A stretch of DNA of 64,000 nucleotides, taken from assembly GCF_900110435.1 (NCBI RefSeq), contig NZ_FODT01000013.1:1-64000 (forward strand). Reading direction: 5' to 3'. A program made the translations under genes and the position numbers. The notes below the pieces were generated by a model. That model made no database searches. It was not told the DNA's origin and worked only from the letters and a program-made list of their open reading frames with translations. The DNA is from Rhodopseudomonas pseudopalustris. GTDB taxonomy: Bacteria; Pseudomonadota; Alphaproteobacteria; Rhizobiales; Xanthobacteraceae. Shown piece by piece: positions 1 to 64,000 of this stretch. Within the stretch, counting starts at the first letter, position 1; each line of letters opens with the position of its first letter.

Positions 1-127
1 CTTGAAACAGCGACAGGCGCAGCAACCGGGACAGAGGCAGATCCGGCGTCGCCGCATCCGCGAAAGGCAGAAAGCGAGACCCGAGCGAGGCCCAGACTCT
101 CATCATCTTTTGGCTGACTGTGTTCAT
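1..127 (-). CDS. pucC: PucC/LhaA-family light-harvesting assembly protein, N-terminal fragment cut by the window edge
   Basis: Only the first 42 codons are present; the gene runs off the left end. The fragment carries PucC-like sequence (…LPFADAATPDLPLSRLLRLSLFQ, residues about 20-42). PucC proteins are major-facilitator-like inner-membrane proteins that help assemble the LH2 antenna. The ATG at 127 lies 188 bases after the pucA stop, in the same orientation as pucBA, which is the usual pucBAC order. A second in-frame pair of ATGs lies at codons 8-9, so the start is not certain. Identification rests on the short conserved segment plus context. Confidence 0.75.
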   Translation of the reverse strand, partial: MNTVSQKMMRVWASLGSRFLPFADAATPDLPLSRLLRLSLFQ

Positions 128-262
128 CGTCCAGCAAATCCAGCTTGCGAGAGGCCAGTGACGTTGGTCACCGATACCCGAACGAACAGCACCACTTTGT
201 GGCCGGAGGTGAACTGCGGCAGATCAAACCGCCACCGCGATTCAGCCGACTACAAAGCAAGC

Positions 263-286
263 GACCGGGACCCTTGGATCCCGGTC
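263..286 (-). other. pucA-pucC intercistronic stem-loop
   Basis: A perfect 8-bp stem (263-270 with 279-286) closes an 8-nt loop, 30 bases after the pucA stop. There is no T-run, so it looks more like an mRNA-stabilising or partially terminating hairpin than a strong intrinsic terminator. Such hairpins between pucBA and pucC are known to raise pucBA transcript abundance over pucC; that this one does so is inference. Confidence 0.55.
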
Positions 287-315
287 CAGCCACAACAGCT
301 TCAACGAAGCTGCAA

Positions 316-495
316 TTAGCCGATGGTGACCGAGCTCTCGATCGCCGCAGTCTTACCGTTCCAGTACTTCGGGAACCAGGTGGTGTGCGACAGCACGGCG
401 TAGTGAACGAGGATGGCGATCACGGTGACGCTGCCGAGCAGAAGCGGCAGGCCAACGGTCGGCTTCACGACAGTCCAAATGCGACCTTGATTCAT
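316..495 (-). CDS. pucA: LH2 (peripheral antenna) alpha polypeptide PucA
   Basis: The 59-residue single-span alpha subunit of the LH2 bacteriochlorophyll antenna sits in the photosynthetic membrane. The N-terminus [12 protein letters not shown] is typical of PucA. The transmembrane helix (about 14-36) contains His31 in LVHYAVL, the axial ligand of the long-wavelength BChl. The segment TTWFPKYW places Tyr44 and Trp45 at the two positions whose hydrogen bonds give 850-nm absorption. A good ribosome site (AAGGAG) precedes the ATG, 12 bases after the pucB stop, so the two are co-transcribed. The C-terminal tail ([10 protein letters not shown]) resembles, from memory, the tail of R. palustris PucAd rather than PucAa/b. 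The gene is too short for most ORF callers. Confidence 0.96.
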
Positions 496-507
496 CTTCG
501 ATACTCC

Positions 508-663
508 TTAGTGCAGCCAGGGCGAGTAAACATACGCCAGGAAGTGCGCAACGATGGCGATCGCGCCGAAAATGCGCGTGCCGTCGATGACGTGCTTGTG
601 GAGCTCTTCCGATTCCGCGATCGTCAGGCCAGTCGGCCAGACCTTGTTCGGATCGTCTGCCAT
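508..663 (-). CDS. pucB: LH2 (peripheral antenna) beta polypeptide PucB
   Basis: The 51-residue beta subunit of LH2 pairs with PucA to form the ring. It begins [14 protein letters not shown], a standard R. palustris PucB N-terminus. [14 protein letters not shown] precedes the membrane helix, and the BChl-ligating His lies in the [11 protein letters not shown] segment near the C-terminus. A perfect AGGAGG ribosome site lies 9 bases before the ATG. It is the first gene of the leftward pucBA(C) unit and is divergent from the phytochrome gene; the 356-base gap between them holds two PpsR-type boxes. The short ORF is fully supported by length, motifs and neighbour. Confidence 0.97.
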
Positions 664-896
664 AGTAAAAACCTCCTAAGAGACTTTCGATCATTCGTGC
701 TGAACCTGCACGTAGGTAGTTTTCGCTGCTACGCCGAACAGAGTTCGCTTGGTCTCAGCAACATTCCGGTTCGCCTCGTCACCCGTCCGCGACGTCAAAT
801 CCAAGAAACTTGGAGCTGGGGCGCTGAACCGATGCGGGGCTCTTCCAGTCTCGGGTGCCGCAGGGCTAAACCCCCTATCGATCACGTTCGAGTGAT

Positions 897-940
897 TGTA
901 AGATTATCCTGACACACATCTTTGTCAATTTAGCATGACA
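897..940. promoter_or_regulatory. Tandem TGT-N12-ACA boxes (PpsR/CrtJ-type operator)
   Basis: Two exact TGT-N12-ACA palindromes lie at 897-914 and 923-940, separated by 8 bp, in the divergent region between pucB and the phytochrome gene. PpsR/CrtJ repressors of photosynthesis genes bind TGT-N12-ACA and bind cooperatively to two sites about 8 bp apart. The second box is 79 bases before the phytochrome start and about 260 bases before pucB. The motif match is read directly; binding is inference. Confidence 0.75.
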
Positions 941-1019
941 CTCCAACCTGTCCGTGTCATACCGGACATCCTCAAGCCGGTCCGCCGACTCCCGGACACG
1001 GAGAATTGAGTAGAATGTG

Positions 1020-3338
1020 ATGCACTCGGGCGTTGACAATTTAGCCGAGTTGAAATTCAGCGCAATCGGGCCGACCGCGTGCGACCGCGAGGCGATTCAT
1101 CTCGCCGGCTCGATCCAGCCGCACGGCGCTTTGCTCGCGGTGACGCCAGAGGATCTGCAGATCGTCCATGCCGGCGGCGAAACTGCAGCGCTGTTGGGCG
1201 TTTCCATCGAATCGCTGGCTGGAGTCTCTGCGTTCACGATTTTCTCGGGCGACCAGATCGCGCGGCTGCGCGCCCTGTTGGGCCCCGATCGCAAGATTGA
1301 ACGGCCTCTGCACGCCTTCACGCTGAAAGCCGCCGATGCGACACCGGTCGACGTCGTGGTTCACCAGGCCTCCGGCCTGCTCGTGCTGGAGTTCGAGCCA
1401 CGCCGCGAGCCAGCTCCAAACAATTCGCTCGCGCTCGTGCAATCGATGATCCGTCACGTGCAGCGCGCCGGAACCGTGCAGGCGTTTTGCGACGCGGTGG
1501 TCGCCGAGGTTCGCGCCGTCACCGGCTTCGATCGGGTGATGATCTATCGCTTCATGCCGGATTGCAGTGGCGAGGTGAAAGCGGAGTCGCGCGCGTCCGG
1601 AATGGAGAGCTTCCTCGGGCTGCGGTATCCGGAGTCCGACATCCCGAAGCAGGCCCGCGCGCTGTATCTCGCGAACTGGATCCGCGCGATCCCCGACGCC
1701 CGCTACGCGCCGGCGCGGATCGTGCCTATGATCGATCCTCGCACCGGACTGCCGCTCGATCTAAGCCAGAGCGTGATCCGCAGCGTATCGCCGGCGCACC
1801 GGCTGTATCTCGCCCATATGGGCGTGGTGGCTTCAATGTCGCTTTCGATCATTCAGCATGGCAGGCTGTGGGGCCTGATTGCCTGCCATCACAGCTCGCC
1901 GCGCTATCTACCCTATCGGATGCGGGAGGCGTGCGAGCTTTTCGCCGAGATGGCGTCATCGCAGCTCGAGGCCAAGGTCGCCGCCGAACAACTCGAGGCA
2001 CGGCTGCGCAGCACGCGGATTCACGAAGAGCTGGTGACGCGGATGAGCCAGGAATCCGACCTCGCCGAGGGCCTGATCAGGTTTCATCCCAACCTGCTCG
2101 ACTTCATTCCGGCGACCGGCGTCGGATTGTGGGTCGACGGTCAATTCACCGGCCTCGGCGTCACGCCCGATGCCGCGCAAACCGAAGCACTGATCGGCTG
2201 GCTGACGGCCACTGCGAATGACGGGGTATTTCAAACCGACGCCCTGCCGCTGATCTATCCGCCGGCAAAAGCCTTTGCCGATTGCGCCAGCGGCCTGATG
2301 GCGCTGTCGCTGTCGAAATCGCCACGCGACTACGTGCTGTGGTTCCGGCCCGAAGTGGTGCGCACCGTCACCTGGGCGGGCAATCCAAACAAGCCGGTCG
2401 GCGTCGGTCCCGATGGCGGCTTCACGAACCCGCGCCGCAGCTTCGCCGCGTGGCAGGAATCGGTGCGGCTGCATTCCGAGCCGTGGCGCGCCTCCGACAT
2501 CGAAGCCGCCCACCGGCTGAGGCTGTCGCTGCTGGAAGTGGTGCTGCGGCGGATCGACGGCATCGCCCGCGAGCGCAAATCGGCGCGGCTGCTGCAGGAG
2601 CAACTGATGCGGCAGGTCGAGATCGGCCTGCGCCGGTCGCAAGACGTCGCCAAGACGCTGCGGGAAGAGACCCGCCGGCGGGTCTCGGTCGAGGCCGACC
2701 TGTCGCAGGTGCTGCGCCGGACGGTCGAGGATCAGGAAGCCGAGCGGCTGCGAATCGCGCGCGAACTGCATGACACGCTCGGCCAGTCGCTGACGCTGCT
2801 GCAGCTCGGCTTCGAGAATCTCGGGCAGGTCGCACCCGACAATGGCGAATTGCAGCGCCGCATCGCCGGCATCAAGACCCTCACGGCCGAGATCGGCCAA
2901 CAGGTCAACCGGCTGGCCTGGGAAATCCGGCCGACCGCGCTCGACGATCTCGGGATCCAGACCGCGGTCCAGCATCTGCTCGACGCATGGAGCGAGAAGT
3001 CGCAAGTGCAGTTCGATCTGCACATGACGCTCGGCGACCGCCGCCTGCCGCCCGCGATCGAGACCACTCTTTATCGCGTGCTGCAGGAAGCGCTGACCAA
3101 CATCGTCCGCCACGCCGCCGCGAGCCATGTCAGCGTCATTTTGCGGCTGTCGGATCGGCAGGTGACGATGGTGGTCGAGGACGACGGCCGTGGCTTCGTC
3201 AATCCCGACGCCGCCCGCCCGCCGGAGCGGCTCGGCCTGCTCGGCATTCGTGAGCGGCTGACGCTGGTCGGCGGCTCGCTCGAAATCGAATCGGCGCCCG
3301 GCAGGGGCACCGCTTTGTTTGCTCGAATTCCGTTGTAA
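1020..3338 (+). CDS. bphP: Bacteriophytochrome histidine kinase (PAS-GAF-PHY-HisKA_3-HATPase)
   Basis: A red/far-red photoreceptor kinase expected to bind biliverdin. Cys21, just before the conserved IHLAGSIQPHG stretch, is at the chromophore-attachment position. The GAF domain shows the YPESDIPKQAR motif and a CHHSSPRYLPYRM segment; the PHY domain has the NPRRSF tongue motif. The output is a NarX-type kinase: IARELHDTLGQSL carries the phosphorylated His, and DDGRGF belongs to the ATPase domain. ATG 1020 is preferred over GTG 1017. The gene is followed 18 bases later by a LuxR-type response regulator and is divergent from pucBA, as for R. palustris bphP4 (RPA1490 in CGA009, from memory), which in that strain has lost the Cys. 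Here the chromophore site looks intact. Confidence 0.95.
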   Translation: MHSGVDNLAELKFSAIGPTACDREAIHLAGSIQPHGALLAVTPEDLQIVHAGGETAALLGVSIESLAGVSAFTIFSGDQIARLRALLGPDRKIERPLHAFTLKAADATPVDVVVHQASGLLVLEFEPRREPAPNNSLALVQSMIRHVQRAGTVQAFCDAVVAEVRAVTGFDRVMIYRFMPDCSGEVKAESRASGMESFLGLRYPESDIPKQARALYLANWIRAIPDARYAPARIVPMIDPRTGLPLDLSQSVIRSVSPAHRLYLAHMGVVASMSLSIIQHGRLWGLIACHHSSPRYLPYRMREACELFAEMASSQLEAKVAAEQLEARLRSTRIHEELVTRMSQESDLAEGLIRFHPNLLDFIPATGVGLWVDGQFTGLGVTPDAAQTEALIGWLTATANDGVFQTDALPLIYPPAKAFADCASGLMALSLSKSPRDYVLWFRPEVVRTVTWAGNPNKPVGVGPDGGFTNPRRSFAAWQESVRLHSEPWRASDIEAAHRLRLSLLEVVLRRIDGIARERKSARLLQEQLMRQVEIGLRRSQDVAKTLREETRRRVSVEADLSQVLRRTVEDQEAERLRIARELHDTLGQSLTLLQLGFENLGQVAPDNGELQRRIAGIKTLTAEIGQQVNRLAWEIRPTALDDLGIQTAVQHLLDAWSEKSQVQFDLHMTLGDRRLPPAIETTLYRVLQEALTNIVRHAAASHVSVILRLSDRQVTMVVEDDGRGFVNPDAARPPERLGLLGIRERLTLVGGSLEIESAPGRGTALFARIPL

Positions 3339-3356
3339 CGCATGGAAGAAAATCCC

Positions 3357-4028
3357 ATGGACCAGCAGACCCCCACCCGATTGCGCGTCTTCCTCGCCGA
3401 CGATCATCCGGTCGTGCTCAGCGGCATGAAGGCTCTCGTCGCCGGCGATCCCGCGATCGAAATCGTCGGCGAGGCGAGCGACGGGCCAAACGCGCTGCGG
3501 CGCGCGATTGAACTGAAGCCGGACGTCGCAGTGCTCGATCTGTCGATGCCCGGCCTGAACGGAATAGAGGTGGCGCGGAAATTCCTCGCCGCCTGTCCCG
3601 AATGCCGGGTGCTGGTGCTGACCGTGCACGAGGACGGCGCCTATCTGCGCCAACTCCTCGACCTCGGCGTGTCCGGCTACGTGCTGAAGCGTTCCGCCAC
3701 CGAAGAACTGATCCGCGGCATTCACGCCGTCGGCTCGGGCGGCATCTATCTCGATCCGGCGATCGCCGGCCGGGCGATCGGCCGCGCCGCGCCGCACGCA
3801 AGCGACAGCGAGGAGCATAGCGCGGTCTCCGAACTCTCGACCCGCGAGATCGAGGTGCTTCGGCTCGCTGCGGTCGGCCACAGCAACAAGACGATCGCCG
3901 CCAAGCTGCAGATCGGCGCCAAGAGCGTCGAGACTTACAAGGCGCGCGGCATGGCCAAGCTCGGCTTCCACAATCGCGTCGAAGTGGTGCGCTTTGCGCT
4001 GAGCATGGGCTGGCTGGCGGATCCGTAG
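3357..4028 (+). CDS. NarL/FixJ-type response regulator, partner of the bacteriophytochrome
   Basis: A 223-residue two-domain regulator. The receiver begins RVFLADDHPVV with acidic-pocket Asp residues and the phospho-acceptor Asp in VLDLSMPG. The LuxR-type helix-turn-helix is LSTREIEVLRLAAVGHSNKTIAAKL. It most likely receives phosphate from the upstream phytochrome kinase and controls transcription, with pucBA the obvious nearby candidate target. An ATG at 3342 is in frame, but only the ATG at 3357 has a ribosome site (GGAAGAA) at suitable distance, so the shorter form is chosen. The HisKA_3-kinase plus LuxR-regulator pairing is the usual one for this kinase class. Confidence 0.92.
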   Translation: MDQQTPTRLRVFLADDHPVVLSGMKALVAGDPAIEIVGEASDGPNALRRAIELKPDVAVLDLSMPGLNGIEVARKFLAACPECRVLVLTVHEDGAYLRQLLDLGVSGYVLKRSATEELIRGIHAVGSGGIYLDPAIAGRAIGRAAPHASDSEEHSAVSELSTREIEVLRLAAVGHSNKTIAAKLQIGAKSVETYKARGMAKLGFHNRVEVVRFALSMGWLADP

Positions 4029-4080
4029 TTACCACACATCGCATTTCGAGGACATTCGTCGTGGCCAGGCTCGTCCCAGC

Positions 4081-4146
4081 CATCCACGTCCTTGCTCCCT
4101 TGCCACGCTCGAGGCGTGGATGCCCGGCACAAGCCCGGGCATGACG
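4081..4146. repeat. Intergenic palindromic repeat (CATCCACG…CGTGGATG type), copy 1
   Basis: The arms CATCCACG (4081-4088) and CGTGGATG (4115-4122) are followed by a CCCGG…CCCGGGCATGACGA module. A related element, with the modules in a different order, lies at 6549-6640. It sits between the convergent ends of the response-regulator and DUF2249 genes. Repeats of this wording are scattered through Rhodopseudomonas and Bradyrhizobium intergenic regions (from memory). Confidence 0.6.
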
Positions 4147-4168
4147 AATACTCGAGCGACGAGAACGA

Positions 4169-4417
4169 CTACGCAGCCCGCCGCAGCTCAACCCGCCACA
4201 CCTCGGGGCCCTGCTCCAGATAGCTCCACTGGCAATCGTCGCCGTGGACCTGCTCGAAGAAGTGCCGCAGCGGCCGTGGGTCGTGGTCGACGACGATCTG
4301 CATCCCCTGCCCCGGCTGCAGATTGTCGAACAGCCGCGGAATGATCTCGTGGCGCTGATGGGGCGGGATCTCACGCACGTCAAGAACGCGCTCTGCGGCG
4401 GGTGCAGCATCGGTCAT
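4169..4417 (-). CDS. DUF2249 domain protein
   Basis: An 82-residue single-domain protein. The family pattern is clear: LDVREIPPHQRHEIIPRLFD near the N-terminus, VVDHDPRPL in the middle, and WSYLEQGPEVWRV near the C-terminus. DUF2249 proteins are small TusA-like folds, often encoded with hemerythrin, NO-responsive or respiratory genes; their biochemical role is not settled. It lies 38 bases after nnrS in the same orientation and is probably the last gene of an nnrU-nnrS-DUF2249 transcript, which suggests a part in nitric oxide or anaerobic respiratory physiology. Confidence 0.85.
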   Translation of the reverse strand: MTDAAPAAERVLDVREIPPHQRHEIIPRLFDNLQPGQGMQIVVDHDPRPLRHFFEQVHGDDCQWSYLEQGPEVWRVELRRAA

Positions 4418-4455
4418 GGCAGCTCTCTTTCGATATCAGGTTGAGGCGGGCGGAG

Positions 4456-5682
4456 TCAGTGCGGCTTGCCTCGGGCCAGCAGCGTCGGGCCGTAGCTCAG
4501 CGCGAAGCCGAGGAAGGCGGCCGACCAGCCCAGCACCGAGACGTGCAGCAGCGGATCGCTCCACGAAGGCAGAAGTGCCGCGCCGACCCGCGCTGTCACG
4601 GCGACCAGAGCGGCGAGATAGACCGCCTGAGTCGGCAGCGACGCCCGCAATTCCTGCCCGGTGTGACCGAGCGAGGCGCGAGTCATCACCGCGAGCGTCA
4701 TGATGCCGGCGCCGCCGACCATCCAGGCATGTATCCCGGCGCTGGGCGGAACCAGCCCGAACGCAGCGCAGGCGGTGAGCAGGAAGCCGAGCGGCACGAA
4801 CAGATAGCCGACATGCAGCACCAGCAGCAGCGGTTCCCGCAGCGTGCGGTCGCCGGCCCACCTCGCCAGCCGGACGAGATGCAGCACGCCGGCGCAGGCC
4901 AGCGCCGTGCCGGTCGCCATGCTGATCGGCAGCACGATCCAGAGTATCAATGTCGCCGCGCTAAAGGCGATGATCGCGATGTCGAGCTTGTTGAACGGCT
5001 GCGGTAGTCGGCCGGGATTTTCGCGCACCAGCCAGTTGCGGGTGAAACTGGGCGTGATCCGTCCGCCAATCAGCGAAATCAGCAGGATCACCACGCCGAT
5101 CCCGGCGCGGATGCCGTAATCGGCGCCGCCGTTGAAATGCGCCTCGAGATGGAACGCGATGTTGCCGGCGAGCAGCAGCGACAGCAGCGCCACGACGTTG
5201 AGATTGCCCCAGTTCTTCCCCGCGGCGATTTCGCGCGCGGCCGCCAGCGCGACCAGCACCATGAAGCTGGCATCGACCAGCAGCGCGACCAGCCAGCCGG
5301 TGTCGGCCGAGAACGTCACGCAAAGCCGCCCGGCGAGCCAGGTCAGCACCAGCACCAGCAACGGCTTGCCCTGCAGCGGCAGCCGGCCGGTCCAGTTCGG
5401 GATCGCGGTCAGCAGAAATCCGGTGATCACCGCCGGCAGATAGCCGTACAGCATCTCGTGGACGTGCCAGTCGCGCGGGACCAACGCGGTCTGCAGCGTC
5501 AGTTCACCGTGATACACCGGCAGCCACAGCAGCACCGCGATCGCTGAAAAGATGGCGCCGAGCAGGAAGAACGGCCGGAAGCCGGCGGACAGCAAGGTCC
5601 AACCGCCCTGCGAACGATAGCGCGGCACCGGCTTGCGCTTGGCCGGGCCGGGGGCGGAAGGATCAATCGTCGTGCTGCTCAT
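4456..5682 (-). CDS. nnrS: NnrS family membrane protein
   Basis: A 408-residue polytopic membrane protein. After a polar N-terminus it shows the NnrS hallmark FRPFFLLGAIFS, then PVYHGELTL, HVHEMLYGY, ITGFLLTAIPNWTGR and, later, GGRITPSFTRNWL. NnrS proteins contain haem and copper and help cells cope with nitric oxide; the family is under NO-responsive control in denitrifiers. The open frame extends 29 codons upstream, but ATG 5682 (MSSTTIDPSAPG) has a ribosome site (GGTGGA) and precedes the conserved part. It lies between nnrU and the DUF2249 gene. No denitrification enzymes are encoded in this window. Confidence 0.92.
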   Translation of the reverse strand: MSSTTIDPSAPGPAKRKPVPRYRSQGGWTLLSAGFRPFFLLGAIFSAIAVLLWLPVYHGELTLQTALVPRDWHVHEMLYGYLPAVITGFLLTAIPNWTGRLPLQGKPLLVLVLTWLAGRLCVTFSADTGWLVALLVDASFMVLVALAAAREIAAGKNWGNLNVVALLSLLLAGNIAFHLEAHFNGGADYGIRAGIGVVILLISLIGGRITPSFTRNWLVRENPGRLPQPFNKLDIAIIAFSAATLILWIVLPISMATGTALACAGVLHLVRLARWAGDRTLREPLLLVLHVGYLFVPLGFLLTACAAFGLVPPSAGIHAWMVGGAGIMTLAVMTRASLGHTGQELRASLPTQAVYLAALVAVTARVGAALLPSWSDPLLHVSVLGWSAAFLGFALSYGPTLLARGKPH

Positions 5683-5809
5683 GGTGTCCACCGGATGTTC
5701 GCGGAGATACTCCGCCAGCGTCCAATGGGTGTAGGAGCCGCAAGCCCGCGCGAAGTTGTGCCAGAGCAAACTCGCGAACGATTTGCGACTGGTTCCATTT
5801 GGAAGCGTT

Positions 5810-6502
5810 TCAGGGCAACGGCGAGACGCCGATCACCATCGGATGCAGCAGCAGCAACACCAACCAGGCGGTCAGGCCGATCGCGAACCGCAGCAGGCTG
5901 ATCCGCCACGATTGCGGCTTGAAGCGTCCCGTCATCGAAGCCGCGAACGGCCAGAACGAAGTCCGCGCCGCCAGCGCATTCCAGGTCTCGCCGCCGAGCT
6001 GCCGCCGCTTACGCCGATCAATCACCACCATGCCGGCGAGCGCGATCAGCGTGAAGAAACCGAACAGCCCGACATGGGCGAGGTCGCCGTTCGGCACCAT
6101 ATGCGCGGCCGCCCACAGCGCGATCGCCCATAGCAGCGGATGCCGGACGATGCCGACGACGCCGGGCTGCGCCGGATTGAACCGCTTGCCGGGATCGCCG
6201 CCGAACGACAGCGGATTGGCGGCGCCGATCCCGAATGCGGCGAGTTGGCAGGCCAGCGGCAGCGCCAGATTGGGCACCCACATCTGCCAGCGCGCGAACG
6301 GCCACAGCTCGACGTAAGGCGCGCGGCCCGCCGCGACGATCAGCCAGGTCAGGACGATCAGCGACGCGACGCTGTAGGCGGCGAGAAACCCGCCCTCGCC
6401 CAGCGCGCCGACCAGCCTCGCCCGCACCGCAGGACGCGCCGGAATGGCGTGGCTGAGCAGGAACACGACGAAGGCGACGATGAATTCAGTCCAGCCGGTC
6501 AA
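5810..6502 (-). CDS. nnrU: NnrU family membrane protein
   Basis: A 230-residue integral membrane protein of the NnrU family (isoprenylcysteine-methyltransferase-like fold). It shows FLLSHAIPARPAVRARLVGALGE near the N-terminus, NPAQPGVVGIVRHPLLWA in the middle and WNALAARTSFWPF later, with five or six hydrophobic spans. NnrU is associated with nitrite and NO metabolism, but its reaction is not known. The start is TTG at 6502; there is no in-frame ATG before the upstream stop, and AGG lies 7-9 bases ahead. It heads the leftward nnrU-nnrS-DUF2249 group. Confidence 0.88.
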   Translation of the reverse strand: MTGWTEFIVAFVVFLLSHAIPARPAVRARLVGALGEGGFLAAYSVASLIVLTWLIVAAGRAPYVELWPFARWQMWVPNLALPLACQLAAFGIGAANPLSFGGDPGKRFNPAQPGVVGIVRHPLLWAIALWAAAHMVPNGDLAHVGLFGFFTLIALAGMVVIDRRKRRQLGGETWNALAARTSFWPFAASMTGRFKPQSWRISLLRFAIGLTAWLVLLLLHPMVIGVSPLP

Positions 6503-6548
6503 GTGAAGCCTCGAGGCTTGCGGTCACATCCTCCGCCTACAATCCGTC

Positions 6549-6640
6549 ATGCCCGCGCATGTCGCGGGCATCCACGTCTTCGAAGCAGTTGCAACGTCAA
6601 AGGCGTGGATGGCCGGGACGAGCCAGGCCATTCCGATGGC
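6549..6640. repeat. Intergenic palindromic repeat, copy 2
   Basis: The element contains a GCCCGCG…GCGGGC hairpin followed by CATCCACG (6569-6576) and CGTGGATG (6604-6611), then a GGCCGGGACGAGCCAGGCCAT module. The arms match those of the element at 4081-4146. It lies between nnrU and the end of pgm. The function is unknown; such repeats may act as terminators or mRNA ends. Confidence 0.6.
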
Positions 6641-6690
6641 GAGGTCGGATGAGTACGACCGCCCCGGGCCGGTTCCGACGTTGTCGCAGA

Positions 6691-8343
6691 TCAACCTGCG
6701 GCGAACACCGCGCCGAGCGCGGCCTGCGCCTCCTGCTGGATGCGCTTCAGATGCTCGGCGCTGACGAAGCTCTCCGCGTAAATCTTGTAGACGTCCTCGG
6801 TGCCGGACGGCCGCGCCGCGAACCAGCCGTTCGCGGTGGTCACCTTGACGCCGCCGATCGGCTGGCCGTTGCCCGGCGCGTTGGTCAGCGTCGCGTTGAT
6901 CGGTTCGCCGGCGAGCTCCTTGATGCCGAGCTTCTCGGCGGTCAGCGTCTTGAACAGCGCCTTCTGCGCGGGGGAGGCCGGCGCGTCGATCCGCTCATAG
7001 AATGGTGCGCCGAGCTCCCTGGTGAGGCGCTGATAGATTTCGCCCGGATCGGCCTTGCTCCTGGCGGTAATCTCCGCAGCCAGCAAACCGAGGATGACGC
7101 CGTCCTTGTCGGTGGTCCACACCGTACCGTCGCGACGCAGGAACGAGGCGCCTGCGCTTTCCTCACCGGCGAAGCCGAAGCTGCCGCCGATCAGCCCGTC
7201 GACGAACCATTTGAAGCCGACCGGGGTCTCGACCACACGGCGGCCGATCTTCGCGGCGACGCGATCGATCATCGCGCTCGACACCGCGGTCTTGCCGATC
7301 GCGGCGCTGGCGCTCCACTCCGGTCGGTTGGCGAACAGATAAGCGATCGCCACGGCGAGGTAATGGTTCGGATTCATCAACCCGCTGGAGCGGGTGACGA
7401 TGCCGTGGCGGTCGGCGTCGGTGTCGTTGGCGAAGGCAACGTCGAAATCATCGCGCATTCCGATCAGCCGCGCCATCGCATAGGGCGACGAGCAGTCCAT
7501 CCGCACTTTGCCGTCCCAGTCCGCAGTCATGAAGCGGAAGGTGGGATCGACCACGTCACTGACCACCTTGGCGTCGATCTTGTATCGCTCGATGATCGGA
7601 TGCCAGTAGTGCACAGCTGCGCCGCCGAGCGGATCGATGCCGAGCTTCACGCCGGCGGAGCGGATCGCGTCCATGTCGACCACGTTCGCGAGATCGGCGA
7701 CGTAGGGCGTGACGTAGTCGCGGCGATGCACGTTGTCCGCTTTGCGCGCGCGATCATACGGGATGCGCTTGACGCCTTTCAGCCCGTCGGCGAGCAGCGC
7801 GTTCGCCGCGCGCTCGATCACCGAGGTGGCGTCCGTGTCAGCCGGGCCGCCGTTCGGCGGATTGTATTTGAACCCACCGTCCTCCGGCGGATTATGCGAC
7901 GGCGTCACCACCACGCCGTCCGAGAGGCCACTGGTGCGGCCGCGATTATGGGTCAGGATCGCGTGCGAGATCACCGGCGTCGGTGTGTAGCCGCCGCGCT
8001 CGTCAATCACCACGTCGACGCCGTTGGCGGCGAACACCTCGAGCGCGCTGACAAGCGCCGGTTCGGCCAGCGCGTGGGTGTCGATGCCGACGAACAGCGG
8101 CCCGGTGATGCCGGCGCCGGCGCGATGGTCGCACACCGCCTGGCTCACCGCCAGAATGTGATTCTCGTTGAAGGCATTGTTGAAGGCCGAGCCGCGATGC
8201 CCCGAGGTGCCGAACGCAACGCGTTCGCTTGCGACTTTCGGATCAGGCTTGCCGGCAAAATACGCGGTCACGAGGCGCGGCACGTTGACCAGATTGTTCG
8301 GATCGACGGTCTTGCCCGCCAGTGGGCTTACCTTCGCAGCCAT
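6691..8343 (-). CDS. pgm: Phosphoglucomutase, alpha-D-glucose-specific
   Basis: It interconverts glucose 1-phosphate and glucose 6-phosphate, linking glycogen and cell-surface polysaccharide synthesis to glycolysis. The 550-residue length matches the E. coli Pgm class (about 546). FGTSGHRGS is near the N-terminus, the catalytic serine loop is TPSHNP, the metal-binding loop is DTDADRHG, and the phosphate-binding motif ARPSGTED is at the C-terminus. The open frame extends about 105 codons upstream, but ATG 8343 ([11 protein letters not shown]) has GGAG six bases before it and agrees with family length. It appears monocistronic and is divergent from the FAD oxidoreductase gene. Confidence 0.96.
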
Positions 8344-8606
8344 ATCACACTCCATGCCTTGGATTAGGACGCCTTGATCAGGACGCGATCCCTCGCCTGC
8401 CCGGTGGCGGCCGTCAAGACCGCGCGGGCAAGACAGAGGTCCATCTCCGGAACCCTTCTCCGATGGCGCAGTTAATGCCGGCTGAAGAGGTCTGACCGGT
8501 CGTCCCACGCCTCGGTGAAGGACGGACGACCGACCTGAACAGGTCTTGGCGAAGCCGCCAGACCCTTTCACGAACGATGAGTTACTTAACCGCGGGGATG
8601 TTTGCG

Positions 8607-9842
8607 ATGGATGACTTCCACGCCACACGACAGAGCGAACTGCGTGGCGGCGTGGCACCCTGGGCGGCCGGCCTGCGGCGGCCCATCCGCCAGCCCTTGG
8701 CGCAGAACATCACTGTCGACGTGCTGATCGTCGGCGCCGGGATCACCGGTTCGATGATGGCCGAACATCTGGCGCGCCCGGGGCGCAGCCTCTGCATCAT
8801 CGATCGCGAGCGCCCCGGGTTCGGAAGCACCGCGGCATCGACCGCGATGCTGGAATGGGAAATCGATCGACCGCTGACCGAGCTGTCGGAGTTCTACGGC
8901 TTCGAGCGCGCCGCGGAAGTCTATCAGCTCAGCCTCGGCGCCGTCGCTGGGCTGTACCGGTTGGCGCATTCGCTGCAATTCTCCAGCGCGCTGCGCGCGC
9001 GCGACACTGTCTATCTCGCCGCGGGCGATCACGGCGCGCGCGAATTGCTGGCCGAGCATGAACTGCGAAAACGCGCGGGGCTGCCCGGCGCGTATCTCGA
9101 TTATCGGACGCTGCGCAGCGAATACGGCTTCGATCGCGAGGCCGCGATCGTGTCGCCCGGCTCCGCCGAGGTCGATCCGCTCCTGCTGTCGCACGCACTG
9201 CTCAGCGCCGCCGCGACGCGGGGCGTCGCGGTGTTCGATGCCGAAGCCACCGCGTATGACAACAGCGGCGAACGGGTGACTGTTGCGACCGACCGTGGTT
9301 TCACCATCGAGGCCGGGCACGTGGTTCTCGCCACCGGCTACACGATGCCGGACATTGTACAGTCCGATCTGCACAAGACCGCGTCGAGCTGGGTGGTGGC
9401 GACGCCGCCGCAGCCGCCCGATCGGCTGTGGCGCGACAATGCGCTGATCTGGGAGGCGTCGAACGATTATCTCTATGCGCGCACCACCGCCGAACAGCGT
9501 ATCATCATCGGCGGCGAAGACGACGACCAGGTCGTCGACCCGGATGCTCGCGACGCGCTGATGCCGCGAAAGGCTGAAATCCTGCTCGACAAGCTTCACC
9601 TGCTGTGGCCGCAAGCATTCCTGGTCGCCGAATACATCTGGTCGGGCGCGTTCGGCACCACCAGCGATGGATTGCCGCTGATCGGCCCGGTGCCCGGACA
9701 ATCGCGAATCTTCGCCGCTTATGGTTATGGCGGCAACGGCATCACCTTCAGCTATCTCGCGAGCCGGCTGATCGGCCGGCTGATCGACGGCCAGAGGCCG
9801 TCGCAACTCGATCACTTCGCGCTGGATCGCCGGGCGGTGTAG
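8607..9842 (+). CDS. FAD-dependent oxidoreductase of the DAO (glycine/D-amino-acid oxidase) family
   Basis: A 411-residue flavoprotein. The dinucleotide-binding signature [19 protein letters not shown] begins about 35 residues in, followed by [29 protein letters not shown] marks the second FAD-binding strand, and [12 protein letters not shown] with [15 protein letters not shown] forms the C-terminal FAD motif. DAO-family enzymes oxidise amines or amino acids; the substrate here cannot be told from sequence. It lacks the C-terminal Rieske domain of some relatives. Earlier ATGs occur at 8577 and 8598, but 8607 has GGGGA at a good distance. It is convergent with the next gene. Confidence 0.85.
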
Positions 9843-9849
9843 CGAGACA

Positions 9850-10683
9850 CTACGGCCCCATCGCCCGCGGATCGTTGTACAGAGTCTTGCTGTCGATCGG
9901 CCTGATCTTGCTGTTGGCGTCCTCGGCCAGGAATTGGTCGAGCGTCGCCTGGATCCGCGCCTTGACGCTGTCCGGACCACGATCGCTCAATTCGGTGTGC
10001 TGCGCGCCGGTATCGACGATCGCGATGCCCGCCTGTTCGGCGATCTTGGGATCGGGCAGCACGCCGGGATCGGTCTTGAACTGCGGATCCTTGGAGCGGA
10101 ACGACAGGATCTTGGCAAAGCCCGAGGTCACGAACGGCACCCGCAGATTGTCGAGTGTCACCACGCGCCGCACCAGTTCAGGATGCTGCTGGGCGAAAAA
10201 CATCGAAATGTCGCCGCCGTTGGAATGGCCGACCAGCGTGAGATGGTCGTAATCGGCACTCGGCGCGACTTTCTTCAGTTCGTTAAGGGCGAAAAAGATG
10301 TTCTTCTCGCCGCGCTCGTAGACCGCGAGCCGCCCGACATAGAGCGAACCGTGATGCGTCATCAGCGGCGCATCTGTCGGCAGGTCGTGCTGAATGCACG
10401 CGACAAGATAGCCGCGCGCGGCGAGCACGTTGGCGAGGAACGAGTACTCGGAATTCTTGACGGTGTTGCCGTGGCTGACGATCGCGACCGGCAACATCGA
10501 CATGCCAGCCTCGGCCTTCATCTCAGCGTCGCGACGCACGGCGAGATCGACCGCGACCGGTCGGTTACGCGTCTCATCATAGAACGTCAGCGTCTCGTGC
10601 CTGATCGCCCAATGGCTGAAGGTGAAATACGCCACGGCGGCCACCGCGCTCAGCCCCAGAAACACTGTCAAAGGTCGCTTCAT
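9850..10683 (-). CDS. Exported or membrane-anchored alpha/beta hydrolase
   Basis: A 277-residue protein with an N-terminal hydrophobic segment (about 5-24) after two basic residues, consistent with a signal peptide or anchor. An oxyanion-type AIVSHGNTVKN comes early, the nucleophile elbow is GHSNGG, and a likely catalytic His is in DTGAQHTELSD. It is a dienelactone-hydrolase-like or acylhydrolase-like member of the superfamily; the substrate is unknown. The gene ends 7 bases from the convergent oxidoreductase gene. No operon partner is evident. Confidence 0.75.
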   Translation of the reverse strand: MKRPLTVFLGLSAVAAVAYFTFSHWAIRHETLTFYDETRNRPVAVDLAVRRDAEMKAEAGMSMLPVAIVSHGNTVKNSEYSFLANVLAARGYLVACIQHDLPTDAPLMTHHGSLYVGRLAVYERGEKNIFFALNELKKVAPSADYDHLTLVGHSNGGDISMFFAQQHPELVRRVVTLDNLRVPFVTSGFAKILSFRSKDPQFKTDPGVLPDPKIAEQAGIAIVDTGAQHTELSDRGPDSVKARIQATLDQFLAEDANSKIRPIDSKTLYNDPRAMGP

Positions 10684-10833
10684 CGATGGTCCGTTGCGCC
10701 CAGTTGCCCTGAGGCTCTATTTGGGCCGTGAGAATAACCCGGAAAGACCATGATTTAGAACAGGATAGATTAAATTTTGGAAAGCCCGATCTTTGCTGCA
10801 GTGCAGAATTTCCGCACCGCGCAACAAGCGCCG

Positions 10834-11208
10834 TCAGGAAATCAGTTGGATCAACACCCTTGCGACCTGACTAGGCGTATACGGCTTGGCCAGAAACTGC
10901 CCGCCGTCGGGCAAATCGGCTCCGGAAACCTTGACGCGGCCCGATGTGGCAATGATCTGGATCGGCGGCCAGCGGCCCCGCACCGCGCGGGCCAGCTTGA
11001 GCCCATCCATCGACCCAGGAATCTGGACATCGGTGAACACCACGCGAATGTCGTTGCGGCTTTCGAGAATGGCGATCGCATCGTCGGCGTTGCCCGCCTC
11101 AATCACCTCGAATCCGGCCTCTTCGACGATATCGACGGCGTTCATGCGCAGAAGAGGCTCGTCTTCGACGACAAGAACGACCGGCCTCTTGCTCAACAAA
11201 TCGGGCAT
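10834..11208 (-). CDS. Single-domain response regulator (receiver only)
   Basis: A 124-residue stand-alone receiver. VLVVEDEPLLR gives the acidic pocket, VVFTDVQIPG holds the phospho-acceptor Asp, and FLAKPYTPSQV holds the conserved Lys. There is no output domain, so it acts by phosphorelay or protein contact, as in the FixJ/CpdR-like orphan receivers common in alphaproteobacteria. The frame is open 15 codons further upstream; ATG 11208 (MPDLLSKRP) is favoured because GAGG lies before it. No kinase gene is adjacent. Confidence 0.88.
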   Translation of the reverse strand: MPDLLSKRPVVLVVEDEPLLRMNAVDIVEEAGFEVIEAGNADDAIAILESRNDIRVVFTDVQIPGSMDGLKLARAVRGRWPPIQIIATSGRVKVSGADLPDGGQFLAKPYTPSQVARVLIQLIS

Positions 11209-11338
11209 CCTTCGACCTCGTTCAGAAGTCAACCAAAGGTTCTGGCGGTACATCGTTCCTGAAACAATCAGCTCTGTGACTCCTATTAGTGCAATTATCG
11301 AGCAATGTCGTTAACCGAGAGGGGTCTCGAGATGGAAC

Positions 11339-12175
11339 TCACAGCAGCCTGCCGTCCGGACCTAAGAACGGATGGGGGCCATCAAACGTGCCGATCGGGA
11401 CGATATGGGTGACGAGCTCACCGAACTCATCTCCAGCGTTCCAGGCATGCAGATGAAACGCCGGGGGCTCGACCCGGAACGACGGCTCCAACAATTCGCC
11501 GAGATCGAGCGCGACAGCGTGGTTGGGCGCGGGACAAATCGTAGCGGGCACGCCGGCGAACAATGCCAGCGTGGCGCGATGGACGTGGCCCGCCCCGACC
11601 AATCGCACCCAGGGATAGCGTTCCACGATCGTCGCGAACTCGGCCGCGTTGCGCAGGTTCTGCCGATCCATATGCCAGATGCCGGCCCGGAACGGCGGAT
11701 GATGCAGGAACAACAGCGCCGGCCTTTGGTCCGACGACGATAATACCGCATCGAGCCATTGCAAAGTCTCTGCGTCCAGCTCTCCGTGAGGCTGTCCGTG
11801 CACGCTGGAATCCAGCAGCACGATGTCAATATCGCCGACCGGCTGAAGCTGATTGAGCGCACCTTCGGCGGGAAACAACGGCTGCGGAAGACACGTGCGC
11901 ATCAATTCGCGAGAATCGTGGTTTCCCGGCACGACGACGAACGGAAGCTGCAGCGGCGCCAGCAACCGCGCGAGGTGAGCGTATTCCTGCTCGGTCGGCG
12001 TGTCGGCGAGATCGCCGGAAATCACCACGAGGTCGGGCCGCGGTGCGAACGCATTCAACGTCGCGACGCAACGCTCGAGCGCCTGCGCGGTATCGACCTT
12101 CCCGTAAGCGAGGTCTCCCGGCGCTTTGATATGCAGATCGGAAATCTGCGCGATCAGGATGGGCTTCTGCGACAT
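11339..12175 (-). CDS. Calcineurin-like metallophosphoesterase (class III cyclic-nucleotide/glycerophosphodiesterase type)
   Basis: A 278-residue hydrolase with the full two-metal motif set: ISDLHIK, GDLAD, GNHDS, LHHPPF and GAGHVH. The architecture matches CpdA/GpdQ-like phosphodiesterases that split cyclic nucleotides or phosphodiesters such as glycerophosphodiesters. GGGAG precedes the ATG. Twenty bases upstream in the same orientation lies the remnant of an ABC-transporter ATPase, so the enzyme may once have been the last gene of a transport operon and handled the imported phosphodiester. It appears intact. Confidence 0.88.
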   Translation of the reverse strand: MSQKPILIAQISDLHIKAPGDLAYGKVDTAQALERCVATLNAFAPRPDLVVISGDLADTPTEQEYAHLARLLAPLQLPFVVVPGNHDSRELMRTCLPQPLFPAEGALNQLQPVGDIDIVLLDSSVHGQPHGELDAETLQWLDAVLSSSDQRPALLFLHHPPFRAGIWHMDRQNLRNAAEFATIVERYPWVRLVGAGHVHRATLALFAGVPATICPAPNHAVALDLGELLEPSFRVEPPAFHLHAWNAGDEFGELVTHIVPIGTFDGPHPFLGPDGRLL

Positions 12176-12195
12176 CGTCGCTCCCTCTTCAGTGC

Positions 12196-12468
12196 TTATG
12201 GACCATCAGGCAGCAGCCGGTTCAGCTCGCCGCACAAACGATCACGCAGCGCGGCGGCGAGCGCGGTTAATGGCTCGTCGAGCAGCGGGATACGGGGGCG
12301 GATCGCCACAGCGTGCGACGCGCGCTCATGCTTGGCCACGCCGCGAATCTTCAGCCCGTAGCCGATGTTGTCGGCGACAGTCATGTTCGCGAACAGCGCG
12401 TAGGATTGAAACACCATGCCGACATTGCGCTTCTCGATCGGCACTGCGGTCATCGCGAACTCAGCCAC
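12196..12468 (-). pseudogene. Remnant of a PotA-like ABC-transporter ATPase
   Basis: About 90 codons remain. The Q-loop region is well preserved (PIEKRNVGMVFQSYALF, then MTVADNIGYGLKIRGVAKHERA). The frame then jumps straight to LLDEPLTAL, so the roughly 50 residues with the ABC signature are missing. The D-loop is altered (TALAAAL instead of SALDA), and the C-terminus stops soon after. No Walker A lies upstream: the sequence before MAEF does not match the family. The remnant therefore cannot encode a working ATPase. It belongs to the polyamine/phosphonate/iron (CUT1/PotA) ATPase group and lies directly upstream of the metallophosphoesterase gene. Confidence 0.8.
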
Positions 12469-12835
12469 CTTTCGCAGCGCGCGCGCTCCACCTATCGGCG
12501 GCGGATGACAGGTTTGCGACGAAGCTCGATTTTGCCCCGAGCAAGCGTCGGCTGCGCCCGATGTGGTACAACTTTGCGGCCGCTACGGAACTTTCGCTTA
12601 AGGACGCGATTGATAAGCGGACGACGGGTTTCCCGGGAAACTATTATCTTTAGGCGAATATCTTTAGGTGAACCTGAAGATCGCCGGAGGCGACCATCGC
12701 ATATTCTAGTGCGCCGTGGCCCTCACGCCAGGTCCGGGAATATCAGTCTCGACTGAACGCGTGAATGCCAGATCAAAGCCCGTCTGAACGGTCGACGTGT
12801 CATCACGGCGGGCTCCAGAGCGAAGGGGAGCGTCG
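12469..12835. other. Gene-poor stretch at the edge of the deleted transporter
   Basis: I find no convincing gene here. On the plus strand the last ~50 codons of a frame ending at 12653 read like a genuine protein tail (DDRFATKLDFAPSKRRLR, then MWYNFAAATELSLKDAIDKR, then GFPGNYYL), but nothing before them is coherent and I do not recognise the family. It may be a leftover C-terminus brought next to the ABC remnant by a deletion. Confidence 0.35.
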
Positions 12836-13105
12836 ATGCCGATGTCCACGAAAACCAATGCGTGCAGGCCTTGGGACGACGAACAGGTCGAGCGATTGAA
12901 GGAGCTGATTGCCAGCGGCGCTTCTGCGGTGCGGGCCGCGGCGGCGCTGAAACGTGCACGATCGTCCGTGCAGGTGAAGGCGCGCAAACTCGGTATGCCG
13001 TTCATGGCGAGCCGAGACGCCAAGCGGCTGCGCGACGCCAAGATTGCCGCTGCTGAAAGCCTGCCGATGCGGACGCATTCAGCCCCGGCGAGTGGTGAAC
13101 GCTGA
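12836..13105 (+). CDS. Small SANT/Myb-like helix-turn-helix protein, conserved hypothetical
   Basis: An 89-residue protein. The core reads RPWDDEQVERLKELIASGAS, then AVRAAAALKRARSSVQVKAR, a pattern of W-x-x-E-x(4)-L followed by a helix-turn-helix. It resembles short DNA-binding-like proteins common in Bradyrhizobium and Rhodopseudomonas (from memory). An earlier in-frame ATG exists at 12797, but ATG 12836 follows GGGGAG at 5-7 bases. The C-terminus is basic and disordered. The function is unknown; it stands alone. Confidence 0.7.
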   Translation: MPMSTKTNACRPWDDEQVERLKELIASGASAVRAAAALKRARSSVQVKARKLGMPFMASRDAKRLRDAKIAAAESLPMRTHSAPASGER

Positions 13106-13361
13106 TTGCCATCCAACGTGATAGTTCCAGTCCAAAGGATCTTGTCCTGCAATACACTGACAGCGGTCGCGCGACAGGTCGCCGCACCTTCCACGCTGAT
13201 AGCTGTGACTACCACATCCAGCTACCTTTAGCTAAAGTGCTAGACACGCGAACGATTAGCAGTCAAGATTTTTGCGGCGAATTAACAGAATTCAGCACAT
13301 AATCGGCGCGGCTTATGCCGCCAAACGAATCAATTGGAAAGGCACCTGCAAAGCAGGTGAT

Positions 13362-13841
13362 ATGGGAAACCCGATGCAGTACTGGATCGTTGCATTTACC
13401 GCCGCGCTAGTCGTGGTGATCGGCTATGCAGCCGGTCCCGTCGGCGCAGTGATTTCACTGCTCGCGTTTGCGGGCTCATTGTACCTGATGTGGGCACGCA
13501 AGCTCGGCTTCAGCGGCGCGTGGACGCGGTTCGGTCTCGATCGCTTCACGGCGCCGTTCTGGAAGGGTGAAAACTGGGAGCGCTTCAACGCAATGTTCAG
13601 CGACAGCGAAAGCGTCGTGAAGGCCGGCACAATCGCCGTGGCCCTGATCGCGCTGTCGCTGATCCTGCCGGCAAGCCAGGTCGGCCTGATCGCGCTGGTC
13701 GTGGCCGCGTGGTACGCATTCGAAGTCTATCGCAGCCAACGCCCGCTGGTGCGGCCGACGGTCGCGATCGAGTCGAAGCCGGCCGGCGACAAGGTCATTT
13801 ACGCCGCGGCGCCGCGGAGCGAACCGGCCCAAATGAACTGA
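13362..13841 (+). CDS. Small membrane protein of unknown function
   Basis: A 159-residue protein with four probable membrane segments: two adjacent ones near the N-terminus (YWIVAFTAALVVVIGYAAG, then VGAVISLLAFAGSLYLMW) and two later (VVKAGTIAVALIALSLILP, then VGLIALVVAAWYAF). A soluble stretch with a conserved-looking WTRFGLDRFTAPFWKG lies between the pairs, and the tail is polar. The frame is open 30 codons upstream, but ATG 13362 has AGGTGAT before it. I do not recognise the family. A strong GC hairpin follows the stop. Confidence 0.7.
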   Translation: MGNPMQYWIVAFTAALVVVIGYAAGPVGAVISLLAFAGSLYLMWARKLGFSGAWTRFGLDRFTAPFWKGENWERFNAMFSDSESVVKAGTIAVALIALSLILPASQVGLIALVVAAWYAFEVYRSQRPLVRPTVAIESKPAGDKVIYAAAPRSEPAQMN

Positions 13842-13869
13842 CCCGCGACTCATCAACGGTCGAACAACG

Positions 13870-13899
13870 ACGGCGGCGGGGAGCATTCTCCGCCGCCGT
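13870..13899 (+). terminator. GC-rich hairpin after the small membrane protein gene
   Basis: A perfect 10-bp stem (13870-13879 with 13890-13899) with a 10-nt loop lies 29 bases after the stop codon at 13841. There is no long T-run, so it may be a factor-assisted terminator or an mRNA 3' end. Confidence 0.65.
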
Positions 13900-14024
13900 T
13901 CGCATTTCCAGCCCAACCGCCATACGACGCAACATTGGCGCGTCAATGCCGGGCTCTCATCACTTGAGCGATGCACTTCCAGCAGCCTGACCGGTCCGTA
14001 TATTTTTTAGGCAATCGACGGCGC

Positions 14025-14036
14025 ATTGTATGCAAT
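14025..14036. promoter_or_regulatory. ATTG-TATG-CAAT palindrome, candidate operator for the adjacent GntR regulator
   Basis: This short inverted repeat lies 152 bases before the GntR start in an AT-richer intergenic patch. FCD-type GntR regulators commonly bind ATTGTATNCAAT-like sites. The match is direct; the assignment to this regulator is inference from proximity. Confidence 0.45.
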
Positions 14037-14187
14037 TCGCGCCAGCACCAATCGCTCGCAATTCGCGCCCTAATCCATAATAACTAGCAATAACAATACG
14101 TTAGTGGCCGCGTAGAGCGCACCCAGGTCTGGCACGAAGATTGCGATCCTTCAGTCCCGAGCACATCCTCGTGCCGGGAGCAGTTTC

Positions 14188-14901
14188 GTGAAGCGCCGTA
14201 TCACCCCGCGCAGGTCTGGCTCGGTCACTGCAGAGCCGCGCCGGCCCGCAGCTGCGATCGGCAAGACCACCCGCGCCGAACAGCTGCGCAGGCAACTGGC
14301 GGACGAGATTCTGCGCCGCGGGCTGCCGCCGGGCGCGTCGCTCGACGAGACCGAGATCGCGACCCGCTTCAACGTCTCACGCACGCCGGTGCGGGAGGCG
14401 TTGCGGCAACTGGCGGCGAGCGGTCTCGTCGAGTCGCGCCCACATCGCGGTGCGGTGGTGGCGCAGCCGTCGTTCGAGCGGCTGACCGGGATGTTCGAGG
14501 CGATGGCCGAGTTGGAGGCGATGTGCGCCGGCTTCGCTGCCGAACGGATGTCGCCGCTGGAGCGTCGCGACCTCGAAGCGATCCACGAGGAACTGCGGAT
14601 GCTCAGCCATGACGGCAATCCCGAGCGGTTTCACGACGTCAACGAGCGCTTCCACAACGCGATCTACGCCGGTTCGCACAACGACTATATCGCCGACCTC
14701 GCGCTGGCTACCCGGGTGCGGGTTCAGCCGTTCCGGCGGGCGCAGTTCCGCAATCTCGGCCGGCTGGCGACATCTCACGCCGAGCATGACCGCGTCGTGG
14801 TCGCGATCATGCGCGGCGATCGCGCCGGCGCAGCGCTCGCCATGCGGCGCCACATCGAGCTGGTGCGCAACGAATACGAAATCTACGCCGTGTCGATCTG
14901 A
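14188..14901 (+). CDS. GntR-family transcriptional regulator, FCD (FadR) subfamily
   Basis: A 237-residue regulator. The N-terminal winged helix is seen in LRRQLADEILRRGLPPGASL, then DETEIATRFNVSRTPVREAL. The FCD ligand domain has an Asp/His metal-binding set around HDVNERFHNAI and SHAEHDRVVVAI. The GTG start has GGGAG seven bases before it. The next gene, allophanate hydrolase, starts 12 bases after the stop, so the regulator is co-transcribed with its likely target and probably senses a carboxylate or nitrogen-compound intermediate. A palindrome at 14025-14036 is a plausible operator. Confidence 0.92.
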   Translation: MKRRITPRRSGSVTAEPRRPAAAIGKTTRAEQLRRQLADEILRRGLPPGASLDETEIATRFNVSRTPVREALRQLAASGLVESRPHRGAVVAQPSFERLTGMFEAMAELEAMCAGFAAERMSPLERRDLEAIHEELRMLSHDGNPERFHDVNERFHNAIYAGSHNDYIADLALATRVRVQPFRRAQFRNLGRLATSHAEHDRVVVAIMRGDRAGAALAMRRHIELVRNEYEIYAVSI

Positions 14902-14913
14902 GTGGAGCGCTGC

Positions 14914-16713
14914 ATGACTGAAACCATCGCCGAGATCGTCGCCGCCCATCGCGCCGGCGCAAGCACGCCCGCGCAGACCGTGGCGCGTTGCTATCAGCGG
15001 ATCCGCGCACATAGCGATCCCGCGATCTTCATCACCCTGCGCGATGAGGCCGAGGCGGTTGCCGAAGCCGTCGCGCTCGCCGCCAGGGATCCGTCGCTGC
15101 CGCTCTATGGCGTGCCGGTTGCGGTGAAGGACAATATCGACGTCGCCGGCCTGCCGACCACGGCGGCCTGCCCGGCCTTCGCCTATCGGCCGTCGAAGGA
15201 TTCCACGGCGGTGGCGAGGCTGCGCGCCGCGGGCGCGATCGTCATCGGCAAAACCAATCTCGATCAGTTCGCCACCGGCCTCGTCGGCGTGCGGTCGCCC
15301 TACGGGATTCCACGCAACGCAATGCGTCCTGACCTCGTGCCCGGCGGTTCGAGTTCGGGATCGGCCGTCGCGGTCGCGGCCGGCCTCGTGCCGCTGTCGC
15401 TCGGCACCGACACCGCTGGCTCCGGCCGCGTGCCGGCGATGCTCAACAACATCGTCGGGCTGAAGCCCAGCCTCGGCCTGATCTCGACCACAGGCCTCGT
15501 ACCGGCTTGCCGCACGCTGGATTGCATTTCGGTGTTCGCGCTGACGGTCGACGACGCGATGACCGCGCTGCGCGTGATGGGCGTCCCGGACGCCGCCGAT
15601 CCCTATTCACGCGATCGGGCTCTTGCGACGATGACGGCCCCCCCGGTCAGGCTGCGGCTCGGCGTGCCGCGACGCGACCAATGGCAATTCTTCGGTGATC
15701 AGCAAGCCGAACAAGCCTATGCCGACGCGCTGCAGCGCTGGACGACGCTCGGCGCGGAATTGATCGACGTCGATATCGAGCCGCTCTACGAGACCGCGCG
15801 TTTGCTCTATGAAGGACCGTGGGTCGCCGAGCGCTATCTTGCCATTCGCGAGTTGATCGACACGACGCCCGACGCGGTGCATCCGGTGACGCGGGCAATC
15901 ACGCTGGGCGGCAAGGGGATCACCGCGGCCGACACCTTCGCCGCGCTCTATCGCCTGCAGGCGCTGCGCAGGATCGCGGAGCCGGCCTTCGCCGCAATCG
16001 ATGCGCTGGTTCTGCCGACCGCGCCGACCGCCTACACGGTCGATGAGGTGCTCGCCGAGCCGATCGCACTCAACAGCCGGCTCGGCACCTACACCAACTT
16101 CGTCAATCTGCTCGACCTTTGCGGCCTCGCGCTGCCCGCCTCGATTCGCGCCGACGGGATTCCGTTCGGCATCACTTTGCTGGCGCCGGGTGGCCGCGAT
16201 GCACAGCTCGCCAGGATCGGACGGCTCTTCCACGCCGATACCGCACTGCCGATGGGGGCCACGGGGCGGATGCAGCCCAATCTCACTCCGCTGGACTCGC
16301 CAGAGGACAAGGATTCGATTGCGATCGCCGTGGTCGGCGCGCATCTGTCCGGCATGGCGCTGAACGGCGAACTCACCACGCCCGGCGGCCGGCTCGTACG
16401 CGCGACGACGACTGCGCCGGACTACAAGCTCTATGCGTTGAAGGGCACCACGCCGCCGAAACCTGGCATGTTGCGCGTCGCCCCCGGCACGGGCGCCGCG
16501 ATCGCTGTCGAAGTGTGGTCGCTGTCGCCCGCCGCATTCGGGCATTTCGTCGGCGCGATCCCGCAGCCGCTGTCGATCGGTACCGTCACGTTGGCGGACG
16601 GCGCAAAGGTCAAGGGCTTTCTCGTCGAGCCAGCGGCGCTCGACGGCGCCCGGGAGATCACGCATTTCGGCGGCTGGCGCGCTTACATGGCGGAGCTGGC
16701 CGCAACCGGGTGA
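14914..16713 (+). CDS. atzF: Allophanate hydrolase (AtzF type)
   Basis: It hydrolyses allophanate to ammonium and carbon dioxide, the last step of urea-carboxylase, biuret or s-triazine nitrogen use. The amidase domain has the Ser-cisSer-Lys triad: VAVKDNID (Lys), GGSSSGSAV (cis-Ser) and GTDTAGSGRVPAM (nucleophile Ser). It is followed by the C-terminal domain (about 450-599) typical of full-length allophanate hydrolases. The 599 residues match the family. ATG 14914 is chosen because GGAG lies seven bases ahead; an in-frame GTG at 14902 is less likely. No urea carboxylase is encoded in the window, which leaves the source of allophanate open. Confidence 0.93.
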   Translation: MTETIAEIVAAHRAGASTPAQTVARCYQRIRAHSDPAIFITLRDEAEAVAEAVALAARDPSLPLYGVPVAVKDNIDVAGLPTTAACPAFAYRPSKDSTAVARLRAAGAIVIGKTNLDQFATGLVGVRSPYGIPRNAMRPDLVPGGSSSGSAVAVAAGLVPLSLGTDTAGSGRVPAMLNNIVGLKPSLGLISTTGLVPACRTLDCISVFALTVDDAMTALRVMGVPDAADPYSRDRALATMTAPPVRLRLGVPRRDQWQFFGDQQAEQAYADALQRWTTLGAELIDVDIEPLYETARLLYEGPWVAERYLAIRELIDTTPDAVHPVTRAITLGGKGITAADTFAALYRLQALRRIAEPAFAAIDALVLPTAPTAYTVDEVLAEPIALNSRLGTYTNFVNLLDLCGLALPASIRADGIPFGITLLAPGGRDAQLARIGRLFHADTALPMGATGRMQPNLTPLDSPEDKDSIAIAVVGAHLSGMALNGELTTPGGRLVRATTTAPDYKLYALKGTTPPKPGMLRVAPGTGAAIAVEVWSLSPAAFGHFVGAIPQPLSIGTVTLADGAKVKGFLVEPAALDGAREITHFGGWRAYMAELAATG

Positions 16714-16914
16714 GATGCGGAAGCGCAAGGAGCATTCGACAGCAGCGGCTGGGCAGCCGAATGACACCAGACCGGGAAGCAGAGCTCGACGTTTGATCCT
16801 TCCGACCGCCAAAGCTGGCGTCAGCGCAGGGCTGTCAGTCGAATCCGGTTGATACTTGCGCTCGATTTTTCTCGCTTTGAATGTATGGTCCGAGGAATGT
16901 CAAAGAGGAATCGC

Positions 16915-17718
16915 ATGACGCGCAGAGCGGTTGTTGGCGTGATCGGCAACGCCCATCTCGTCGAAAACCGGTTTGCGGTCCAGCACGTCGGCGAGCGCAA
17001 TCTCCGCGCGGTGTCCGAGGTGGCCAACGCGCTGCCGCTGATGTTCGCCGGATGTTCCGAGATCACTGATATGGAGGAGCTGCTCGATATCGTCGACGGC
17101 ATCCTGCTCACCGGCGGGCGAGCAAACGTGCATCCGGCCCATTTCAACGCCGAGCCCCATCCGCGCCACGAGCCCTATGACGAAGCCCGCGACTCGCTGG
17201 CGCTGAATCTGGTGCGCACCTGCGTCGACCGCGGCATCCCGCTGCTCGGCATCTGCCGTGGTCTCCAGGAGATGAACGTCGCCTATGGCGGGTCATTGCA
17301 TCCGGAAATCCGCGAGCTTCCCGGCCGGATGAATCATCGCATGCCGCGGCTCGAGAGCGGCGAAATCCATCCCGATGCGACCGTGGTGTTCGCCGATCGT
17401 CACGACGTCCAGCTCAAGCCGGGAGGCGTGTTCGCCAAGCTGTTCGGCCGAGACCAGATCCGGGTCAACTCGCTCCACGGCCAGGGCATCCTCGAGCCCG
17501 GCGGTCGAGTCGTGATCGAAGGGATCGCCGAGGACGGCACGATCGAGGCGATCTGCATCGAAGGCGCGCCCGGCTTCGCACTCGGCGTCCAATGGCACGC
17601 CGAATACGACCCGCAGCACAACCCGATCAACCGCGCGATCTTTCTCGCCTTCGGCGAGGCGTTGCGCGCGCATCAACTCCGCCGTCATCAGCCGACCGGA
17701 CTGAGGAAATCAGGTTAG
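16915..17718 (+). CDS. Class C26 glutamine-amidotransferase-like hydrolase (gamma-glutamyl-GABA hydrolase type)
   Basis: A 267-residue stand-alone class-I amidotransferase fold. The nucleophile Cys is in LLGICRGLQEMNVAYGG and the catalytic His in GVQWHAEYDP; DGILLTGGRANVHP is the usual upstream glycine loop. Relatives include PuuD, which cleaves gamma-glutamyl-GABA in putrescine breakdown. It lies 201 bases after atzF in the same orientation and may share the GntR-controlled nitrogen-scavenging role. Several in-frame starts exist (16849, 16897); ATG 16915 is best placed after AGAGGA. Confidence 0.85.
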   Translation: MTRRAVVGVIGNAHLVENRFAVQHVGERNLRAVSEVANALPLMFAGCSEITDMEELLDIVDGILLTGGRANVHPAHFNAEPHPRHEPYDEARDSLALNLVRTCVDRGIPLLGICRGLQEMNVAYGGSLHPEIRELPGRMNHRMPRLESGEIHPDATVVFADRHDVQLKPGGVFAKLFGRDQIRVNSLHGQGILEPGGRVVIEGIAEDGTIEAICIEGAPGFALGVQWHAEYDPQHNPINRAIFLAFGEALRAHQLRRHQPTGLRKSG

Positions 17719-17794
17719 CGATTTTCTTATTTTGGCCATCGTGGCCAGCCGTCGGTTGCCCGATGCCGCGAGCAGTCGCTCATTGCCCGAAATG

Positions 17795-17823
17795 AAACGA
17801 GCGCCTCGCGGCGCTCGTTTTGT
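17795..17823 (+). terminator. Intrinsic terminator between the C26 hydrolase gene and ilvD
   Basis: An 11-bp perfect stem (17795-17805 with 17810-17820) with a four-base loop is followed by TTTTGT on the plus strand. It sits between convergent genes and probably stops the rightward transcript; the leftward side has no T-run. Confidence 0.8.
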
Positions 17824-17870
17824 CGTTTCGACGTTGGCAGCCACGACATTGGGCCACCGGTCGGCGAGTG

Positions 17871-19730
17871 TTATCTGCCTTTTCCCAGCCGGCGATTGAC
17901 GTCGCGTACTGCGCCGTTCGCCGCGCTTGTGGTCAGCGCAGCGTAGGCCTGCAGTGCAGCAGAGACCACGCGGTTGCGGTCCTTCGGCTGCCAAGCCTTG
18001 TCGCCGCGCGCCTGCTCCTCTTCGCTGCGTCGCGCCAATTCGTCGGCGGAAACGTCGAGGTTGATGCTGCGGTTGGGGATGTCGATCGCGACGCGATCGC
18101 CATCGCGGACCAGACCGATCAGTCCGCCTTCGGCCGCTTCCGGCGAAACGTGACCGATCGAAAGCCCCGAGGTGCCGCCTGAAAAACGGCCATCGGTGAT
18201 CAAGGCGCATGCCTTGCCGAGGCCTTTCGACTTCAGATAGCTGGTCGGATACAGCATCTCCTGCATGCCCGGTCCGCCGCGCGGTCCTTCGTAGCGGATG
18301 ACGATGACGTCGCCGGCGACAATCTTGTTGCCGAGGATCGCCGACACCGCATCGTCCTGACTCTCGAACACTTTCGCCGGACCGGAGAAGGTCAGGATCG
18401 AGGCGTCGACGCCCGCGGTCTTCACGATGCAGCCGTCTTCGGCGATGTTGCCGTACAGCACGGCGAGACCGCCGTCCTTGCTGAAGGCATGCTCCGCGTC
18501 GCGGATCACGCCCTTCTGCCGGTCGAGGTCGAGCTCGTCGTAGCGGCGGTCCTGGCTGAACGCGACCTGGGTCGGCACGCCGCCCGGCGCGGCGCGGTAG
18601 AAGGTGCGGACCGCTTCGCTGTTGCTCTGGCGGATGTCCCAACGCGCCAGTGCGGCACCGAGCGTCTCGGAATGCACCGTCGGGCAGGAATTGTGGATCA
18701 GCCCGGCGCGATCGAGCTCGCCGAGGATCGCCATGATGCCGCCGGCGCGATGCACGTCCTCCATGTGAACGTCGGACACCGACGGGGCGATCTTGCTCAG
18801 GCACGGCACCTTACGCGACAGCCGGTCGATGTCCTTCATCGAGAAGTCGAGTTCGGCCTCGCGCGCCGCGGCGAGCAGATGCAGCACCGTGTTGGTCGAA
18901 CCGCCCATCGCGATGTCGAGCGTCATCGCGTTCTCGAACGCTTTGAAGCTGGCGACGTTGCGCGGCAGCACGGATTCGTCGTCCCCCTCGTAGTAGCGAC
19001 GTGCAAGATCGACGATGGTGTGACCGGCCTCGACGAACAGCCGCTTGCGATCGGCATGGGTGGCGAGCACCGAGCCATTGCCGGGCAGCGCGAGACCCAG
19101 CGCCTCGGCGAGGCAGTTCATCGAGTTGGCGGTGAACATGCCCGAACACGAGCCGCAGGTCGGGCACGCCGAGCGCTCCATCACCTGCACATCGGCATCG
19201 CTCATATTGCTGTCGGCGGCCGCGACCATGGCGTCGATCAGGTCGACGGCGTGTGTCTTGCCATTCAGCACCACCTTGCCGGCTTCCATCGGGCCGCCGG
19301 AGACGAACACCGCGGGGATGTTCAGCCGCATCGCGGCCATCAGCATGCCGGGGGTGATCTTGTCACAGTTCGAAATGCAAACCATGGCGTCGGCGCAGTG
19401 CGCGTTGACCATGTATTCGACGCTGTCGGCGATCAGTTCGCGCGACGGCAGGCTGTACAGCATTCCGCCGTGCCCCATCGCGATGCCATCGTCGACCGCG
19501 ATGGTGTTGAACTCCTTGGCGACACCGCCGGCGGCCTCGATCTCGCGCGCAACGAGCTGCCCGAGGTCCTTCAGATGAACGTGGCCCGGCACGAACTGCG
19601 TGAACGAGTTGACGACGGCGATGATCGGCTTGCCGAAATCGGAATCCTTCATGCCGGTGGCGCGCCACAGGCCGCGCGCGCCGGCCATGTTGCGGCCGTG
19701 AGTGGTCGTTCGGGATCGATAGACAGGCAT
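17871..19730 (-). CDS. ilvD: Dihydroxy-acid dehydratase
   Basis: It catalyses the fourth step of valine and isoleucine synthesis, dehydrating 2,3-dihydroxy-3-methyl acids. The 619 residues match the long E. coli-type enzyme. The iron-sulfur ligands are visible in [12 protein letters not shown] and [26 protein letters not shown] is the N-terminal signature, and [15 protein letters not shown] is the C-terminal one. It appears monocistronic. An unremarkable 335-base gap separates it from the Crp-family gene upstream. Confidence 0.97.
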
Positions 19731-20065
19731 GATGGAGATCCGTGAAAATGTCCGTCGCCGGTCACGGGCGCCAGCAACCGCATTCAGCGCCCGACGCGAC
19801 GGACCGTTGCAATCGTCGTCAGGGACGAAGCCTTACTTGAGATCAGGCGGTCCCTCAATGGTCGGGGGCGCGTTGCCGCATTACGTCGATGCGCGTTGCA
19901 GCGCAGCAAAGGACCGATTGCGGGCGGCAGGCGTTCGGCGCGCCAACAGGCGCAGACGCGGACGCCCCAGGAAGCCTACCACCGAGCGTATCGCATTATG
20001 CACGTCATGGTTGAATTCACGGCCCATTCAACGCCGCTTTCCAGACCTCGGAAACACGGTACTGC
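19731..20065. other. Intergenic region with no recognised gene
   Basis: Open frames here are short and lack family-like sequence on either strand. The ilvD promoter should lie in the left part. I see no clear operator or strong hairpin. Confidence 0.5.
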
Positions 20066-20806
20066 TCAGCCGTCGACGATTGCCGGAGGTTTCTTGAGGT
20101 GAAGATAGCTCGGGTCGAACTGGCCGATGTCGGCGAGCCTGGGCCAGTCGAGCATCTCGAGCTCACCGCCGCGGAATTCGATCATCCGTGCGACGCGCAG
20201 ATCAGCCAGTGTCCGATTGACCGTCGCAATCGCCATCCCCAAGGTCTCGCCGAGCTGCGCCAGGCCGATCGGCAGCGCCATCACCCTGCCGCGGGTCAGG
20301 CGCGACGCCTCGGCGCGGTAGAACAACTCGCAGAACAGATGCGCCATCCGTGCGGTCATGTCGCGCGCGCTGTTGTTGGTGATCGCCTCGCGGAAAATCG
20401 CGGCATCGATCAGCGTCTCACGCCAGATGGCAAAACCGATTTGCGGTCGCACCTCGAACGTCCGCGTCAGTTGCTTGTGCGGGATCGACGCCACCACAGC
20501 ACTGCCGATCGCGCAGACCGCGTGATCCATCCGGTCGAGAAACAGTGTTTGAGAGTCCGGCATGTCGCCGGCCATGTGAAACGACAGATACTGCCTGCGG
20601 CCATTCGGCATCAGATGATAGCGGCCGACCATGCCCTCGACGACGAGCGCCGAGACTTTCGGCGTGTCGCCCTGCCGGATGAAGTCCTCGTTGCGGCCAA
20701 GCTCGCGAACCGTGAAGCTGAGCGATTGGACCGCCAAAGCATCGTCGACGCCGATCCGCGAATGCTCTTTGAGCTTGTCGATCAAGATGCGGTGAACCCT
20801 GTCCAA
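20066..20806 (-). CDS. Crp/Fnr-family transcriptional regulator
   Basis: A 246-residue regulator with an N-terminal cyclic-nucleotide-binding-like beta barrel (FIRQGDTPKVSALVVEGMVG, then RYHLMPNGRRQYLSFHMAGD) and a C-terminal winged helix (LTRGRVMALPIGLAQLGETL, then GMAIATVNRTLADLR). It has no N-terminal Fnr-type cysteine cluster. The longer reading starts at GTG 20857. I prefer TTG 20806, because GGAGG lies six bases before it, the result begins close to the usual I-L-I-x-K-L start of this family, and the extra 17 codons overlap a perfect inverted repeat. The target genes are unknown. Confidence 0.85.
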   Translation of the reverse strand: MDRVHRILIDKLKEHSRIGVDDALAVQSLSFTVRELGRNEDFIRQGDTPKVSALVVEGMVGRYHLMPNGRRQYLSFHMAGDMPDSQTLFLDRMDHAVCAIGSAVVASIPHKQLTRTFEVRPQIGFAIWRETLIDAAIFREAITNNSARDMTARMAHLFCELFYRAEASRLTRGRVMALPIGLAQLGETLGMAIATVNRTLADLRVARMIEFRGGELEMLDWPRLADIGQFDPSYLHLKKPPAIVDG

Positions 20807-20825
20807 GCCGGCCTCCGTGAGAAAT

Positions 20826-20841
20826 CGTATCAAATGATACG
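20826..20841. promoter_or_regulatory. CGTATCA-AA-TGATACG inverted repeat upstream of the Crp-family gene
   Basis: Seven-base perfect arms are separated by two bases, 20 bases before the preferred TTG start. It could be an autoregulatory operator. It does not match the Fnr (TTGAT-N4-ATCAA) or Crp (TGTGA-N6-TCACA) consensus closely. Confidence 0.4.
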
Positions 20842-20976
20842 ACCACCGTGTCTCCACACGACTAAACTCTCCAACCGGCAGCGGGTTTCAATCGAGTGGC
20901 GGTCTCCCGACGAAATGTCGGACCGCGTTCTCAAGGCAGACCAACGCTCACAGGACAGCACTCAGGGGACTTTTAT

Positions 20977-21201
20977 TTGCCCGCCAAGGATTTTCTCGAT
21001 CGGATCAGCCGGTTCTTCGAAGGGCCCAGCGAACATTTCGATTCGCTCGCCGATGCCATCGCCAAAGGGCGGTTGAAGCATCCGGTGAAGCCGATGACCG
21101 ACCACGAGCTGGCGCTGGCGATTCGAGAATTCCGCAACGTGCCGCCGTCGCCCGATACGATCGACAAGCTCGGCGCAGATCTGGCGAAAGACAGAGATTG
21201 A
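20977..21201 (+). CDS. Small conserved-looking hypothetical protein
   Basis: A 74-residue protein starting at TTG 20977 with AGGGGA seven bases ahead; an ATG further up (20896) is in frame but has no ribosome site. The content is amphipathic and rich in helix formers: AKDFLDRISRFFEGPSEHFD, then DAIAKGRLKHPVKPMTDHEL and REFRNVPPSPDTIDKLGADL. No family is recognised. It stands alone between the divergent Crp-family gene and the next leftward gene. Confidence 0.5.
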   Translation: MPAKDFLDRISRFFEGPSEHFDSLADAIAKGRLKHPVKPMTDHELALAIREFRNVPPSPDTIDKLGADLAKDRD

Positions 21202-21242
21202 CGCTAGCGGGCCGGCTTCGCGCCGAGCCGCATGGCTGTTCC

Positions 21243-21707
21243 TCAGGGGCGGGACGCCGCGCCTTTCGCCGGCTTTCCGCCCGGCGAGGCGATTCCTTCG
21301 CGCGGTCGAGTCCGTCCGCCCTGGATGAGCGTCAACTGCGGTCGCGATTGCGAGGTCGTCAGCAAATCGGACTGGAATTCCCAACCATCGAGCTGTTCGG
21401 CCGCCGGTACGGGCGGCCCGGCGCGCTCGTCTTCGCGAACGACGTCGGCGGCGAGCACGTGCCGATCCTCGAGCCGATCGAGCATGGCGCGGCCGGCAGC
21501 CGTGATTCGCCAGCCGAGCGCATCACGAACAACGAGCTTCTGACTGAAGATATCGAGCCCCTGCACGCGCGCAGCCAGCCTACGCATACGGGTGGTCCAG
21601 TCGTCACTGCCGGACAGGACGGCGAGGTCCGCATTCAAGGACGCAGGTGCAGCGAAGCCGTCGGGATAACTCGACAGGACCTTCAAGATCGCCACATGCA
21701 CCGACAC
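21243..21707 (-). CDS. Conserved hypothetical protein, winged-helix-like N-terminal part
   Basis: A 154-residue protein. The N-terminal 85 residues (VHVAILKVLSSYPDGFAAPA, then LNADLAVLSGSDDWTTRMRR and DIFSQKLVVRD) look like a winged-helix domain of a type I recall from Bradyrhizobiaceae, followed by a disordered proline- and glycine-rich tail. GTG 21707 follows GGAG by eight bases and is preferred to GTG 21716. The function is unknown. Confidence 0.6.
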   Translation of the reverse strand: MSVHVAILKVLSSYPDGFAAPASLNADLAVLSGSDDWTTRMRRLAARVQGLDIFSQKLVVRDALGWRITAAGRAMLDRLEDRHVLAADVVREDERAGPPVPAAEQLDGWEFQSDLLTTSQSRPQLTLIQGGRTRPREGIASPGGKPAKGAASRP

Positions 21708-21941
21708 AACAAGCACTCCGACTCAATCAATCAAAGTATCTGCGCATCTACAGCAAAAGCCAGCGAGCCGATACTTATCCACAATGTCAGGAAGAACGAG
21801 TCGCTGGCCCGCCTTAAAGCGGCGTGGCGAATCACGCTGCACTGCAAAAGCCGGCGCGATTGACTTCTCCCCAGGCCCCGCTTTCACTCAAGAAACGCCC
21901 AGCCAGCCACAAGAGCCGGCGGAAGCATGAGGGAGGACAGG

Positions 21942-23468
21942 ATGAACTTCGCTTATTTCGACTGGATCAACCATCACGCCGAAGTTCGTCCCGACCGGAC
22001 CGCGCTGATCGATCTGGCGACGCAACGCCGGCTCACTTATCGCGCGCTCGACGATCGGGTCGATCGCCTCGCCTCACACTTGGCGACGCTCGGCGTCGGC
22101 CGTGGCGATCGCGTCGCGGTGCTCGCCGCAAACATCACCGAGACGCTGGAGGTGCAATTCGCCTGCTTTCGGCTCGGCGCAATCTTCGTGCCGCTGAACA
22201 TCCGGCTCACAGTGCACGAACTGGCTTTCATTCTCGGCGACGCCACGCCGCGGGTGCTCACGCACGATCAGGATTCCGCCGTGATGGCGCACGAACTTCA
22301 GACGAAGTGCACCATCGCTCATCTGCTCGCATTTGGCGCGCCCTATGAAGCGGCGCTGGCGAACTCGCCGCGTCTGGGCGCAGCGGAAGCGGTGACGCTC
22401 GATGACGTCTCCACCATCATGTACACGTCGGGCACCACCGGCAAACCGAAGGGAGCCATGATCACCCACGGCATGACCTTCATCAACGCTGTCAATCTGG
22501 GCATCCCGGCGTTCGTTTCGCAGCGGACGGTGTTTCTCTGCGTGCTGCCGCTGTTCCACACCGGCGGACTGAACTGCTACACTAATCCGGTGTTGCACGC
22601 TGGCGGCACCGTGATCCTGATGCGGGCGTTCGATCCCGGCGCGGCGCTGAAGATCATCGGCGACCCGGCGATCGGCCTGACGCACTTTTTCGGTGTGCCG
22701 TCGATCTATCAGTTCATGTGCCAGCACCCGGCCTTCGCCGAAACCGATCTGTCGCGGCTGCAGCTCGCAGGCGTCGGCGGCGCGCCGATGCCAGTGCCTC
22801 TTCTGCGAATCTGGCAGGATCGCGGCTGCGCCCTGGTGCAAGGCTACGGCATGACCGAGACCAGCCCGGCTGTGTTGATTCTGGATTCAGACGACGCCGC
22901 GCGGAAAGCCGGATCGGCGGGCAAGCCGGTGTTGCACGCCGATCTCAAGATCGTCGGGGTCGACGGCGAGCCGGTGAATCCCGGCGACATGGGCGAATTG
23001 TGGGTGAAGGGCCCGAACATCACGCCCGGCTACTGGAATAGGCCCGACGCCAATCGCACCAGTTTCACCGATGGCTGGCTGCACACCGGCGACGCCGCGC
23101 GAGTCGACGACGAGGGCTTCTACTACATCGTCGATCGCACCAAGGACATGTACATTTCCGGCGGCGAAAACGTCTATCCGGCCGAGGTCGAGGACGTGCT
23201 GTATCAATTGCCGGAGGTCGCCGAAGCCGCGGTGATCGGCGCGCCCGACCCGCAATGGGGCGAGACCGGCGTCGCGATCATCGCGATCAAGAATGGACAC
23301 GACCTCCCTGAGACCAAGCTGCTGGCGCATTGCCGTGAACGATTGGCGCGGTTCAAATGCCCGCAACGGGTGGTTTTCGTCGAGGCGCTGCCGCGCAACG
23401 CCACCGGAAAGGTGCACAAACCGACTCTGCGTGAGCGCTTCCTCGCGCGCGAAAGCGCCGACGCCTGA
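21942..23468 (+). CDS. Class I adenylate-forming acyl-CoA synthetase (first copy)
   Basis: It activates a carboxylic acid to its CoA thioester through an acyl-AMP. The 508 residues show all core motifs: MYTSGTTGKPKGAM (P-loop), VLPLFHTGGLN, QGYGMTETSP (A5), DGWLHTGDAAR (A7), IVDRTKDMYISGGENVYP (A8 hinge) and the late lysine in NATGKVHKP (A10). The substrate is unknown; size and style match medium- or long-chain fatty-acid or aryl-acid ligases of R. palustris. ATG 21942 follows a strong GGGAGGA. It is convergent with the beta-oxidation cluster, with a 98-bp repeat in between, and may feed that pathway. Confidence 0.92.
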   Translation: MNFAYFDWINHHAEVRPDRTALIDLATQRRLTYRALDDRVDRLASHLATLGVGRGDRVAVLAANITETLEVQFACFRLGAIFVPLNIRLTVHELAFILGDATPRVLTHDQDSAVMAHELQTKCTIAHLLAFGAPYEAALANSPRLGAAEAVTLDDVSTIMYTSGTTGKPKGAMITHGMTFINAVNLGIPAFVSQRTVFLCVLPLFHTGGLNCYTNPVLHAGGTVILMRAFDPGAALKIIGDPAIGLTHFFGVPSIYQFMCQHPAFAETDLSRLQLAGVGGAPMPVPLLRIWQDRGCALVQGYGMTETSPAVLILDSDDAARKAGSAGKPVLHADLKIVGVDGEPVNPGDMGELWVKGPNITPGYWNRPDANRTSFTDGWLHTGDAARVDDEGFYYIVDRTKDMYISGGENVYPAEVEDVLYQLPEVAEAAVIGAPDPQWGETGVAIIAIKNGHDLPETKLLAHCRERLARFKCPQRVVFVEALPRNATGKVHKPTLRERFLARESADA

Positions 23469-23565
23469 GCGCTTTCGAGCGAAGTGGAAACCGGTTCGCG
23501 TGAAGAACGCGTCAGAACAAAAAGTTAGAGCTCCGGTTCTGATTCTATCAGAACCGGAAACGCTG
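23468..23565. repeat. 98-bp dispersed palindromic repeat, copy 1
   Basis: It starts within the last codon of the acyl-CoA ligase gene and ends 12 bases before the enoyl-CoA hydratase stop. A second copy of the same length lies at 50001-50098. The 3' half folds into a perfect 12-bp hairpin (23532-23543 with 23547-23558, three-base loop). It sits between convergent genes and could serve as a bidirectional terminator. Confidence 0.8.
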
Positions 23566-23577
23566 TGAGCCGCGGCT

Positions 23578-24354
23578 TTATCGTCCGGTGAAGCGCGGCG
23601 CGCGCTTTTCGACGAATGCCATCGCGCCCTCACGCAAATCGGCAGTGGCGAACGCCCTGCCCTGACGCTCGGCCTCGTCGTCGAGCGTGTCGGCGAGCGG
23701 CGCGCTCCATGCGATTTCGATCTGTCGCTTGATCAGGCCGATACCGATCGGCGGCCCATCGGCGAGCTGCTGTGCGATCGCCATCGCCTCTTTCATCAGT
23801 TCGGAATCCTCGACCGCCTGGAAGATCAGGCCCCATTGCGCCGCTTGTTCGGCACTGAGCGGCCGGCCGAGCAACGCCAACGCCCGCGCCCGCGCCACGC
23901 CGATCGAGCGCTGCAGAAACAGCGAGGTGCCGGCATCGAGCGCGGCGCCGAGCCGGACGAAGCTCAGCACGAACTTCGCCGAGCGCGCGGCGAGCACGAT
24001 GTCGCCTGCGAGCGCGAGGCCGACACCGGCGCCCGCCGCGGCGCCGTTGACTGCCACGACGATCGGCTTGTCCGCGTTGCGCATCGCCTCGAGCACCGGG
24101 CTGAGTTCGGCGCGCATCCACGGCGCGACATTCGCGCCGGCACTGAACGTGTCGCCGCCGAGTTCGGCGCCGGCGCAGAAGCCCTTGCCGGCGCCGGTCA
24201 GCAGGATCGCCCGTACGGAGGCATCGGCCAGCGCCGCGGTCAGCGCGGCGTTCAGATCGCCGAGCAGACCGGGACGCATCGCGTTGTATTGCTCCGGATT
24301 ATCGAGTGTAAGCACCGCGACCGCGCCGCGCTGCTCCGATACGACCCACGCCAT
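23578..24354 (-). CDS. Enoyl-CoA hydratase/isomerase (crotonase family)
   Basis: A 258-residue crotonase-fold enzyme, expected to hydrate a trans-2-enoyl-CoA. The oxyanion-hole regions are GKGFCAGAELGG and VNGAAAGAGVGLALAGDIV. At the usual catalytic glutamate sites, FVLSFVRLGAALDAGTS carries L and D, so isomerase or another crotonase activity cannot be excluded. The open frame continues far upstream through the dehydrogenase gene as an out-of-frame shadow; the true start is ATG 24354 with GGGAG six bases ahead. It is the last gene of the leftward six-gene set, 44 bases after the dehydrogenase. Confidence 0.88.
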   Translation of the reverse strand: MAWVVSEQRGAVAVLTLDNPEQYNAMRPGLLGDLNAALTAALADASVRAILLTGAGKGFCAGAELGGDTFSAGANVAPWMRAELSPVLEAMRNADKPIVVAVNGAAAGAGVGLALAGDIVLAARSAKFVLSFVRLGAALDAGTSLFLQRSIGVARARALALLGRPLSAEQAAQWGLIFQAVEDSELMKEAMAIAQQLADGPPIGIGLIKRQIEIAWSAPLADTLDDEAERQGRAFATADLREGAMAFVEKRAPRFTGR

Positions 24355-24398
24355 GATGCGCTCCCTTGCCTGTTGCGATGCTGGTTCGGTGGCCGCCG

Positions 24399-25544
24399 TT
24401 ACAGCGATCGCGCGATCAGCAGCTTCATCACCTCGTTGGTGCCGCCGTAGATCTTCTGGATTCGCGAATCCACGAACATCCGCCCGATCGGATACTCCTG
24501 CATGTAACCGTAACCGCCATGCAGCTGCAGGCAATCGTCGACGGTCTCGACCTGCTTCTGCGTGGTCCACCACTTCGCCATCGACGCCGTCACCGCATCG
24601 AGGTCGCCGGCGATCAGCCGCTCGATGCAGAAGTCGACGAACACACGCCCGATGAACGCTTCGGTCTTGCGCTCGGCGAGCGTGAAGGCGGTGTTCTGGA
24701 ATTCGATGATCGGCTGGCCGAACGCCTTGCGCTCGCGGGTGTAGTCCGTGGTCAGCTTGACCGCGCGCTCCATCGCCGCCACGGCGCCGACCGCGATGAT
24801 CAGCCGCTCCTGCGGCAATTGCTGCATCAATTGAACGAAGCCCTTGCCCTCCTCGCCACCGAGCACGTTCTCCTTCGGCGCCGTCGCGTTTTCGAAGAAA
24901 AGTTCGGAGGTGTCGGACGCGTGCAGACCGATCTTGTCGAGGTTGCGGCCGCGCTTGAAACCGGGATTGTCCTCGGTCTCCAGCGCGATCAGCGACAGGC
25001 CCTTGGCGCCCGGGCCGCCGGTGCGAGCGACGACGATGATCAGATCGGCGTTCTGGCCATTGGTGATAAAGGTCTTCTGGCCGTTGATGACGTAGGTGTC
25101 GCCCTCGAGCTTCGCAGTGGTCCGCACGCTCTGCAGATCGGAGCCGGTTCCGGGCTCGGTCATCGCGATAGCGCCGATCAGCTCGCCCCGCGCCATTGCG
25201 GGAAGCCAACGCAGCCTCTGCTCTTCCGAGCCGTAGTTCAGGATGTAGTGCGCGACGATGCCGCTCGACACGGTGACGCCCGACAGCGCGTCCGGGACAA
25301 TCGACTCCATGTCCTCATAGATCGCGGCGTCGTAAGCGAAGCTGGCGCCGAGACCGCCATAGGCCTCCGGGACGCTCGGCAGCAGCGCGCCCATTTCGCC
25401 GAGCTTGAGCCAGGCGGAACGGTCCACCATCTTCTGATTCCGCCATTTGTCGGCGTGCGGAGCCAGATCCTTGGTGAGAAACTTGCGGAACTGGTCACGA
25501 AACGTGTCCAGCTCTTCGGTCATCCAGGGCGATCGATACTGCAT
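24399..25544 (-). CDS. Acyl-CoA dehydrogenase
   Basis: A 381-residue flavoenzyme for alpha,beta-dehydrogenation of an acyl-CoA. Family signatures are AIAMTEPGTGSDLQSVRT (FAD/substrate contact) and LQLHGGYGYMQEYPIGRMF, then IQKIYGGTNEVMKLLIAR near the C-terminus. The E/G pattern around IYGGTNEV is that of the short/medium/branched-chain group. Start ATG 25544 (MQYRSPWMTEEL) has AGGA five bases ahead and lies 10 bases after the SDR stop. The gene is co-transcribed with the SDR upstream and the hydratase downstream. Confidence 0.94.
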   Translation of the reverse strand: MQYRSPWMTEELDTFRDQFRKFLTKDLAPHADKWRNQKMVDRSAWLKLGEMGALLPSVPEAYGGLGASFAYDAAIYEDMESIVPDALSGVTVSSGIVAHYILNYGSEEQRLRWLPAMARGELIGAIAMTEPGTGSDLQSVRTTAKLEGDTYVINGQKTFITNGQNADLIIVVARTGGPGAKGLSLIALETEDNPGFKRGRNLDKIGLHASDTSELFFENATAPKENVLGGEEGKGFVQLMQQLPQERLIIAVGAVAAMERAVKLTTDYTRERKAFGQPIIEFQNTAFTLAERKTEAFIGRVFVDFCIERLIAGDLDAVTASMAKWWTTQKQVETVDDCLQLHGGYGYMQEYPIGRMFVDSRIQKIYGGTNEVMKLLIARSL

Positions 25545-25554
25545 GTGTCCTCGC

Positions 25555-26382
25555 TTAAATGATGAGCCCGCCGCCGCAGACGACGACCTGACCACTGATG
25601 TAGTTGGATTCCGGGCTGCAGAACAGATAGACCGCGTCCGCGGCCTCTTCGGCCGTACCGCCGCGGCCGAGCGGGATCATCCGCGCCATCGCATCCAGCA
25701 TCTGGGGCTGGACACCGACCTTGATGTCGCGACCGGCGACGTCGATGGTCTTCTGTTGCGCTTCGATCGGCTGGGTCAGCCTTGTGTTGATCAGGCCGAA
25801 CGCGACGCAATTGACGTTGACCTTGTAGCGGCCCCACTCCTTGCACATCGTCCGCGTCAGGCCAACCAGCGACGCCTTGGCCGAAGAATAGCTCGCCTGG
25901 CCGGCATTGCCGTAGAGTCCGGCGATCGACGAGATGTTCACCACCTTGCGGAACACCTCGCGCCCGGCCTCGGCCTCCTGCTTGGCGAAGATCCGGATCG
26001 GCTCGGCGGCGGCGCGCAGGATGCGGAACGGCGCCACCAGATGCACGTCGAGCATCGCCTGGAATTGCTCGTCGGTCATCTTCTGGATGGTCGAGTCCCA
26101 GGTGTAGCCGGCGTTGTTGACGATGATGTCGAGACCGCCGAATTCTTCGACCGCCGCGCCGACGAAGCGGTCGGCGAAGCCTGCCTCGGAGACGCTGCCG
26201 TTGATCGCGATCGCCTCGCCACCGCTCGCCTTGATCTCGGCCGCCACAGCATCACCCGGCTCGTCGTCGAGGTCGTTGATCACGACCCGCGCGCCTTCCG
26301 ACGCGAGCTTCAGTGCGATCGCGCGGCCGATGCCGCGGCCCGATCCGGTGACCAGCGCCACCTTTCCTTGCAGTTTTGACAT
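25555..26382 (-). CDS. Short-chain dehydrogenase/reductase, probable 3-hydroxyacyl-CoA dehydrogenase
   Basis: A 275-residue classical SDR. The cofactor motif is TGSGRGIGRAIA, NNAG follows at the expected place, and the catalytic set is ISSIAG with YSSAK. Sequence style and neighbours (MaoC hydratases, thiolase) suggest the dehydrogenase half of a split peroxisomal-type multifunctional enzyme 2, oxidising 3-hydroxyacyl-CoA. It lies between the MaoC gene (27 bases) and the acyl-CoA dehydrogenase gene (10 bases). The exact substrate is unknown. Confidence 0.9.
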   Translation of the reverse strand: MSKLQGKVALVTGSGRGIGRAIALKLASEGARVVINDLDDEPGDAVAAEIKASGGEAIAINGSVSEAGFADRFVGAAVEEFGGLDIIVNNAGYTWDSTIQKMTDEQFQAMLDVHLVAPFRILRAAAEPIRIFAKQEAEAGREVFRKVVNISSIAGLYGNAGQASYSSAKASLVGLTRTMCKEWGRYKVNVNCVAFGLINTRLTQPIEAQQKTIDVAGRDIKVGVQPQMLDAMARMIPLGRGGTAEEAADAVYLFCSPESNYISGQVVVCGGGLII

Positions 26383-26409
26383 GTAGATTCCTCAGAATGA
26401 AAGACGATG

Positions 26410-26832
26410 CTAGAGCGCGACGACAGCCTCGCCGGCGAGTTTGACCTCACCGTTCTGGTCGCGTGTTGTGAGGGCGAGCCGGGCGCGACGCTCGCCGCCG
26501 GCCTCGAATATTTCGGCGACGGTCCCTTCGCAGGTCAACTCGGCGCCAAGCTGGGTGATCGCGGCGAAGCGGGTCGAGAACGCGCGGATCCGGCTCGGCG
26601 CGAACGCGTCACTGAGCGCTTGGCCGAGATAGCCCATCACCAGCATGCCATGCGTGAATACGTCCGGGAAACCCGAGGCCTTGGCAAAGTCGATGTCGAC
26701 ATGGATCGGATTGTGGTCTCCCGAAGCGCCGCAATACAGCGCCAGCTGGTGCCGGCTGATTGCAGGAAACTGCTTGTGCACCATGCGGTCGCCGACCGCG
26801 ACTTCCGTCTTCATTTCGGTCATGACGTTCAT
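26410..26832 (-). CDS. MaoC-like enoyl-CoA hydratase, catalytic hot-dog domain
   Basis: A 140-residue hot-dog-fold protein with the R-hydratase motif YCGASGDHNPIHVDIDFAK, holding the catalytic Asp and His, and FTHGMLVMGYLGQAL. It overlaps the upstream MaoC-N gene by four bases (ATGA), so the two are translationally coupled and probably form a heteromer, as in the ChsH1-ChsH2-type and HadAB-type hydratases. It precedes the SDR gene and should supply (3R)-hydroxyacyl-CoA. Confidence 0.9.
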   Translation of the reverse strand: MNVMTEMKTEVAVGDRMVHKQFPAISRHQLALYCGASGDHNPIHVDIDFAKASGFPDVFTHGMLVMGYLGQALSDAFAPSRIRAFSTRFAAITQLGAELTCEGTVAEIFEAGGERRARLALTTRDQNGEVKLAGEAVVAL

Positions 26833-27275
26833 CCGTTCCGCACCACGACGGTCCGCGCCGTATCAGCGACGTGGACGCCGTTCTGATTGGTGACCGCAGT
26901 TTCGACCACGATCAGCGTCAGCGCGCCGCCCTTTTTGTCTGTGACGCTGGTGACGCGCGGGCTGAAGGTCAGCGTATCGCCGACCACCACCGGGGTGTGA
27001 TAGACGAAGCTTTGCTCGCCGTGCAGCACGCGCCCGAGATCGATATCGAGCGCGGTGAGAAACTCGAACGGCTTCTCGTTGTCGAGCATCTCGAGACAGA
27101 ACAGATAGGTCGGCGGCACCGGGATCGCCGCGAAACCGTCCGTCCTGGCTGCCGCGGCATCACGATAAACCGGATTGCGCTCGCCGAGCGTATCGAGAAA
27201 GTAGCGCAGACGCCCTGGCTCGACATGGGCGGTGACCGGCGTGAACCGGTGACCGACCGCAGACTGATCAACCAT
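26829..27275 (-). CDS. MaoC N-terminal-domain (FAS1-type dehydratase) protein
   Basis: A 148-residue hot-dog domain of the MaoC dehydratase N-terminal family. RLRYFLDTLGERNPVYRDAA replaces the catalytic D-x(4)-H motif, PVPPTYLFCLE is typical, and VLHGEQSFVYHTPVVVGDTL follows. Such domains usually bind the acyl tail and pair with a catalytic partner, here the overlapping downstream gene. It lies 10 bases after the lipid-transfer thiolase gene. Confidence 0.9.
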   Translation of the reverse strand: MVDQSAVGHRFTPVTAHVEPGRLRYFLDTLGERNPVYRDAAAARTDGFAAIPVPPTYLFCLEMLDNEKPFEFLTALDIDLGRVLHGEQSFVYHTPVVVGDTLTFSPRVTSVTDKKGGALTLIVVETAVTNQNGVHVADTARTVVVRNG

Positions 27276-27285
27276 CGGAATGACC

Positions 27286-28470
27286 TCAGGCGCGTTCGTA
27301 CAGCGTCACCACACAGGCGCCGCCGAGACCGAGATTGTGCTGCAGCGCACGCTTGGCGCCCTCCACCTGAGTCGCTTCTGCGCCGCCGCGCAGTTGCCGG
27401 GTCAGCTCGTAGCACTGCGCGAGGCCGGTTGCGCCGAGCGGATGGCCCTTCGACAATAATCCGCCGGACGGGTTGGTGACGACCTTGCCGCCGTGGGTGT
27501 TGTCGCCATTGTCGATGAACTTTTCAGCGCCGCCCTCCGGACAAAGGCCGAGCGCCTCGTAAGTGATCAGCTCGTTGTGGGCGAAACAGTCGTGCAGCTC
27601 GACGACGTCGATGTCGTTCGGCCCGACGCCGGCGGCCTCGTAGACACTGTTCGCAGCGGCACGCGACATGTCGTAACCGACCACACGCATCATATCGCCG
27701 GCGTCGAACGTCGACGGCGTATCGGTGGTCATCGCCTGAGCGGCGATCCTGACGTCCTGCCGCAACCCATTGCGCAGCGCGAACTTCTCCGAGACCAGCA
27801 CCGCCGCAGCGCCGCCGCAGGTCGGCGGACACGCCATCAGCCGCGTCATCACGCCCGGCCAGATCACCTGATCGTTCAGCACGTCGTCCGCGGTCACTTC
27901 CTTTCGGAACAGCGCCAGCGGATTCTTCGCGGCGTGGCGGCTGGCCTTCGCTCGCACCTTGGCGAAGGACGACAGCGGCGTGCCGTATTTCTGCATGTGG
28001 CTGAGACCCGCGCCGCCAAAATAGCGCAGTGCCAGCGGCACGCCGGGCACGTCGATCAGCCGGCCGGCGGCGGCGTCGAAATCATCGAACGGGCTCGGCC
28101 GATCGTCGAACACCGAGCCGAGCGCGCCGGGCTTCATCTGCTCGAAGCCGAGCGCGAGCACGCAATCAGCGGCGCCCGAGGCGATCGCCTGCCGCGCCAG
28201 AAACAGCGCCGTCGAACCGGTCGAGCAGTTGTTGTTGACGTTGACGATCGGAATGCCGGTCATCCCGACCTGGTACAGCGCACGCTGGCCGCAGGTGGAG
28301 TCGCCGTAGACGTAGCCGACGAAGGCCTGCTGGATGGCATCATAGCCGACGCCGGCATCGCGCAGCGCCAGCCGCGCCGCTTCGGCGCCCATCAGGTGGT
28401 ACGGCTCGTTGGCGCCAGGCTTCACGAACGGAATCATGCCGACGCCGGCGACGTAAACAGGTGACGCCAT
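27286..28470 (-). CDS. Lipid-transfer protein / SCP2-type thiolase
   Basis: A 394-residue thiolase-superfamily enzyme. The nucleophile Cys is in NNNCSTGSTAL, the HDCF motif in VVELHDCFAHNEL is that of SCP2-thiolases, and GHPLGATGLAQ is the C-terminal catalytic loop. Members act as thiolases or as retro-aldolases in fatty-acid and steroid side-chain breakdown. It is the first gene of the leftward catabolic operon; its start lies 94 bases from the divergent TetR gene, with a palindromic operator between. ATG 28470 (MASPVYVAGVG) is preferred over 28482 because it has a better ribosome site. Confidence 0.9.
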   Translation of the reverse strand: MASPVYVAGVGMIPFVKPGANEPYHLMGAEAARLALRDAGVGYDAIQQAFVGYVYGDSTCGQRALYQVGMTGIPIVNVNNNCSTGSTALFLARQAIASGAADCVLALGFEQMKPGALGSVFDDRPSPFDDFDAAAGRLIDVPGVPLALRYFGGAGLSHMQKYGTPLSSFAKVRAKASRHAAKNPLALFRKEVTADDVLNDQVIWPGVMTRLMACPPTCGGAAAVLVSEKFALRNGLRQDVRIAAQAMTTDTPSTFDAGDMMRVVGYDMSRAAANSVYEAAGVGPNDIDVVELHDCFAHNELITYEALGLCPEGGAEKFIDNGDNTHGGKVVTNPSGGLLSKGHPLGATGLAQCYELTRQLRGGAEATQVEGAKRALQHNLGLGGACVVTLYERA

Positions 28471-28503
28471 CTTCCTCTCCAAACTTACCCAGTGGACTTT
28501 TTG

Positions 28504-28517
28504 TTACCCGTGAGTAA
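28504..28517. promoter_or_regulatory. TTACCCGTGAGTAA palindrome, candidate TetR operator
   Basis: TTAC and GTAA arms around a six-base centre lie between the divergent thiolase and TetR genes, 47 bases before the TetR start and 34 bases before the thiolase start. Spacing and symmetry fit repressor sites for acyl-CoA-responsive TetR proteins. The site could silence both directions. Confidence 0.55.
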
Positions 28518-28563
28518 TATATGGGCCATTCGGCCGAGTCAATCGACAGCCTCCACGGAAACC

Positions 28564-29268
28564 ATGACGGACGAACGCACCGCCAACGATCAATCACCCT
28601 GGATGCCGTTCGAGAATCGCCGTCGCGCCCGCGACGAAAAGCGCGAGGCCGTGCTGCGAATGGCGGTGCAGGTGTTTCTCGAACAGGGCTATCATCGCGC
28701 CACACTGAATGAAGTGGCCGAACGGCTGAACATCACCAAGCCTGCGCTGTACAATTACTTCCGCAGCAAGGACGAGATCCTGTTCGAGTGCTGGGCGCTC
28801 GGCCAGGAACAGGTCGACGATCTGATCGCCGTGATCAACCGCAGCCGCCAGAGCGGCCTCGGCAAGTTGCGCGCGCTGGTCCATGCTTATGCCGAGACGA
28901 TGGCGACGGATTTCGGCGCCAGCCTGGTGAGGTTCGACCCCCGCGACCTGAAGCCGCACAACGCCGAGAAAGTGCGCGCCGCCAAACGCGGCATCGACCT
29001 CACCTTCCGGCGCTATATTGCGGAAGGTATCGCTGACGGCTCGATCAAGCCGTGTGATCCCAAGCTCGCCGCTTTCGCGATCGCAGGCTCTCTGAACTGG
29101 ATCGGCCATTGGTATCAGCGCGGCGGCTCGCTGACGCCGGATGCGATCGCCGATGAATTCGCCATTCGCCTGACCGATGGCCTCGCCAGGCGATCGGTCA
29201 AAAAAGCAAGCGCCGAAGCGGCGCCGGCTCCACGCACGAGAAAACCAACCAAGGGAGAGAATAGATGA
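28564..29268 (+). CDS. TetR-family transcriptional regulator
   Basis: A 234-residue regulator. The helix-turn-helix is in the segment EQGYHRATLNEVAERLNITK, then PALYNYFRSKDEIL. The C-terminal ligand domain resembles those of regulators of fatty-acid catabolism. The stop overlaps the acyl-CoA ligase start (ATGA), so the two are one operon, and the six-gene beta-oxidation set is divergent. It probably derepresses both on binding an acyl-CoA. The open frame begins 24 codons earlier, across the palindrome at 28504; ATG 28564 is chosen. Confidence 0.92.
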   Translation: MTDERTANDQSPWMPFENRRRARDEKREAVLRMAVQVFLEQGYHRATLNEVAERLNITKPALYNYFRSKDEILFECWALGQEQVDDLIAVINRSRQSGLGKLRALVHAYAETMATDFGASLVRFDPRDLKPHNAEKVRAAKRGIDLTFRRYIAEGIADGSIKPCDPKLAAFAIAGSLNWIGHWYQRGGSLTPDAIADEFAIRLTDGLARRSVKKASAEAAPAPRTRKPTKGENR

Positions 29269-30821
29269 ATGTCACGCATGGCCTGCGGCGCGCGCTGCAA
29301 GTCAACCCGGACGGACTGGCGACCGTATTCAACGGCCGACGCCGCAACTGGCGCGAGGTCGGCGAGCGCGTCGCGCGGCTCGCCGCAGGCCTGCGCGCCA
29401 GCGGTGTCGCGGAAGGCGAGCGAGTCGCCTTGCTGTCGCTGAATTCCGACCGATATCTCGAGCTCTATCTCGCCGCCGGCTGGTGCGGCGGCGTCATCGT
29501 GCCGCTCAACATCCGCTGGAGCGTGCTGGAGAACGAGGACGCGCTGCGCGACTGCCGGGCGGTGACGCTGGTGGTCGACAAGACCTTCGCGGCGACCGGC
29601 GCGGCGATCGCGCAGGCCATCCCGGGCCTCACGCTGATCTATGCCGACGATGGCGATCTGCCCGCGGGGATGCAAGGCTACGAGGACCTGATCGCATCGA
29701 GCGCGCCGATTCCGGACGCGATGCGCAAGGGCGACGATCTCGCCGGCATCTTCTACACCGGCGGCACCACCGGCCGATCCAAGGGCGTGATGCTCAGCCA
29801 CACCAATCTGATGGCCAATGCGCTCAACGCCCTCGGAGAAGGGCTGTTTCCGGGAACGTCGATTTACCTCCACGCTGCGCCGATGTTCCACCTCGCCAAC
29901 GGCGCGGCGATGTATTCGCTGCTGCTGTCCGGCGGCTCCAACGTGATGGTGCCTGCGTTCACGCCCGAGGGGGTGATGGCCACGATCCAGAACGAGCGCG
30001 TCACCGACGTGCTGCTGGTGCCGACGATGATCCAGATGTTCGTCGATCACCCGGCGCTGAAAACCTATGACCTGTCATCGCTGAAGAACATCACCTACGG
30101 CGCCTCCCCGATCAGCGAGGCGGTGCTCGCTCGCGCCAGCGCGGCGCTGCCCGACGTGCAGTTCACCCAGGCTTACGGCATGACCGAATTGTCGCCGATC
30201 GCGACGCTGCTGCACTGGAAGGAGCATATCGGCGAAGGCAAGGCCAAGGGGCGGCAGCGCGCTGCCGGCCGCGCCGCACTCGGTTGCGAAGTGCGGATCG
30301 TCGATGCCGACGACACCCCGCTGCCACACGGAACGGTCGGCGAAATCTGCGTCCGCGGCGACAACGTGATGATGGGCTATTGGGAGCGGCCGGAAGAGAC
30401 CGCCCGCGCCCTCGCCGGCGGCTGGATGCACACCGGCGACGGCGGCTACATGGACGAGCACGGCTTCGTCTTCGTCGTCGACCGCGTCAAGGACATGATC
30501 ATTTCCGGAGGTGAGAACGTCTACTCGGTCGAGGTCGAGAACGCCGTGGCGCAGCACCCTGCGGTCGCGCAATGCGCGGTGATCGGCATTCCGCACGAAG
30601 CCTGGGGCGAGCAGGTCCACGCCGTGGTCGTCACCAAGGCGGGCGCGACGGTCACCGCCGACGAACTAATCGCGCACTGCAAGGCGTTGATCGCCGGATA
30701 CAAATGTCCGCGCAGCGTCGACATCACGGAGACGCCGCTGCCGCTGTCCGGCGCCGGCAAGATCCTCAAGCGCGAGCTGCGCCAGCCCTATTGGGAAAAC
30801 CGCGAACGCCGCGTGAGCTGA
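29265..30821 (+). CDS. Class I adenylate-forming acyl-CoA synthetase (second copy)
   Basis: A 518-residue ligase with FYTGGTTGRSKGVMLSH (P-loop), AYGMTELSPIATLL (A5), GGWMHTGDGGYMDEHGFVFV (A7), DRVKDMIISGGENVYSVEVE (A8) and SGAGKILKRELR (A10 lysine). It activates an unknown acid to its CoA ester for the divergent beta-oxidation genes. It is translationally coupled to the TetR gene. It is related to, but clearly distinct from, the ligase at 21942-23468, which may act on another chain length. Confidence 0.93.
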   Translation: MNVTHGLRRALQVNPDGLATVFNGRRRNWREVGERVARLAAGLRASGVAEGERVALLSLNSDRYLELYLAAGWCGGVIVPLNIRWSVLENEDALRDCRAVTLVVDKTFAATGAAIAQAIPGLTLIYADDGDLPAGMQGYEDLIASSAPIPDAMRKGDDLAGIFYTGGTTGRSKGVMLSHTNLMANALNALGEGLFPGTSIYLHAAPMFHLANGAAMYSLLLSGGSNVMVPAFTPEGVMATIQNERVTDVLLVPTMIQMFVDHPALKTYDLSSLKNITYGASPISEAVLARASAALPDVQFTQAYGMTELSPIATLLHWKEHIGEGKAKGRQRAAGRAALGCEVRIVDADDTPLPHGTVGEICVRGDNVMMGYWERPEETARALAGGWMHTGDGGYMDEHGFVFVVDRVKDMIISGGENVYSVEVENAVAQHPAVAQCAVIGIPHEAWGEQVHAVVVTKAGATVTADELIAHCKALIAGYKCPRSVDITETPLPLSGAGKILKRELRQPYWENRERRVS

Positions 30822-30829
30822 GGCTCACG
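30812..30829 (+). terminator. Hairpin at the end of the acyl-CoA ligase gene
   Basis: A 7-bp perfect stem (30812-30818 with 30823-30829) with loop TGAG includes the stop codon of the ligase gene. It has no strong T-run. It may be a weak terminator facing the convergent DUF1045 gene. Confidence 0.4.
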
Positions 30830-30841
30830 TTACAAAACGTC

Positions 30842-31546
30842 TCACAGCATCGGCCTGAGTTGAAACTGGCCGATGCTGTGAAATTTTCCAGTGGCGCTGT
30901 CCTGTCGGCAGACCGCGATCCGGTCGATCGCGATAGTCTCCAGACCAAGCGCATCGAACTGCGCACGCAGCACGCCCAGCAGTTCGCCGTGCCGCGCGCG
31001 GTCCAGCGAACCGGTCAGCGTCATGTGAAAGCGGAATTCCTCGATCACGTAGGGATAGCCCCAGTCATCGAGATACTCGACCTGGCGAGACGTCAACAGC
31101 GCGGGTTTTCTGCGCGCCCGATCCTCCGGCGTCAGCGGCGCGCGGAAGGGATCGAAGCTGCGCACGCAGTCGGCGGCCAATTGGAGGAGCTCTTCGGAGG
31201 GCAACGAAGGCACCAACGCGATGAAGCTGCCGATCGATTGAACCACCGGCGCGATGATCGGGATCGCCCGCGGCGTTTCCGCAAAGGTGGCGCACGCCCA
31301 CAGAAGCTCCGCCTCGTTGTGGCCGGCGGCCAACGCCATCGGCGCCTTCATCGTGGCATGGAAGCCGTATTTGCGCGGATCGCCGGTGATCTCGGCCCAA
31401 TCCGGGACGGCGCGCACCATCTCGTCCGGAAACGACAGCTCCGCACCGGCGAAAACGTCGTAGCCGAGCAGCGTCGCCCCGAACCGGTCGAGCGCGCTGC
31501 CGGGCGGCGGGAGAAAATAGATGGCGTAACGGGGAAAGCTGGACAT
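30842..31546 (-). CDS. DUF1045 protein, 2H-phosphoesterase-like, of the phosphonate locus
   Basis: A 234-residue protein of the family found in phn operons of alphaproteobacteria. Two H-x-T motifs typical of 2H phosphoesterases are present: KYGFHATMKAP near residue 60 and FRFHMTLTG near residue 180. 2H enzymes open cyclic phosphodiesters. It is the last gene of the leftward accessory operon (hexapeptide transferase, PhnM paralogue, DUF1045). No phnP is present, so this protein is a plausible replacement that opens the ribose 1,2-cyclic phosphate made by C-P lyase. That role is inference. ATG 31546 is preferred over GTG 31549. Confidence 0.85.
   Translation of the reverse strand: MSSFPRYAIYFLPPPGSALDRFGATLLGYDVFAGAELSFPDEMVRAVPDWAEITGDPRKYGFHATMKAPMALAAGHNEAELLWACATFAETPRAIPIIAPVVQSIGSFIALVPSLPSEELLQLAADCVRSFDPFRAPLTPEDRARRKPALLTSRQVEYLDDWGYPYVIEEFRFHMTLTGSLDRARHGELLGVLRAQFDALGLETIAIDRIAVCRQDSATGKFHSIGQFQLRPML
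30843..30880 (-). terminator. 13-bp inverted repeat over the DUF1045 stop codon
   Basis: Perfect 13-base arms (30843-30855 and 30868-30880) with a 12-nt loop span the last 12 codons and the stop of the DUF1045 gene. On the leftward transcript the stem is followed a few bases later by GTTTTG. It is a likely terminator that overlaps coding sequence. Confidence 0.6.
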
Positions 31547-31567
31547 CACAGACAGAATAGCCGCGTC

Positions 31568-32761
31568 TCAGGCCACGGCAACCGTCTGGCGCGCCGCCTT
31601 GTGCGACATCACGAAGCGCTCCGGCTCATCGAGATAGACGAGCCGCCCGCATGCGATCGCGGCGACCAGCCGCGGCCGCAATGCGATCCGGTCGTCGACG
31701 ATCAGGATATCGGCGCGCTTGCCGACGGCGAGCACGCCACGATCGGACAGTCCCGCGGCGCAAGCGGGCGACTCCGAAATCAGCCGCCAGGCCTGCGGCA
31801 ACGGCAGAATGCCGTCATGCACCAGTCGGAACACCGCCAGCAGCGGCGCGGGATAATAATAGTCCGACGCCAGCACCGAGCACAGCCCCTTGCCGATCAT
31901 GTCGGCGGCTTTGGTCCAGCCGGTGTGGCTGCCGCCGCGCACCACATTGGGCGCGCCGAAAACGATGAAATCTCCGGCTGCCGCCGCCTCGCGCGCGGTG
32001 TCTTCGGTGGTCGGGAACTCGGCGATGCGGACGCCGAGCGCGCGATATTCCCGACGCATCTGCGGCGTATCGTCGTCATGAGACAGCATCGGCACTCCGG
32101 CGGCGCGGGCGCAGGCGGCCAGGCGCGCATTGGCGCCCGGCACTTCGGCGGTGCGCGACGCCACGCGCTCGACCAGCCTGTCGAACTCTTCGTCGGACAG
32201 TCCGGTGCGCTCGACCATGCGGGCGCGCCGGTGCGGACGCGAAAGATCCGCTATCGTCCCATCCATGTGATCGTTGAACGCGAACAGGTCGATGCGGCCT
32301 TCAGCGATCCATCGCGAGATCTCGTCGACGGCGTCGAGATTGAACGTTTCGTGGCGAAGATGGATGCGCGTGTCGACGGCGAGCATGGGTCTGGTCAGGT
32401 CGATCGCATCGAGCATCCGCCGGGCATTGGCGGCACTGCGCAGCCCCGGCTCCCAAGACCATGTCACAGCGTGGAACATCGTGGTGATGCCATTGCCGAT
32501 CGCCTGACGATCGCTCTCCGCGAGCGCGACGTCGATCGGGAAATCGACACCCGGCCGCGGCATCATCTGCCGCTCAAAGGCGTCGCCATGCAGATCGACG
32601 ATTCCGGGCAGCACGAGCAGACCGCTCGCGTCAATCTGAGTCGCCGCGGGGCGCAAGGCAGAGCCGGCCGCCTCGATCACCCCGCCGGAGATCTGGAGCG
32701 TAGCTTCGCTCAGATCGCCATCCAATAGCGTGCGGCCACCTTCGATCAGGATATCGATCAT
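31568..32761 (-). CDS. PhnM-like amidohydrolase, second copy in the locus
   Basis: A 397-residue amidohydrolase-superfamily protein. It keeps the PhnM layout: [20 protein letters not shown] early, FNDHMDGT in the middle, [20 protein letters not shown], then [38 protein letters not shown] and [13 protein letters not shown]. PhnM removes pyrophosphate from ribose 1-alkylphosphonate 5-triphosphate. The canonical copy at 42656-43810 has HTDHLEAH where this one has HGDAFERQ, so it may serve another substrate. It overlaps the hexapeptide-transferase gene by four bases (ATGA) and precedes DUF1045 by 21 bases. Confidence 0.88.
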
Positions 32762-33405
32762 GTCGTCACTTCCTTGCGGCGCGGCTGCGTGCGAGCTTCG
32801 GCTTCATATTTGTCAAGAAACTCTTCCACCGGCAATCTGCGAAAATCCGGCAGCGCCTTGCGCAGCGCCTCGTGATCCCAATCCCACCATGTCAGATCCG
32901 CCAGCCGGTTGGCGACGAACTCCGGAAAGCGCCGCTTGATCAAGCGCGCCGGGTTGCCGGCGACGATGGTGTAGGCCGGCACGTCGCGGGTGACGATCGC
33001 GCCCGCAGCGACCACCGCACCGGTGCCGATATTGCGGCCCGGCAGAACGATCGCACCATGCCCGATCCAGACATCGTGGCCGATATGGACATGATGCGCC
33101 CGACGCCATGCGAAGAACTCCGCATCGTCGCTTTCACCTTCGAAGTAAGCGCTGGCGCGATAGGTGAAATGCGCCTGCGTGACCCGCTGCATCGGATGGT
33201 TGCCGGGGTTGATCCGTGTCATCGCCGCGATCGAGCAGAATTTGCCGATGGTCGAGTAGGTGATTTGCGCATCGTTGACGACGTAGGAGTAGTCGTCCAT
33301 CGCCACCTCGTGAAGGATGGTGCGCGCGCCGACCTCGCAATAGGCGCCGAGCTTCACCTCATGCAGTTGCGCCGTGGGATCGACGGTCGGTTCGACCGAG
33401 AGCAT
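32758..33405 (-). CDS. Hexapeptide-repeat transferase of the phosphonate locus
   Basis: A 215-residue left-handed beta-helix acyltransferase of the type linked to phosphonate operons. Hexapeptide turns run through [20 protein letters not shown] and [19 protein letters not shown]; the catalytic-type His-containing loop is [18 protein letters not shown], and the usual end is [20 protein letters not shown]. It may acetylate an aminophosphonate or another intermediate, filling the role of the missing PhnO; that is inference. The frame is open 43 codons further upstream; ATG 33405 fits the family start. It heads the accessory operon and is divergent from phnC. Confidence 0.85.
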
Positions 33406-33466
33406 TTTCGCCACTATCAGGTTTCCGGGTTCAGTTTGTCGAAGCAGAGGTTCTTCGGCGGACTTG

Positions 33467-33495
33467 GTGACAGTGTTGTGACGCCGCGATGACGA
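33467..33495 (-). promoter_or_regulatory. Candidate Pho box for the accessory phn operon
   Basis: On the minus strand three 7-mers, TCGTCAT, GCGTCAC and CTGTCAC, follow one another with 4-nt spacers, an 11-bp period. PhoB boxes are direct repeats of CTGTCAT with 4-nt spacers. The site lies 61-90 bases before the start of the hexapeptide-transferase gene. Confidence 0.6.
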
Positions 33496-33527
33496 GCGCG
33501 CACTGTGCATAACTGCCAAGTAAGCGA

Positions 33528-33545
33528 TTGTCATATGCCTGCAAA
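33528..33545 (+). promoter_or_regulatory. Weak Pho-box-like sequence before phnC
   Basis: TTGTCAT and CTGCAAA are separated by four bases and read toward phnC, whose start is 45 bases downstream. The first half matches well, the second poorly, so this is a tentative call. Confidence 0.35.
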
Positions 33546-33590
33546 ATACCGGCGTTAGCGATACAGCCGATTGAGCGTCGGGAGTCGGGA

Positions 33591-34403
33591 ATGCTGGTTA
33601 TTGAAGGTCTCACATGCCGGTTCGGCAGCAAAGCCGCGGTCGACGCTGCATCGTTCTCGATTGATCGCGGCAGCTTCGTCGGCGTCATCGGCCGATCCGG
33701 CGCCGGCAAATCGACGCTGCTGCGGATGTTGAACCGTCTCGCCGAACCTTCCGAAGGCCGCATTCTGTTCGAGGGCGTCGACGTCACTGCGTTGCAGGGT
33801 CGCGAATTGCGACAATGGCGCGCACGCTCGGCGATGATTTTCCAGCAGTTCAACCTGGTCGGCCGGCTCGACGTGCTGACCAATGTGCTGATGGGCCGGC
33901 TCGCCCATGTTCCCGCCTGGCGATCGCTCGCACAGGTGTGGCCGGAGAAGGATCGCGCACTGGCGATGTCGGCGCTCGATCAGTTCGACATCGCGCCGCT
34001 CGCGGCGCAGCGCGCCGACCAATTGTCGGGCGGACAGCAGCAACGCGTCGCCATCGCCCGTGCGCTGGTGCAGGAGCCCGATCTGATCCTGGCGGACGAG
34101 CCGATCGCCTCGCTCGATCCGCGCAACACCAAAGTCGTGATGGACGCGCTGCTACGCATCAACAAGCACTTTGGAATCACCGTGCTGTGCAACTTGCACT
34201 CGCTCGACCTCGCGCGCAGCTATTGCGACCGGCTGATCGGCATGGCCAACGGCCGCATCGTGTTCGACGGCGCGCCTGCGGAACTGACCGACAGCATCGC
34301 GCGCGAACTCTACGACCTCGAGGCCGACGATGTGATGGGATCGGCGCCCGTTCATGCGCCGATCGGAGCACTGGTGCCTCAGCTGGGCACGGTCGCAGCC
34401 TGA
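33591..34403 (+). CDS. phnC: Phosphonate ABC transporter ATPase PhnC
   Basis: The 270-residue ATPase powers phosphonate import. Walker A is GRSGAGKST, the Q-loop is in [19 protein letters not shown], the signature [15 protein letters not shown], Walker [13 protein letters not shown] and the switch His in [10 protein letters not shown]. It leads the rightward transporter operon phnC-phnD-phnE1-phnE2. ATG 33591 follows GGGAG; a frame open from 33528 overlaps the Pho-box-like site. The 84 bases before phnD hold no gene. Confidence 0.96.
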
Positions 34404-34487
34404 TTGAAACGCCCCGCTCGCGCGCAGCCTGCGGTGGCAGCCTGCGGCGAGACGGCCGTATGATTCTTCAACAGCAGGGATGTCACG

Positions 34488-35429
34488 ATGACCATCAACC
34501 GTCGATCCGTTCTTCTTACCGCCGCCGCGCTGGCCTTCACGGCGTCCGCCGCGACGGCGCAGGACTACAAGTCCAAATATCCGGAGCTGACCTTTGCGGT
34601 CGTGCCGGCCGAGAATGCTTCGGGTGTGACGGAACGATGGTCACCTTTCGTCGCCTACCTGTCGAAGGAACTCGGCGTGAAGGTCAATCTGCGGATCGCC
34701 AATGACTACGCTGCCGTGATCGAGGGCCAGCGCGCCGGCAATATCCAGCTTGCCAGCTACGGCTCGGCGTCCTTCGCCCGAGCCCGGCTGACCGGCGTCA
34801 AGACCGAAGCCTTCGCCAACGACATCAACAAGGACGGTTCGACCGGCTACTATTCGGTGTTTTTCGTCAAGGCGAGCAGCCCGTACAAGAGCATCGACGA
34901 GATGAAGGGCAAGAACCTCGGTCTGGTCGATCCGAATTCGACCTCCGGCAACAACGTGCCGCGGTTCGAGCTCGACAAGATGGGCATCTCCGATGCCGAG
35001 GGCTATTTCGGCAAGGTCGTCTTCACCGGCAGCCACGAAAACGCAATCCTGGCGCTGGCGCAAGGCACGGTCGACATCGCCGCCAACCAGTGGACCAACG
35101 ACAACGACTCGACGCTGGCGCAGATGCTGAACAAAGGCATGCTGAAGAACGCCGACGGTAGCGCGATGAAGAAGGAAGACTTCCGCATCGTCCACAAGTC
35201 CGCACCAGTCATCAACGGACCTTACGCCTACAATGCGGATCTGCCGGAAGACCTGAAGACGGCGATCGCCAAGGCGTTCCTCGACGCACCGACCAAGGGT
35301 AAGGCGGCTTTCGATCGCCTCTCGGACGGCCAGAAGCAGGGCTTTCATGCTGCGACCACCAAGGATTGGGACGGCACCATCGAGTTGATCCGGTTCGTCG
35401 ACGCGTTGCGTAAGAAGAAGGCCTCCTGA
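34488..35429 (+). CDS. phnD: Phosphonate ABC transporter substrate-binding protein PhnD
   Basis: A 313-residue periplasmic binding protein. The signal peptide is MTINRRSVLLTAAALAFTAS with cleavage probably after ATA. The mature part shows LTFAVVPAENASGVTERWSP, then FVKASSPYKS, GKNLGLVDPNSTSGNN and FTGSHENAILALAQGTVDIA, all typical of the family, which captures alkyl- or aminoethyl-phosphonates. A strong intrinsic terminator follows directly, which should favour high levels of the binding protein relative to the permeases. Confidence 0.96.
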   Translation: MTINRRSVLLTAAALAFTASAATAQDYKSKYPELTFAVVPAENASGVTERWSPFVAYLSKELGVKVNLRIANDYAAVIEGQRAGNIQLASYGSASFARARLTGVKTEAFANDINKDGSTGYYSVFFVKASSPYKSIDEMKGKNLGLVDPNSTSGNNVPRFELDKMGISDAEGYFGKVVFTGSHENAILALAQGTVDIAANQWTNDNDSTLAQMLNKGMLKNADGSAMKKEDFRIVHKSAPVINGPYAYNADLPEDLKTAIAKAFLDAPTKGKAAFDRLSDGQKQGFHAATTKDWDGTIELIRFVDALRKKKAS

Positions 35430-35446
35430 GTCCCAGCACTTCCCGC

Positions 35447-35480
35447 GGGCCGGATCCTTCGGGATCCGGCCCTGTTTTTT
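35447..35480 (+). terminator. Strong intrinsic terminator between phnD and phnE1
   Basis: A perfect 11-bp GC-rich stem (35447-35457 with 35462-35472) with a TTCG tetraloop is followed by TGTTTTTT. It begins 18 bases after the phnD stop and ends 23 bases before the phnE1 start. It probably acts as a partial terminator or 3'-end stabiliser inside the transporter operon. Confidence 0.9.
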
Positions 35481-35502
35481 GCGTACCGAAAGCCCCGATT
35501 AC

Positions 35503-36381
35503 ATGGCGCTGGCCGTTTCGCTGCTTCCCGATCCACAACTCGACGCGCTGCACACGGCCTATCGGAATGCCAAGTCTCGGCGCCGACGACGGTCCGCTTT
35601 GGCCTTCGGCATTGGGCTCCTTGCGCTGTTGACAGCCGCGTTCGGCGCAGAGGTCGATCTCGGCACGTTGGTCAGCAAGATCGGCAACTTCTTCAGCTAT
35701 TTCGATCGCATCTTCCGGCTCGAGAACGGCGCCAGGGCGTGGACCGATCCTACCGAATGGTTCTGGGGCTGGCGGAAATGGTTGTCGCTGCTGGGCGAGA
35801 CCATTCTGATCAGCTATGTCGGCACGCTGATCGGTGCTGTGCTGGCGCTGCTGCTGAACTTCCTCGCCGCCCAAAATACAGCGCCACATCCGTGGCTGCT
35901 GTTCGTGACGCGGCGCTTCATGGAAGTTTGCCGCACCGTTCCCGATATCGTGTTCGCGCTGGTGTTCGTCATCGCCTTCGGGCTCGGCCCGATGGCGGGC
36001 GTCCTGGCGATCGCGATCCATACGACCGGCGCGCTCGGCAAACTGTTCGCGGAGATCGTCGAGAACATCGACATGAAGCCCGTCGAGGGCGTCCGCTCGA
36101 CCGGCGCCGGCTGGATGGCGTGCATGCGCTTTGCGGTGCTGCCGCAAGCGATCGCGGGATTCGCCAGCTACGCCTTGCTGCGCTTCGAGGTCAACGTCCG
36201 CGGCGCCTCGGTGATGGGATTCGTCGGCGCCGGCGGCATCGGCCAGGAGTTGGTCGTCGCGATCCGCAAATTCTATTACTCCGACGTGAGCGCGATCCTG
36301 CTGATGATCGTGGTCACTGTGTTCCTGATCGATATTTCGACCGGCTGGATCCGCGGTCGCCTGTTCGGAGGACGGACATGA
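35503..36381 (+). CDS. phnE: Phosphonate ABC transporter permease PhnE (first)
   Basis: A 292-residue inner-membrane permease. The N-terminal part is cytoplasmic and basic, then a membrane helix, and the binding-protein-dependent transport domain follows. The EAA-type loop is EGVRSTGAGWMACMRFAVLP, and VRGASVMGFVGAGGIGQEL is the family signature. It forms a heterodimer with the next gene, which it overlaps by four bases (ATGA). ATG 35503 has only a weak ribosome site; a TTG at 35479 falls inside the terminator T-run and is rejected as start. Confidence 0.94.
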   Translation: MALAVSLLPDPQLDALHTAYRNAKSRRRRRSALAFGIGLLALLTAAFGAEVDLGTLVSKIGNFFSYFDRIFRLENGARAWTDPTEWFWGWRKWLSLLGETILISYVGTLIGAVLALLLNFLAAQNTAPHPWLLFVTRRFMEVCRTVPDIVFALVFVIAFGLGPMAGVLAIAIHTTGALGKLFAEIVENIDMKPVEGVRSTGAGWMACMRFAVLPQAIAGFASYALLRFEVNVRGASVMGFVGAGGIGQELVVAIRKFYYSDVSAILLMIVVTVFLIDISTGWIRGRLFGGRT

Positions 36382-37226
36382 CCAACCAGATGCGGCCCGA
36401 CCTGGAGACACTAAAAGCCCGCTATCCCGAAACTTTCGGTCCGCCTGCGGCCTCGCGGCTCGGCGTTCCGGCAATCGCGCTCGCTGCGCTGGCGCTGCTG
36501 ATCTTCGGCCTGATCGAGCTGGACTTTTCACCGCAGCGGATCTGGGCGGGCCTCAGTCAACTCGGATGGATTACCCTTCTGATGGTCCCGCCGGATCCGG
36601 GCTCCTCTTTGCCGGCCTATCTCGCCGCCATGGGCGAGACGCTGTCGATCGCGCTGCTGGGCACCACGCTGGCGGCAGTGATCGCGCTGCCGGTCAGCCT
36701 GCTCGCCGCACGCAACGTCGTTCCCACGCAATTCATCCGATTCCCGGTGCGGCGCTTTCTGGATGGAATCCGCGGTGTCGACACGCTGATCTGGGCCCTG
36801 GTCTGGATCAACGTTGTCGGTCTCGGCCCATTTGCGGGCGTGCTGGCCATCGCCGTGGCGGATTTCGGCGCATTCGGAAAGCTGTTTTCCGAAGCGATTG
36901 AAACCGCTGATCGCAAGGAGGTCGAAGGAGTTCGCGCCTCCGGCGGCAGCGCACTGCACGAAATCCGCTTCGGGTTGCTGCCTCAGGTCCTGCCGGTGAT
37001 CGCCGGGCAGGTGCTGTACTTCATCGAGTCGAACACGCGTTCAGCGACGATCATCGGCATCGTCGGCGCGGGTGGCATCGGACTGCAGCTCGCCGAGCAG
37101 ATTCGCGTGCTGGAATGGCAGAAGGTGTCGTTCCTGATCCTGATGATCCTGATTGCGGTGGCGGCAATCGACTGGATCTCGAACCGGCTGCGCTTTGCGA
37201 TCATCGGCCGTCGCGCCATCGCTTGA
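36378..37226 (+). CDS. phnE: Phosphonate ABC transporter permease PhnE (second)
   Basis: A 282-residue permease related to the preceding one. The EAA-type loop is EGVRASGGSALHEIRFGLLP and the signature is RSATIIGIVGAGGIGLQLAE; about six membrane spans are visible. ATG 36378 overlaps the first permease's stop codon. The open frame extends well upstream but only as a shadow of the first gene. It ends 11 bases from the convergent phnF stop. Confidence 0.94.
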   Translation: MTNQMRPDLETLKARYPETFGPPAASRLGVPAIALAALALLIFGLIELDFSPQRIWAGLSQLGWITLLMVPPDPGSSLPAYLAAMGETLSIALLGTTLAAVIALPVSLLAARNVVPTQFIRFPVRRFLDGIRGVDTLIWALVWINVVGLGPFAGVLAIAVADFGAFGKLFSEAIETADRKEVEGVRASGGSALHEIRFGLLPQVLPVIAGQVLYFIESNTRSATIIGIVGAGGIGLQLAEQIRVLEWQKVSFLILMILIAVAAIDWISNRLRFAIIGRRAIA

Positions 37227-37237
37227 CGGCGATCGCC

Positions 37238-37966
37238 CTATTCGGTCTCGACCACGAACTCGACGCGTTCCGCGGCAAAGCGGGCCTGGATCGCGAGCAG
37301 CGGCCGCCCTTTGCTGTCGACGTCGAGCCCCTCGACGATCAGCACGGGGCGACCGATGCCGAGATTGAGCCGCGCCGCGTCGCCGGCATCGGCGATCGCC
37401 GCGGTGATACGCGTGGAAGCGCGGCGATAGTCGCGGATGCCATAATGCGCCAACACCTTGGTCATCGAACTGAAGCGCCGATACAGCTCGCCGGCTTCGG
37501 GAAACCTGTCGGCTGAAAGCCAGGTGGTGCCGACGCAGATGGCCGCGCGGTCGGCGAGCCGCAACGCATCGATACGGATCAAGGCAGCGCCGGGTTTGAG
37601 GTCGAGTTGGCGGGCCAGTTCTCGCGTCGCCTCTTCTTGGCTCGCCGCCAGTAATTGGCCGCGCGGTTCGCGCCCGCCGGCGCCGACGATTTCCGAGAAC
37701 CGCGTACGCGAACGTAGCGGATAGGCGATCCGCGAGGCCTCGACATAGGTGCCGCTGCCACGCTCGGCCCGCACCAGACCACGCTCCGCGAGCGCCGCCA
37801 GGGCCCGCCGCACGGTGTGGCGATTGACGCGATGGGAATGCGCGATGTCGACCTCACCGGGCAGTTTCTCGCCGGCCGCATAGCTGCCATCTGCGATCTT
37901 TCGTTCGATCGAATCTGCCACCTTTCGCCACAGCGCGACGCCTGAATCCGGCTCTAATATCGTCAT
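37238..37966 (-). CDS. phnF: GntR-family regulator PhnF (HutC subfamily)
   Basis: A 242-residue regulator of phosphonate genes. The winged helix is in DSIERKIADGSYAAGEKLPG, then DIAHSHRVNRHTVRRALAAL. The C-terminal UTRA effector domain follows, with GTTWLSADRFPEAGELYRRF and a RASTRITAAIADAGDAARLN segment. Its gene is divergent from phnG, and a long inverted repeat in the intergenic region (38043-38072) is the natural operator candidate. It probably represses phnGHIJKLMN until a C-P lyase substrate or product binds. Confidence 0.92.
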   Translation of the reverse strand: MTILEPDSGVALWRKVADSIERKIADGSYAAGEKLPGEVDIAHSHRVNRHTVRRALAALAERGLVRAERGSGTYVEASRIAYPLRSRTRFSEIVGAGGREPRGQLLAASQEEATRELARQLDLKPGAALIRIDALRLADRAAICVGTTWLSADRFPEAGELYRRFSSMTKVLAHYGIRDYRRASTRITAAIADAGDAARLNLGIGRPVLIVEGLDVDSKGRPLLAIQARFAAERVEFVVETE

Positions 37967-38012
37967 CGGTTCTATCGCTCCGGTCGACTCGCAGCATCGG
38001 GATTTCGTGACG

Positions 38013-38030
38013 CCGTCATCAAAAGGTCAT
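38013..38030 (+). promoter_or_regulatory. Candidate Pho box before phnG
   Basis: CCGTCAT and AGGTCAT are separated by four bases (11-bp period), reading toward phnG, whose start is 60 bases downstream. Five of seven positions in each half fit CTGTCAT. It suggests that the C-P lyase operon answers to phosphate starvation. Confidence 0.55.
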
Positions 38031-38042
38031 GGCGCACCGTTA

Positions 38043-38072
38043 TGAAGTTGTCTAATATCACATACAACTTCA
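38043..38072. promoter_or_regulatory. 9-bp inverted repeat, candidate PhnF operator
   Basis: TGAAGTTGT (38043-38051) and ACAACTTCA (38064-38072) are perfect arms with a 12-base centre. The site lies between the Pho box and phnG and in the phnF-phnG divergent gap. Its placement overlaps an ATG at 38042, which argues that phnG starts later. Confidence 0.5.
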
Positions 38073-38089
38073 GGCAGACCATAGCCAAG

Positions 38090-38545
38090 ATGATGCCCAC
38101 TGAAACAATCCAGCAAACCCGCCAGGCGGCCATGGCCGTGCTGGTTCATGCCGCGGCCGACGACATTGCAGCCCGACTGTCGGATCTCGAACTGCCGGCC
38201 AGCATGGCTCTGCGTGAGCCGGAGAACGGCCTGGTCATGGTGCGCGGCCGAATCGGCGGCGACGGCTCGGCATTCAATCTCGGCGAAGCGACAGTGACGC
38301 GAGCGGCGGTGCGGCTCGCCAGCGGCGAATGCGGCTTCGGCTACACGCTCGGCCGCGATCGTGACAAGGCGCGGCTGATCGCTCTGTGCGACGCGCTGAT
38401 CCAGACTGCCGACTACGCCGCGACGATCGAGGCCAATGTGCTGGCGCCGCTGCGGGCGGAGCAAGCGGCGGAGCGGCAGCGCAAGGCCGAGCAGACCGCG
38501 GCGACCAAGGTCGACTTCTACACGCTGGTGCGGGGCGAGGGTTGA
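38090..38545 (+). CDS. phnG: C-P lyase complex subunit PhnG
   Basis: A 151-residue subunit of the PhnGHIJ core complex, which with PhnI, PhnH and PhnL transfers the alkylphosphonate onto ATP ribose. Typical segments are VMVRGRIGGDGSAFNLGEAT and GFGYTLGRDRDKARLIALCD, then ALIQTAD. Adjacent ATGs at 38090 and 38093 are possible starts; an ATG at 38042 is in frame but lies inside the operator-like repeat. It is the first gene of phnGHIJKLMN, and the stop overlaps the following ATG region. Confidence 0.94.
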   Translation: MMPTETIQQTRQAAMAVLVHAAADDIAARLSDLELPASMALREPENGLVMVRGRIGGDGSAFNLGEATVTRAAVRLASGECGFGYTLGRDRDKARLIALCDALIQTADYAATIEANVLAPLRAEQAAERQRKAEQTAATKVDFYTLVRGEG

Positions 38546-38547
38546 TG

Positions 38548-39156
38548 ATGACACCAGCAGTCCAACTCTCGGCGGGCTTTGCCGATCAAGTCACGGCGGC
38601 GCAGGCGACGTTTCGTTCGGTGATGCAGGCGATGGCGCGGCCGGGCATCGTTCAAAGGATCGATGTCGAGCTTGGCGCTGTGCCCGCGCCCCTGGCGCAC
38701 GCCACCGCGGCGATCGCGCTGACGCTGCTCGACCATGACACCCCACTCTGGCTCGACGCCGCTGCAAACACGCCGGCCGTGACGCAGTGGCTGCGTTTTC
38801 ACACCTCGGCGCCGTTGACCGAAGCGCCGGACGCCGCGGCGTTCGCGCTGATTGCAGATCCTCGCGCCATGCCGCCGCCTGAGCGCTTCGCGCTCGGCAG
38901 CAACGACTATCCGGATCGCTCGACCACGCTGATCCTGCAGCTCGAAAGCCTCGATCAAGGCGCGGCGTTCGAACTCAGAGGTCCCGGGATCCGCGGCTCC
39001 GTGATGCTGCGCGCGCCGCTACCGGACAACCTTGTGTCGCTGCACGAAACCAATCACGCGCTGTTTCCGTGCGGCATCGATCTGATCCTGGTCGCAGGCG
39101 ACAGGATCGTCGCGATCCCGCGGACCACGCGACTCCTCGCCAAGGGAGGCAATTGA
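38548..39156 (+). CDS. phnH: C-P lyase complex subunit PhnH
   Basis: A 202-residue subunit. It shows the family opening GFADQVTAAQATFRSVMQAM followed by ARPG, with LDHDTPLWLD and RGPGIRG later. PhnH binds the PhnGI part of the core complex. Two ATGs (38545, 38548) overlap or abut the phnG stop; the second has GAGGG at the better distance. The open frame continues far upstream as a shadow of phnG. The stop overlaps the phnI start (TGATG), so translation is coupled. Confidence 0.94.
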   Translation: MTPAVQLSAGFADQVTAAQATFRSVMQAMARPGIVQRIDVELGAVPAPLAHATAAIALTLLDHDTPLWLDAAANTPAVTQWLRFHTSAPLTEAPDAAAFALIADPRAMPPPERFALGSNDYPDRSTTLILQLESLDQGAAFELRGPGIRGSVMLRAPLPDNLVSLHETNHALFPCGIDLILVAGDRIVAIPRTTRLLAKGGN

Positions 39157-40262
39157 TGTATGTCGCCGTCAAGGGTGGCGAACGCGCCATCGACAACGCG
39201 CACCGGCTGCTCGCTCATGAGCGGCGCGGTGATCGCGCCGTGCCGGAAGTAACGCTGGCGCAGATATCCGAACAGCTCGCACTCGGCGTCGACCGGGTGA
39301 TGGTCGAAGGCTCCCTGTACGACCGCGAACTGGCGGCGCTGGCGATCAAGCAGGCGCGCGGCGATCTGATCGAGGCGATCTTTCTGTTGCGCGCGTTCCG
39401 CGCGACGCTGCCGCGGTTCGGCGCGACCGAGCCGGTCGACACCGGCGCGATGGCGGTGCGGCGGAGGGTGTCCTCGACCTTCAAGGACATTCCCGGAGGA
39501 CAGATCCTCGGGCCCACCTTCGACTACACCCATCGGCTGCTCGATCCGCAACTTGCCGAACACAGTGAGCCGGATCAGCCCGCGAATGCGCCGGCTGCGA
39601 AGGAAGCGATGCCGCGCGTCACCGACATCCTCGGCCGTGACGGCCTGATCGAACCCTCGCCTGAATCGGACGCTGAAGCGCCGGTCGGCGATCTCACCCG
39701 CGAGCCGCTGGATTTCCCGGCCGATCGCGATCTGCGGCTGCAGAATCTCGCGCGCGGAGACGAAGGTTTCCTGCTCGCGCTCGGATACTCGACGCAACGC
39801 GGCTATGGCCGCAGCCATCCGTTCGCCGGCGAAATCCGTTTCGGCGAGGTCGAGTTGGAGTTCGTGGCCGAAGACATCGGCTTCGCGGTGCCGCTCGGCA
39901 GCATCGCGCTGACCGAATGCCAGATGGTGAATCAGTTCAAGGGCTCGGCGACCGAGCCGCCCTGCTTCACCCGCGGCTACGGACTCGCTTTCGGACAGAG
40001 CGAGCGCAAGACCATGGCGATGGCGCTGGTCGATCGCGCATTGCGCGCGCGCGAACTCGGCGAGGAAGCGTTGGCCCCGGCGCAAGACGAGGAATTCGTG
40101 CTGTCACATTCCGACAATGTGCAGGCGACCGGTTTCGTCGAGCATCTCAAGCTGCCGCACTACGTCGACTTTCAGTCCGAACTCGGTCTGGTGCGAAGGT
40201 TGCGGCAGGACTTTGCCAATGCCGCCGAACAACCCGATGCATTACGGGAGGCCGCGGAATGA
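39156..40262 (+). CDS. phnI: C-P lyase core subunit PhnI
   Basis: The 368-residue PhnI is the nucleosidase-like subunit that displaces adenine from ATP to form ribose 1-alkylphosphonate 5-triphosphate, helped by PhnG, PhnH and PhnL. The start MYVAVKGGERAIDNAHRLL is the standard N-terminus, and KDIPGGQILGPTFDYTHRLL and GYSTQRGYGRSHPFAGEIR are family blocks. AGGGAGG precedes the ATG, which overlaps the phnH stop; its own stop overlaps phnJ (ATGA). Confidence 0.96.
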   Translation: MYVAVKGGERAIDNAHRLLAHERRGDRAVPEVTLAQISEQLALGVDRVMVEGSLYDRELAALAIKQARGDLIEAIFLLRAFRATLPRFGATEPVDTGAMAVRRRVSSTFKDIPGGQILGPTFDYTHRLLDPQLAEHSEPDQPANAPAAKEAMPRVTDILGRDGLIEPSPESDAEAPVGDLTREPLDFPADRDLRLQNLARGDEGFLLALGYSTQRGYGRSHPFAGEIRFGEVELEFVAEDIGFAVPLGSIALTECQMVNQFKGSATEPPCFTRGYGLAFGQSERKTMAMALVDRALRARELGEEALAPAQDEEFVLSHSDNVQATGFVEHLKLPHYVDFQSELGLVRRLRQDFANAAEQPDALREAAE

Positions 40263-41140
40263 ACGCGCCACACTACAACTTCGCCTATCTCGACGAACAG
40301 ACCAAGCGGATGATCCGTCGCGCGATCCTGAAGGCGATCGCGATCCCCGGCTATCAGGTGCCGTTCGCCAGCCGCGAAATGCCGATGCCCTATGGTTGGG
40401 GCACCGGCGGCGTTCAAGTCACGGCGGCGATCCTCGGGCCCGACGACGTGTTGAAGGTGATCGACCAGGGCTCCGACGACACCACCAACGCGATCTCGAT
40501 CCGGAAATTCTTCGCCAAGACCGCGGGCGTCGCCACCACCACCAGCACTGCGGACGCCAGCGTCATTCAGACACGGCACCGGATTCCGGAAGCGCCGCTG
40601 CACGAAGGTCAGGTGCTGGTCTATCAGGTGCCGATCCCGGAGCCGCTGCGTTTCCTCGAGCCGCGCGAGACCGAGACGCGAAGGATGCACGCACTGGCCG
40701 AATACGGGCTGATGCACGTCAAGCTGTACGAGGACATCGCCAAGTTCGGCCACATCGCGACGTCCTACGCCTATCCGGTGAAGGTCAATGCGCGCTATGT
40801 GATGGATCCGTCGCCGACGCCGAAGTTCGACAATCCTAAGATGAACGACTGCCCGGCGCTGCAATTATTCGGCGCCGGCCGCGAGAAGCGGATCTACGCG
40901 ATCCCGCCTTACACGCAGGTGGTGTCGCTCGACTTCGAGGATCATCCATTCACGCGGTATCGGCAGGATGCGCCCTGCGCATTGTGCGGCGCCGAGGATT
41001 CCTATCTCGACGAGATCGTCACCGACGATCGTGGCGGGCGGATGTTCGTCTGCTCCGACACCGACTATTGCGAGACACGGCAGGCGCAAGGGCATCGCGG
41101 CAGCGAGAGCGCGCCGCAAACGGAGAGCGCCGATGCTTGA
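40259..41140 (+). CDS. phnJ: Alpha-D-ribose 1-methylphosphonate 5-phosphate C-P lyase PhnJ
   Basis: The radical-SAM enzyme that breaks the carbon-phosphorus bond, giving ribose 1,2-cyclic phosphate 5-phosphate and an alkane. The 293-residue protein keeps the unusual cluster motif C-x2-C-x21-C-x5-C: CALC, then FVCSDTDYC near residues 240-272. The start MNAPHYNFAYLDEQTKRMIR is conserved, as is GYQVPFASREMPMPYGWGTG. It overlaps phnI by four bases and phnK by eight. All catalytic cysteines are present, so the lyase should be active. Confidence 0.97.
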   Translation: MNAPHYNFAYLDEQTKRMIRRAILKAIAIPGYQVPFASREMPMPYGWGTGGVQVTAAILGPDDVLKVIDQGSDDTTNAISIRKFFAKTAGVATTTSTADASVIQTRHRIPEAPLHEGQVLVYQVPIPEPLRFLEPRETETRRMHALAEYGLMHVKLYEDIAKFGHIATSYAYPVKVNARYVMDPSPTPKFDNPKMNDCPALQLFGAGREKRIYAIPPYTQVVSLDFEDHPFTRYRQDAPCALCGAEDSYLDEIVTDDRGGRMFVCSDTDYCETRQAQGHRGSESAPQTESADA

Positions 41141-41933
41141 TGGCACCTCTTTGACTCCGACCGATCAGCCACTGCTGGTCGCGGACAACCTCTCGAAATC
41201 CTACGGTCGTTTGCAAGCCTGCCGCGACATCTCGTTCAAGCTCTACCCCGGCGAGGTGCTGGCGATCGTCGGCGAATCCGGGTCCGGCAAGTCGACCCTG
41301 CTGCAAATGCTGTCGGCGCAACTCACGCCGAGCACCGGGCAGGTCTCGTACCGGATGCGTGACGGCGTGCTCCGCGATCTCGCGGAGCTCGGAGAAGCCG
41401 AGCGGCGGTTTCTGTTTCGCACCGACTGGAGCTACGTGCACCAGGACCCGGCGCAGGGATTGCGGATGGCGGTGTCGGCCGGCGCCAATGTCGGCGAACG
41501 ACTGATGGCCGTGGGCTGGAATCACTACGGCCAAATCCGCGATACCGCCTCGTCGTGGCTGCAACGCGTGGAGATCGCGCTCGACCGCATCGACGACGCG
41601 CCGCGGACCTATTCCGGCGGCATGAGGCAGCGGCTGCAGATTGCGCGCAATCTGGTGACCGAGCCGCGGCTGATGTTCATGGACGAGCCGACCGGCGGTC
41701 TCGACGTCTCGGTGCAAGCGAGACTTCTCGATCTGCTCCGCGGCCTCGTCACCGACCTCGGCCTTGCCGCCGTGGTCGTCACCCACGACCTCGCAGTGGC
41801 GCGGCTGTTGTCGCATCGCGTGATGGTGATGCAGGGCGGTCGCGTGATCGAGACCGGCCTCACCGATCAGGTGCTCGACGATCCGCGCGAGCCCTACACC
41901 CAGCTTCTTGTCGCATCGATCCTACCGCCATGA
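41133..41933 (+). CDS. phnK: C-P lyase ABC-type ATPase PhnK
   Basis: A 266-residue soluble ABC ATPase that docks on the PhnGHIJ core. Walker A is GESGSGKST, the signature YSGGMRQRLQIARNL, Walker B LMFMDEPTGGLD and the switch His in VVVTHDLAVARL. The HQDPAQGLRMAVSAG segment after the Q-loop is typical of PhnK and oligopeptide-type ATPases. ATG 41133 follows GGAGAG and overlaps the phnJ end; the stop overlaps phnL (ATGA). Confidence 0.95.
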   Translation: MLDGTSLTPTDQPLLVADNLSKSYGRLQACRDISFKLYPGEVLAIVGESGSGKSTLLQMLSAQLTPSTGQVSYRMRDGVLRDLAELGEAERRFLFRTDWSYVHQDPAQGLRMAVSAGANVGERLMAVGWNHYGQIRDTASSWLQRVEIALDRIDDAPRTYSGGMRQRLQIARNLVTEPRLMFMDEPTGGLDVSVQARLLDLLRGLVTDLGLAAVVVTHDLAVARLLSHRVMVMQGGRVIETGLTDQVLDDPREPYTQLLVASILPP

Positions 41934-42640
41934 GCACGCCAATGTCCGCTATGATTCAACTGACCGATGCCGAAAAAGCCTTCACCATGCATCTGCAAGG
42001 GGGCGTGCGGCTTCCCGTGGTGCGCTGCGTGTCGTTCCACGTCGACGCTGGCGAATGCGTGGTGCTGGGTGGCCCATCCGGCGCCGGCAAGTCGTCCATC
42101 CTGAAGATGGTCTACGGCAATTATCGCTGCGACGCCGGCCGCATCGACATTCTGCATGGCGGTGCGACAATCAATCTCGCCACCGCCGAACCCCGGCAGG
42201 TGCTGGAGCTGCGCCGCTTCACCATCGGCTATGTCAGCCAGTTCCTGCGCGCTGTGCCGCGGGTGGCGGCCGTCGACGTGGTGGCGGAGCCTCTCGTCGC
42301 GAACGGCGTCGCCAAGGACGAGGCGCGTGCTCGCGCAGGCGAGCTGCTGAAACGGCTGAACATCGCCGAGCGGCTGTGGACGCTTCCGCCCGCGACATTC
42401 TCGGGCGGCGAGCAGCAACGCGTGAACATCGCCCGCGGCTTCATCGCGCATTTTCCGATCCTGCTGCTCGACGAACCGACTGCGTCGCTCGACGCCGCCA
42501 ATCGCGAGGTGGTGATGAGCCTGATCGACGAAAAGAAGCGCGATGGCGTCGCCATGATCGCCATCGTCCACGACGACGAGGTGCGCGCACGGATCGCCGA
42601 CCGGTTGATCGATGTCGCTAGCTTCGCCGCGGCGGCCTGA
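41930..42640 (+). CDS. phnL: C-P lyase ABC-type ATPase PhnL
   Basis: A 236-residue ABC ATPase needed with PhnGHI for the nucleosidase step. Walker A is GGPSGAGKSS, the signature FSGGEQQRVNIARGF, Walker B LLLDEPTASLD and the switch His in AIVHDDEVR. GYVSQFLRAVPRVAAVDVVA is the characteristic PhnL stretch. ATG 41930 overlaps the phnK stop; ATGs at 41942 and 41951 are alternatives. The stop is 15 bases before phnM. Confidence 0.95.
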   Translation: MSTPMSAMIQLTDAEKAFTMHLQGGVRLPVVRCVSFHVDAGECVVLGGPSGAGKSSILKMVYGNYRCDAGRIDILHGGATINLATAEPRQVLELRRFTIGYVSQFLRAVPRVAAVDVVAEPLVANGVAKDEARARAGELLKRLNIAERLWTLPPATFSGGEQQRVNIARGFIAHFPILLLDEPTASLDAANREVVMSLIDEKKRDGVAMIAIVHDDEVRARIADRLIDVASFAAAA

Positions 42641-42655
42641 AGAAAGAAGAAGTAG

Positions 42656-43810
42656 ATGACGACCAACTCAGAACTCGTTCTGCGCAACGCCCGCATCGTA
42701 TTGGCCGACCGCGTCATCGAGCGCGGCTGGATCGCCATGGAGAACGGCCGCATTGCCGAGATCGGCGAAACCGGCGTTCCCGCGGGCAGCCTCGATATGG
42801 GCGGTGATCTGGTGATCCCCGGCCTGATCGAGCTGCATACCGATCATCTCGAGGCGCACTACATGCCTCGCCCGAAGGTGCAGTGGAATCCGATCGCGGC
42901 CGTGGTGTCCTACGACAGTCAGCTTGCGACCTGCGGCATTACCACGGTGCTGGATTCGCTGAGGGTCTGGCGTGAGGAAGGCGCGGAAGACGTCGACGGA
43001 CAGGCCGGCGTGCTGGCGGAAGCGATCTCGGCAGCGCGCGACGCGAACCTGCTCCGCACCGAGCACTTCCTGCATTTGCGCTGCGAAATCCCGATGCCGA
43101 ATGTGGTCGCCGAGGCCAAGGAATTGATCGGCCGCCCCGACGTGCGGCTGATGTCGCTGATGGATCATACCCCGGGTCAGCGCCAGTTTCGCGATGAGGA
43201 GAAGCTGCGCGACTACTACCGTGGCAAGGGCGCCGGCACGACCGACGCAGAGCTCGACGCGATGTTCGCGCGAAGGCTGTACTGCAAGGAAACCTACGCC
43301 GAGGCCAATATGCGGGCGATCGTCGCGCTGGCGCACCAGCACGAGATTCCGCTGGCAAGCCACGACGACACCACCGATGAGAACGTCGTTGACGCCATCC
43401 GCGACCGGGTGGCGGTGGCCGAATTCCCGACCACGATCGAGGCCGCGCGTGGACTCCATGCAGCGGGAATCGACATCCTGATGGGGGCGCCGAACGTGGT
43501 GCGCGGCGGCTCGCATTCCGGTAACATCGCCGCGATCGATCTGGCGCGCGAGGGACTGTTGGACATCCTGTCGTCGGACTACATCCCCTCGAGTCTACTG
43601 ATGGCGGCGCTGCAATTGCCGCTGCGCGCGCCGGCGATCGATCTTGCCGCTGCGGTGCGCACCGTCACCAAGGCGCCCGCCGAAGCGGTCGGGCTCCCCG
43701 ATCGCGGCGAGATCGCGGTCGGCAAGCGGGCCGATCTGATCCGCGTCCACGTCGCCCACGACGTGCCGGCGGTGCGTAGCGTCTGGCGCGAGGGGCATCG
43801 CGTGGCATGA
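42656..43810 (+). CDS. phnM: Alpha-D-ribose 1-methylphosphonate 5-triphosphate diphosphatase PhnM
   Basis: The 384-residue amidohydrolase removes pyrophosphate from the triphosphate intermediate before the C-P lyase step. Metal-site and family blocks are LIELHTDHLEAHYMPRPKV, LMDHTPGQRQ, ASHDDTTDENV and [20 protein letters not shown], then SSDYIPSSLL and AVGKRADLIRV. It is the canonical copy, within the core operon; a divergent paralogue lies at 31568-32761. The stop overlaps phnN (ATGA). Confidence 0.96.
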   Translation: MTTNSELVLRNARIVLADRVIERGWIAMENGRIAEIGETGVPAGSLDMGGDLVIPGLIELHTDHLEAHYMPRPKVQWNPIAAVVSYDSQLATCGITTVLDSLRVWREEGAEDVDGQAGVLAEAISAARDANLLRTEHFLHLRCEIPMPNVVAEAKELIGRPDVRLMSLMDHTPGQRQFRDEEKLRDYYRGKGAGTTDAELDAMFARRLYCKETYAEANMRAIVALAHQHEIPLASHDDTTDENVVDAIRDRVAVAEFPTTIEAARGLHAAGIDILMGAPNVVRGGSHSGNIAAIDLAREGLLDILSSDYIPSSLLMAALQLPLRAPAIDLAAAVRTVTKAPAEAVGLPDRGEIAVGKRADLIRVHVAHDVPAVRSVWREGHRVA

Positions 43811-44400
43811 CCGGGATCGCGACCGTGATCACCCAGCAGAGCCGGCTTGGACCAGGCCGGCTGGTGCTGGTGGTCGGCCCGAGCGGCGCCGGCAAGGACA
43901 CGCTGCTCGGCATCGCCAAGGCCGCCAGCCTCGGCGAGAGCGGCATAGCCTTTGCGCGTCGCGTCGTTACGCGCGAGCCCTCGCTGGCGGAAGACAATCT
44001 GCAGAGCACGCCCGAGGCTTTCCGGAACATGGTCACCGCGGACGAGTTTGCGCTGCACTGGCAGGCGCACGGCCATTCCTACGGCCTGCTACGCACGATC
44101 GACAGCGACATTCGCGCAGGCCGCACCGTGGTGGCGAACGTCTCGCGCACCGTGATCGCCCAGGCCCGGCAGGCCTATGAGAACGTGATCGTGGTGCTGG
44201 TGACCGCCCCCGCAGACGTCCTCGCCAGCCGGATCGCGATGCGCGCGCGCAGCAGCGACGGCACCATTGCGGACCGTGTGAGCCGAACGGTCGACGGTAG
44301 CAACGATGCCGATTATACGATCATGAATGTCGCGGGCCGCGACGATCACGCCCGCGAGCTTCTGAAGATCATCCGCGATCAAGAGCCAGGCAAGAAGTGA
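43807..44400 (+). CDS. phnN: Ribose 1,5-bisphosphate phosphokinase PhnN
   Basis: A 197-residue P-loop kinase of the guanylate-kinase fold that turns ribose 1,5-bisphosphate into PRPP, returning C-P lyase product to nucleotide metabolism. Walker A is GPSGAGKDTLL; RRVVTREPSLAEDN and the YENVIVVLVTAPADVLASRI segment are typical. It overlaps phnM by four bases and the PPOX gene by four (GTGA). Confidence 0.94.
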   Translation: MTGIATVITQQSRLGPGRLVLVVGPSGAGKDTLLGIAKAASLGESGIAFARRVVTREPSLAEDNLQSTPEAFRNMVTADEFALHWQAHGHSYGLLRTIDSDIRAGRTVVANVSRTVIAQARQAYENVIVVLVTAPADVLASRIAMRARSSDGTIADRVSRTVDGSNDADYTIMNVAGRDDHARELLKIIRDQEPGKK

Positions 44401-45026
44401 GCAGCGCTTTGACGATTTCGGCGATTACATCGGTCGCGGACCTCGAGACGATCTACGGCATCCCGAACGACGCCTCGACCGAGAAGGTCGCGGATCGGAT
44501 CACGCCGCAATATCGCATTCTGATCGAACGGTCGCCATTTGCGGCGCTCGCGACCAGCGGCCCCGAGGGACTCGACTGTTCGCCGCGCGGAGACCTGCCC
44601 GGCTTCCTCCATATCCATGACGACAAAACGCTGATGCTCCCCGACCGGCGCGGCAATAACCGGATCGACTCGCTGCGCAACGTCGTCCGCGATCCGCGCG
44701 TGGCGCTGATGCTGCTGATCCCCGGTTCGATAAATGCGCTGCGGATCAATGGGCGCGCCATTGTTTCGGCCGATGCCGAATTGCTGGAATCGTTTCGCGT
44801 CCAGAGGAAATTGCCGCGCACCGTCATGGTGATGACGGTCGAGGAAATCTACTTTCAGTGCGGCCGCGCGATTATCAGGTCCGATTTGTGGAATCCGGTC
44901 AAGCATGTCGATCCGGAGACCCTGCCGACGCCCGGCCAGATCCTCGCGTCCATGACAGACAATCGCGTCGGTGGAGACGAGTACGATCGGGTCTGGCCGG
45001 AACGCGCCGGCCAGACGATGTGGTAG
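44397..45026 (+). CDS. PPOX-type FMN-binding flavoprotein, MSMEG_1061-like
   Basis: A 209-residue split-barrel flavoprotein of the pyridoxamine-phosphate-oxidase superfamily. Family blocks are SPFAALATSGPEGLDCSPRG, LMLPDRRGNNRIDSLRNVV and RVALMLLIPG, with LRINGRA later. Its GTG start lies inside the phnN stop codon (GTGA), so it is translated as the last gene of the C-P lyase operon. It has no assigned role in phosphonate use; it may reduce or oxidise a substrate or intermediate with FMN or F420. The stop is followed by a double hairpin. Confidence 0.85.
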   Translation: MSSALTISAITSVADLETIYGIPNDASTEKVADRITPQYRILIERSPFAALATSGPEGLDCSPRGDLPGFLHIHDDKTLMLPDRRGNNRIDSLRNVVRDPRVALMLLIPGSINALRINGRAIVSADAELLESFRVQRKLPRTVMVMTVEEIYFQCGRAIIRSDLWNPVKHVDPETLPTPGQILASMTDNRVGGDEYDRVWPERAGQTMW

Positions 45027-45036
45027 GGCGAACGGA

Positions 45037-45079
45037 CCGAAAGCGCGAGACCGCCGAGCTGGCGGTGAAGCGCTTTCGG
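45037..45079. terminator. Nested hairpin between the phn operon and dps
   Basis: A perfect 10-bp outer stem (45037-45046 with 45070-45079) encloses a 6-bp inner stem (45050-45055 with 45061-45066). It lies between the convergent PPOX and dps stops and can form on either strand. T-runs are poor. Confidence 0.7.
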
Positions 45080-45089
45080 GATCACTCAG

Positions 45090-45617
45090 TTATGTTTCGT
45101 TGCTGCTTTCCTGGCGACTGGCTTCGAACAGGAACCAGGTCCGGCGCTCGGTTTCGTCGATAAAATTCTCCAGCAGCCCGGCGCTCGCAGCGTCTTCGCA
45201 ATCGTCGACGATCTTGTGCGCCTTGCGCATCGCCGCTGCCATTTTCTTGTTGTCATTCATGAGCTCGCGCAGCATTTCGCGCGGCGGGACGTAGTCCTCG
45301 TTGTTGTCTTCGATCGTTTGCAGCTTGGCGATGTGGCCGATCGAACGCAGCGTCACGCCGCCGACCTTGCGGACTCGTTCCGCCAGCGCATCGGTCGTGG
45401 CGAAGATCTGTTCGGACTGCTCGTCGAGCAAGAGATGATAGTCGCGGAAATGCCGGCCGCTGACATGCCAGTGGAAGTTCTTCGTCTTCAGATACAGCGC
45501 GAAGGCGTCGGCGAGCAGCGTGTTGAGCGTAGCGGAGATCTTGTCGACGGACTGCTGCGGCAGATCAGTCGGGGTGTCGAGTTCGGGGGCGATGGAAGCT
45601 GATTTGACTTTGGTCAC
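45090..45617 (-). CDS. dps: Dps family DNA-binding ferritin-like protein
   Basis: A 175-residue miniferritin. The ferroxidase residues are visible in KTKNFHWHVSGRHFRDYHLL, then LDEQSEQIFATTDALAERVR (inter-subunit site with His, Asp and Glu). It forms dodecamers that oxidise and store iron and protect DNA in stress. The start is GTG 45617 with AGGGAAA before it; there is no in-frame ATG nearby. The frame stays open to 46235 only as a shadow of the methyltransferase region. Likely monocistronic. Confidence 0.94.
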   Translation of the reverse strand: MTKVKSASIAPELDTPTDLPQQSVDKISATLNTLLADAFALYLKTKNFHWHVSGRHFRDYHLLLDEQSEQIFATTDALAERVRKVGGVTLRSIGHIAKLQTIEDNNEDYVPPREMLRELMNDNKKMAAAMRKAHKIVDDCEDAASAGLLENFIDETERRTWFLFEASRQESSNET

Positions 45618-45896
45618 GGCGGCTTTCCCTGCAGTGATGGAGATATGGTCGGTTAAGCTGGGCGATCGGCGAAATCCCGGAAAACCGGGTAGCCCGCATC
45701 GATGATTTTTTGGATTTTTTGGCTGTATTCGTTGGTCAGCCCCGCAAAACGCGTTAGACCACCTACCAACGCGCCAAATTCCGCCGTGTTCCGTTGCTGG
45801 AACAAAATCGGGCGCGGACTTCCGCTCCGAAGGACGATCCGGCCGCTGCGTCACACACCCCGGATTCGAGCCTTTCCCGCCGGCTTCGAGGCCTCG

Positions 45897-46592
45897 ATGG
45901 ACGACTGGATCGACTATTACGACTCCACGCACACGATCTATGTCAGCAAGCGCCATCGCGACGTGCATTTCGACGAGATCGCCCGAGATATCGTCGGCTA
46001 CATCGGAGCCCCGGACGCAACGGTACTGGATTATTCCTGCGGCGAAGCGCTGTCCGCCGCCAAGGTTGCGGCGGCCTGCGGCACGCTGATCCTGGCCGAA
46101 CCAGCACCCGGGGTGCGCGGTCGGCTGAGCGTACGGTTCGCTCATCATCCGAACATCAAGGTTCGTTCGCTGGACGATCTGCAGCCGATGCCGAACGGCT
46201 CGCTGGACCTCGTGGTGATAAATTCGGTCGCGCAATACATGTCGCCGGCCGAGTTGGATCAGACGCTGACGCTGATCCGCCGGCTATTGCGGCGCGGTGG
46301 AAAGCTGGTGCTCGGCGACATCCTGCAGCCGCACGTCGGGATGAGCCGAGACGTGATCGCGCTGTTGCGCCTCGCAGCAAAGCACGGCTTCCTGCAGGAC
46401 GCGCTGTGGGGGCTGGCACGGACCGCACTGTCCGACTACCGGCAGCTCCGGACCAAAATCGGCCTTCAGCGTTACAGCGAAGCCGAGATTCTCGCCAAGC
46501 TCGCCGCCGCGGGATTCGCCGCGATCCGCGCAGACGTCAATATCGGCCACAATCCATGGCGGATGACCTTCATCGCGCGGCCCGCGAACTGA
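45897..46592 (+). CDS. Class I SAM-dependent methyltransferase
   Basis: A 231-residue protein. Motif I is degenerate but recognisable (ATVLDYSCGEALSAAKVAAA); the acidic loop after strand 2 is LILAEPAPGVR; DLVVINSVAQYMSPAELDQ matches motif IV and GGKLVLGDILQP the post-motif strand. It resembles small-molecule methyltransferases; the substrate is unknown. ATG 45897 follows GAGG; the longer open frame back to 45702 has no ribosome site. The neighbours give no functional hint. Confidence 0.82.
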   Translation: MDDWIDYYDSTHTIYVSKRHRDVHFDEIARDIVGYIGAPDATVLDYSCGEALSAAKVAAACGTLILAEPAPGVRGRLSVRFAHHPNIKVRSLDDLQPMPNGSLDLVVINSVAQYMSPAELDQTLTLIRRLLRRGGKLVLGDILQPHVGMSRDVIALLRLAAKHGFLQDALWGLARTALSDYRQLRTKIGLQRYSEAEILAKLAAAGFAAIRADVNIGHNPWRMTFIARPAN

Positions 46593-46758
46593 ACCGTCGC
46601 GATTAGTTGGCGACAGCGTGGAGCGGCGGCGCGCGATTTCCCACGCCGTGGAATACGCCGTGGTCGCAACGGATTAACACCATCTCAACTGCGATCGACT
46701 ACTTGGCACTATCGTCCGCCCCATTGATTAAGTCTCGTCACGCCCCAGGATGTGTCGA

Positions 46759-48744
46759 ATGAAATTGCCCCGGCTTTCGCTCGGTTTTCAGATCTACTCG
46801 ATTATTGCACTCAGCTTCTGCGGCCTAATCGGCCTCGCGATCATGCAGGCTAATACTCTTGACGACGCGCTGCGGGAGCAACGCCACAATGAGTTGGTGC
46901 ACATGACTGAGCTCGCCCTCGGCATCGCCCGCGACGAGCACGACGCCGCCACCCGCGGCCTGGTCACCCACCAGCAGGCACAAATCACCGCGGCGGAACG
47001 GATCGCCAAGATGCGCTACGGCAATGGCGACTATTTCTGGATCAATGATCTCGGTCCGAAGATGGTGATGCATCCGGTCAAGCCCGAGCTGAACGGCAAA
47101 GACCTGTCCGACGAAAAGGATCCGACCGGCAAGCGCCTGTTCGTGGCGTTCGTCGATACCGTGAAAGCGAGCGGCGCCGGCTTCGTCGACTATCGATGGC
47201 CGAAGCCCGGCGCCGACAGGCCGCAGCCGAAGATCTCCTATGTCGCCGGTTTTCAACCCTGGAACTGGGTGATCGGCACCGGCGTCTATGTTGATGATCT
47301 TGAGGCGCAGGTCTGGAGCAGCATTGAGCGGGTCATGGTCGCAGCCGGACTGATCATCGTGCTGCTCGGCGCAGTGACGCTGTTCATCGCTCGCCGGATG
47401 TCGTCAGCGCTCGGCGGGATGTCGGCCGCGGTGACCCGGTTGGGCGACGGCGATTTCGAGATCAGGCTGCCGGGGCTCGATCGCTCCGACGAACTCGGCG
47501 ACATGGCGCGCGCGATCGAGGCATTCAAGGTCAAGGCGATCGAAAAGGCCCGCGCCGACACCGCGCGCGACGCGGAGCTCCGCCGCATCGCCGAAGACGC
47601 CAAGCGGCAGGCGCTTCGCGACATGGCCGATACGGTCGAGCGCGAGACCGCGATTGCGGTCGACCAGGTCGCCAGCCGCACCGACCTGATGGCCCGTGGC
47701 GCAGTGCTGATGACCACCGGCGCGGAAATGCTCGGCCAGCAGAGCAGTGGCGTCGCCGCAGCCGCCGAGCAGGCGCTGGCGACATCGCAGATGGTCGCCG
47801 CCAGTTCGTCCGAGCTGAGCGCGTCGATCAACGAGATTGCCGCCAAGGTCACGTCGTCGCGCAATCTGACGCTCCGGGCCGTCAATGCGTCCAGCCAGGC
47901 CGAGACGATGATCGCCAAGCTGTCCGCAGCGGCGACGCGGGTCGGCGCGGTTACCAATCTGATCAGCGAGATCGCCGGTCAGACCAATCTTCTGGCGCTC
48001 AACGCCACCATCGAGGCGGCTCGCGCCGGCGACGCCGGCCGCGGTTTCGCCGTGGTCGCTGCGGAAGTGAAGTCGCTGGCTGAGCAGACCGCCAAGGCCA
48101 CAGGCGAGATCTCGCAACAGATCGACGAGATCCAGCAGGCCACATCCGACTCGGTCGAATCTATCAACGCGATCGGCGATGCGATCCGCAATGTCGACCA
48201 GGTATCGGCGGTGATCGCGACCTCGATCGATCAGCAGAGCACGGTCACGCGCGAGATCGCTCGCGCCGTCGCCGAGACCTCACAGGCGGCGCGCAACGTC
48301 GCGGCGCAGATCGTCACGGTCTCGAGCGAAGCGGTGAAAACGGGACGGCGCGCTGTCGAGATTCAGGACGGTTCGGTCGAAATCGCCAGCCGGATTGACA
48401 ATCTGCGCGGCGTTCTCACCCGCGTGATCCGCACCTCGACCGCCGACGTCGATCGCCGCGCGCACGCCCGGATCGACATCGAGCGCCCCGGAACGATCGA
48501 GGCCGGAGGCAGAACTTACGCCGTGCAAGTGCGGGATATTTCCGAAGCCGGCGCGCGGCTCGCCGACGCGATCGAAGCGCTTGGCCCGGATTGCGCCGTC
48601 ACACTCGGCATCGACGGCTTGCCCGGCAAGCTGCACGGTGTGATCGTCGCCAGCGACCCCGATCGGACGTTGGTGAAGTTCGACCTGTCGGAGCCGCAGC
48701 AACAGATCATCCGCAGCTTCGTCGCCCATCGCCGCGCCGCGTAG
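46759..48744 (+). CDS. Methyl-accepting chemotaxis protein with single Cache sensor and C-terminal PilZ domain
   Basis: A 661-residue chemoreceptor. TM1 (about 8-30) and TM2 (about 190-212) enclose a single-Cache domain ([33 protein letters not shown]). A HAMP domain, a coiled coil and the signaling tip follow ([20 protein letters not shown], then [20 protein letters not shown]). The last ~100 residues form a PilZ domain: [13 protein letters not shown] carries the R-x(3)-R element and DISEAGARL matches D/N-x-S-x(2)-G. PilZ domains bind cyclic di-GMP, so this receptor may couple chemotaxis to that messenger. ATG 46759 has AGGA eight bases ahead; an ATG at 46750 is less likely. It is not near other che genes. 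Confidence 0.94.
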
Positions 48745-48830
48745 GCACAGGCCGGCGAGGGCATACAATCACGGGCCAATTCGATCGACCGGGCTATCAG
48801 CTTGGTTCGCTCGGCAGCGCTGCAGCGGGC

Positions 48831-49940
48831 TCACACGACGATGCTGAGCCGTTTCGCCGCCCGGGTGATGCCGGTGTAGAGCCAGCGGGCGCGGCTGTCC
48901 TGGAACGCGAAGCTCTCGTCGAACAGCACGACGTCGTCCCATTGCGAGCCCTGGCTCTTGTGCACCGTCAGCACATAGCCGTAGTCGAATTCATCGTAGG
49001 GCTTGCGCTGATCCCACGAAATATCCTCGATCCCGCCGGCGAAGCATTCGTTGCGAACCGAGACTTTGGTGAGCCGGCCGCCGAAATCCTCGTCGGGCGT
49101 CACCCGTAGCGTGATGATCTTCGACTTGGTCGGCGCGCGCGACTTCACCCGCCACAGCCCGCCGTTGAACAGCGCCTTCTTGCGGTTGTTGCGCAGGCAC
49201 ACCAGCTTGTCGCCGCCGACCGGCAGCGGGTCCTCGATGTTGAGACGCTGGCGGAAGCGGGCATTGTAGGCGCGGCGGGTGTTATTGCGGCCGACCAGCA
49301 CCTGGTCGGCGTCCATCACCCGCTGCGGATCGAGCGCGGCCTTCGTCACCACTTCGGTCTCGCCATAGCTGCCGATCTCGAGTCCGCGGCCCTCGCGCAC
49401 GTCCATCGACAGCCGCACGATCGGATCGTCCTGCGCCTGCCGATGCACCTCGGTCAGCATCACGTCTGGCTCACAATCGGTGAAGAAGCCGCCGCCCTGG
49501 ATCGGCGGCAATTGCGCCGGATCGCCGAGCACCAGCAGCGGGCAGTCGAACGACATCAGGTCGCGGCCGAGTTCCTCGTCGACCATCGAACACTCGTCGA
49601 TCACGATCAGCTTGGCCTTCGAGGCCGGCGCGTCGTCCCACAACTCAAAACTCGGTTGCTCGACGCCGCTCTCCTTGGTGCGATAGATCAGCGAATGGAT
49701 CGTCGAGGCGTCGTCGCAACCCTTGTTGCGCATCACCAGCGCCGCCTTGCCGGTGAAGGCCGCGAATTTCACCTCGCCGCTGACGCCATCGGCGATCTCG
49801 CGCGCAAGTGTGGTCTTGCCGGTGCCGGCATAGCCGAACAGCCGGAACACCAGCGGCGTGCCGTTTCGGCCGGGCTTCGCTTTCAGCCAGGCGCCGACGG
49901 CTTTCAGCGCGTCGTCCTGATGCGGGGTGAAGGTGGTCAT
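48831..49940 (-). CDS. Short RecD/Dda-like ATP-dependent DNA helicase
   Basis: A 369-residue superfamily-1 helicase. The sequence opens with FTPHQDDALKAVGAWL, then Walker A GYAGTGKTTLAREI, Walker B VIDECSMVDEELG, LVLGDPAQLPPI (motif III) and the C-terminal VLTVHKSQGSQWDDV and YTGITRAAKRL (motifs V-VI). It is far shorter than RecD and resembles phage Dda-type or RecD2-core helicases, seen as single genes in alphaproteobacteria. The role, perhaps in repair or recombination, is not known. ATG 49940 is chosen; the frame open to 50081 runs through a repeat element. Confidence 0.9.
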   Translation of the reverse strand: MTTFTPHQDDALKAVGAWLKAKPGRNGTPLVFRLFGYAGTGKTTLAREIADGVSGEVKFAAFTGKAALVMRNKGCDDASTIHSLIYRTKESGVEQPSFELWDDAPASKAKLIVIDECSMVDEELGRDLMSFDCPLLVLGDPAQLPPIQGGGFFTDCEPDVMLTEVHRQAQDDPIVRLSMDVREGRGLEIGSYGETEVVTKAALDPQRVMDADQVLVGRNNTRRAYNARFRQRLNIEDPLPVGGDKLVCLRNNRKKALFNGGLWRVKSRAPTKSKIITLRVTPDEDFGGRLTKVSVRNECFAGGIEDISWDQRKPYDEFDYGYVLTVHKSQGSQWDDVVLFDESFAFQDSRARWLYTGITRAAKRLSIVV

Positions 49941-50000
49941 GCGATCTCGCAGGCGCAGCACGCGGACGAAGCCCGCGGCGATTCGATGCCGGCAAGCTAT

Positions 50001-50098
50001 AGCGTTTTCGAGCGAAGTGGGCACCGGTTCGCATGAAGAAAACGAGTCAGACAAAACGGTAGGGCTCCGGTTCGGATTCAATCAGAACCGGAAAAGCT
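50001..50098. repeat. 98-bp dispersed palindromic repeat, copy 2
   Basis: It has the same length and most of the bases of the element at 23468-23565. It begins AGCGTTTTCGAGCGAAGTGG and its 3' half forms a hairpin (50066-50077 with 50081-50092, one mismatch). It lies between the helicase start and the transglutaminase stop. Confidence 0.8.
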
Positions 50099-50114
50099 CT
50101 CGCGTTTCGCGCGC

Positions 50115-50942
50115 TCAGCGCAATCCGGCGACGCTGTCGTCGATTTCGTCGGTCCAGACCTTGAAGCTGACCAGCGTGTTGGGACCGAAGGTCTGGGTGA
50201 TCGGCACGTCGGCGGCGTCGCGACCCTGCGCGATCAGAACCCGTCCGAGCCGAGGAACGTTGTTGCGCGGATCGAAGGTGTGCCAATGGCCGCCGAGATA
50301 AGCCTCGAACCAGCCGGCGAAATCGCCCGCGGCCCAAGGCTTCGGCGTGCCCATATCGCCGAGATAGCCGGTGCAGTAGCGCGCCGGAATGTTCATGCAG
50401 CGACACAGCGTGATCGCCAGATGCGCATAGTCGCGGCAGACGCCGCGGCCTTCGTCGAACGCTTCATGCGCGGTACGGGTGGCGCGGGCGTGCTGATAGT
50501 CGAACGCGATATGATTGTGGACGAAATCGCAGATCGCCTGCACCCGCGGCCAGCCCGGCGGCGTAGTTTCGAACATCTTCCAGGCGATGTCCGACAACAG
50601 GTCAGTCTCGCAATAGCGGCTGCCGAGCAAATAGACGATCGTGTCAGCGGGCAGATCTTCGACAGCGTGCTGGATCGCCAACGGCGCTACCGGGTCGGGC
50701 ACGCCGAGGTCGCGCACGATACCGTCTGCCGCGAGCCGCGTCCGGCCGGCAGGGGCGACGAGGCGGCTGCACCAATTGCCGAACATGTCGCGATACGGCG
50801 TGATCGGGACTGGCGGATCCACGGTCAGGTAATCCGGCACGATAACGTCGGACGCACGGGTGAAATGCGTCCCCAAAACGATCAGCATCGGCGTCGGCTG
50901 CGGAAAATCGTAGGTGATCTCGTAGCCGACACGGAGTTTCAT
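50115..50942 (-). CDS. Transglutaminase-like cysteine hydrolase
   Basis: A 275-residue protein. The N-terminal 110 residues form the beta-rich domain that often precedes bacterial transglutaminase cores (YEITYDFPQPTPMLIVLGTH). The catalytic Cys is in GRGVCRDYAHLAI, the His in GHWHTFDPRNN with the Asp two residues later. Such proteins are probably peptidases or amidases rather than cross-linkers. There is no signal peptide, so it is cytoplasmic. ATG 50942 is used; the open frame runs on to 51296 without family sequence. Confidence 0.9.
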   Translation of the reverse strand: MKLRVGYEITYDFPQPTPMLIVLGTHFTRASDVIVPDYLTVDPPVPITPYRDMFGNWCSRLVAPAGRTRLAADGIVRDLGVPDPVAPLAIQHAVEDLPADTIVYLLGSRYCETDLLSDIAWKMFETTPPGWPRVQAICDFVHNHIAFDYQHARATRTAHEAFDEGRGVCRDYAHLAITLCRCMNIPARYCTGYLGDMGTPKPWAAGDFAGWFEAYLGGHWHTFDPRNNVPRLGRVLIAQGRDAADVPITQTFGPNTLVSFKVWTDEIDDSVAGLR

Positions 50943-51234
50943 GAATCTGGATCTCTGCAATCGCGCCGTTGGGCATGATCGGAAGTGATCGCCGGCCGCA
51001 TTTGATAGATGGCGATTGAGACCCGGAAAACAAGATGTTGTGAGCGGCCCTGTCAAAGCTGCGGAGAATTCAGTGGCTATCGTGGGTGAAAAGGCGCAGC
51101 ATCGCGGATGATCGCGCTGGCTGTGAGGCCGCGCCGTAGCGACGGCCGCGTGAGACCATGCAAGCCAGGCGCTGACAGACCGCCTGATCATCGCCTGATC
51201 AAAGAGCGTGCAGGCCGGATGCAGGAAGGCGTCC

Positions 51235-51504
51235 ATGACCACCAGAACGCGCCGCGAAACGATCGTCTTCCACCAACCGTTCCGGCTGCGCGGCATCGAC
51301 CGCGAATTGCCGGCCGGTGCTTATGACGTCGTCACCGACGAAGAACTCATCGAAGGCCTGTCGTTCCCGGTGTTCCGGCGCGTCGCGACGATGATCACCC
51401 TGCCCTGCGCGCCGCCGCATCAGAACGCGATCGAAATGGTCGCGATCGACCCCGAAACCGTTCGCGACGCGCGTCAAGCCGAGGCCAGCGCCAACCAGCC
51501 GTAA
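51235..51504 (+). CDS. Small conserved hypothetical protein
   Basis: An 89-residue protein: RETIVFHQPFRLRGIDRELP, AGAYDVVTDEELIEGLSFPV, then VATMITLP. I recall similar short proteins in Bradyrhizobiaceae, but no function. GGAAGG lies six bases before ATG 51235. The DUF1488-like gene starts 40 bases downstream in the same orientation, so the two may be co-transcribed. Confidence 0.7.
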   Translation: MTTRTRRETIVFHQPFRLRGIDRELPAGAYDVVTDEELIEGLSFPVFRRVATMITLPCAPPHQNAIEMVAIDPETVRDARQAEASANQP

Positions 51505-51543
51505 CCCGCGGCGCAGCGCCTGCCCAACACGAGGATCATCCGC

Positions 51544-51819
51544 ATGACATTCACGAGCGGCAAATTTCGCGGCTATGACGGCGACCGGTCGGTCGTGCTG
51601 TTTTCGATGATGGACGATTACACCGAGGTGCCCTGCGCGATCAGCTCCGACGCGATGGATTTCCTCGACGGCGCCAAGCGGACTCCAGCGGCGCAGCGCG
51701 AACAGCAGTTCATGCGGCTGCGCGCCAGCATCGAGCAACGCGCCGAACACAAATTCGTCCATGCAGAACTCGAAGGCAATCCCGCCGGAGTCATCCTGCG
51801 CAGCATCGATTTCCGATAG
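51544..51819 (+). CDS. DUF1488-like small protein
   Basis: A 91-residue protein. The pattern fits DUF1488: VVLFSMMDDYTEVPCAISSD, then AMDFLD in the first half and a C-terminal RASIEQRAEHKFVHAELEGN segment followed by VILRSIDF. The function is unknown. It follows the 89-residue hypothetical gene in a small rightward group. Confidence 0.75.
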   Translation: MTFTSGKFRGYDGDRSVVLFSMMDDYTEVPCAISSDAMDFLDGAKRTPAAQREQQFMRLRASIEQRAEHKFVHAELEGNPAGVILRSIDFR

Positions 51820-51956
51820 AGCAGATCCAACCAGTATCCGCTTTTCGGATCATGCTGCGATCCGCGGACCGGCGCCCACTCCGCCCGAAAACACTCTGAT
51901 GCGCGTTTGATTTCCTCTATGATATCGCCATCTGTCGCGGATGAAGGATCGGCGGA

Positions 51957-52112
51957 ATGCGGCGTGTGGCAATCTGGCTGTTCTATTGCGTCGGCGCGCT
52001 CGCCTGCGCCTATCTCGCGCTGTACGCCTATTCGGTGCTGACCGCGCCGAAGCTCACGCCCGGCGAGCCGATCAAGATTTTCCGCAATCCCGACGCGCCG
52101 AAATATTCGTGA
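51957..52112 (+). CDS. 51-residue single-span membrane protein
   Basis: A short gene missed by length-limited callers. The start ATG 51957 has GAAGGA eight bases before it. The product begins MRRVAIWLFYCVGALACAYL, then ALYAYSVLTAP, giving one membrane helix (about 5-28) after two Arg residues, and a short polar tail (KLTPGEPIKIFRNPDAPKYS). The helix could also be an uncleaved signal anchor. The function is unknown. It is convergent with flbD. Confidence 0.6.
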   Translation: MRRVAIWLFYCVGALACAYLALYAYSVLTAPKLTPGEPIKIFRNPDAPKYS

Positions 52113-52193
52113 TGAGGTCGCTGCAGGCACCGGCGTCGTAGGATGCGCAAAGGGGCATGACGACATGCTCCCACCTGGGTGACGGCTCGCCCG

Positions 52194-53573
52194 TCACGCC
52201 GTTTGCACAAAGGCCCGCGCCTCGCCACCGCCAGCGGCGGGGATCGGCAGGCCGCCGTCGGCGTATTCGTTGAGCTTGTTGCGCAGCGTGCGGATCGAGA
52301 TGCCGAGGATGTTGGCGGCGTGGGTGCGGTTGCCGAGGCAGTGCTTCAGCGTTTCCAGGATCAAATCGCGCTCGACGTCGGCGACGGTGCGGCCGACCAG
52401 CGCGCGGGTGACCTGCTCGGCGGCGAAGGTGGCGTGCGCCACCGCCGGCGGCGTCTTGGTCTGGTCGAGCCGGTCGCCGTCCGGCGTCAGGATCGCGTCG
52501 GCGCCGATCTCGTCGCCCGACGCCATCAGCACTGATCGGTGAATGGTGTTCTCGAGCTCGCGGACATTGCCCTGCCAGCGGTTCGTGGTGAGGACGCGCC
52601 GCGCGTCGACCGAGATCGGCCGGACAGGCACGCCGTTGGCCTCTGCGTATTTGCGGGCGAAATGCTGCGCCAATTCGAGAATGTCGGCCGGCCGCTCGCG
52701 CAGCGGCGGGATCTTCAGATTGACGACGTTGAGCCGGAACAGCAGGTCCTCGCGGAAGGTGCCGGCGCGCACGGCGTCCTGCAGATTGCGGTTCGAGGTG
52801 GCGAGAATCCGAATATCGACCGGCACCGGACGGCTGCCGCCGACGCGGTCGATCACCCGCTCCTGGATCGCGCGCAGCAGCTTCGACTGCAGCCGGACGT
52901 CCATCTCGGAAATTTCGTCGAGCAGCAGCGTGCCGCCGGTCGCTTCCTCGAACTTGCCGATGCGGCGCGCGATCGCTCCCGTGAAGGCGCCCTTCTCGTG
53001 GCCGAACAACTCCGATTCGAGCAGATGCTCGGGGATCGCTGCGCAGTTGATGCTGATGAACGGCTTCTTCGCCCGGTGCGAGCGGGTGTGGACGTAGCGC
53101 GCCAGCACTTCCTTGCCGGTGCCGCTCTCGCCGGTGATCATCACCGAGGCGTCGGAGCCGGCGATCTGCTGCGCCAGCTTGACGACCTTCGCCATCGCCT
53201 CGTCGCGATACACCAGCTCGCGGGAATCGTTGGCGACCGCCGCCAGCACCGCTGCGATCAGCTCCGGATCCGGCGGCAGCGGGATGTACTCCTTGGCGCC
53301 GGCATGGATTGCGGCGACGGCGGCGCGGGCGTCGCTGGCGATGCCGCAGGCCACGATCGGGACGTGGATGTGCTCGGCTTCGAGCCGCATCACCAGATCG
53401 CGGATATCGATCGCAACGTCGACCAGCAGCAGGTCGGCACCCTTGCCGCCTCGCAGCACCCGCATCGCCTGCTCGTTGTCGGAGGCGTGGGTGACCGCCG
53501 CGCCGTTGTCGATCGCGATCTTGGTCGCCGTGGTGAGCTGGCCCTTCAGGGTGCCAACGATGAGAAGGCGCAT
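52194..53573 (-). CDS. flbD: Sigma-54-dependent flagellar regulator FlbD
   Basis: A 459-residue activator. The N-terminal receiver-like domain lacks a normal acidic pocket (MRLLIVGTLKGQLTTATKIA) but has DLLLVDVAI. The AAA+ core has GESGTGKEVLARYVH (Walker A), ELFGHEKGAFTGAIARR (the GAFTGA loop contacting sigma-54) and TLLLDEISEMD (Walker B). The C-terminus carries a Fis-type helix-turn-helix (NRTHAANILGISIRTLRNKL). FlbD activates late flagellar genes and represses early ones in related bacteria. It is the last gene of the fliFGHN-flbD operon. Confidence 0.95.
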   Translation of the reverse strand: MRLLIVGTLKGQLTTATKIAIDNGAAVTHASDNEQAMRVLRGGKGADLLLVDVAIDIRDLVMRLEAEHIHVPIVACGIASDARAAVAAIHAGAKEYIPLPPDPELIAAVLAAVANDSRELVYRDEAMAKVVKLAQQIAGSDASVMITGESGTGKEVLARYVHTRSHRAKKPFISINCAAIPEHLLESELFGHEKGAFTGAIARRIGKFEEATGGTLLLDEISEMDVRLQSKLLRAIQERVIDRVGGSRPVPVDIRILATSNRNLQDAVRAGTFREDLLFRLNVVNLKIPPLRERPADILELAQHFARKYAEANGVPVRPISVDARRVLTTNRWQGNVRELENTIHRSVLMASGDEIGADAILTPDGDRLDQTKTPPAVAHATFAAEQVTRALVGRTVADVERDLILETLKHCLGNRTHAANILGISIRTLRNKLNEYADGGLPIPAAGGGEARAFVQTA

Positions 53574-53622
53574 GGTTTGCTCCTGTGATCCCGTATCTTG
53601 CCGCGCCGTCGCGGGCTGCGAA

Positions 53623-53973
53623 TTAGTTGCGTTCCGCCTTGATGATTTCGGTCATGGTGACGCCGAGCTTGTCTTCCACCAGCACCACTTCGCCGCGCGC
53701 CACCAGGCGGTTGTTGACGTAGATGTCGATCGCCTCGCCGACCCGGCGGTCCAGTTCGAGCACCGCGCCGGGCCCGAGTTTGAGCAGCTCGCCGACATCC
53801 ATCTTGGAACGGCCGAGGACGGCCGAGACCTGCACCGGCACGTCGAACACCGCTTCGAGATCAGCGGCGACGCGCGACGTCTGCTCTTCCTCGTTGTATC
53901 CGACATCCGCGAGCAACGGCGCATCGGCGCTGTTCAGATCGGGAAGCGGCACCTGGCCGTCGTTTTCACCCAT
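53623..53973 (-). CDS. fliN: Flagellar switch protein FliN
   Basis: A 116-residue C-ring protein. The SpoA domain covers the C-terminal 80 residues: VFDVPVQVSAVLGRSKMDVG, then ELLKLGPGAVLELDRRVGEA, VNNRLVARGEVV and LGVTMTEI. It forms the torque and switch ring with FliM and FliG. ATG 53973 is used with GAGGA ahead; the TTG at 53979 is disregarded. It lies 18 bases after fliH and about 50 before flbD. Confidence 0.95.
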   Translation of the reverse strand: MGENDGQVPLPDLNSADAPLLADVGYNEEEQTSRVAADLEAVFDVPVQVSAVLGRSKMDVGELLKLGPGAVLELDRRVGEAIDIYVNNRLVARGEVVLVEDKLGVTMTEIIKAERN

Positions 53974-53991
53974 GTTCAATCCTCGATCTTG

Positions 53992-54609
53992 TTAGTTGCG
54001 CGACGCCATGTAGCGTCCGACCAATTCCCCGATCTTGGCTTCGATCGCGGCGCGCTCCAGCACCACGCCGCCATCGGCCCATTCGATCTTGCAATCGCCG
54101 CCGGCGATTTCCGGATCGGACAACAGCACCAGACGCCCGGCGAAGCCGCTCTGCTTGGCCAGCAGTTCGATGCGCTCACGCGCGGCCTCGTAGAGCGAGT
54201 CGCTGATCCGAACCACCAAATGCGGCGTCGACACCAACTGCCGGAAACACTCGCCGACCAGCGCGGTGATTTCCGCGAGCGGCTCGGCGGCGATCAGTTC
54301 GGTGCACAGCTTGCGCGCCGCCGCCACTGCGACTTCGACGGCCTCGGTTTCCATCCGAATTTCGACGGCGCCGATGCCGGCAAAGATCGACTGCATCGCC
54401 CGAGCGATCTGCTCCAGCGCGGCCGCACTGCGCCGCTCGGCCTCGGCCTGCACCTCACGCTGCGCCTGGGCGAAGCCGGCCTGATAGCCGCGCTGTTCGG
54501 CTGCGGCGACCTGCTGCGCGAGTTCGACCGCTGCCGCAGCCTTTTCGCGCGCCTTGTCGGGCGCCCCGAAATCGTTGTCGAACAGGAATTTCTGCGCGGG
54601 AGCGGCCAT
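53992..54609 (-). CDS. fliH: Flagellar export-associated protein FliH
   Basis: A 205-residue protein. The N-terminal half is alanine- and glutamate-rich coiled coil (KAREKAAAAVELAQQVAAAE), and the C-terminal half resembles FliH/HrpE domains, with VRISDSLYEAARERIELLAK and LLSDPEIAGGDCKIEWADGG. FliH regulates the FliI ATPase and links it to the C-ring. Its ATG overlaps the fliG stop by one base, so the two are coupled. Confidence 0.88.
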   Translation of the reverse strand: MAAPAQKFLFDNDFGAPDKAREKAAAAVELAQQVAAAEQRGYQAGFAQAQREVQAEAERRSAAALEQIARAMQSIFAGIGAVEIRMETEAVEVAVAAARKLCTELIAAEPLAEITALVGECFRQLVSTPHLVVRISDSLYEAARERIELLAKQSGFAGRLVLLSDPEIAGGDCKIEWADGGVVLERAAIEAKIGELVGRYMASRN

Positions 54610-55697
54610 CAATACACCAGTTCGTCGTCGGCGCGGTTCTTTGTGAGTACGATTTCGCCCTTGGCGGCGAGATCCTTGGCGAGGTTGACGAGCAGCGCCT
54701 GCGCCTCGTCGACGTCGCGCAGCCGGACAGGTCCGAGAGCGCCCATATCGTCGAGCAGCATCTTGCCGGCGCGTGACGACATGTTGCCGAGAAAGAAGCC
54801 GCGGACGTCTTCGTTGGCGCTCTTCAGCGCGATCGCCAGTTTGTCGCGATCGATGTTGCGCATCAGCGTCTGCGCCGAGCCGGCGTCGAGCTTGACCAGA
54901 TCGTCGAAGGTGAACATCAGCGCCTTGATGCGCTCGGCCGCCTCGCGGTTGTCGTCTTCCAGCGAGGTGATGAAGCGAGTCTCCGTCTGGCGGTCGAAAT
55001 TATTGAAGATTTCCGCCATCACCTCGTGGGCGTCGCGGCGGCGGGTCTGCGACAGGTTCGACATGAATTCGGAGCGCAGCGTCCGCTCGAGGCTTTCGAC
55101 CACTTCCTTTTGCACCGACTCCATCCGCAGCATGCGGTTGATGACGTCGAGCGCCATGTCCTCGGGCAGGATGGCCAGCACCTTGGCGGCGTGTTCTGGT
55201 TTGAGCTTGGGCAGCACCACCGCTGTGGTCTGCGGATATTCGTTTTTCAGATAGTTGGCGAGTACCTCCTCCTGAACGTTGGAGAGCTTCTCCCACATGT
55301 TGCGGCCGGCCGGACCGCGGATTTCCTCCATGATGCCGGTGACACGGTCGGCCGGCAGATATTTCTGCAGCAGTCGCTCGGTGGCGTCGTAATTGCCCAT
55401 CAGCGCGCCGGAAGCCGACATCCGCGACACGAATTCCAGCAACAGGTCCTCGACCGTCTCCGGCTCGATGGTTCCCAGCGTCGACATCACCGACGACAGC
55501 TCGCGCACCTCCTCGTCGTCGAGCAGGCTCCAGATCTTGCCGCCGTATTGTTCGCCGAGCGCCAGCATCAGGATGGCGGCGCGCTTCGGGCCGGAGATCG
55601 GCTTCGAGGCGGGGCGGCCGTTCTGACGCTCCGCGAGCGAGGCGACGACGCTGGCGAAGTCTTCGGTGCCGGTTGTTGTGGCGGGAGGTGCGGCCAT
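54609..55697 (-). CDS. fliG: Flagellar motor switch protein FliG
   Basis: The 362-residue FliG has its three domains in order: an N-terminal part that binds FliF ([20 protein letters not shown]), a middle domain with the EHPQ-like surface in [20 protein letters not shown], and a C-terminal torque domain with charged residues in [20 protein letters not shown] and [16 protein letters not shown]. It lies six bases after the fliF stop in the flagellar operon. Confidence 0.96.
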
Positions 55698-55703
55698 GGC
55701 GGA

Positions 55704-57302
55704 TTAAGCGGGCTCGGCCAGCCATTGTCGGACAATGGCTGCGGTCTCGTTGGGATTGCGATCGGCGAGCTCGCCGACGCGATGGACCGATTGGGCGTGG
55801 ACCTGGCCCTGCACCTGGGCGATGTCGATCATGCTGGGCTGTGGCTGCCCATCAGCGCCGATCTGCGGCACGCTGCCGTCAGTCAGGGCCGGCAAGCCGG
55901 GTCCTTCCGGCCCCGGATCGGAGGCCAGCACGCGCTTGACCAGCGGGCGGATCACCATGAACAGCACCACCAGACCGAGCACCAACATCACGCCGAGCTG
56001 AATCATGTTCATGATGTCATCCTTGGTGAACTGAAACATGCCGAGCAGGCCGGCCTGCTCCGGCAGTTTCTCGACCTGCGGCGCCTCGGCGAATTTCAGA
56101 TTGACGACCTCGATCTGGTCGCCGCGCTTCTGGTCGAAGCCGATCGCCGATCGCACCAGCGCCGCGATGCGGTCGAGCTGCTCCTTCGGCCGCTCGGCGT
56201 AGACCAGTTCGCCCTTTTCGTTCTTGGTGTAGATGCCGTCGACCAGCACCGCGACCGACAGGCGGTTCACCCGGCCGGCTTCGGTCACCTCGGTCTTGGT
56301 GATGCGCGAGATCTCGTAATTGTTGGTCTCTTCGGACTTCTTGCTCTGGTCGCGCGGTCCGGTGCCGGCCTGCCCCTGATTGCCGGGCAATTCGTTGTTG
56401 ACCGTGACTTGACCGTCGGCCGCCGACGTCTGCGACTGTTCCTCGCGGGTCTGGCTGGAGCGCAGCACGCGGCCTTCGGGGTCGAACTTGTCCGAGGTCT
56501 GGGTGATCTTGTTGTAATCGAAATCGGCGGTGACCTGGACCCGGGCGCGGCCGGAGCCGACGACCGACGACACGATGCCCTCGATCTCGTTGCGCATCCG
56601 CTTCTCGAAGCTGGTGCGGCGTTCGTCGCCGGCGGCGCCGTCGGCGGCATTGGCGCTGGCCGACCCGTCGGCGAGCAACTGGCCGCCCTCGTCGACGATC
56701 GATACCCGCTGCGGCTTCAGGCCGTTGACCGCCGAGGCAACCAGATGGCGGATGGCGCGGACCTGCTGCGGCTCCAGCGCGCCGCGGACCCGCAGCACGA
56801 TCGACGCAGACGGCTCCGGCGTTTCCCGCGAGAACAGCGGCCGCTCCGGCAGCACCAGATGCACCCGCGCCTGCTGGATCCGGTCGATGGCGCGGATGGT
56901 GCGGGCGAGCTCGCCCTCCAATGCGCGGAGATGATTGATGTTCTGGACGAAGCTGGTGGTGCCAAGCGCGTCCGACTTGTCGAAGATCTCGTAGCCGACG
57001 CCGCCGCCCTTCGGCAGGCCGCCCTCGGCGAGCTTCATCCGCAGCCGCGTGACCTTATCCTTCGGCACCATCAAAGTGGTGCCTTCGTTGCGCATTTCGA
57101 ACGGGATCGCCTGGCGCTCCAGCTCTTTGATAATGCTGGAGGAATCCTCGACACTGAGGTCGGTATAGAGGGTCGTCATCTGCGGCTGCGAGACGCGCAT
57201 GATGACGAAAGCGAAAAACCCGAGCAGCGCCACGGTGACGGCGATCATGGCCATCACCCGGGCAGCGCCCAAGCCTTTCAGAAAACCCAGCAAACTCTGC
57301 AA
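55704..57302 (-). CDS. fliF: Flagellar MS-ring protein FliF
   Basis: The 532-residue ring protein forms the base of the flagellar basal body. TM1 lies near residues 17-36. The YscJ-type ring-building motif is seen in TTLYTDLSVEDSSSIIKELE and GDALGTTSFV-like DALGTTSFVQNINHLRALEG, then ELARTIRAI. TM2 is near residue 445 (MIQLGVMLVLGLVVLFMVI). The C-terminal FliG-binding tail follows. The start is TTG 57302 with GAGGGG ahead; the first Met codon would come only at residue 17, inside the family's conserved N-terminus. It is the first gene of the leftward operon. Confidence 0.95.
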   Translation of the reverse strand: MQSLLGFLKGLGAARVMAMIAVTVALLGFFAFVIMRVSQPQMTTLYTDLSVEDSSSIIKELERQAIPFEMRNEGTTLMVPKDKVTRLRMKLAEGGLPKGGGVGYEIFDKSDALGTTSFVQNINHLRALEGELARTIRAIDRIQQARVHLVLPERPLFSRETPEPSASIVLRVRGALEPQQVRAIRHLVASAVNGLKPQRVSIVDEGGQLLADGSASANAADGAAGDERRTSFEKRMRNEIEGIVSSVVGSGRARVQVTADFDYNKITQTSDKFDPEGRVLRSSQTREEQSQTSAADGQVTVNNELPGNQGQAGTGPRDQSKKSEETNNYEISRITKTEVTEAGRVNRLSVAVLVDGIYTKNEKGELVYAERPKEQLDRIAALVRSAIGFDQKRGDQIEVVNLKFAEAPQVEKLPEQAGLLGMFQFTKDDIMNMIQLGVMLVLGLVVLFMVIRPLVKRVLASDPGPEGPGLPALTDGSVPQIGADGQPQPSMIDIAQVQGQVHAQSVHRVGELADRNPNETAAIVRQWLAEPA

Positions 57303-57370
57303 GACCAGCCCCTCGGATTCGGCACGACAAGCCGACTAGGCAAATCTTGCCTATGGGATGGTTTCCATAA

Positions 57371-57388
57371 GGTTAACGAATCTTAACC
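57371..57388. promoter_or_regulatory. GGTTAA-N6-TTAACC inverted repeat upstream of fliF
   Basis: Perfect six-base arms are separated by CGAATC, 69 bases before the fliF start. Each arm contains a TTAACC half of the CtrA motif, but the TTAA-TTAA spacing is 6, one less than the CtrA consensus of 7. With sciP next door it is a reasonable candidate for cell-cycle control of the flagellar operon. Confidence 0.4.
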
Positions 57389-57412
57389 GGACGCGAATTG
57401 CTGCAGATATGT

Positions 57413-57447
57413 TGAAAGCCGGCTTCCCGAGACGGGGCCGGCTTTCA
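57413..57447 (-). terminator. Hairpin after sciP
   Basis: A perfect 11-bp stem (57413-57423 with 57437-57447) with a 13-nt loop lies 30 bases after the sciP stop on the leftward strand. The following sequence is only weakly T-rich. It probably separates sciP from the fliF promoter. Confidence 0.65.
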
Positions 57448-57476
57448 GGAATTCATTAACGTTTTGGCAGGAATGT

Positions 57477-57752
57477 TTACTGGCGATATTGCTGGATGCG
57501 GGTGGTCCGCAGCCCGGCCAGTCCGTGCTGGTCGATCGAAAACTGCCACGACAGGAACTCGTCGACAGTGAGGGTATAGCGGCTGCAGGCTTCTTCGAGG
57601 GAAAGAAGACCGCCGCGGACGGCTGCAACCACTTCGGCCTTGCGGCGGATCACCCAGCGCTTCGTCCCCGGGGCCGGCAAATCCGCAATCGTTAACGGAC
57701 TTCCGTCGGGCCCTATGACGTATTTAACCCGCGGGCGGTGGGGTTCTGTCAT
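57477..57752 (-). CDS. sciP: CtrA inhibitor SciP (DUF1153)
   Basis: A 91-residue helix-turn-helix protein. The sequence matches DUF1153 throughout: VKYVIGPDGSPLTIADLPAP, RWVIRRKAEVVAAVRGGLLS, then LEEACSRYTLTVDEF and IDQHGLAGLRTTRIQQYR. In Caulobacter SciP binds CtrA and blocks activation of CtrA-dependent genes, many of them flagellar. Its place directly upstream of the fliF operon fits this. Confidence 0.93.
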   Translation of the reverse strand: MTEPHRPRVKYVIGPDGSPLTIADLPAPGTKRWVIRRKAEVVAAVRGGLLSLEEACSRYTLTVDEFLSWQFSIDQHGLAGLRTTRIQQYRQ

Positions 57753-57924
57753 GGCTTACTCACAACTCTCAAGCACTCAACATACTGTGTGACGTAACGT
57801 AAGCGGGCCGACTTAAAATTTGACTAAGCGAAGCGCTGCAATGTGATGCGCGGTGTTAGTAAAGTCGTAAGCATTGGTAACCTTGGTCCAGCGGACCGGC
57901 CAGCCCGCGCGGATTCCTCCGGAA

Positions 57925-57946
57925 TGCGGCGCGTTTCAGCGCCGCA
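57925..57946 (-). terminator. Hairpin after the AgpS-like oxidase gene
   Basis: A perfect 8-bp GC stem (57925-57932 with 57939-57946) with a six-base loop lies about 80 bases after the leftward oxidase stop. The T-run is weak. Confidence 0.5.
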
Positions 57947-58027
57947 AGCACGCGCCCGCCGCGCTTCGCCTTTCTGAAGCTCGTGGCAGTGAATTGAATT
58001 GATCGCGTGTGATCGGGTGCGAGGGCT

Positions 58028-59626
58028 CTATGGATCGATCAAGACGCCCGGATTGAGCATCGCCAGCGGATCCAGCTCGCGCTTGGCCGCGCGCAGCGCC
58101 GCGGCGAACAGCTCTGGGCGCTGGCGGTCGTACCATTTGCGATGATCACGGCCGACCGCGTGATGATGCGTGATGGTGCCGCCGGCTTCGATCAGGGCGT
58201 CGCTCGCCGCATCCTTGATCGCCTGCCATTGCTCGAGCAGCGCGCCGTGGCGGCCGAGCGCGTGAAACGAGAAGTATGGCGCGGGCCCGTCCGGATAGAC
58301 GTGGGTGAAGCGACAGGTGACTTCGCCCTTGATACCAGTCGCAGTCTCGATCGCGCGTTCGGTCGCGGACTTGACCTTGTCGTGGAAGCTCTCGAAACGG
58401 TCCCAGGTGATCGAGGTCTCGAACGTGTCGTTGATCAGCGCCGCCGGCGTCAGGAATTCGCGCGCATAGGGCATCCGGATGAAGGCGTTGCGCCACAGGC
58501 CTGCGGCGCCTTCGCGATGCGCCTCGGCGGCGTTGGCCTTCTCCGTCGCGCCGCCGTGATCGGCGCAGCATTCCAGCGCGCGCGCCATCCACGCATCGAC
58601 CGGGTGGTCGCCGGATTCGAAGGCGAGCACCATGATCGCGACGCTGCCGTTGGCGGCGCCGGTGTTGAACGCCTCCTGCGGGTCCAGGATGCGGCAGTTC
58701 GACGGATACAGCCCCGCCTGCGCCACCGCGCGCACGGCGCGAGCCGCGGAGAACAGATCCGGAAAGCGCACCGAAGCGCCGGCGCGAAATCTCGGCTGCG
58801 CTTGCAGCCGCATCCAGGCTTGCGAGATCACGCCCAGAATGCCTTCGGACCCGATGAACATCCGGTCGGGGCTCGGGCCTGCGCCAGACCCCGGCAGCCG
58901 CCGCGTTTCCAGCACGCCGCGCGGCGTCACCACGCGGACGCTTTCGACGAAATCGTCGATATGGGTGTAGAGACTAACGAAATGGCCGCCGGAGCGGGTC
59001 GCGATCCAGCCGCCCAGCGTGGAATATTCGAAGCTCTGCGGAAAGTGACGCAGCGTCATGCCGTGCGGCTTGAGCTGAGCCTCCAGCGCCGGGCCATAAG
59101 CGCCGCCTTCGATCAGCGCCGCGCGCGAGGTCTTGTCGACTTCGACAACCCTGCCGAGGTTGCGCATGTCGAGCGCCACCGCGGCTTTGTAGCGACTGCC
59201 GTCGACGCGGCATTCGACGCCGCCGCACACCGAGGAACCGCCGCCGAACGGCGTCAGCGCCGCGCCCGCGCCCTCAGCCCAATCCATCACTGCGGCGATT
59301 TCCGCCTCGTTGCGCGGATAGGCGACGACATCGGGCGCAGCGTCGTAGTCGCCGAGCATGGCGCGGACGTAGTCCGGATAGGACTTGCCGTAGGTGTGCG
59401 CGGCGCGGTCATAGGTGTCGGTCGAGCAGATCGGGGCCAGCGAGGCCGGCGGCGTGATCCGCGGTTCAGGCAGCTTCAGGTCGCCGAGCTTCGGCACCGC
59501 GATGGTGTTGAAGCTGTCGCGGCCGAATTTCTGCCGGTATCGGCCGAGCACGAATGCCTGCTCGGCGTCAGTCATACCCTCGCCTTCACGTCCCCAACCG
59601 TAATGCTTCAGCCGAGCGCTGCCCAT
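58028..59626 (-). CDS. FAD-binding oxidase, alkyldihydroxyacetonephosphate-synthase (AgpS) type
   Basis: A 532-residue VAO-family flavoprotein. The opening ARLKHYGWG and the closing GTITHHHAVGRDHRKWYDRQ (with the triple His used in ether-bond formation) are those of AgpS-like enzymes. The FAD domain shows LTPFGGGSSVCGGVE, FPQSFEYSTLGGWIATRSGG and FIGSEGILGVI. AgpS swaps the acyl chain of acyl-DHAP for a fatty alcohol; many bacterial members are of unproven function. ATG 59626 with GGGAGG at five bases is preferred to ATG 59629. No acyl-DHAP partner gene is near. Confidence 0.88.
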   Translation of the reverse strand: MGSARLKHYGWGREGEGMTDAEQAFVLGRYRQKFGRDSFNTIAVPKLGDLKLPEPRITPPASLAPICSTDTYDRAAHTYGKSYPDYVRAMLGDYDAAPDVVAYPRNEAEIAAVMDWAEGAGAALTPFGGGSSVCGGVECRVDGSRYKAAVALDMRNLGRVVEVDKTSRAALIEGGAYGPALEAQLKPHGMTLRHFPQSFEYSTLGGWIATRSGGHFVSLYTHIDDFVESVRVVTPRGVLETRRLPGSGAGPSPDRMFIGSEGILGVISQAWMRLQAQPRFRAGASVRFPDLFSAARAVRAVAQAGLYPSNCRILDPQEAFNTGAANGSVAIMVLAFESGDHPVDAWMARALECCADHGGATEKANAAEAHREGAAGLWRNAFIRMPYAREFLTPAALINDTFETSITWDRFESFHDKVKSATERAIETATGIKGEVTCRFTHVYPDGPAPYFSFHALGRHGALLEQWQAIKDAASDALIEAGGTITHHHAVGRDHRKWYDRQRPELFAAALRAAKRELDPLAMLNPGVLIDP

Positions 59627-59757
59627 CATCGCCTCCCGTGTGGTTCGGCGACGATTACGGCGCGCCGATTTCAGCGCTTAGTCTGAAACGGGACAAGGGC
59701 TCCCGCAAGCGCGGCGTACAGACGCGGCGCGGCGCGCTGCGACGGGCCAGCGCAACG

Positions 59758-59797
59758 CTGGAGCGGGATGACTTGCCTTGTCGTCATCCTGCTCCAG
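59758..59797. terminator. 15-bp hairpin between the autotransporter and AgpS-like genes
   Basis: Arms 59758-59772 and 59783-59797 pair along 15 bp with one G-T pair and a 10-base loop, followed on the plus strand by CTTTGTTTCTC. It lies about 60 bases after the leftward autotransporter stop and before the AgpS-like gene start. Confidence 0.6.
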
Positions 59798-59821
59798 CTT
59801 TGTTTCTCAGCATCGTCTTTT

Positions 59822-59846
59822 CCGAAAGCCGGCGTCCGCCTTTCGG
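59822..59846 (-). terminator. Short hairpin directly after the autotransporter gene
   Basis: CCGAAAG (59822-59828) pairs with CTTTCGG (59840-59846), ten bases after the autotransporter stop. On the leftward strand it is the first of two hairpins in a row. Weak alone. Confidence 0.45.
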
Positions 59847-59855
59847 GATCATGTT

Positions 59856-61910
59856 CTAGAAAGCCAGTTTGAAGCCGCCGCTGACTCCACCGGCGTTGCC
59901 GCCTTGCCGGGCGAAGCTGGTCGTGCCCGTCAGCGTAGCCGTGACATTGGCGGCGACCACCGCCGACACGCCGGCCGCGACTCTGCCATAGGTGCCGCCA
60001 TCGGCCGACACCGGCGTCAGCACCGGCAGCAGCGGCGCCGTCACCAGCGTCGTCGTGACGGTGTGGCTGGAGCCGAGAAAATCATGCGCGGCGGTGAGAT
60101 TGAGGAACGGCGTGTAGACGCCGTTGCCGATCTGAAGCGGGTAACGGATCTGAACGCCAGCGTCGCCGGTGAGTGTGTTGAGGGTCTGCCGGTCCACCAG
60201 CATGGTGAGCAGGATGTCGCCGGTCTCGGTATAGGCCCGGATCGTGGCGTTGGTGTAGTTCAGCCCTGCAATCGGCCCGACCCGGAGCCGGCCGGCATCG
60301 AACAGATAGCCGCCGCGGCCGGCGACCGTGAAGACGTCAGCGCTGGTGTTGGCGCGGATGACGTCGATGATGCCGCGGCGTTCCAACGCGAAATCCTGAC
60401 GACCATAGGCAACGAGGCCGTCGGCAAACCAGTGCGCATCGGTGTAGGAGCCGTAGCCGGCGAACTGGAACGCGTCGATCCGGTTACGCGCATCCTGGAC
60501 CGCAAGTTTGACGTCCGGCTGCGAATAGCCGAACACCCCGCCAACGCGCCAGTTCGAATTGAACTGGTATTCGAGCCCGAGATAGCCGCCCGCTGCGCCG
60601 TAATCATAGCCGGCGGCATAGAACTGCCGGTCGCGATTGCCGCCGGCGTAGCTCGCGGCCCCGAAGACCGACCAGCGATCCGCCGGGTCCGCCAGCGCGA
60701 CGGCCTTACTCGGCATCGCGGCCATCGCGGCATTGACGCCGTAAGGCTGGAAGCGGCGGCTGGCCTCGAGGCGGTCGAACACCGAATTCGAGAAGCCGCC
60801 GAGCAGGCCGGTCGAGATGCCCGCCTGCGGCGCCACCGTGGTCGGCGCGTTGATCTGGTTCGCCATGTAGTTGGCGATCAGCGCCATCGCGGCGCCGGTC
60901 GGATGCACCGAGTTTTCATAGAAGCAGCCCGCGACATTCACCGCGACCGTCACCGGCGTCGAGCCGGTCCCCGGCCCGGCTTCGCACCCAAAAGAGCCCG
61001 CGGGGACACCAGCAAACCCATACATCCCAGGATTGTCGTGGATGCGCTGCTGCAGAATACCGAAATTGAACAGGAAGATGCGTACGCCCGCTTGCGCGAG
61101 CGGCGCCAGCAGCAGCTGGGTCTGCTGGTAGTAGGCGTCAGCCCATGCATCGCGCTGCGGGTCGCTGAAGTTGAATTGGCCGAGGGTCGCCCCCTGTGAG
61201 CCCAGGGTCCGCTCCGGGAACCATTTTGAACTCCCGGTGCCGAGCCATGCGATATTGCGCGCGCCTGCCGCCACCAATTGCTGTACGCCGCCCACGGCGT
61301 TCGAGGCCGACTGCAGCGCCCCCGCAACGATGATCTGGTTCTGGGAGGCGAGGTCACCGTTGCCGACATTGATGCCGGACAGGTCGTTGCCGCCGATCGA
61401 CAGCGCAATCAGATCACGATCAGTAAACCGTATCCCGCTGGCAACGAATTGTTGCAGTTCATAAGGCAGTCCGTAGCTGCTGGACAGGAACGGCATGGTG
61501 TTGGTGTTATTCGTGCGGGCGCCGCCGATCGAAAAATTCGTCAGGCTCGAAAGGCCGTAGATCGATTGCAGCGAGTCGACGAAATTGGTGCTGCCGGTAA
61601 ACCGGCAGCTCGTATAAGTGGGACTTGGACAAGGCCAGAAGTCGTTCGGAGTTAGCGTAAAAGGAAAATACGGGATGCTGACCGTGCCGCTCCCATAGGT
61701 TCCAATCAGGCGATATGCGCCGCCGGGCGCAGCGCCAGTATCGGCGTAGCTGTCACCGAAGCCAAACAGCCTGGCGAACTGAGCCTGCGCCGGAGCCGGC
61801 ATGGCGCCAGAAATCGCCGTCATCAAAGCGCTGGTCAGCAATACAGTCCAAATGCGCGTGAACAAATTCGGCGCACAATTCCCCGCGCCTCCGCTTGAAA
61901 TCCAGGCCAT
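59856..61910 (-). CDS. GDSL esterase autotransporter (EstA/ApeE type)
   Basis: A 684-residue secreted outer-membrane esterase. The signal peptide ends near residue 44 (PAPAQAQ). The GDSL passenger has block I FGFGDSYADTG with the nucleophile Ser, block III IGGNDLSGI and block V SVHPTGAAM with the catalytic Asp/His region. From about residue 400 on comes the autotransporter beta barrel (DRWSVFGAASYAGGNRDRQF, alternating aromatic strands), ending in GGFKLAF with the C-terminal Phe needed for barrel insertion. It hydrolyses lipid or ester substrates at the cell surface. ATG 61910 and GTG 61913 are both possible. Confidence 0.92.
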   Translation of the reverse strand: MAWISSGGAGNCAPNLFTRIWTVLLTSALMTAISGAMPAPAQAQFARLFGFGDSYADTGAAPGGAYRLIGTYGSGTVSIPYFPFTLTPNDFWPCPSPTYTSCRFTGSTNFVDSLQSIYGLSSLTNFSIGGARTNNTNTMPFLSSSYGLPYELQQFVASGIRFTDRDLIALSIGGNDLSGINVGNGDLASQNQIIVAGALQSASNAVGGVQQLVAAGARNIAWLGTGSSKWFPERTLGSQGATLGQFNFSDPQRDAWADAYYQQTQLLLAPLAQAGVRIFLFNFGILQQRIHDNPGMYGFAGVPAGSFGCEAGPGTGSTPVTVAVNVAGCFYENSVHPTGAAMALIANYMANQINAPTTVAPQAGISTGLLGGFSNSVFDRLEASRRFQPYGVNAAMAAMPSKAVALADPADRWSVFGAASYAGGNRDRQFYAAGYDYGAAGGYLGLEYQFNSNWRVGGVFGYSQPDVKLAVQDARNRIDAFQFAGYGSYTDAHWFADGLVAYGRQDFALERRGIIDVIRANTSADVFTVAGRGGYLFDAGRLRVGPIAGLNYTNATIRAYTETGDILLTMLVDRQTLNTLTGDAGVQIRYPLQIGNGVYTPFLNLTAAHDFLGSSHTVTTTLVTAPLLPVLTPVSADGGTYGRVAAGVSAVVAANVTATLTGTTSFARQGGNAGGVSGGFKLAF

Positions 61911-62056
61911 CACGAATCACCCCTTCCCCGCTGATCATGATGGGTGAGGCGATCCGGGGACACGGGCAACTGATGGAAATACGAAACGCACTAGTAATTA
62001 GTCTCGTCGCCAAGGATATCAGGTCGAAACGTTCGATCTCGCGGTATCCGCTTATT

Positions 62057-62590
62057 TCAGCGCGAGATCTCGCGCGCGGAAACGCTGTCGAGCAGCGCCA
62101 GCAGGCCGCGCAGGATCTGGACCGGCGACGGTGGACAACCGGGAATGTGTAGATCGACCGGGATCACCGCAGAGACGCCACCGGTAATCGCGTAACTACC
62201 GGCGAAACAGCCGCCATCTTTCGCGCAATCGCCGGTTGCGACGACCCATTTCGGTCCGGGCACCGCCTCATAGGTGAGGCGCAGCGCCTCGCGCATGTTG
62301 TGCGTCACAGGTCCGGTCACCATCAGCACGTCGGCATGACGCGGCGAGGCCACGAAGCGCAGACCGAACCGCTCGACGTCGTAATAGGCGTTGCTGAGCG
62401 CGTGGATTTCCAGTTCGCAGCCGTTGCAGGAGCCGGCGTCGACCTCGCGGATCGCGAGGCTGCGGCCCAGACGGCGGCGCGCCGTTTCGTTGACCAGCGC
62501 GGCAAGCTCGGCGACACCCGTCTCGTCCGGCGCCGGCGCGGTTTCGGTCAGGGGCTTTGCGAACAGGCTCTCGAACAGCAGCTTGCGCAT
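62057..62590 (-). CDS. Small (NuoB/HycG-like) iron-sulfur subunit of a group-4-hydrogenase-type complex
   Basis: A 177-residue subunit. The cluster ligands are VDAGSCNGCELEIHALSNAY (C-x2-C as in HycG/HyfI, not the C-C of NuoB), VATGDCAKDGG and IPGCPPSPVQILRGLLALL. It should hold the proximal [4Fe-4S] cluster that faces the large subunit. It follows the large-subunit gene by two bases. ATG 62590 (MRKLLFESLF) is chosen; the frame is open further up only inside the neighbour. It is the last gene of a leftward operon that continues past the window. Confidence 0.9.
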   Translation of the reverse strand: MRKLLFESLFAKPLTETAPAPDETGVAELAALVNETARRRLGRSLAIREVDAGSCNGCELEIHALSNAYYDVERFGLRFVASPRHADVLMVTGPVTHNMREALRLTYEAVPGPKWVVATGDCAKDGGCFAGSYAITGGVSAVIPVDLHIPGCPPSPVQILRGLLALLDSVSAREISR

Positions 62591-62592
62591 CG

Positions 62593-63999
62593 CTACAGAT
62601 CCACGCCGGAATAAGAGCAGTTGAACGATTTGTTGCACAGCGGGAAGTCGGCGATGATATTGCCCTCGATCACGGCTTCCAGCAGCGGCCATTGAAACCA
62701 GGACGGATCGCGCAGGTGGCAGCGCTCGACCACGCCGTCACGCAATCGCAGCCACACCAGAATGTCGCCGCGAAAACCCTCGACCAGCGCCAGGCCCTCG
62801 CAGACCTGCTCCGGCAGCGCCGGGGCGACGCAAATATCGCCGCCCGGCAGGCGATCGAGAATCTGGTCGACCAACGCGAGGCTCTGCTCGACCTCGCTGA
62901 TGCGAATCCAGATGCGCGCGTCGACGTCGCCCTCGGTCCGCACCGGGATTTCGAAGCGCAACTCGTCATAAGGGGCGTAGCCGAGCGTGCGCCTTGCATC
63001 GAAAGCGCGACCGGAGGCGCGGCCGACAAAGCCGCCGGCGGCGTACTGATCGGCCAGCGACGCCTTGAGAATCCCGGTCCCGACGGTGCGGTCCTGCAGC
63101 GACGCCGTGCGGTCGTAGAGTTCGATCAGTTCCGGCAGCTTGTTGCGCACGACGGCCAGCGCTTTGCGGATCGCTGCCGTTCCGGTCGCGTCGAGATCGC
63201 GCGTCACGCCGCCCAGCGTCACCACGTCGCGCATCAGGCGATGGCCGAAGGCGGCGTCCGCGGCGCGCAGCACGTTTTCGCGCAGCACGCCGAACTGGGC
63301 CAGCATGAGCGCGAACGCCGCGTCGTTGCAGATCGCGCCGATGTCGCCGAGATGATTGGCGAGGCGTTCGAGTTCGGCAACGAGCGCGCGTAGCCACACC
63401 GCGCGCGCCGGCACCGCAATCTCGGCCGCGGCCTCGACGGCGCGCGCAAACGCCAGCGCATAGGCCACCGTGCTGTCGCCGGAGACGCGGCCGGCGAGCC
63501 GCGCGGCGCGCGACAATTCCGCGCCGGCGAGCAGCCCGTCGATGCCCTTGTGCACATAGCCGAGCCGCTGCTCCAGCCGCACCACGGTCTCGCCGGAGAC
63601 GGTGAACCGGAAATGGCCGGGCTCGATGATGCCGGCATGGACCGGGCCGACCGCGACCTGATGCGCGCCCTCGCCTTCGACTGGCAGGAAGCGATAGGAC
63701 GGCGACGGCGCCAGGAATTCGACAGGCTCACCGAGCGGCGCGTGCACGCCCCATTGGCCGTGATCCAGCCAGGGCCGGTCGTCAATCGCGCCCTCAGGGA
63801 CGAGCCCGTAGAGATCGCGAATGGTGCGCTCGAGCCGCAACGCCGGCAGATGCTTGGCTGCGACCGAGGGGAAACTGCGATGCGGGCAGTCGAGGCTGAC
63901 GATTCCGATCTCGGCGGTGCGAGGATCGAACAGCGCCATGTGCACCATCGCCGGCTCCCCCCACAGCGAGAGCAACTGCCACTGCTGCTCGCTCAGCAT
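62593..63999 (-). CDS. Large (NuoC/D-HyfG-like) subunit of an Ehr-type complex, possibly 5'-truncated
   Basis: At least 468 residues; the window ends at an ATG that may be internal. The N-terminal part is NuoC-like (RTIRDLYGLVPEGAIDDRPW), followed by NuoD/NiFe-type sequence (VGPVHAGIIEPGHFRF, RLGYVHKGIDGLL, RLANHLGDIGAICNDAAF). The first nickel motif, R-x-C-G-x-C in hydrogenases, reads RVSGDS here. At the C-terminal site, D-P-C-x2-C, it reads FNCSYS. Three of four nickel ligands are thus serine, as expected for energy-converting-hydrogenase-related (Ehr) complexes that lack a NiFe centre. It probably belongs to a membrane ion-pumping complex. Confidence 0.85.
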   Translation of the reverse strand: MLSEQQWQLLSLWGEPAMVHMALFDPRTAEIGIVSLDCPHRSFPSVAAKHLPALRLERTIRDLYGLVPEGAIDDRPWLDHGQWGVHAPLGEPVEFLAPSPSYRFLPVEGEGAHQVAVGPVHAGIIEPGHFRFTVSGETVVRLEQRLGYVHKGIDGLLAGAELSRAARLAGRVSGDSTVAYALAFARAVEAAAEIAVPARAVWLRALVAELERLANHLGDIGAICNDAAFALMLAQFGVLRENVLRAADAAFGHRLMRDVVTLGGVTRDLDATGTAAIRKALAVVRNKLPELIELYDRTASLQDRTVGTGILKASLADQYAAGGFVGRASGRAFDARRTLGYAPYDELRFEIPVRTEGDVDARIWIRISEVEQSLALVDQILDRLPGGDICVAPALPEQVCEGLALVEGFRGDILVWLRLRDGVVERCHLRDPSWFQWPLLEAVIEGNIIADFPLCNKSFNCSYSGVDL

Positions 64000-64000
64000 C

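What the first reader, a model, noticed from the sequence alone, without database searches (positions are those of the whole stretch)
62593..63999. Group-4-hydrogenase-like large subunit lacking the NiFe ligands
The first ligand motif reads RVSGDS instead of R-V-C-G-x-C, and the C-terminal site reads FNCSYS instead of D-P-C-x2-C, while the small subunit keeps all cluster cysteines. Such Ehr complexes are thought to pump ions using an unknown electron donor or acceptor. One cysteine is retained at the C-terminal site, which may be informative.
Basis: partly seen in the sequence, partly recalled or inferred. Interest (0 to 1): 0.7.

Follow-up and report, generated by a model that had tools for sequence, protein, structure and literature searches.

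The report
Hyq complex without nickel-iron ligands
A bacterium related to Rhodopseudomonas carries a six-part, complex-I-like membrane machine whose hydrogenase-like subunit has lost every residue that would hold the nickel-iron site; that loss is already in print, but gene-deletion work on a relative still credits the machine with handling hydrogen, so what it really does is an open question that can be tested.

Summary
The gene is the large subunit of a complete six-gene operon, hyqBCEFGI; hyqG runs past the window edge (62593-64104, 503 aa). RVSGDS aligns with RVCGIC and SFNCSYSGVDL with SLDPCYSCTDR of E. coli HycE, so all four NiFe ligands are lost (Ser, Ser, Ser, Gly). The "retained" cysteine aligns with the proline, not a ligand, and is Cys in 41 of 53 relatives. 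The small subunit keeps all four cluster cysteines. No ferredoxin subunit or hydrogenase peptidase is encoded nearby.

It is an Ehr-type complex, precisely an orthologue of Azorhizobium Hyq. The CxxC loss, Rhodopseudomonas included, was reported in 2012 (PMC3357923), yet the same group's deletion genetics credits Hyq with H2 uptake and evolution.

New here: 26 of 47 good-quality Hyq-bearing genomes lack HypD, which NiFe-site assembly needs, and 35 of 47 lack nifD. So Hyq is in general neither a NiFe enzyme nor a nitrogenase partner. Two complex-I quinone residues are replaced; ion-path lysines are kept.

Best reading: a NiFe-free, redox-driven ion pump with an unknown substrate. A true nickel-free hydrogenase is unlikely but not excluded.

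The parts
62593..64000 (-). hyqG (hyfG-like, NuoC-D-like large subunit), part inside the window; the gene continues to contig position 64104, 503 aa in all
   Evidence: ORF and start codon; PF00346; HycE alignment
62057..62590 (-). hyqI (NuoB-like small subunit, 177 aa), two bases after the hyqG stop
   Evidence: PF01058
63472..63489 (-). RVSGDS (residues 206-211) at the place of RVCGIC: Ser208 and Ser211 at the two N-terminal ligand positions
   Evidence: conservation
62596..62628 (-). SFNCSYSGVDL (residues 493-503) at the place of SLDPCYSCTDR: Ser497 and Gly500 at the two C-terminal ligand positions; Cys496 at the place of Pro; no C-terminal peptide
62417..62428 (-). HyqI C55-x-x-C58, cluster ligands
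62225..62227 (-). HyqI C122, cluster ligand
62135..62137 (-). HyqI C152, cluster ligand
63322..63330 (-). HyqG Cys259-Asn-Asp261: one of the three cysteines of the published HyqG alignment, and the residue aligned with Nqo4 Asp139

Best explanation
The window holds the last two genes of a hyqBCEFGI operon. The complex has a complex-I-type membrane arm: HyqB and HyqF (antiporter-like), HyqC (NuoH-like) and HyqE. On it sit HyqG (NuoC-D-like) and HyqI (NuoB-like, one [4Fe-4S] cluster). The NiFe pocket has been rebuilt into a conserved polar pocket (S-G-D and K-S-x-N-x-x-Y-x-G-x-D). Most likely it is a NiFe-free, redox-driven ion pump: a soluble one-electron carrier docks directly at HyqI, where relatives bind a ferredoxin subunit; a small molecule other than H2, bound in the rebuilt pocket, is reduced or oxidised; and the change is passed through HyqC to the Lys/Glu chain of HyqF and HyqB, moving ions, possibly in either direction. 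Shown here by sequence: operon content, ligand loss, cluster cysteines, ion-path residues, no electron-input subunits nearby, occurrence without HypD. Inferred: that electrons pass through HyqI, that the pocket binds a substrate, and that ions are moved. On this reading the published H2 phenotypes of Azorhizobium hyq mutants are indirect.
For: Ligand loss in 53 of 53 sequences. 26 of 47 Hyq-bearing genomes at least 90% complete and at most 5% contaminated lack HypD at E 1e-20, among them the single-contig genomes G287, G217 and G139. D210, S468, D486, K492, S493, N495, G500 and D502 are invariant in 53 of 53. Ion-path residues kept: HyqB E142 90/91, K222 91/92, K253 82/92, K351 94/95; HyqF E135 95/96, K224 95/97, K343 98/99; HyqC E193 90/90. 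Cluster cysteines kept in 10 of 10 rows. Contiguous B-C-E-F-G-I in 70 of 88 loci. HycB, HycF, HycH and HycI homologues in 0 of 88 loci, against 3, 3, 3 and 2 of 3 formate-hydrogenlyase control loci. dN/dS 0.10-0.22.
Against: Published genetics credits the orthologous complex with H2 chemistry. In nodules H2 evolved was 0.30 (wild type), 0.32 (hup deletion), 0.36 (hyq deletion) and 27.0 (both) umol per g per h (PMC2930871). In culture, hyq deletion raises H2 loss at 20 uM O2 and lowers H2 output below 1 uM O2 (PMC3357923). No electron donor or substrate was found: outside the operon only an HTH gene recurs widely, in 40 of 103 loci and not here. Two complex-I quinone residues are replaced (His38 to Ile160, Tyr87 to Gly209), so quinone as partner is doubtful, although Asp139 is kept as D261.
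Confidence: 0.5

Rival explanations
1. Hyq is a redox-gated or ligand-gated cation/proton antiporter: the HyqG-HyqI part is a sensor, with no net electron transfer.
For: No electron-input subunit in 0 of 88 loci, no conserved redox neighbour, no NiFe ligands, no His38/Tyr87, while ion-path residues are kept.
Against: All four HyqI cluster cysteines are kept and the pocket is strongly conserved, which a mere gate may not need. Does not explain the published H2 phenotypes directly.
Confidence: 0.2
2. Hyq is a real, nickel-free, Hyp-independent H2:acceptor oxidoreductase, as the Azorhizobium genetics reads at face value.
For: Single and double deletions of hup and hyq (PMC2930871, PMC3357923). 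PMC2930871 states, data not presented, that Rhodocista without hup/hyp recycles H2, and that Azorhizobium lacking the whole hup/hyp operon does so too. HypD is absent in 26 of 47 good-quality Hyq genomes, so whatever Hyq does needs no Hyp.
Against: No known H2-activating metal site can be built from the residues present; the three cysteines put forward in 2012 occur together in only 26 of 53 sequences. One group, no cell-free assay, no complementation seen in the parts read. The nodule ratio of H2 to acetylene reduction in the double mutant, 27 to 25, is about four times the 0.25 expected for obligate H2 release (my arithmetic). 35 of 47 good-quality Hyq genomes lack nifD.
Confidence: 0.15
3. 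Hyq reduces ferredoxin or flavodoxin from a membrane donor at the cost of the proton gradient and so feeds nitrogenase and other reductases; the H2 phenotype is a by-product.
For: hyq deletion slows diazotrophic growth by 21% and not growth on ammonium (PMC2650096), and nodule acetylene reduction falls from 31-33 to 25 (PMC2930871). No NuoI-like wire, so a carrier would have to dock at HyqI.
Against: Quinone residues replaced. nifD is absent in 35 of 47 good-quality genomes. It does not explain H2 output in a nifK mutant below 1 uM O2 (PMC3357923).
Confidence: 0.1
4. A cryptic NiFe hydrogenase with other ligands.
For: Group-4 fold, closest to HycE; the window genome has HypD.
Against: Ser/Ser/Ser/Gly at the ligand positions, no C-terminal peptide, no HycI, HypD absent in 26 of 47 good-quality genomes.
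Confidence: 0.02
5. A decaying relic of a hydrogenase.
For: Patchy: 10 of 16 genomes of the genus.
Against: Open frames, dN/dS 0.10-0.22, 48 invariant columns in 53 sequences, operon order kept.
Confidence: 0.03

Closest known systems
Hyq endo-hydrogenase of Azorhizobium caulinodans (hyqRBCEFGI, AZC_4361-4355)
   Same: Same six structural genes in the same order; HyqG of about 504 aa without either CxxC and with cysteines at the same three places; HyqI cysteines 55, 58 and 152. Carriers named there include Rhodopseudomonas palustris BisB5 (Table 2 of PMC2930871) and BisA53, HaA2, BisB18 and BisB5 (legend of figure S7 of PMC3357923).
   Different: hyqR not found here. No NifA-box plus sigma-54 arrangement found upstream here. 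No H2 phenotype known for this organism. PMC3357923 prints the third HyqI cysteine as 112; here it is 122. The Azorhizobium sequence itself was not compared.
[quoted passage not shown] Geobacter sulfurreducens, Sulfobacillus, comammox Nitrospira
   Same: Group-4-like large subunit without the NiFe cysteines, complex-I-like membrane subunits, function unknown (PMC4378227, PMC10284858, PMC6349859, PMC7304191, PMC7894505; passages read)
   Different: Some Ehr clusters are discussed with formate dehydrogenase and NuoE/F-like partners (PMC6349859); none here. The Geobacter and Nitrospira sequences were not compared.
E. coli formate hydrogenlyase / hydrogenase-4 (Hyc, Hyf)
   Different: No NiFe ligands; no HyfA, HyfD or HyfH, no HycH or HycI, no C-terminal peptide
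Respiratory complex I
   Same: Same superfamily and fold; D261 at the place of Nqo4 Asp139; NuoB-type cluster
   Different: The operon has no NuoE, F, G or I genes; Nqo4 His38 and Tyr87 replaced by Ile and Gly

Membership tests
Hyq (Azorhizobium-type operon) | Contiguous hyqB-C-E-F-G-I | tested here: met
Hyq (Azorhizobium-type operon) | HyqG without either CxxC, with Cys at about 258, 491 and 497 | tested here: met
   Cys259, Cys490, Cys496
Hyq (Azorhizobium-type operon) | hyqR regulator gene upstream | tested here: not met
   No match in L005 (18 kb around the operon) to three HyqR-like queries; also none in R. palustris L027; present in 40 of 103 loci. Not treated as essential: the BisB5 entry in PMC2930871 spans six tags
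Hyq (Azorhizobium-type operon) | NifA-dependent expression | tested here: inconclusive
   One NifA-like box at -384 and no sigma-54 site in the 460 bases upstream; over 82 upstream regions NifA boxes in 8, shuffled mean 7.85
Hyq (Azorhizobium-type operon) | H2 uptake or evolution in vivo | not testable with these tools
   Published for Azorhizobium only, as far as seen
Ehr complexes | Group-4-like large subunit lacking the NiFe cysteines, with complex-I-like membrane subunits | tested here: met
[NiFe] hydrogenase group 4 | N-terminal RxCGxC | tested here: not met
   RVSGDS
[NiFe] hydrogenase group 4 | C-terminal DPCxxC | tested here: not met
   FNCSYSG
[NiFe] hydrogenase group 4 | Hyp maturation proteins in the genome | tested here: met
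   HypD on C12 of the window genome, on another contig; but 26 of 47 good-quality Hyq genomes lack it
Formate hydrogenlyase | HycB/HyfA and HycF/HyfH ferredoxin subunits, FdhF | tested here: not met
   Not in the window's locus; ferredoxin subunits in 0 of 88 loci; FdhF one weak match, L057, E 1.6e-6
Complex I | Quinone residues His38 and Tyr87 of NuoD (Nqo4 numbers; their role is recalled) | tested here: not met
   Ile160 (Ile in 52 of 53) and Gly209 (Gly in 51 of 53)

The most novel reading that the evidence does not exclude
Hyq is a fourth kind of hydrogenase: a complex-I-like, ion-translocating complex that oxidises and makes H2 with no nickel, no Hyp maturation and no cysteine pairs, using the rebuilt S-G-D / K-S-x-N pocket and, in part of the alphaproteobacterial branch, a three-cysteine site. 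It is spread over Alpha-, Beta- and other Pseudomonadota, most of the sampled carriers having no nifD.
Probability: 0.12. Interest if true: 0.95.

Novelty: new member of a known kind. Interest (0 to 1): 0.45.

Why it matters
Two literatures describe one machine and, in what I could search, do not cite each other's conclusion: genome papers call such complexes Ehr, unable to handle H2 and of unknown function, while deletion genetics in Azorhizobium calls the same operon a bidirectional hydrogenase. The sequence leaves no room for a NiFe site, and the genome counts show it lives happily without HypD and without nitrogenase. Either the H2 phenotypes have another cause, which corrects a claim about hydrogen recycling in nodules, or there is a nickel-free hydrogenase in common soil bacteria. 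A clean test needs only gene removals in strains already in use.

Tried and rejected
Considered and rejected: a corrected alignment with intact CxxC motifs (none); frameshift or decay (open frames, dN/dS 0.10-0.22); a formate hydrogenlyase with its ferredoxins encoded nearby (its HyfD query cannot judge HyfD, as it matches the other antiporter-like subunits in 88 of 91 loci; gene order does); a conserved redox partner gene beside the operon (clustering of ORFs in 88 loci gave the six genes, an HTH gene and an antisense shadow ORF; every further family was in 10 loci or fewer); general NifA control (0 of 82 with box plus sigma-54 in order).

Led nowhere: paper searches on Ehr with rhizobia or hyf names listed no paper, by what I saw of the lists, that ties this operon to Ehr; the Ehr papers came and the Hyq papers by chance. 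Searches for follow-up work gave only three papers on Hyq, all of one group (3 papers; 71 papers hold a term, 15 listed, the other 12 unrelated by title). Only open-licence papers are held, so follow-up elsewhere is not excluded. A recalled lead, the low-oxygen locus of Burkholderia, was not pursued. Model coordinates are not open to scripts, so the distances between Cys259, Cys490 and Cys496 were not measured.

Faults and limits. The first tree held a wrong-frame row for the genome's own NuoD; rebuilt it with that row corrected and 8 of 58 rows left out. One search used a wrong reference and is void. The 53-row set used instead is the window, 8 plasmid loci (of 233 plasmid records with a match) and 44 of the 61 other genomes matched at E 1e-160 or better: the best 29, and 15 that I picked from the rest. 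In one search, where a subunit is cut off, the best match may be its paralogue. 32 of the 88 context loci are 15 kb or shorter, so absence of neighbours is weaker there. L049 was left out as a duplicate of L015. G144, a partial match at a contig end, is not counted among the 62. The count of 62 and the handle lists were taken by eye. Only Mo-nitrogenase NifD was sought. The 18 Hyq-free comparison genomes were picked by me.

Full report
What is there. The window is G000:C19:1-64000 of a 5.27 Mb draft genome of 28 contigs. The nearest named orthologue is from Rhodopseudomonas palustris (80% identity), so the organism is probably of that genus (inferred). The finding is the large subunit of a group-4-like complex on the minus strand. 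Beyond the right edge the operon continues with hyqF, hyqE, hyqC and hyqB. HyqI is 177 aa (62057-62590). NCBIfam places HyqB and HyqF in its hydrogenase-4 subunit B and F models (911 and 925 bits, over the cut-offs of 667 and 533). The best NCBIfam and Pfam matches of HyqG and HyqI are the general NuoD and NuoB families.

Ligands. In the alignment with E. coli HycE (7z0s_E) and with formate-hydrogenlyase large subunits, RVSGDS stands at RVCGIC and SFNCSYSGVDL at SLDPCYSCTDR. All four NiFe ligands are gone: Ser208, Ser211, Ser497, Gly500. In 53 sequences gathered without using the motif (window, 8 plasmid loci, 44 loci found by profile) the four positions read SSSG in 38 and never hold more than one Cys. 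Gly500 is invariant; Cys496 is Cys in 41, Leu in 10, Pro in 1 and Ala in 1; no cysteine of the window's HyqG is invariant. The protein ends at GVDL. None of the 45 sequences of L107-L151 (L107 is the window itself) has the C-terminal extension that the large subunits of L154-L156 have. HyqI keeps Cys55, 58, 122 and 152, invariant in 10 of 10 aligned rows.

Membrane arm. The Lys and Glu residues known from complex I and Mrp (roles recalled) are kept: HyqB E142 in 90 of 91, K222 in 91 of 92, K253 in 82 of 92, K351 in 94 of 95 aligned loci; HyqF E135 in 95 of 96, K224 in 95 of 97, K343 in 98 of 99; HyqC E193 in 90 of 90. Two of six formate-hydrogenlyase controls (L021, L155) lack the K222-type lysine, so this is not automatic. 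By contrast His38 and Tyr87 of Thermus Nqo4 (roles recalled) align with Ile160 (Ile in 52 of 53) and Gly209 (Gly in 51 of 53); Asp139 aligns with Asp261 (Asp in 52 of 53). At these two residues this goes against the statement in PMC3357923 that the quinone-site elements are conserved.

No electron input. Among 88 loci, contiguous B-C-E-F-G-I is seen in 70 (68, the window, and Variovorax L019, which has one more I-like stretch). Of the other 18, 16 lie at contig ends; L098 lacks a detected B, and Rhodococcus L020 has I first and no detected E. HycB, HycF, HycH and HycI homologues are in 0 of 88; FdhF gives one weak match (L057, E 1.6e-6). Three formate-hydrogenlyase control loci give 3, 3, 3 and 2 of 3. 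Outside the operon only an HTH gene (like the published hyqR) recurs widely, in 40 of 103 loci, and it is absent in the window's locus and in L027.

Spread. 62 of 398 Pseudomonadota genomes have a match at E 1e-160 or better. A separate group follows at 1.6e-97 to 9e-88, of which three were fetched and are formate-hydrogenlyase loci, then three genomes at 8e-65 to 2e-62, then matches of 5.7e-54 and weaker, taken to be NuoD and not checked one by one. In the genus of the window 10 of 16 genomes have it, one of them split over two contigs. In a tree of 50 rows the window pairs with R. palustris L027 (100/99). 37 of the 38 Hyq rows, with the two divergent rows L152 and L153, form one side of a branch (100/99); Rhodococcus L020, Caballeronia L022, formate hydrogenlyases and complex I are on the other. 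Long branches make the places of L022 and L152/L153 unsure.

What is already known. The set is the Hyq complex of Azorhizobium caulinodans. PMC2650096 (text parts 1-3 of 5 read) describes the seven-gene hyqRBCEFGI operon, NifA-dependent induction and 21% slower diazotrophic growth of the deletion mutant. PMC2930871 (passages and section 6 read) reports H2 evolution of nodules of 0.30, 0.32, 0.36 and 27.0 for wild type, hup, hyq and double deletions, lists R. palustris BisB5 as a carrier, and states that strains lacking hup/hyp still recycle H2 (for Rhodocista: data not presented). PMC3357923 (text parts 1-4 of 5 read) reports Hyq-dependent H2 uptake at 20 uM O2 and H2 evolution below 1 uM. It states that HyqG from eight genera lacks both CxxC motifs, gives three completely conserved cysteines, calls a NiFe site uncertain if not unlikely, and says a cell-free assay is not at hand. 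Its figure S7 legend names four R. palustris strains. Genome papers use the name Ehr for complexes without the NiFe cysteines and call the function unknown or doubt H2 chemistry (PMC4378227, PMC10284858, PMC6349859, PMC7304191; PMC7894505 for Geobacter, which does propose a link to H2 from formate; passages read). Marreiros 2013 and Coppi 2005 are cited there and were not read.

New tests. If Hyq held a NiFe site it would need Hyp proteins (established knowledge). HypD is found in 23 of 62 Hyq genomes, and in 21 of the 47 that are at least 90% complete and at most 5% contaminated; 26 of 47 lack it, three single-contig genomes among them. So Hyq is in general not a NiFe enzyme. If its role were recycling nitrogenase H2 it should go with nif: nifD is found in 12 of 62, all 12 in the good set of 47. 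PMC2930871 and PMC3357923 tied hyq to N2-fixing microaerophiles on far fewer genomes. In 18 Hyq-free comparison genomes, picked by me, HypD is in 7 and nifD in 2. The three cysteines are all present in 26 of 53, so they cannot be the general site. No NifA box plus sigma-54 arrangement was found in 82 upstream regions; NifA boxes occur in 8, shuffled mean 7.85. The window genome itself resembles Azorhizobium: nifD at C12:91786, and HypD and two NiFe-hydrogenase-type large subunits on C12.

Judgement. Sequence and genome counts exclude a NiFe hydrogenase with good confidence. They do not exclude a nickel-free one, and the published double-deletion result is hard to explain otherwise. But it comes from one group, has no cell-free assay, and gives an H2 to acetylene ratio of 27 to 25 in nodules where about 0.25 is expected for obligate H2 release (my arithmetic). 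I take a NiFe-free redox-driven ion pump with an unknown substrate as most likely (0.5), then a redox-gated antiporter (0.2), then a nickel-free hydrogenase (0.15), then a ferredoxin-reducing pump run backwards (0.1).

Noticed in passing
L152 (7375-9488, minus) and L153, unnamed Alphaproteobacteria of one genus (G039, G295; one search also lists G363): A very divergent Hyq-like operon: HyqG about 28% identical; in L152 the S-G-D motif is absent, the TM7 lysine of HyqB looks lost, yet the small subunit keeps its cysteines.
   Followed up: partly
L022, 5474-12885 (Caballeronia sp. SBC1 plasmid): A different Ehr-type operon in which the NuoB-like small subunit is fused to a two-cluster ferredoxin domain and the HyqB-like gene comes last; an Ehr with an electron-input domain, in contrast to the window's type.
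   Followed up: partly
L017, 1-4273 (Methylovirgula sp. HY1 plasmid pHY1): A divergently transcribed F-type ATP synthase operon, with AtpZ/AtpI and subunit I genes, lies next to hyq.
   Followed up: no
G000 contigs C6 and C12: The genome has two complex I large-subunit genes: one NuoD-type in a 434-aa frame (C6) and one fused NuoC-D within a nuo gene set (C12).
   Followed up: no
plasmid records, e.g. L014, L015 and hits H21, H25: Public annotation calls HyqG NADH-quinone oxidoreductase subunit C, nickel-dependent hydrogenase large subunit, or hydrogenase expression protein HypE.
   Followed up: no
window 59856-61913, minus: A 685-aa ORF that reads like a GDSL-type esterase with an autotransporter domain lies just downstream of hyqI; no link to hyq was seen (name from reading the sequence only).
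   Followed up: no
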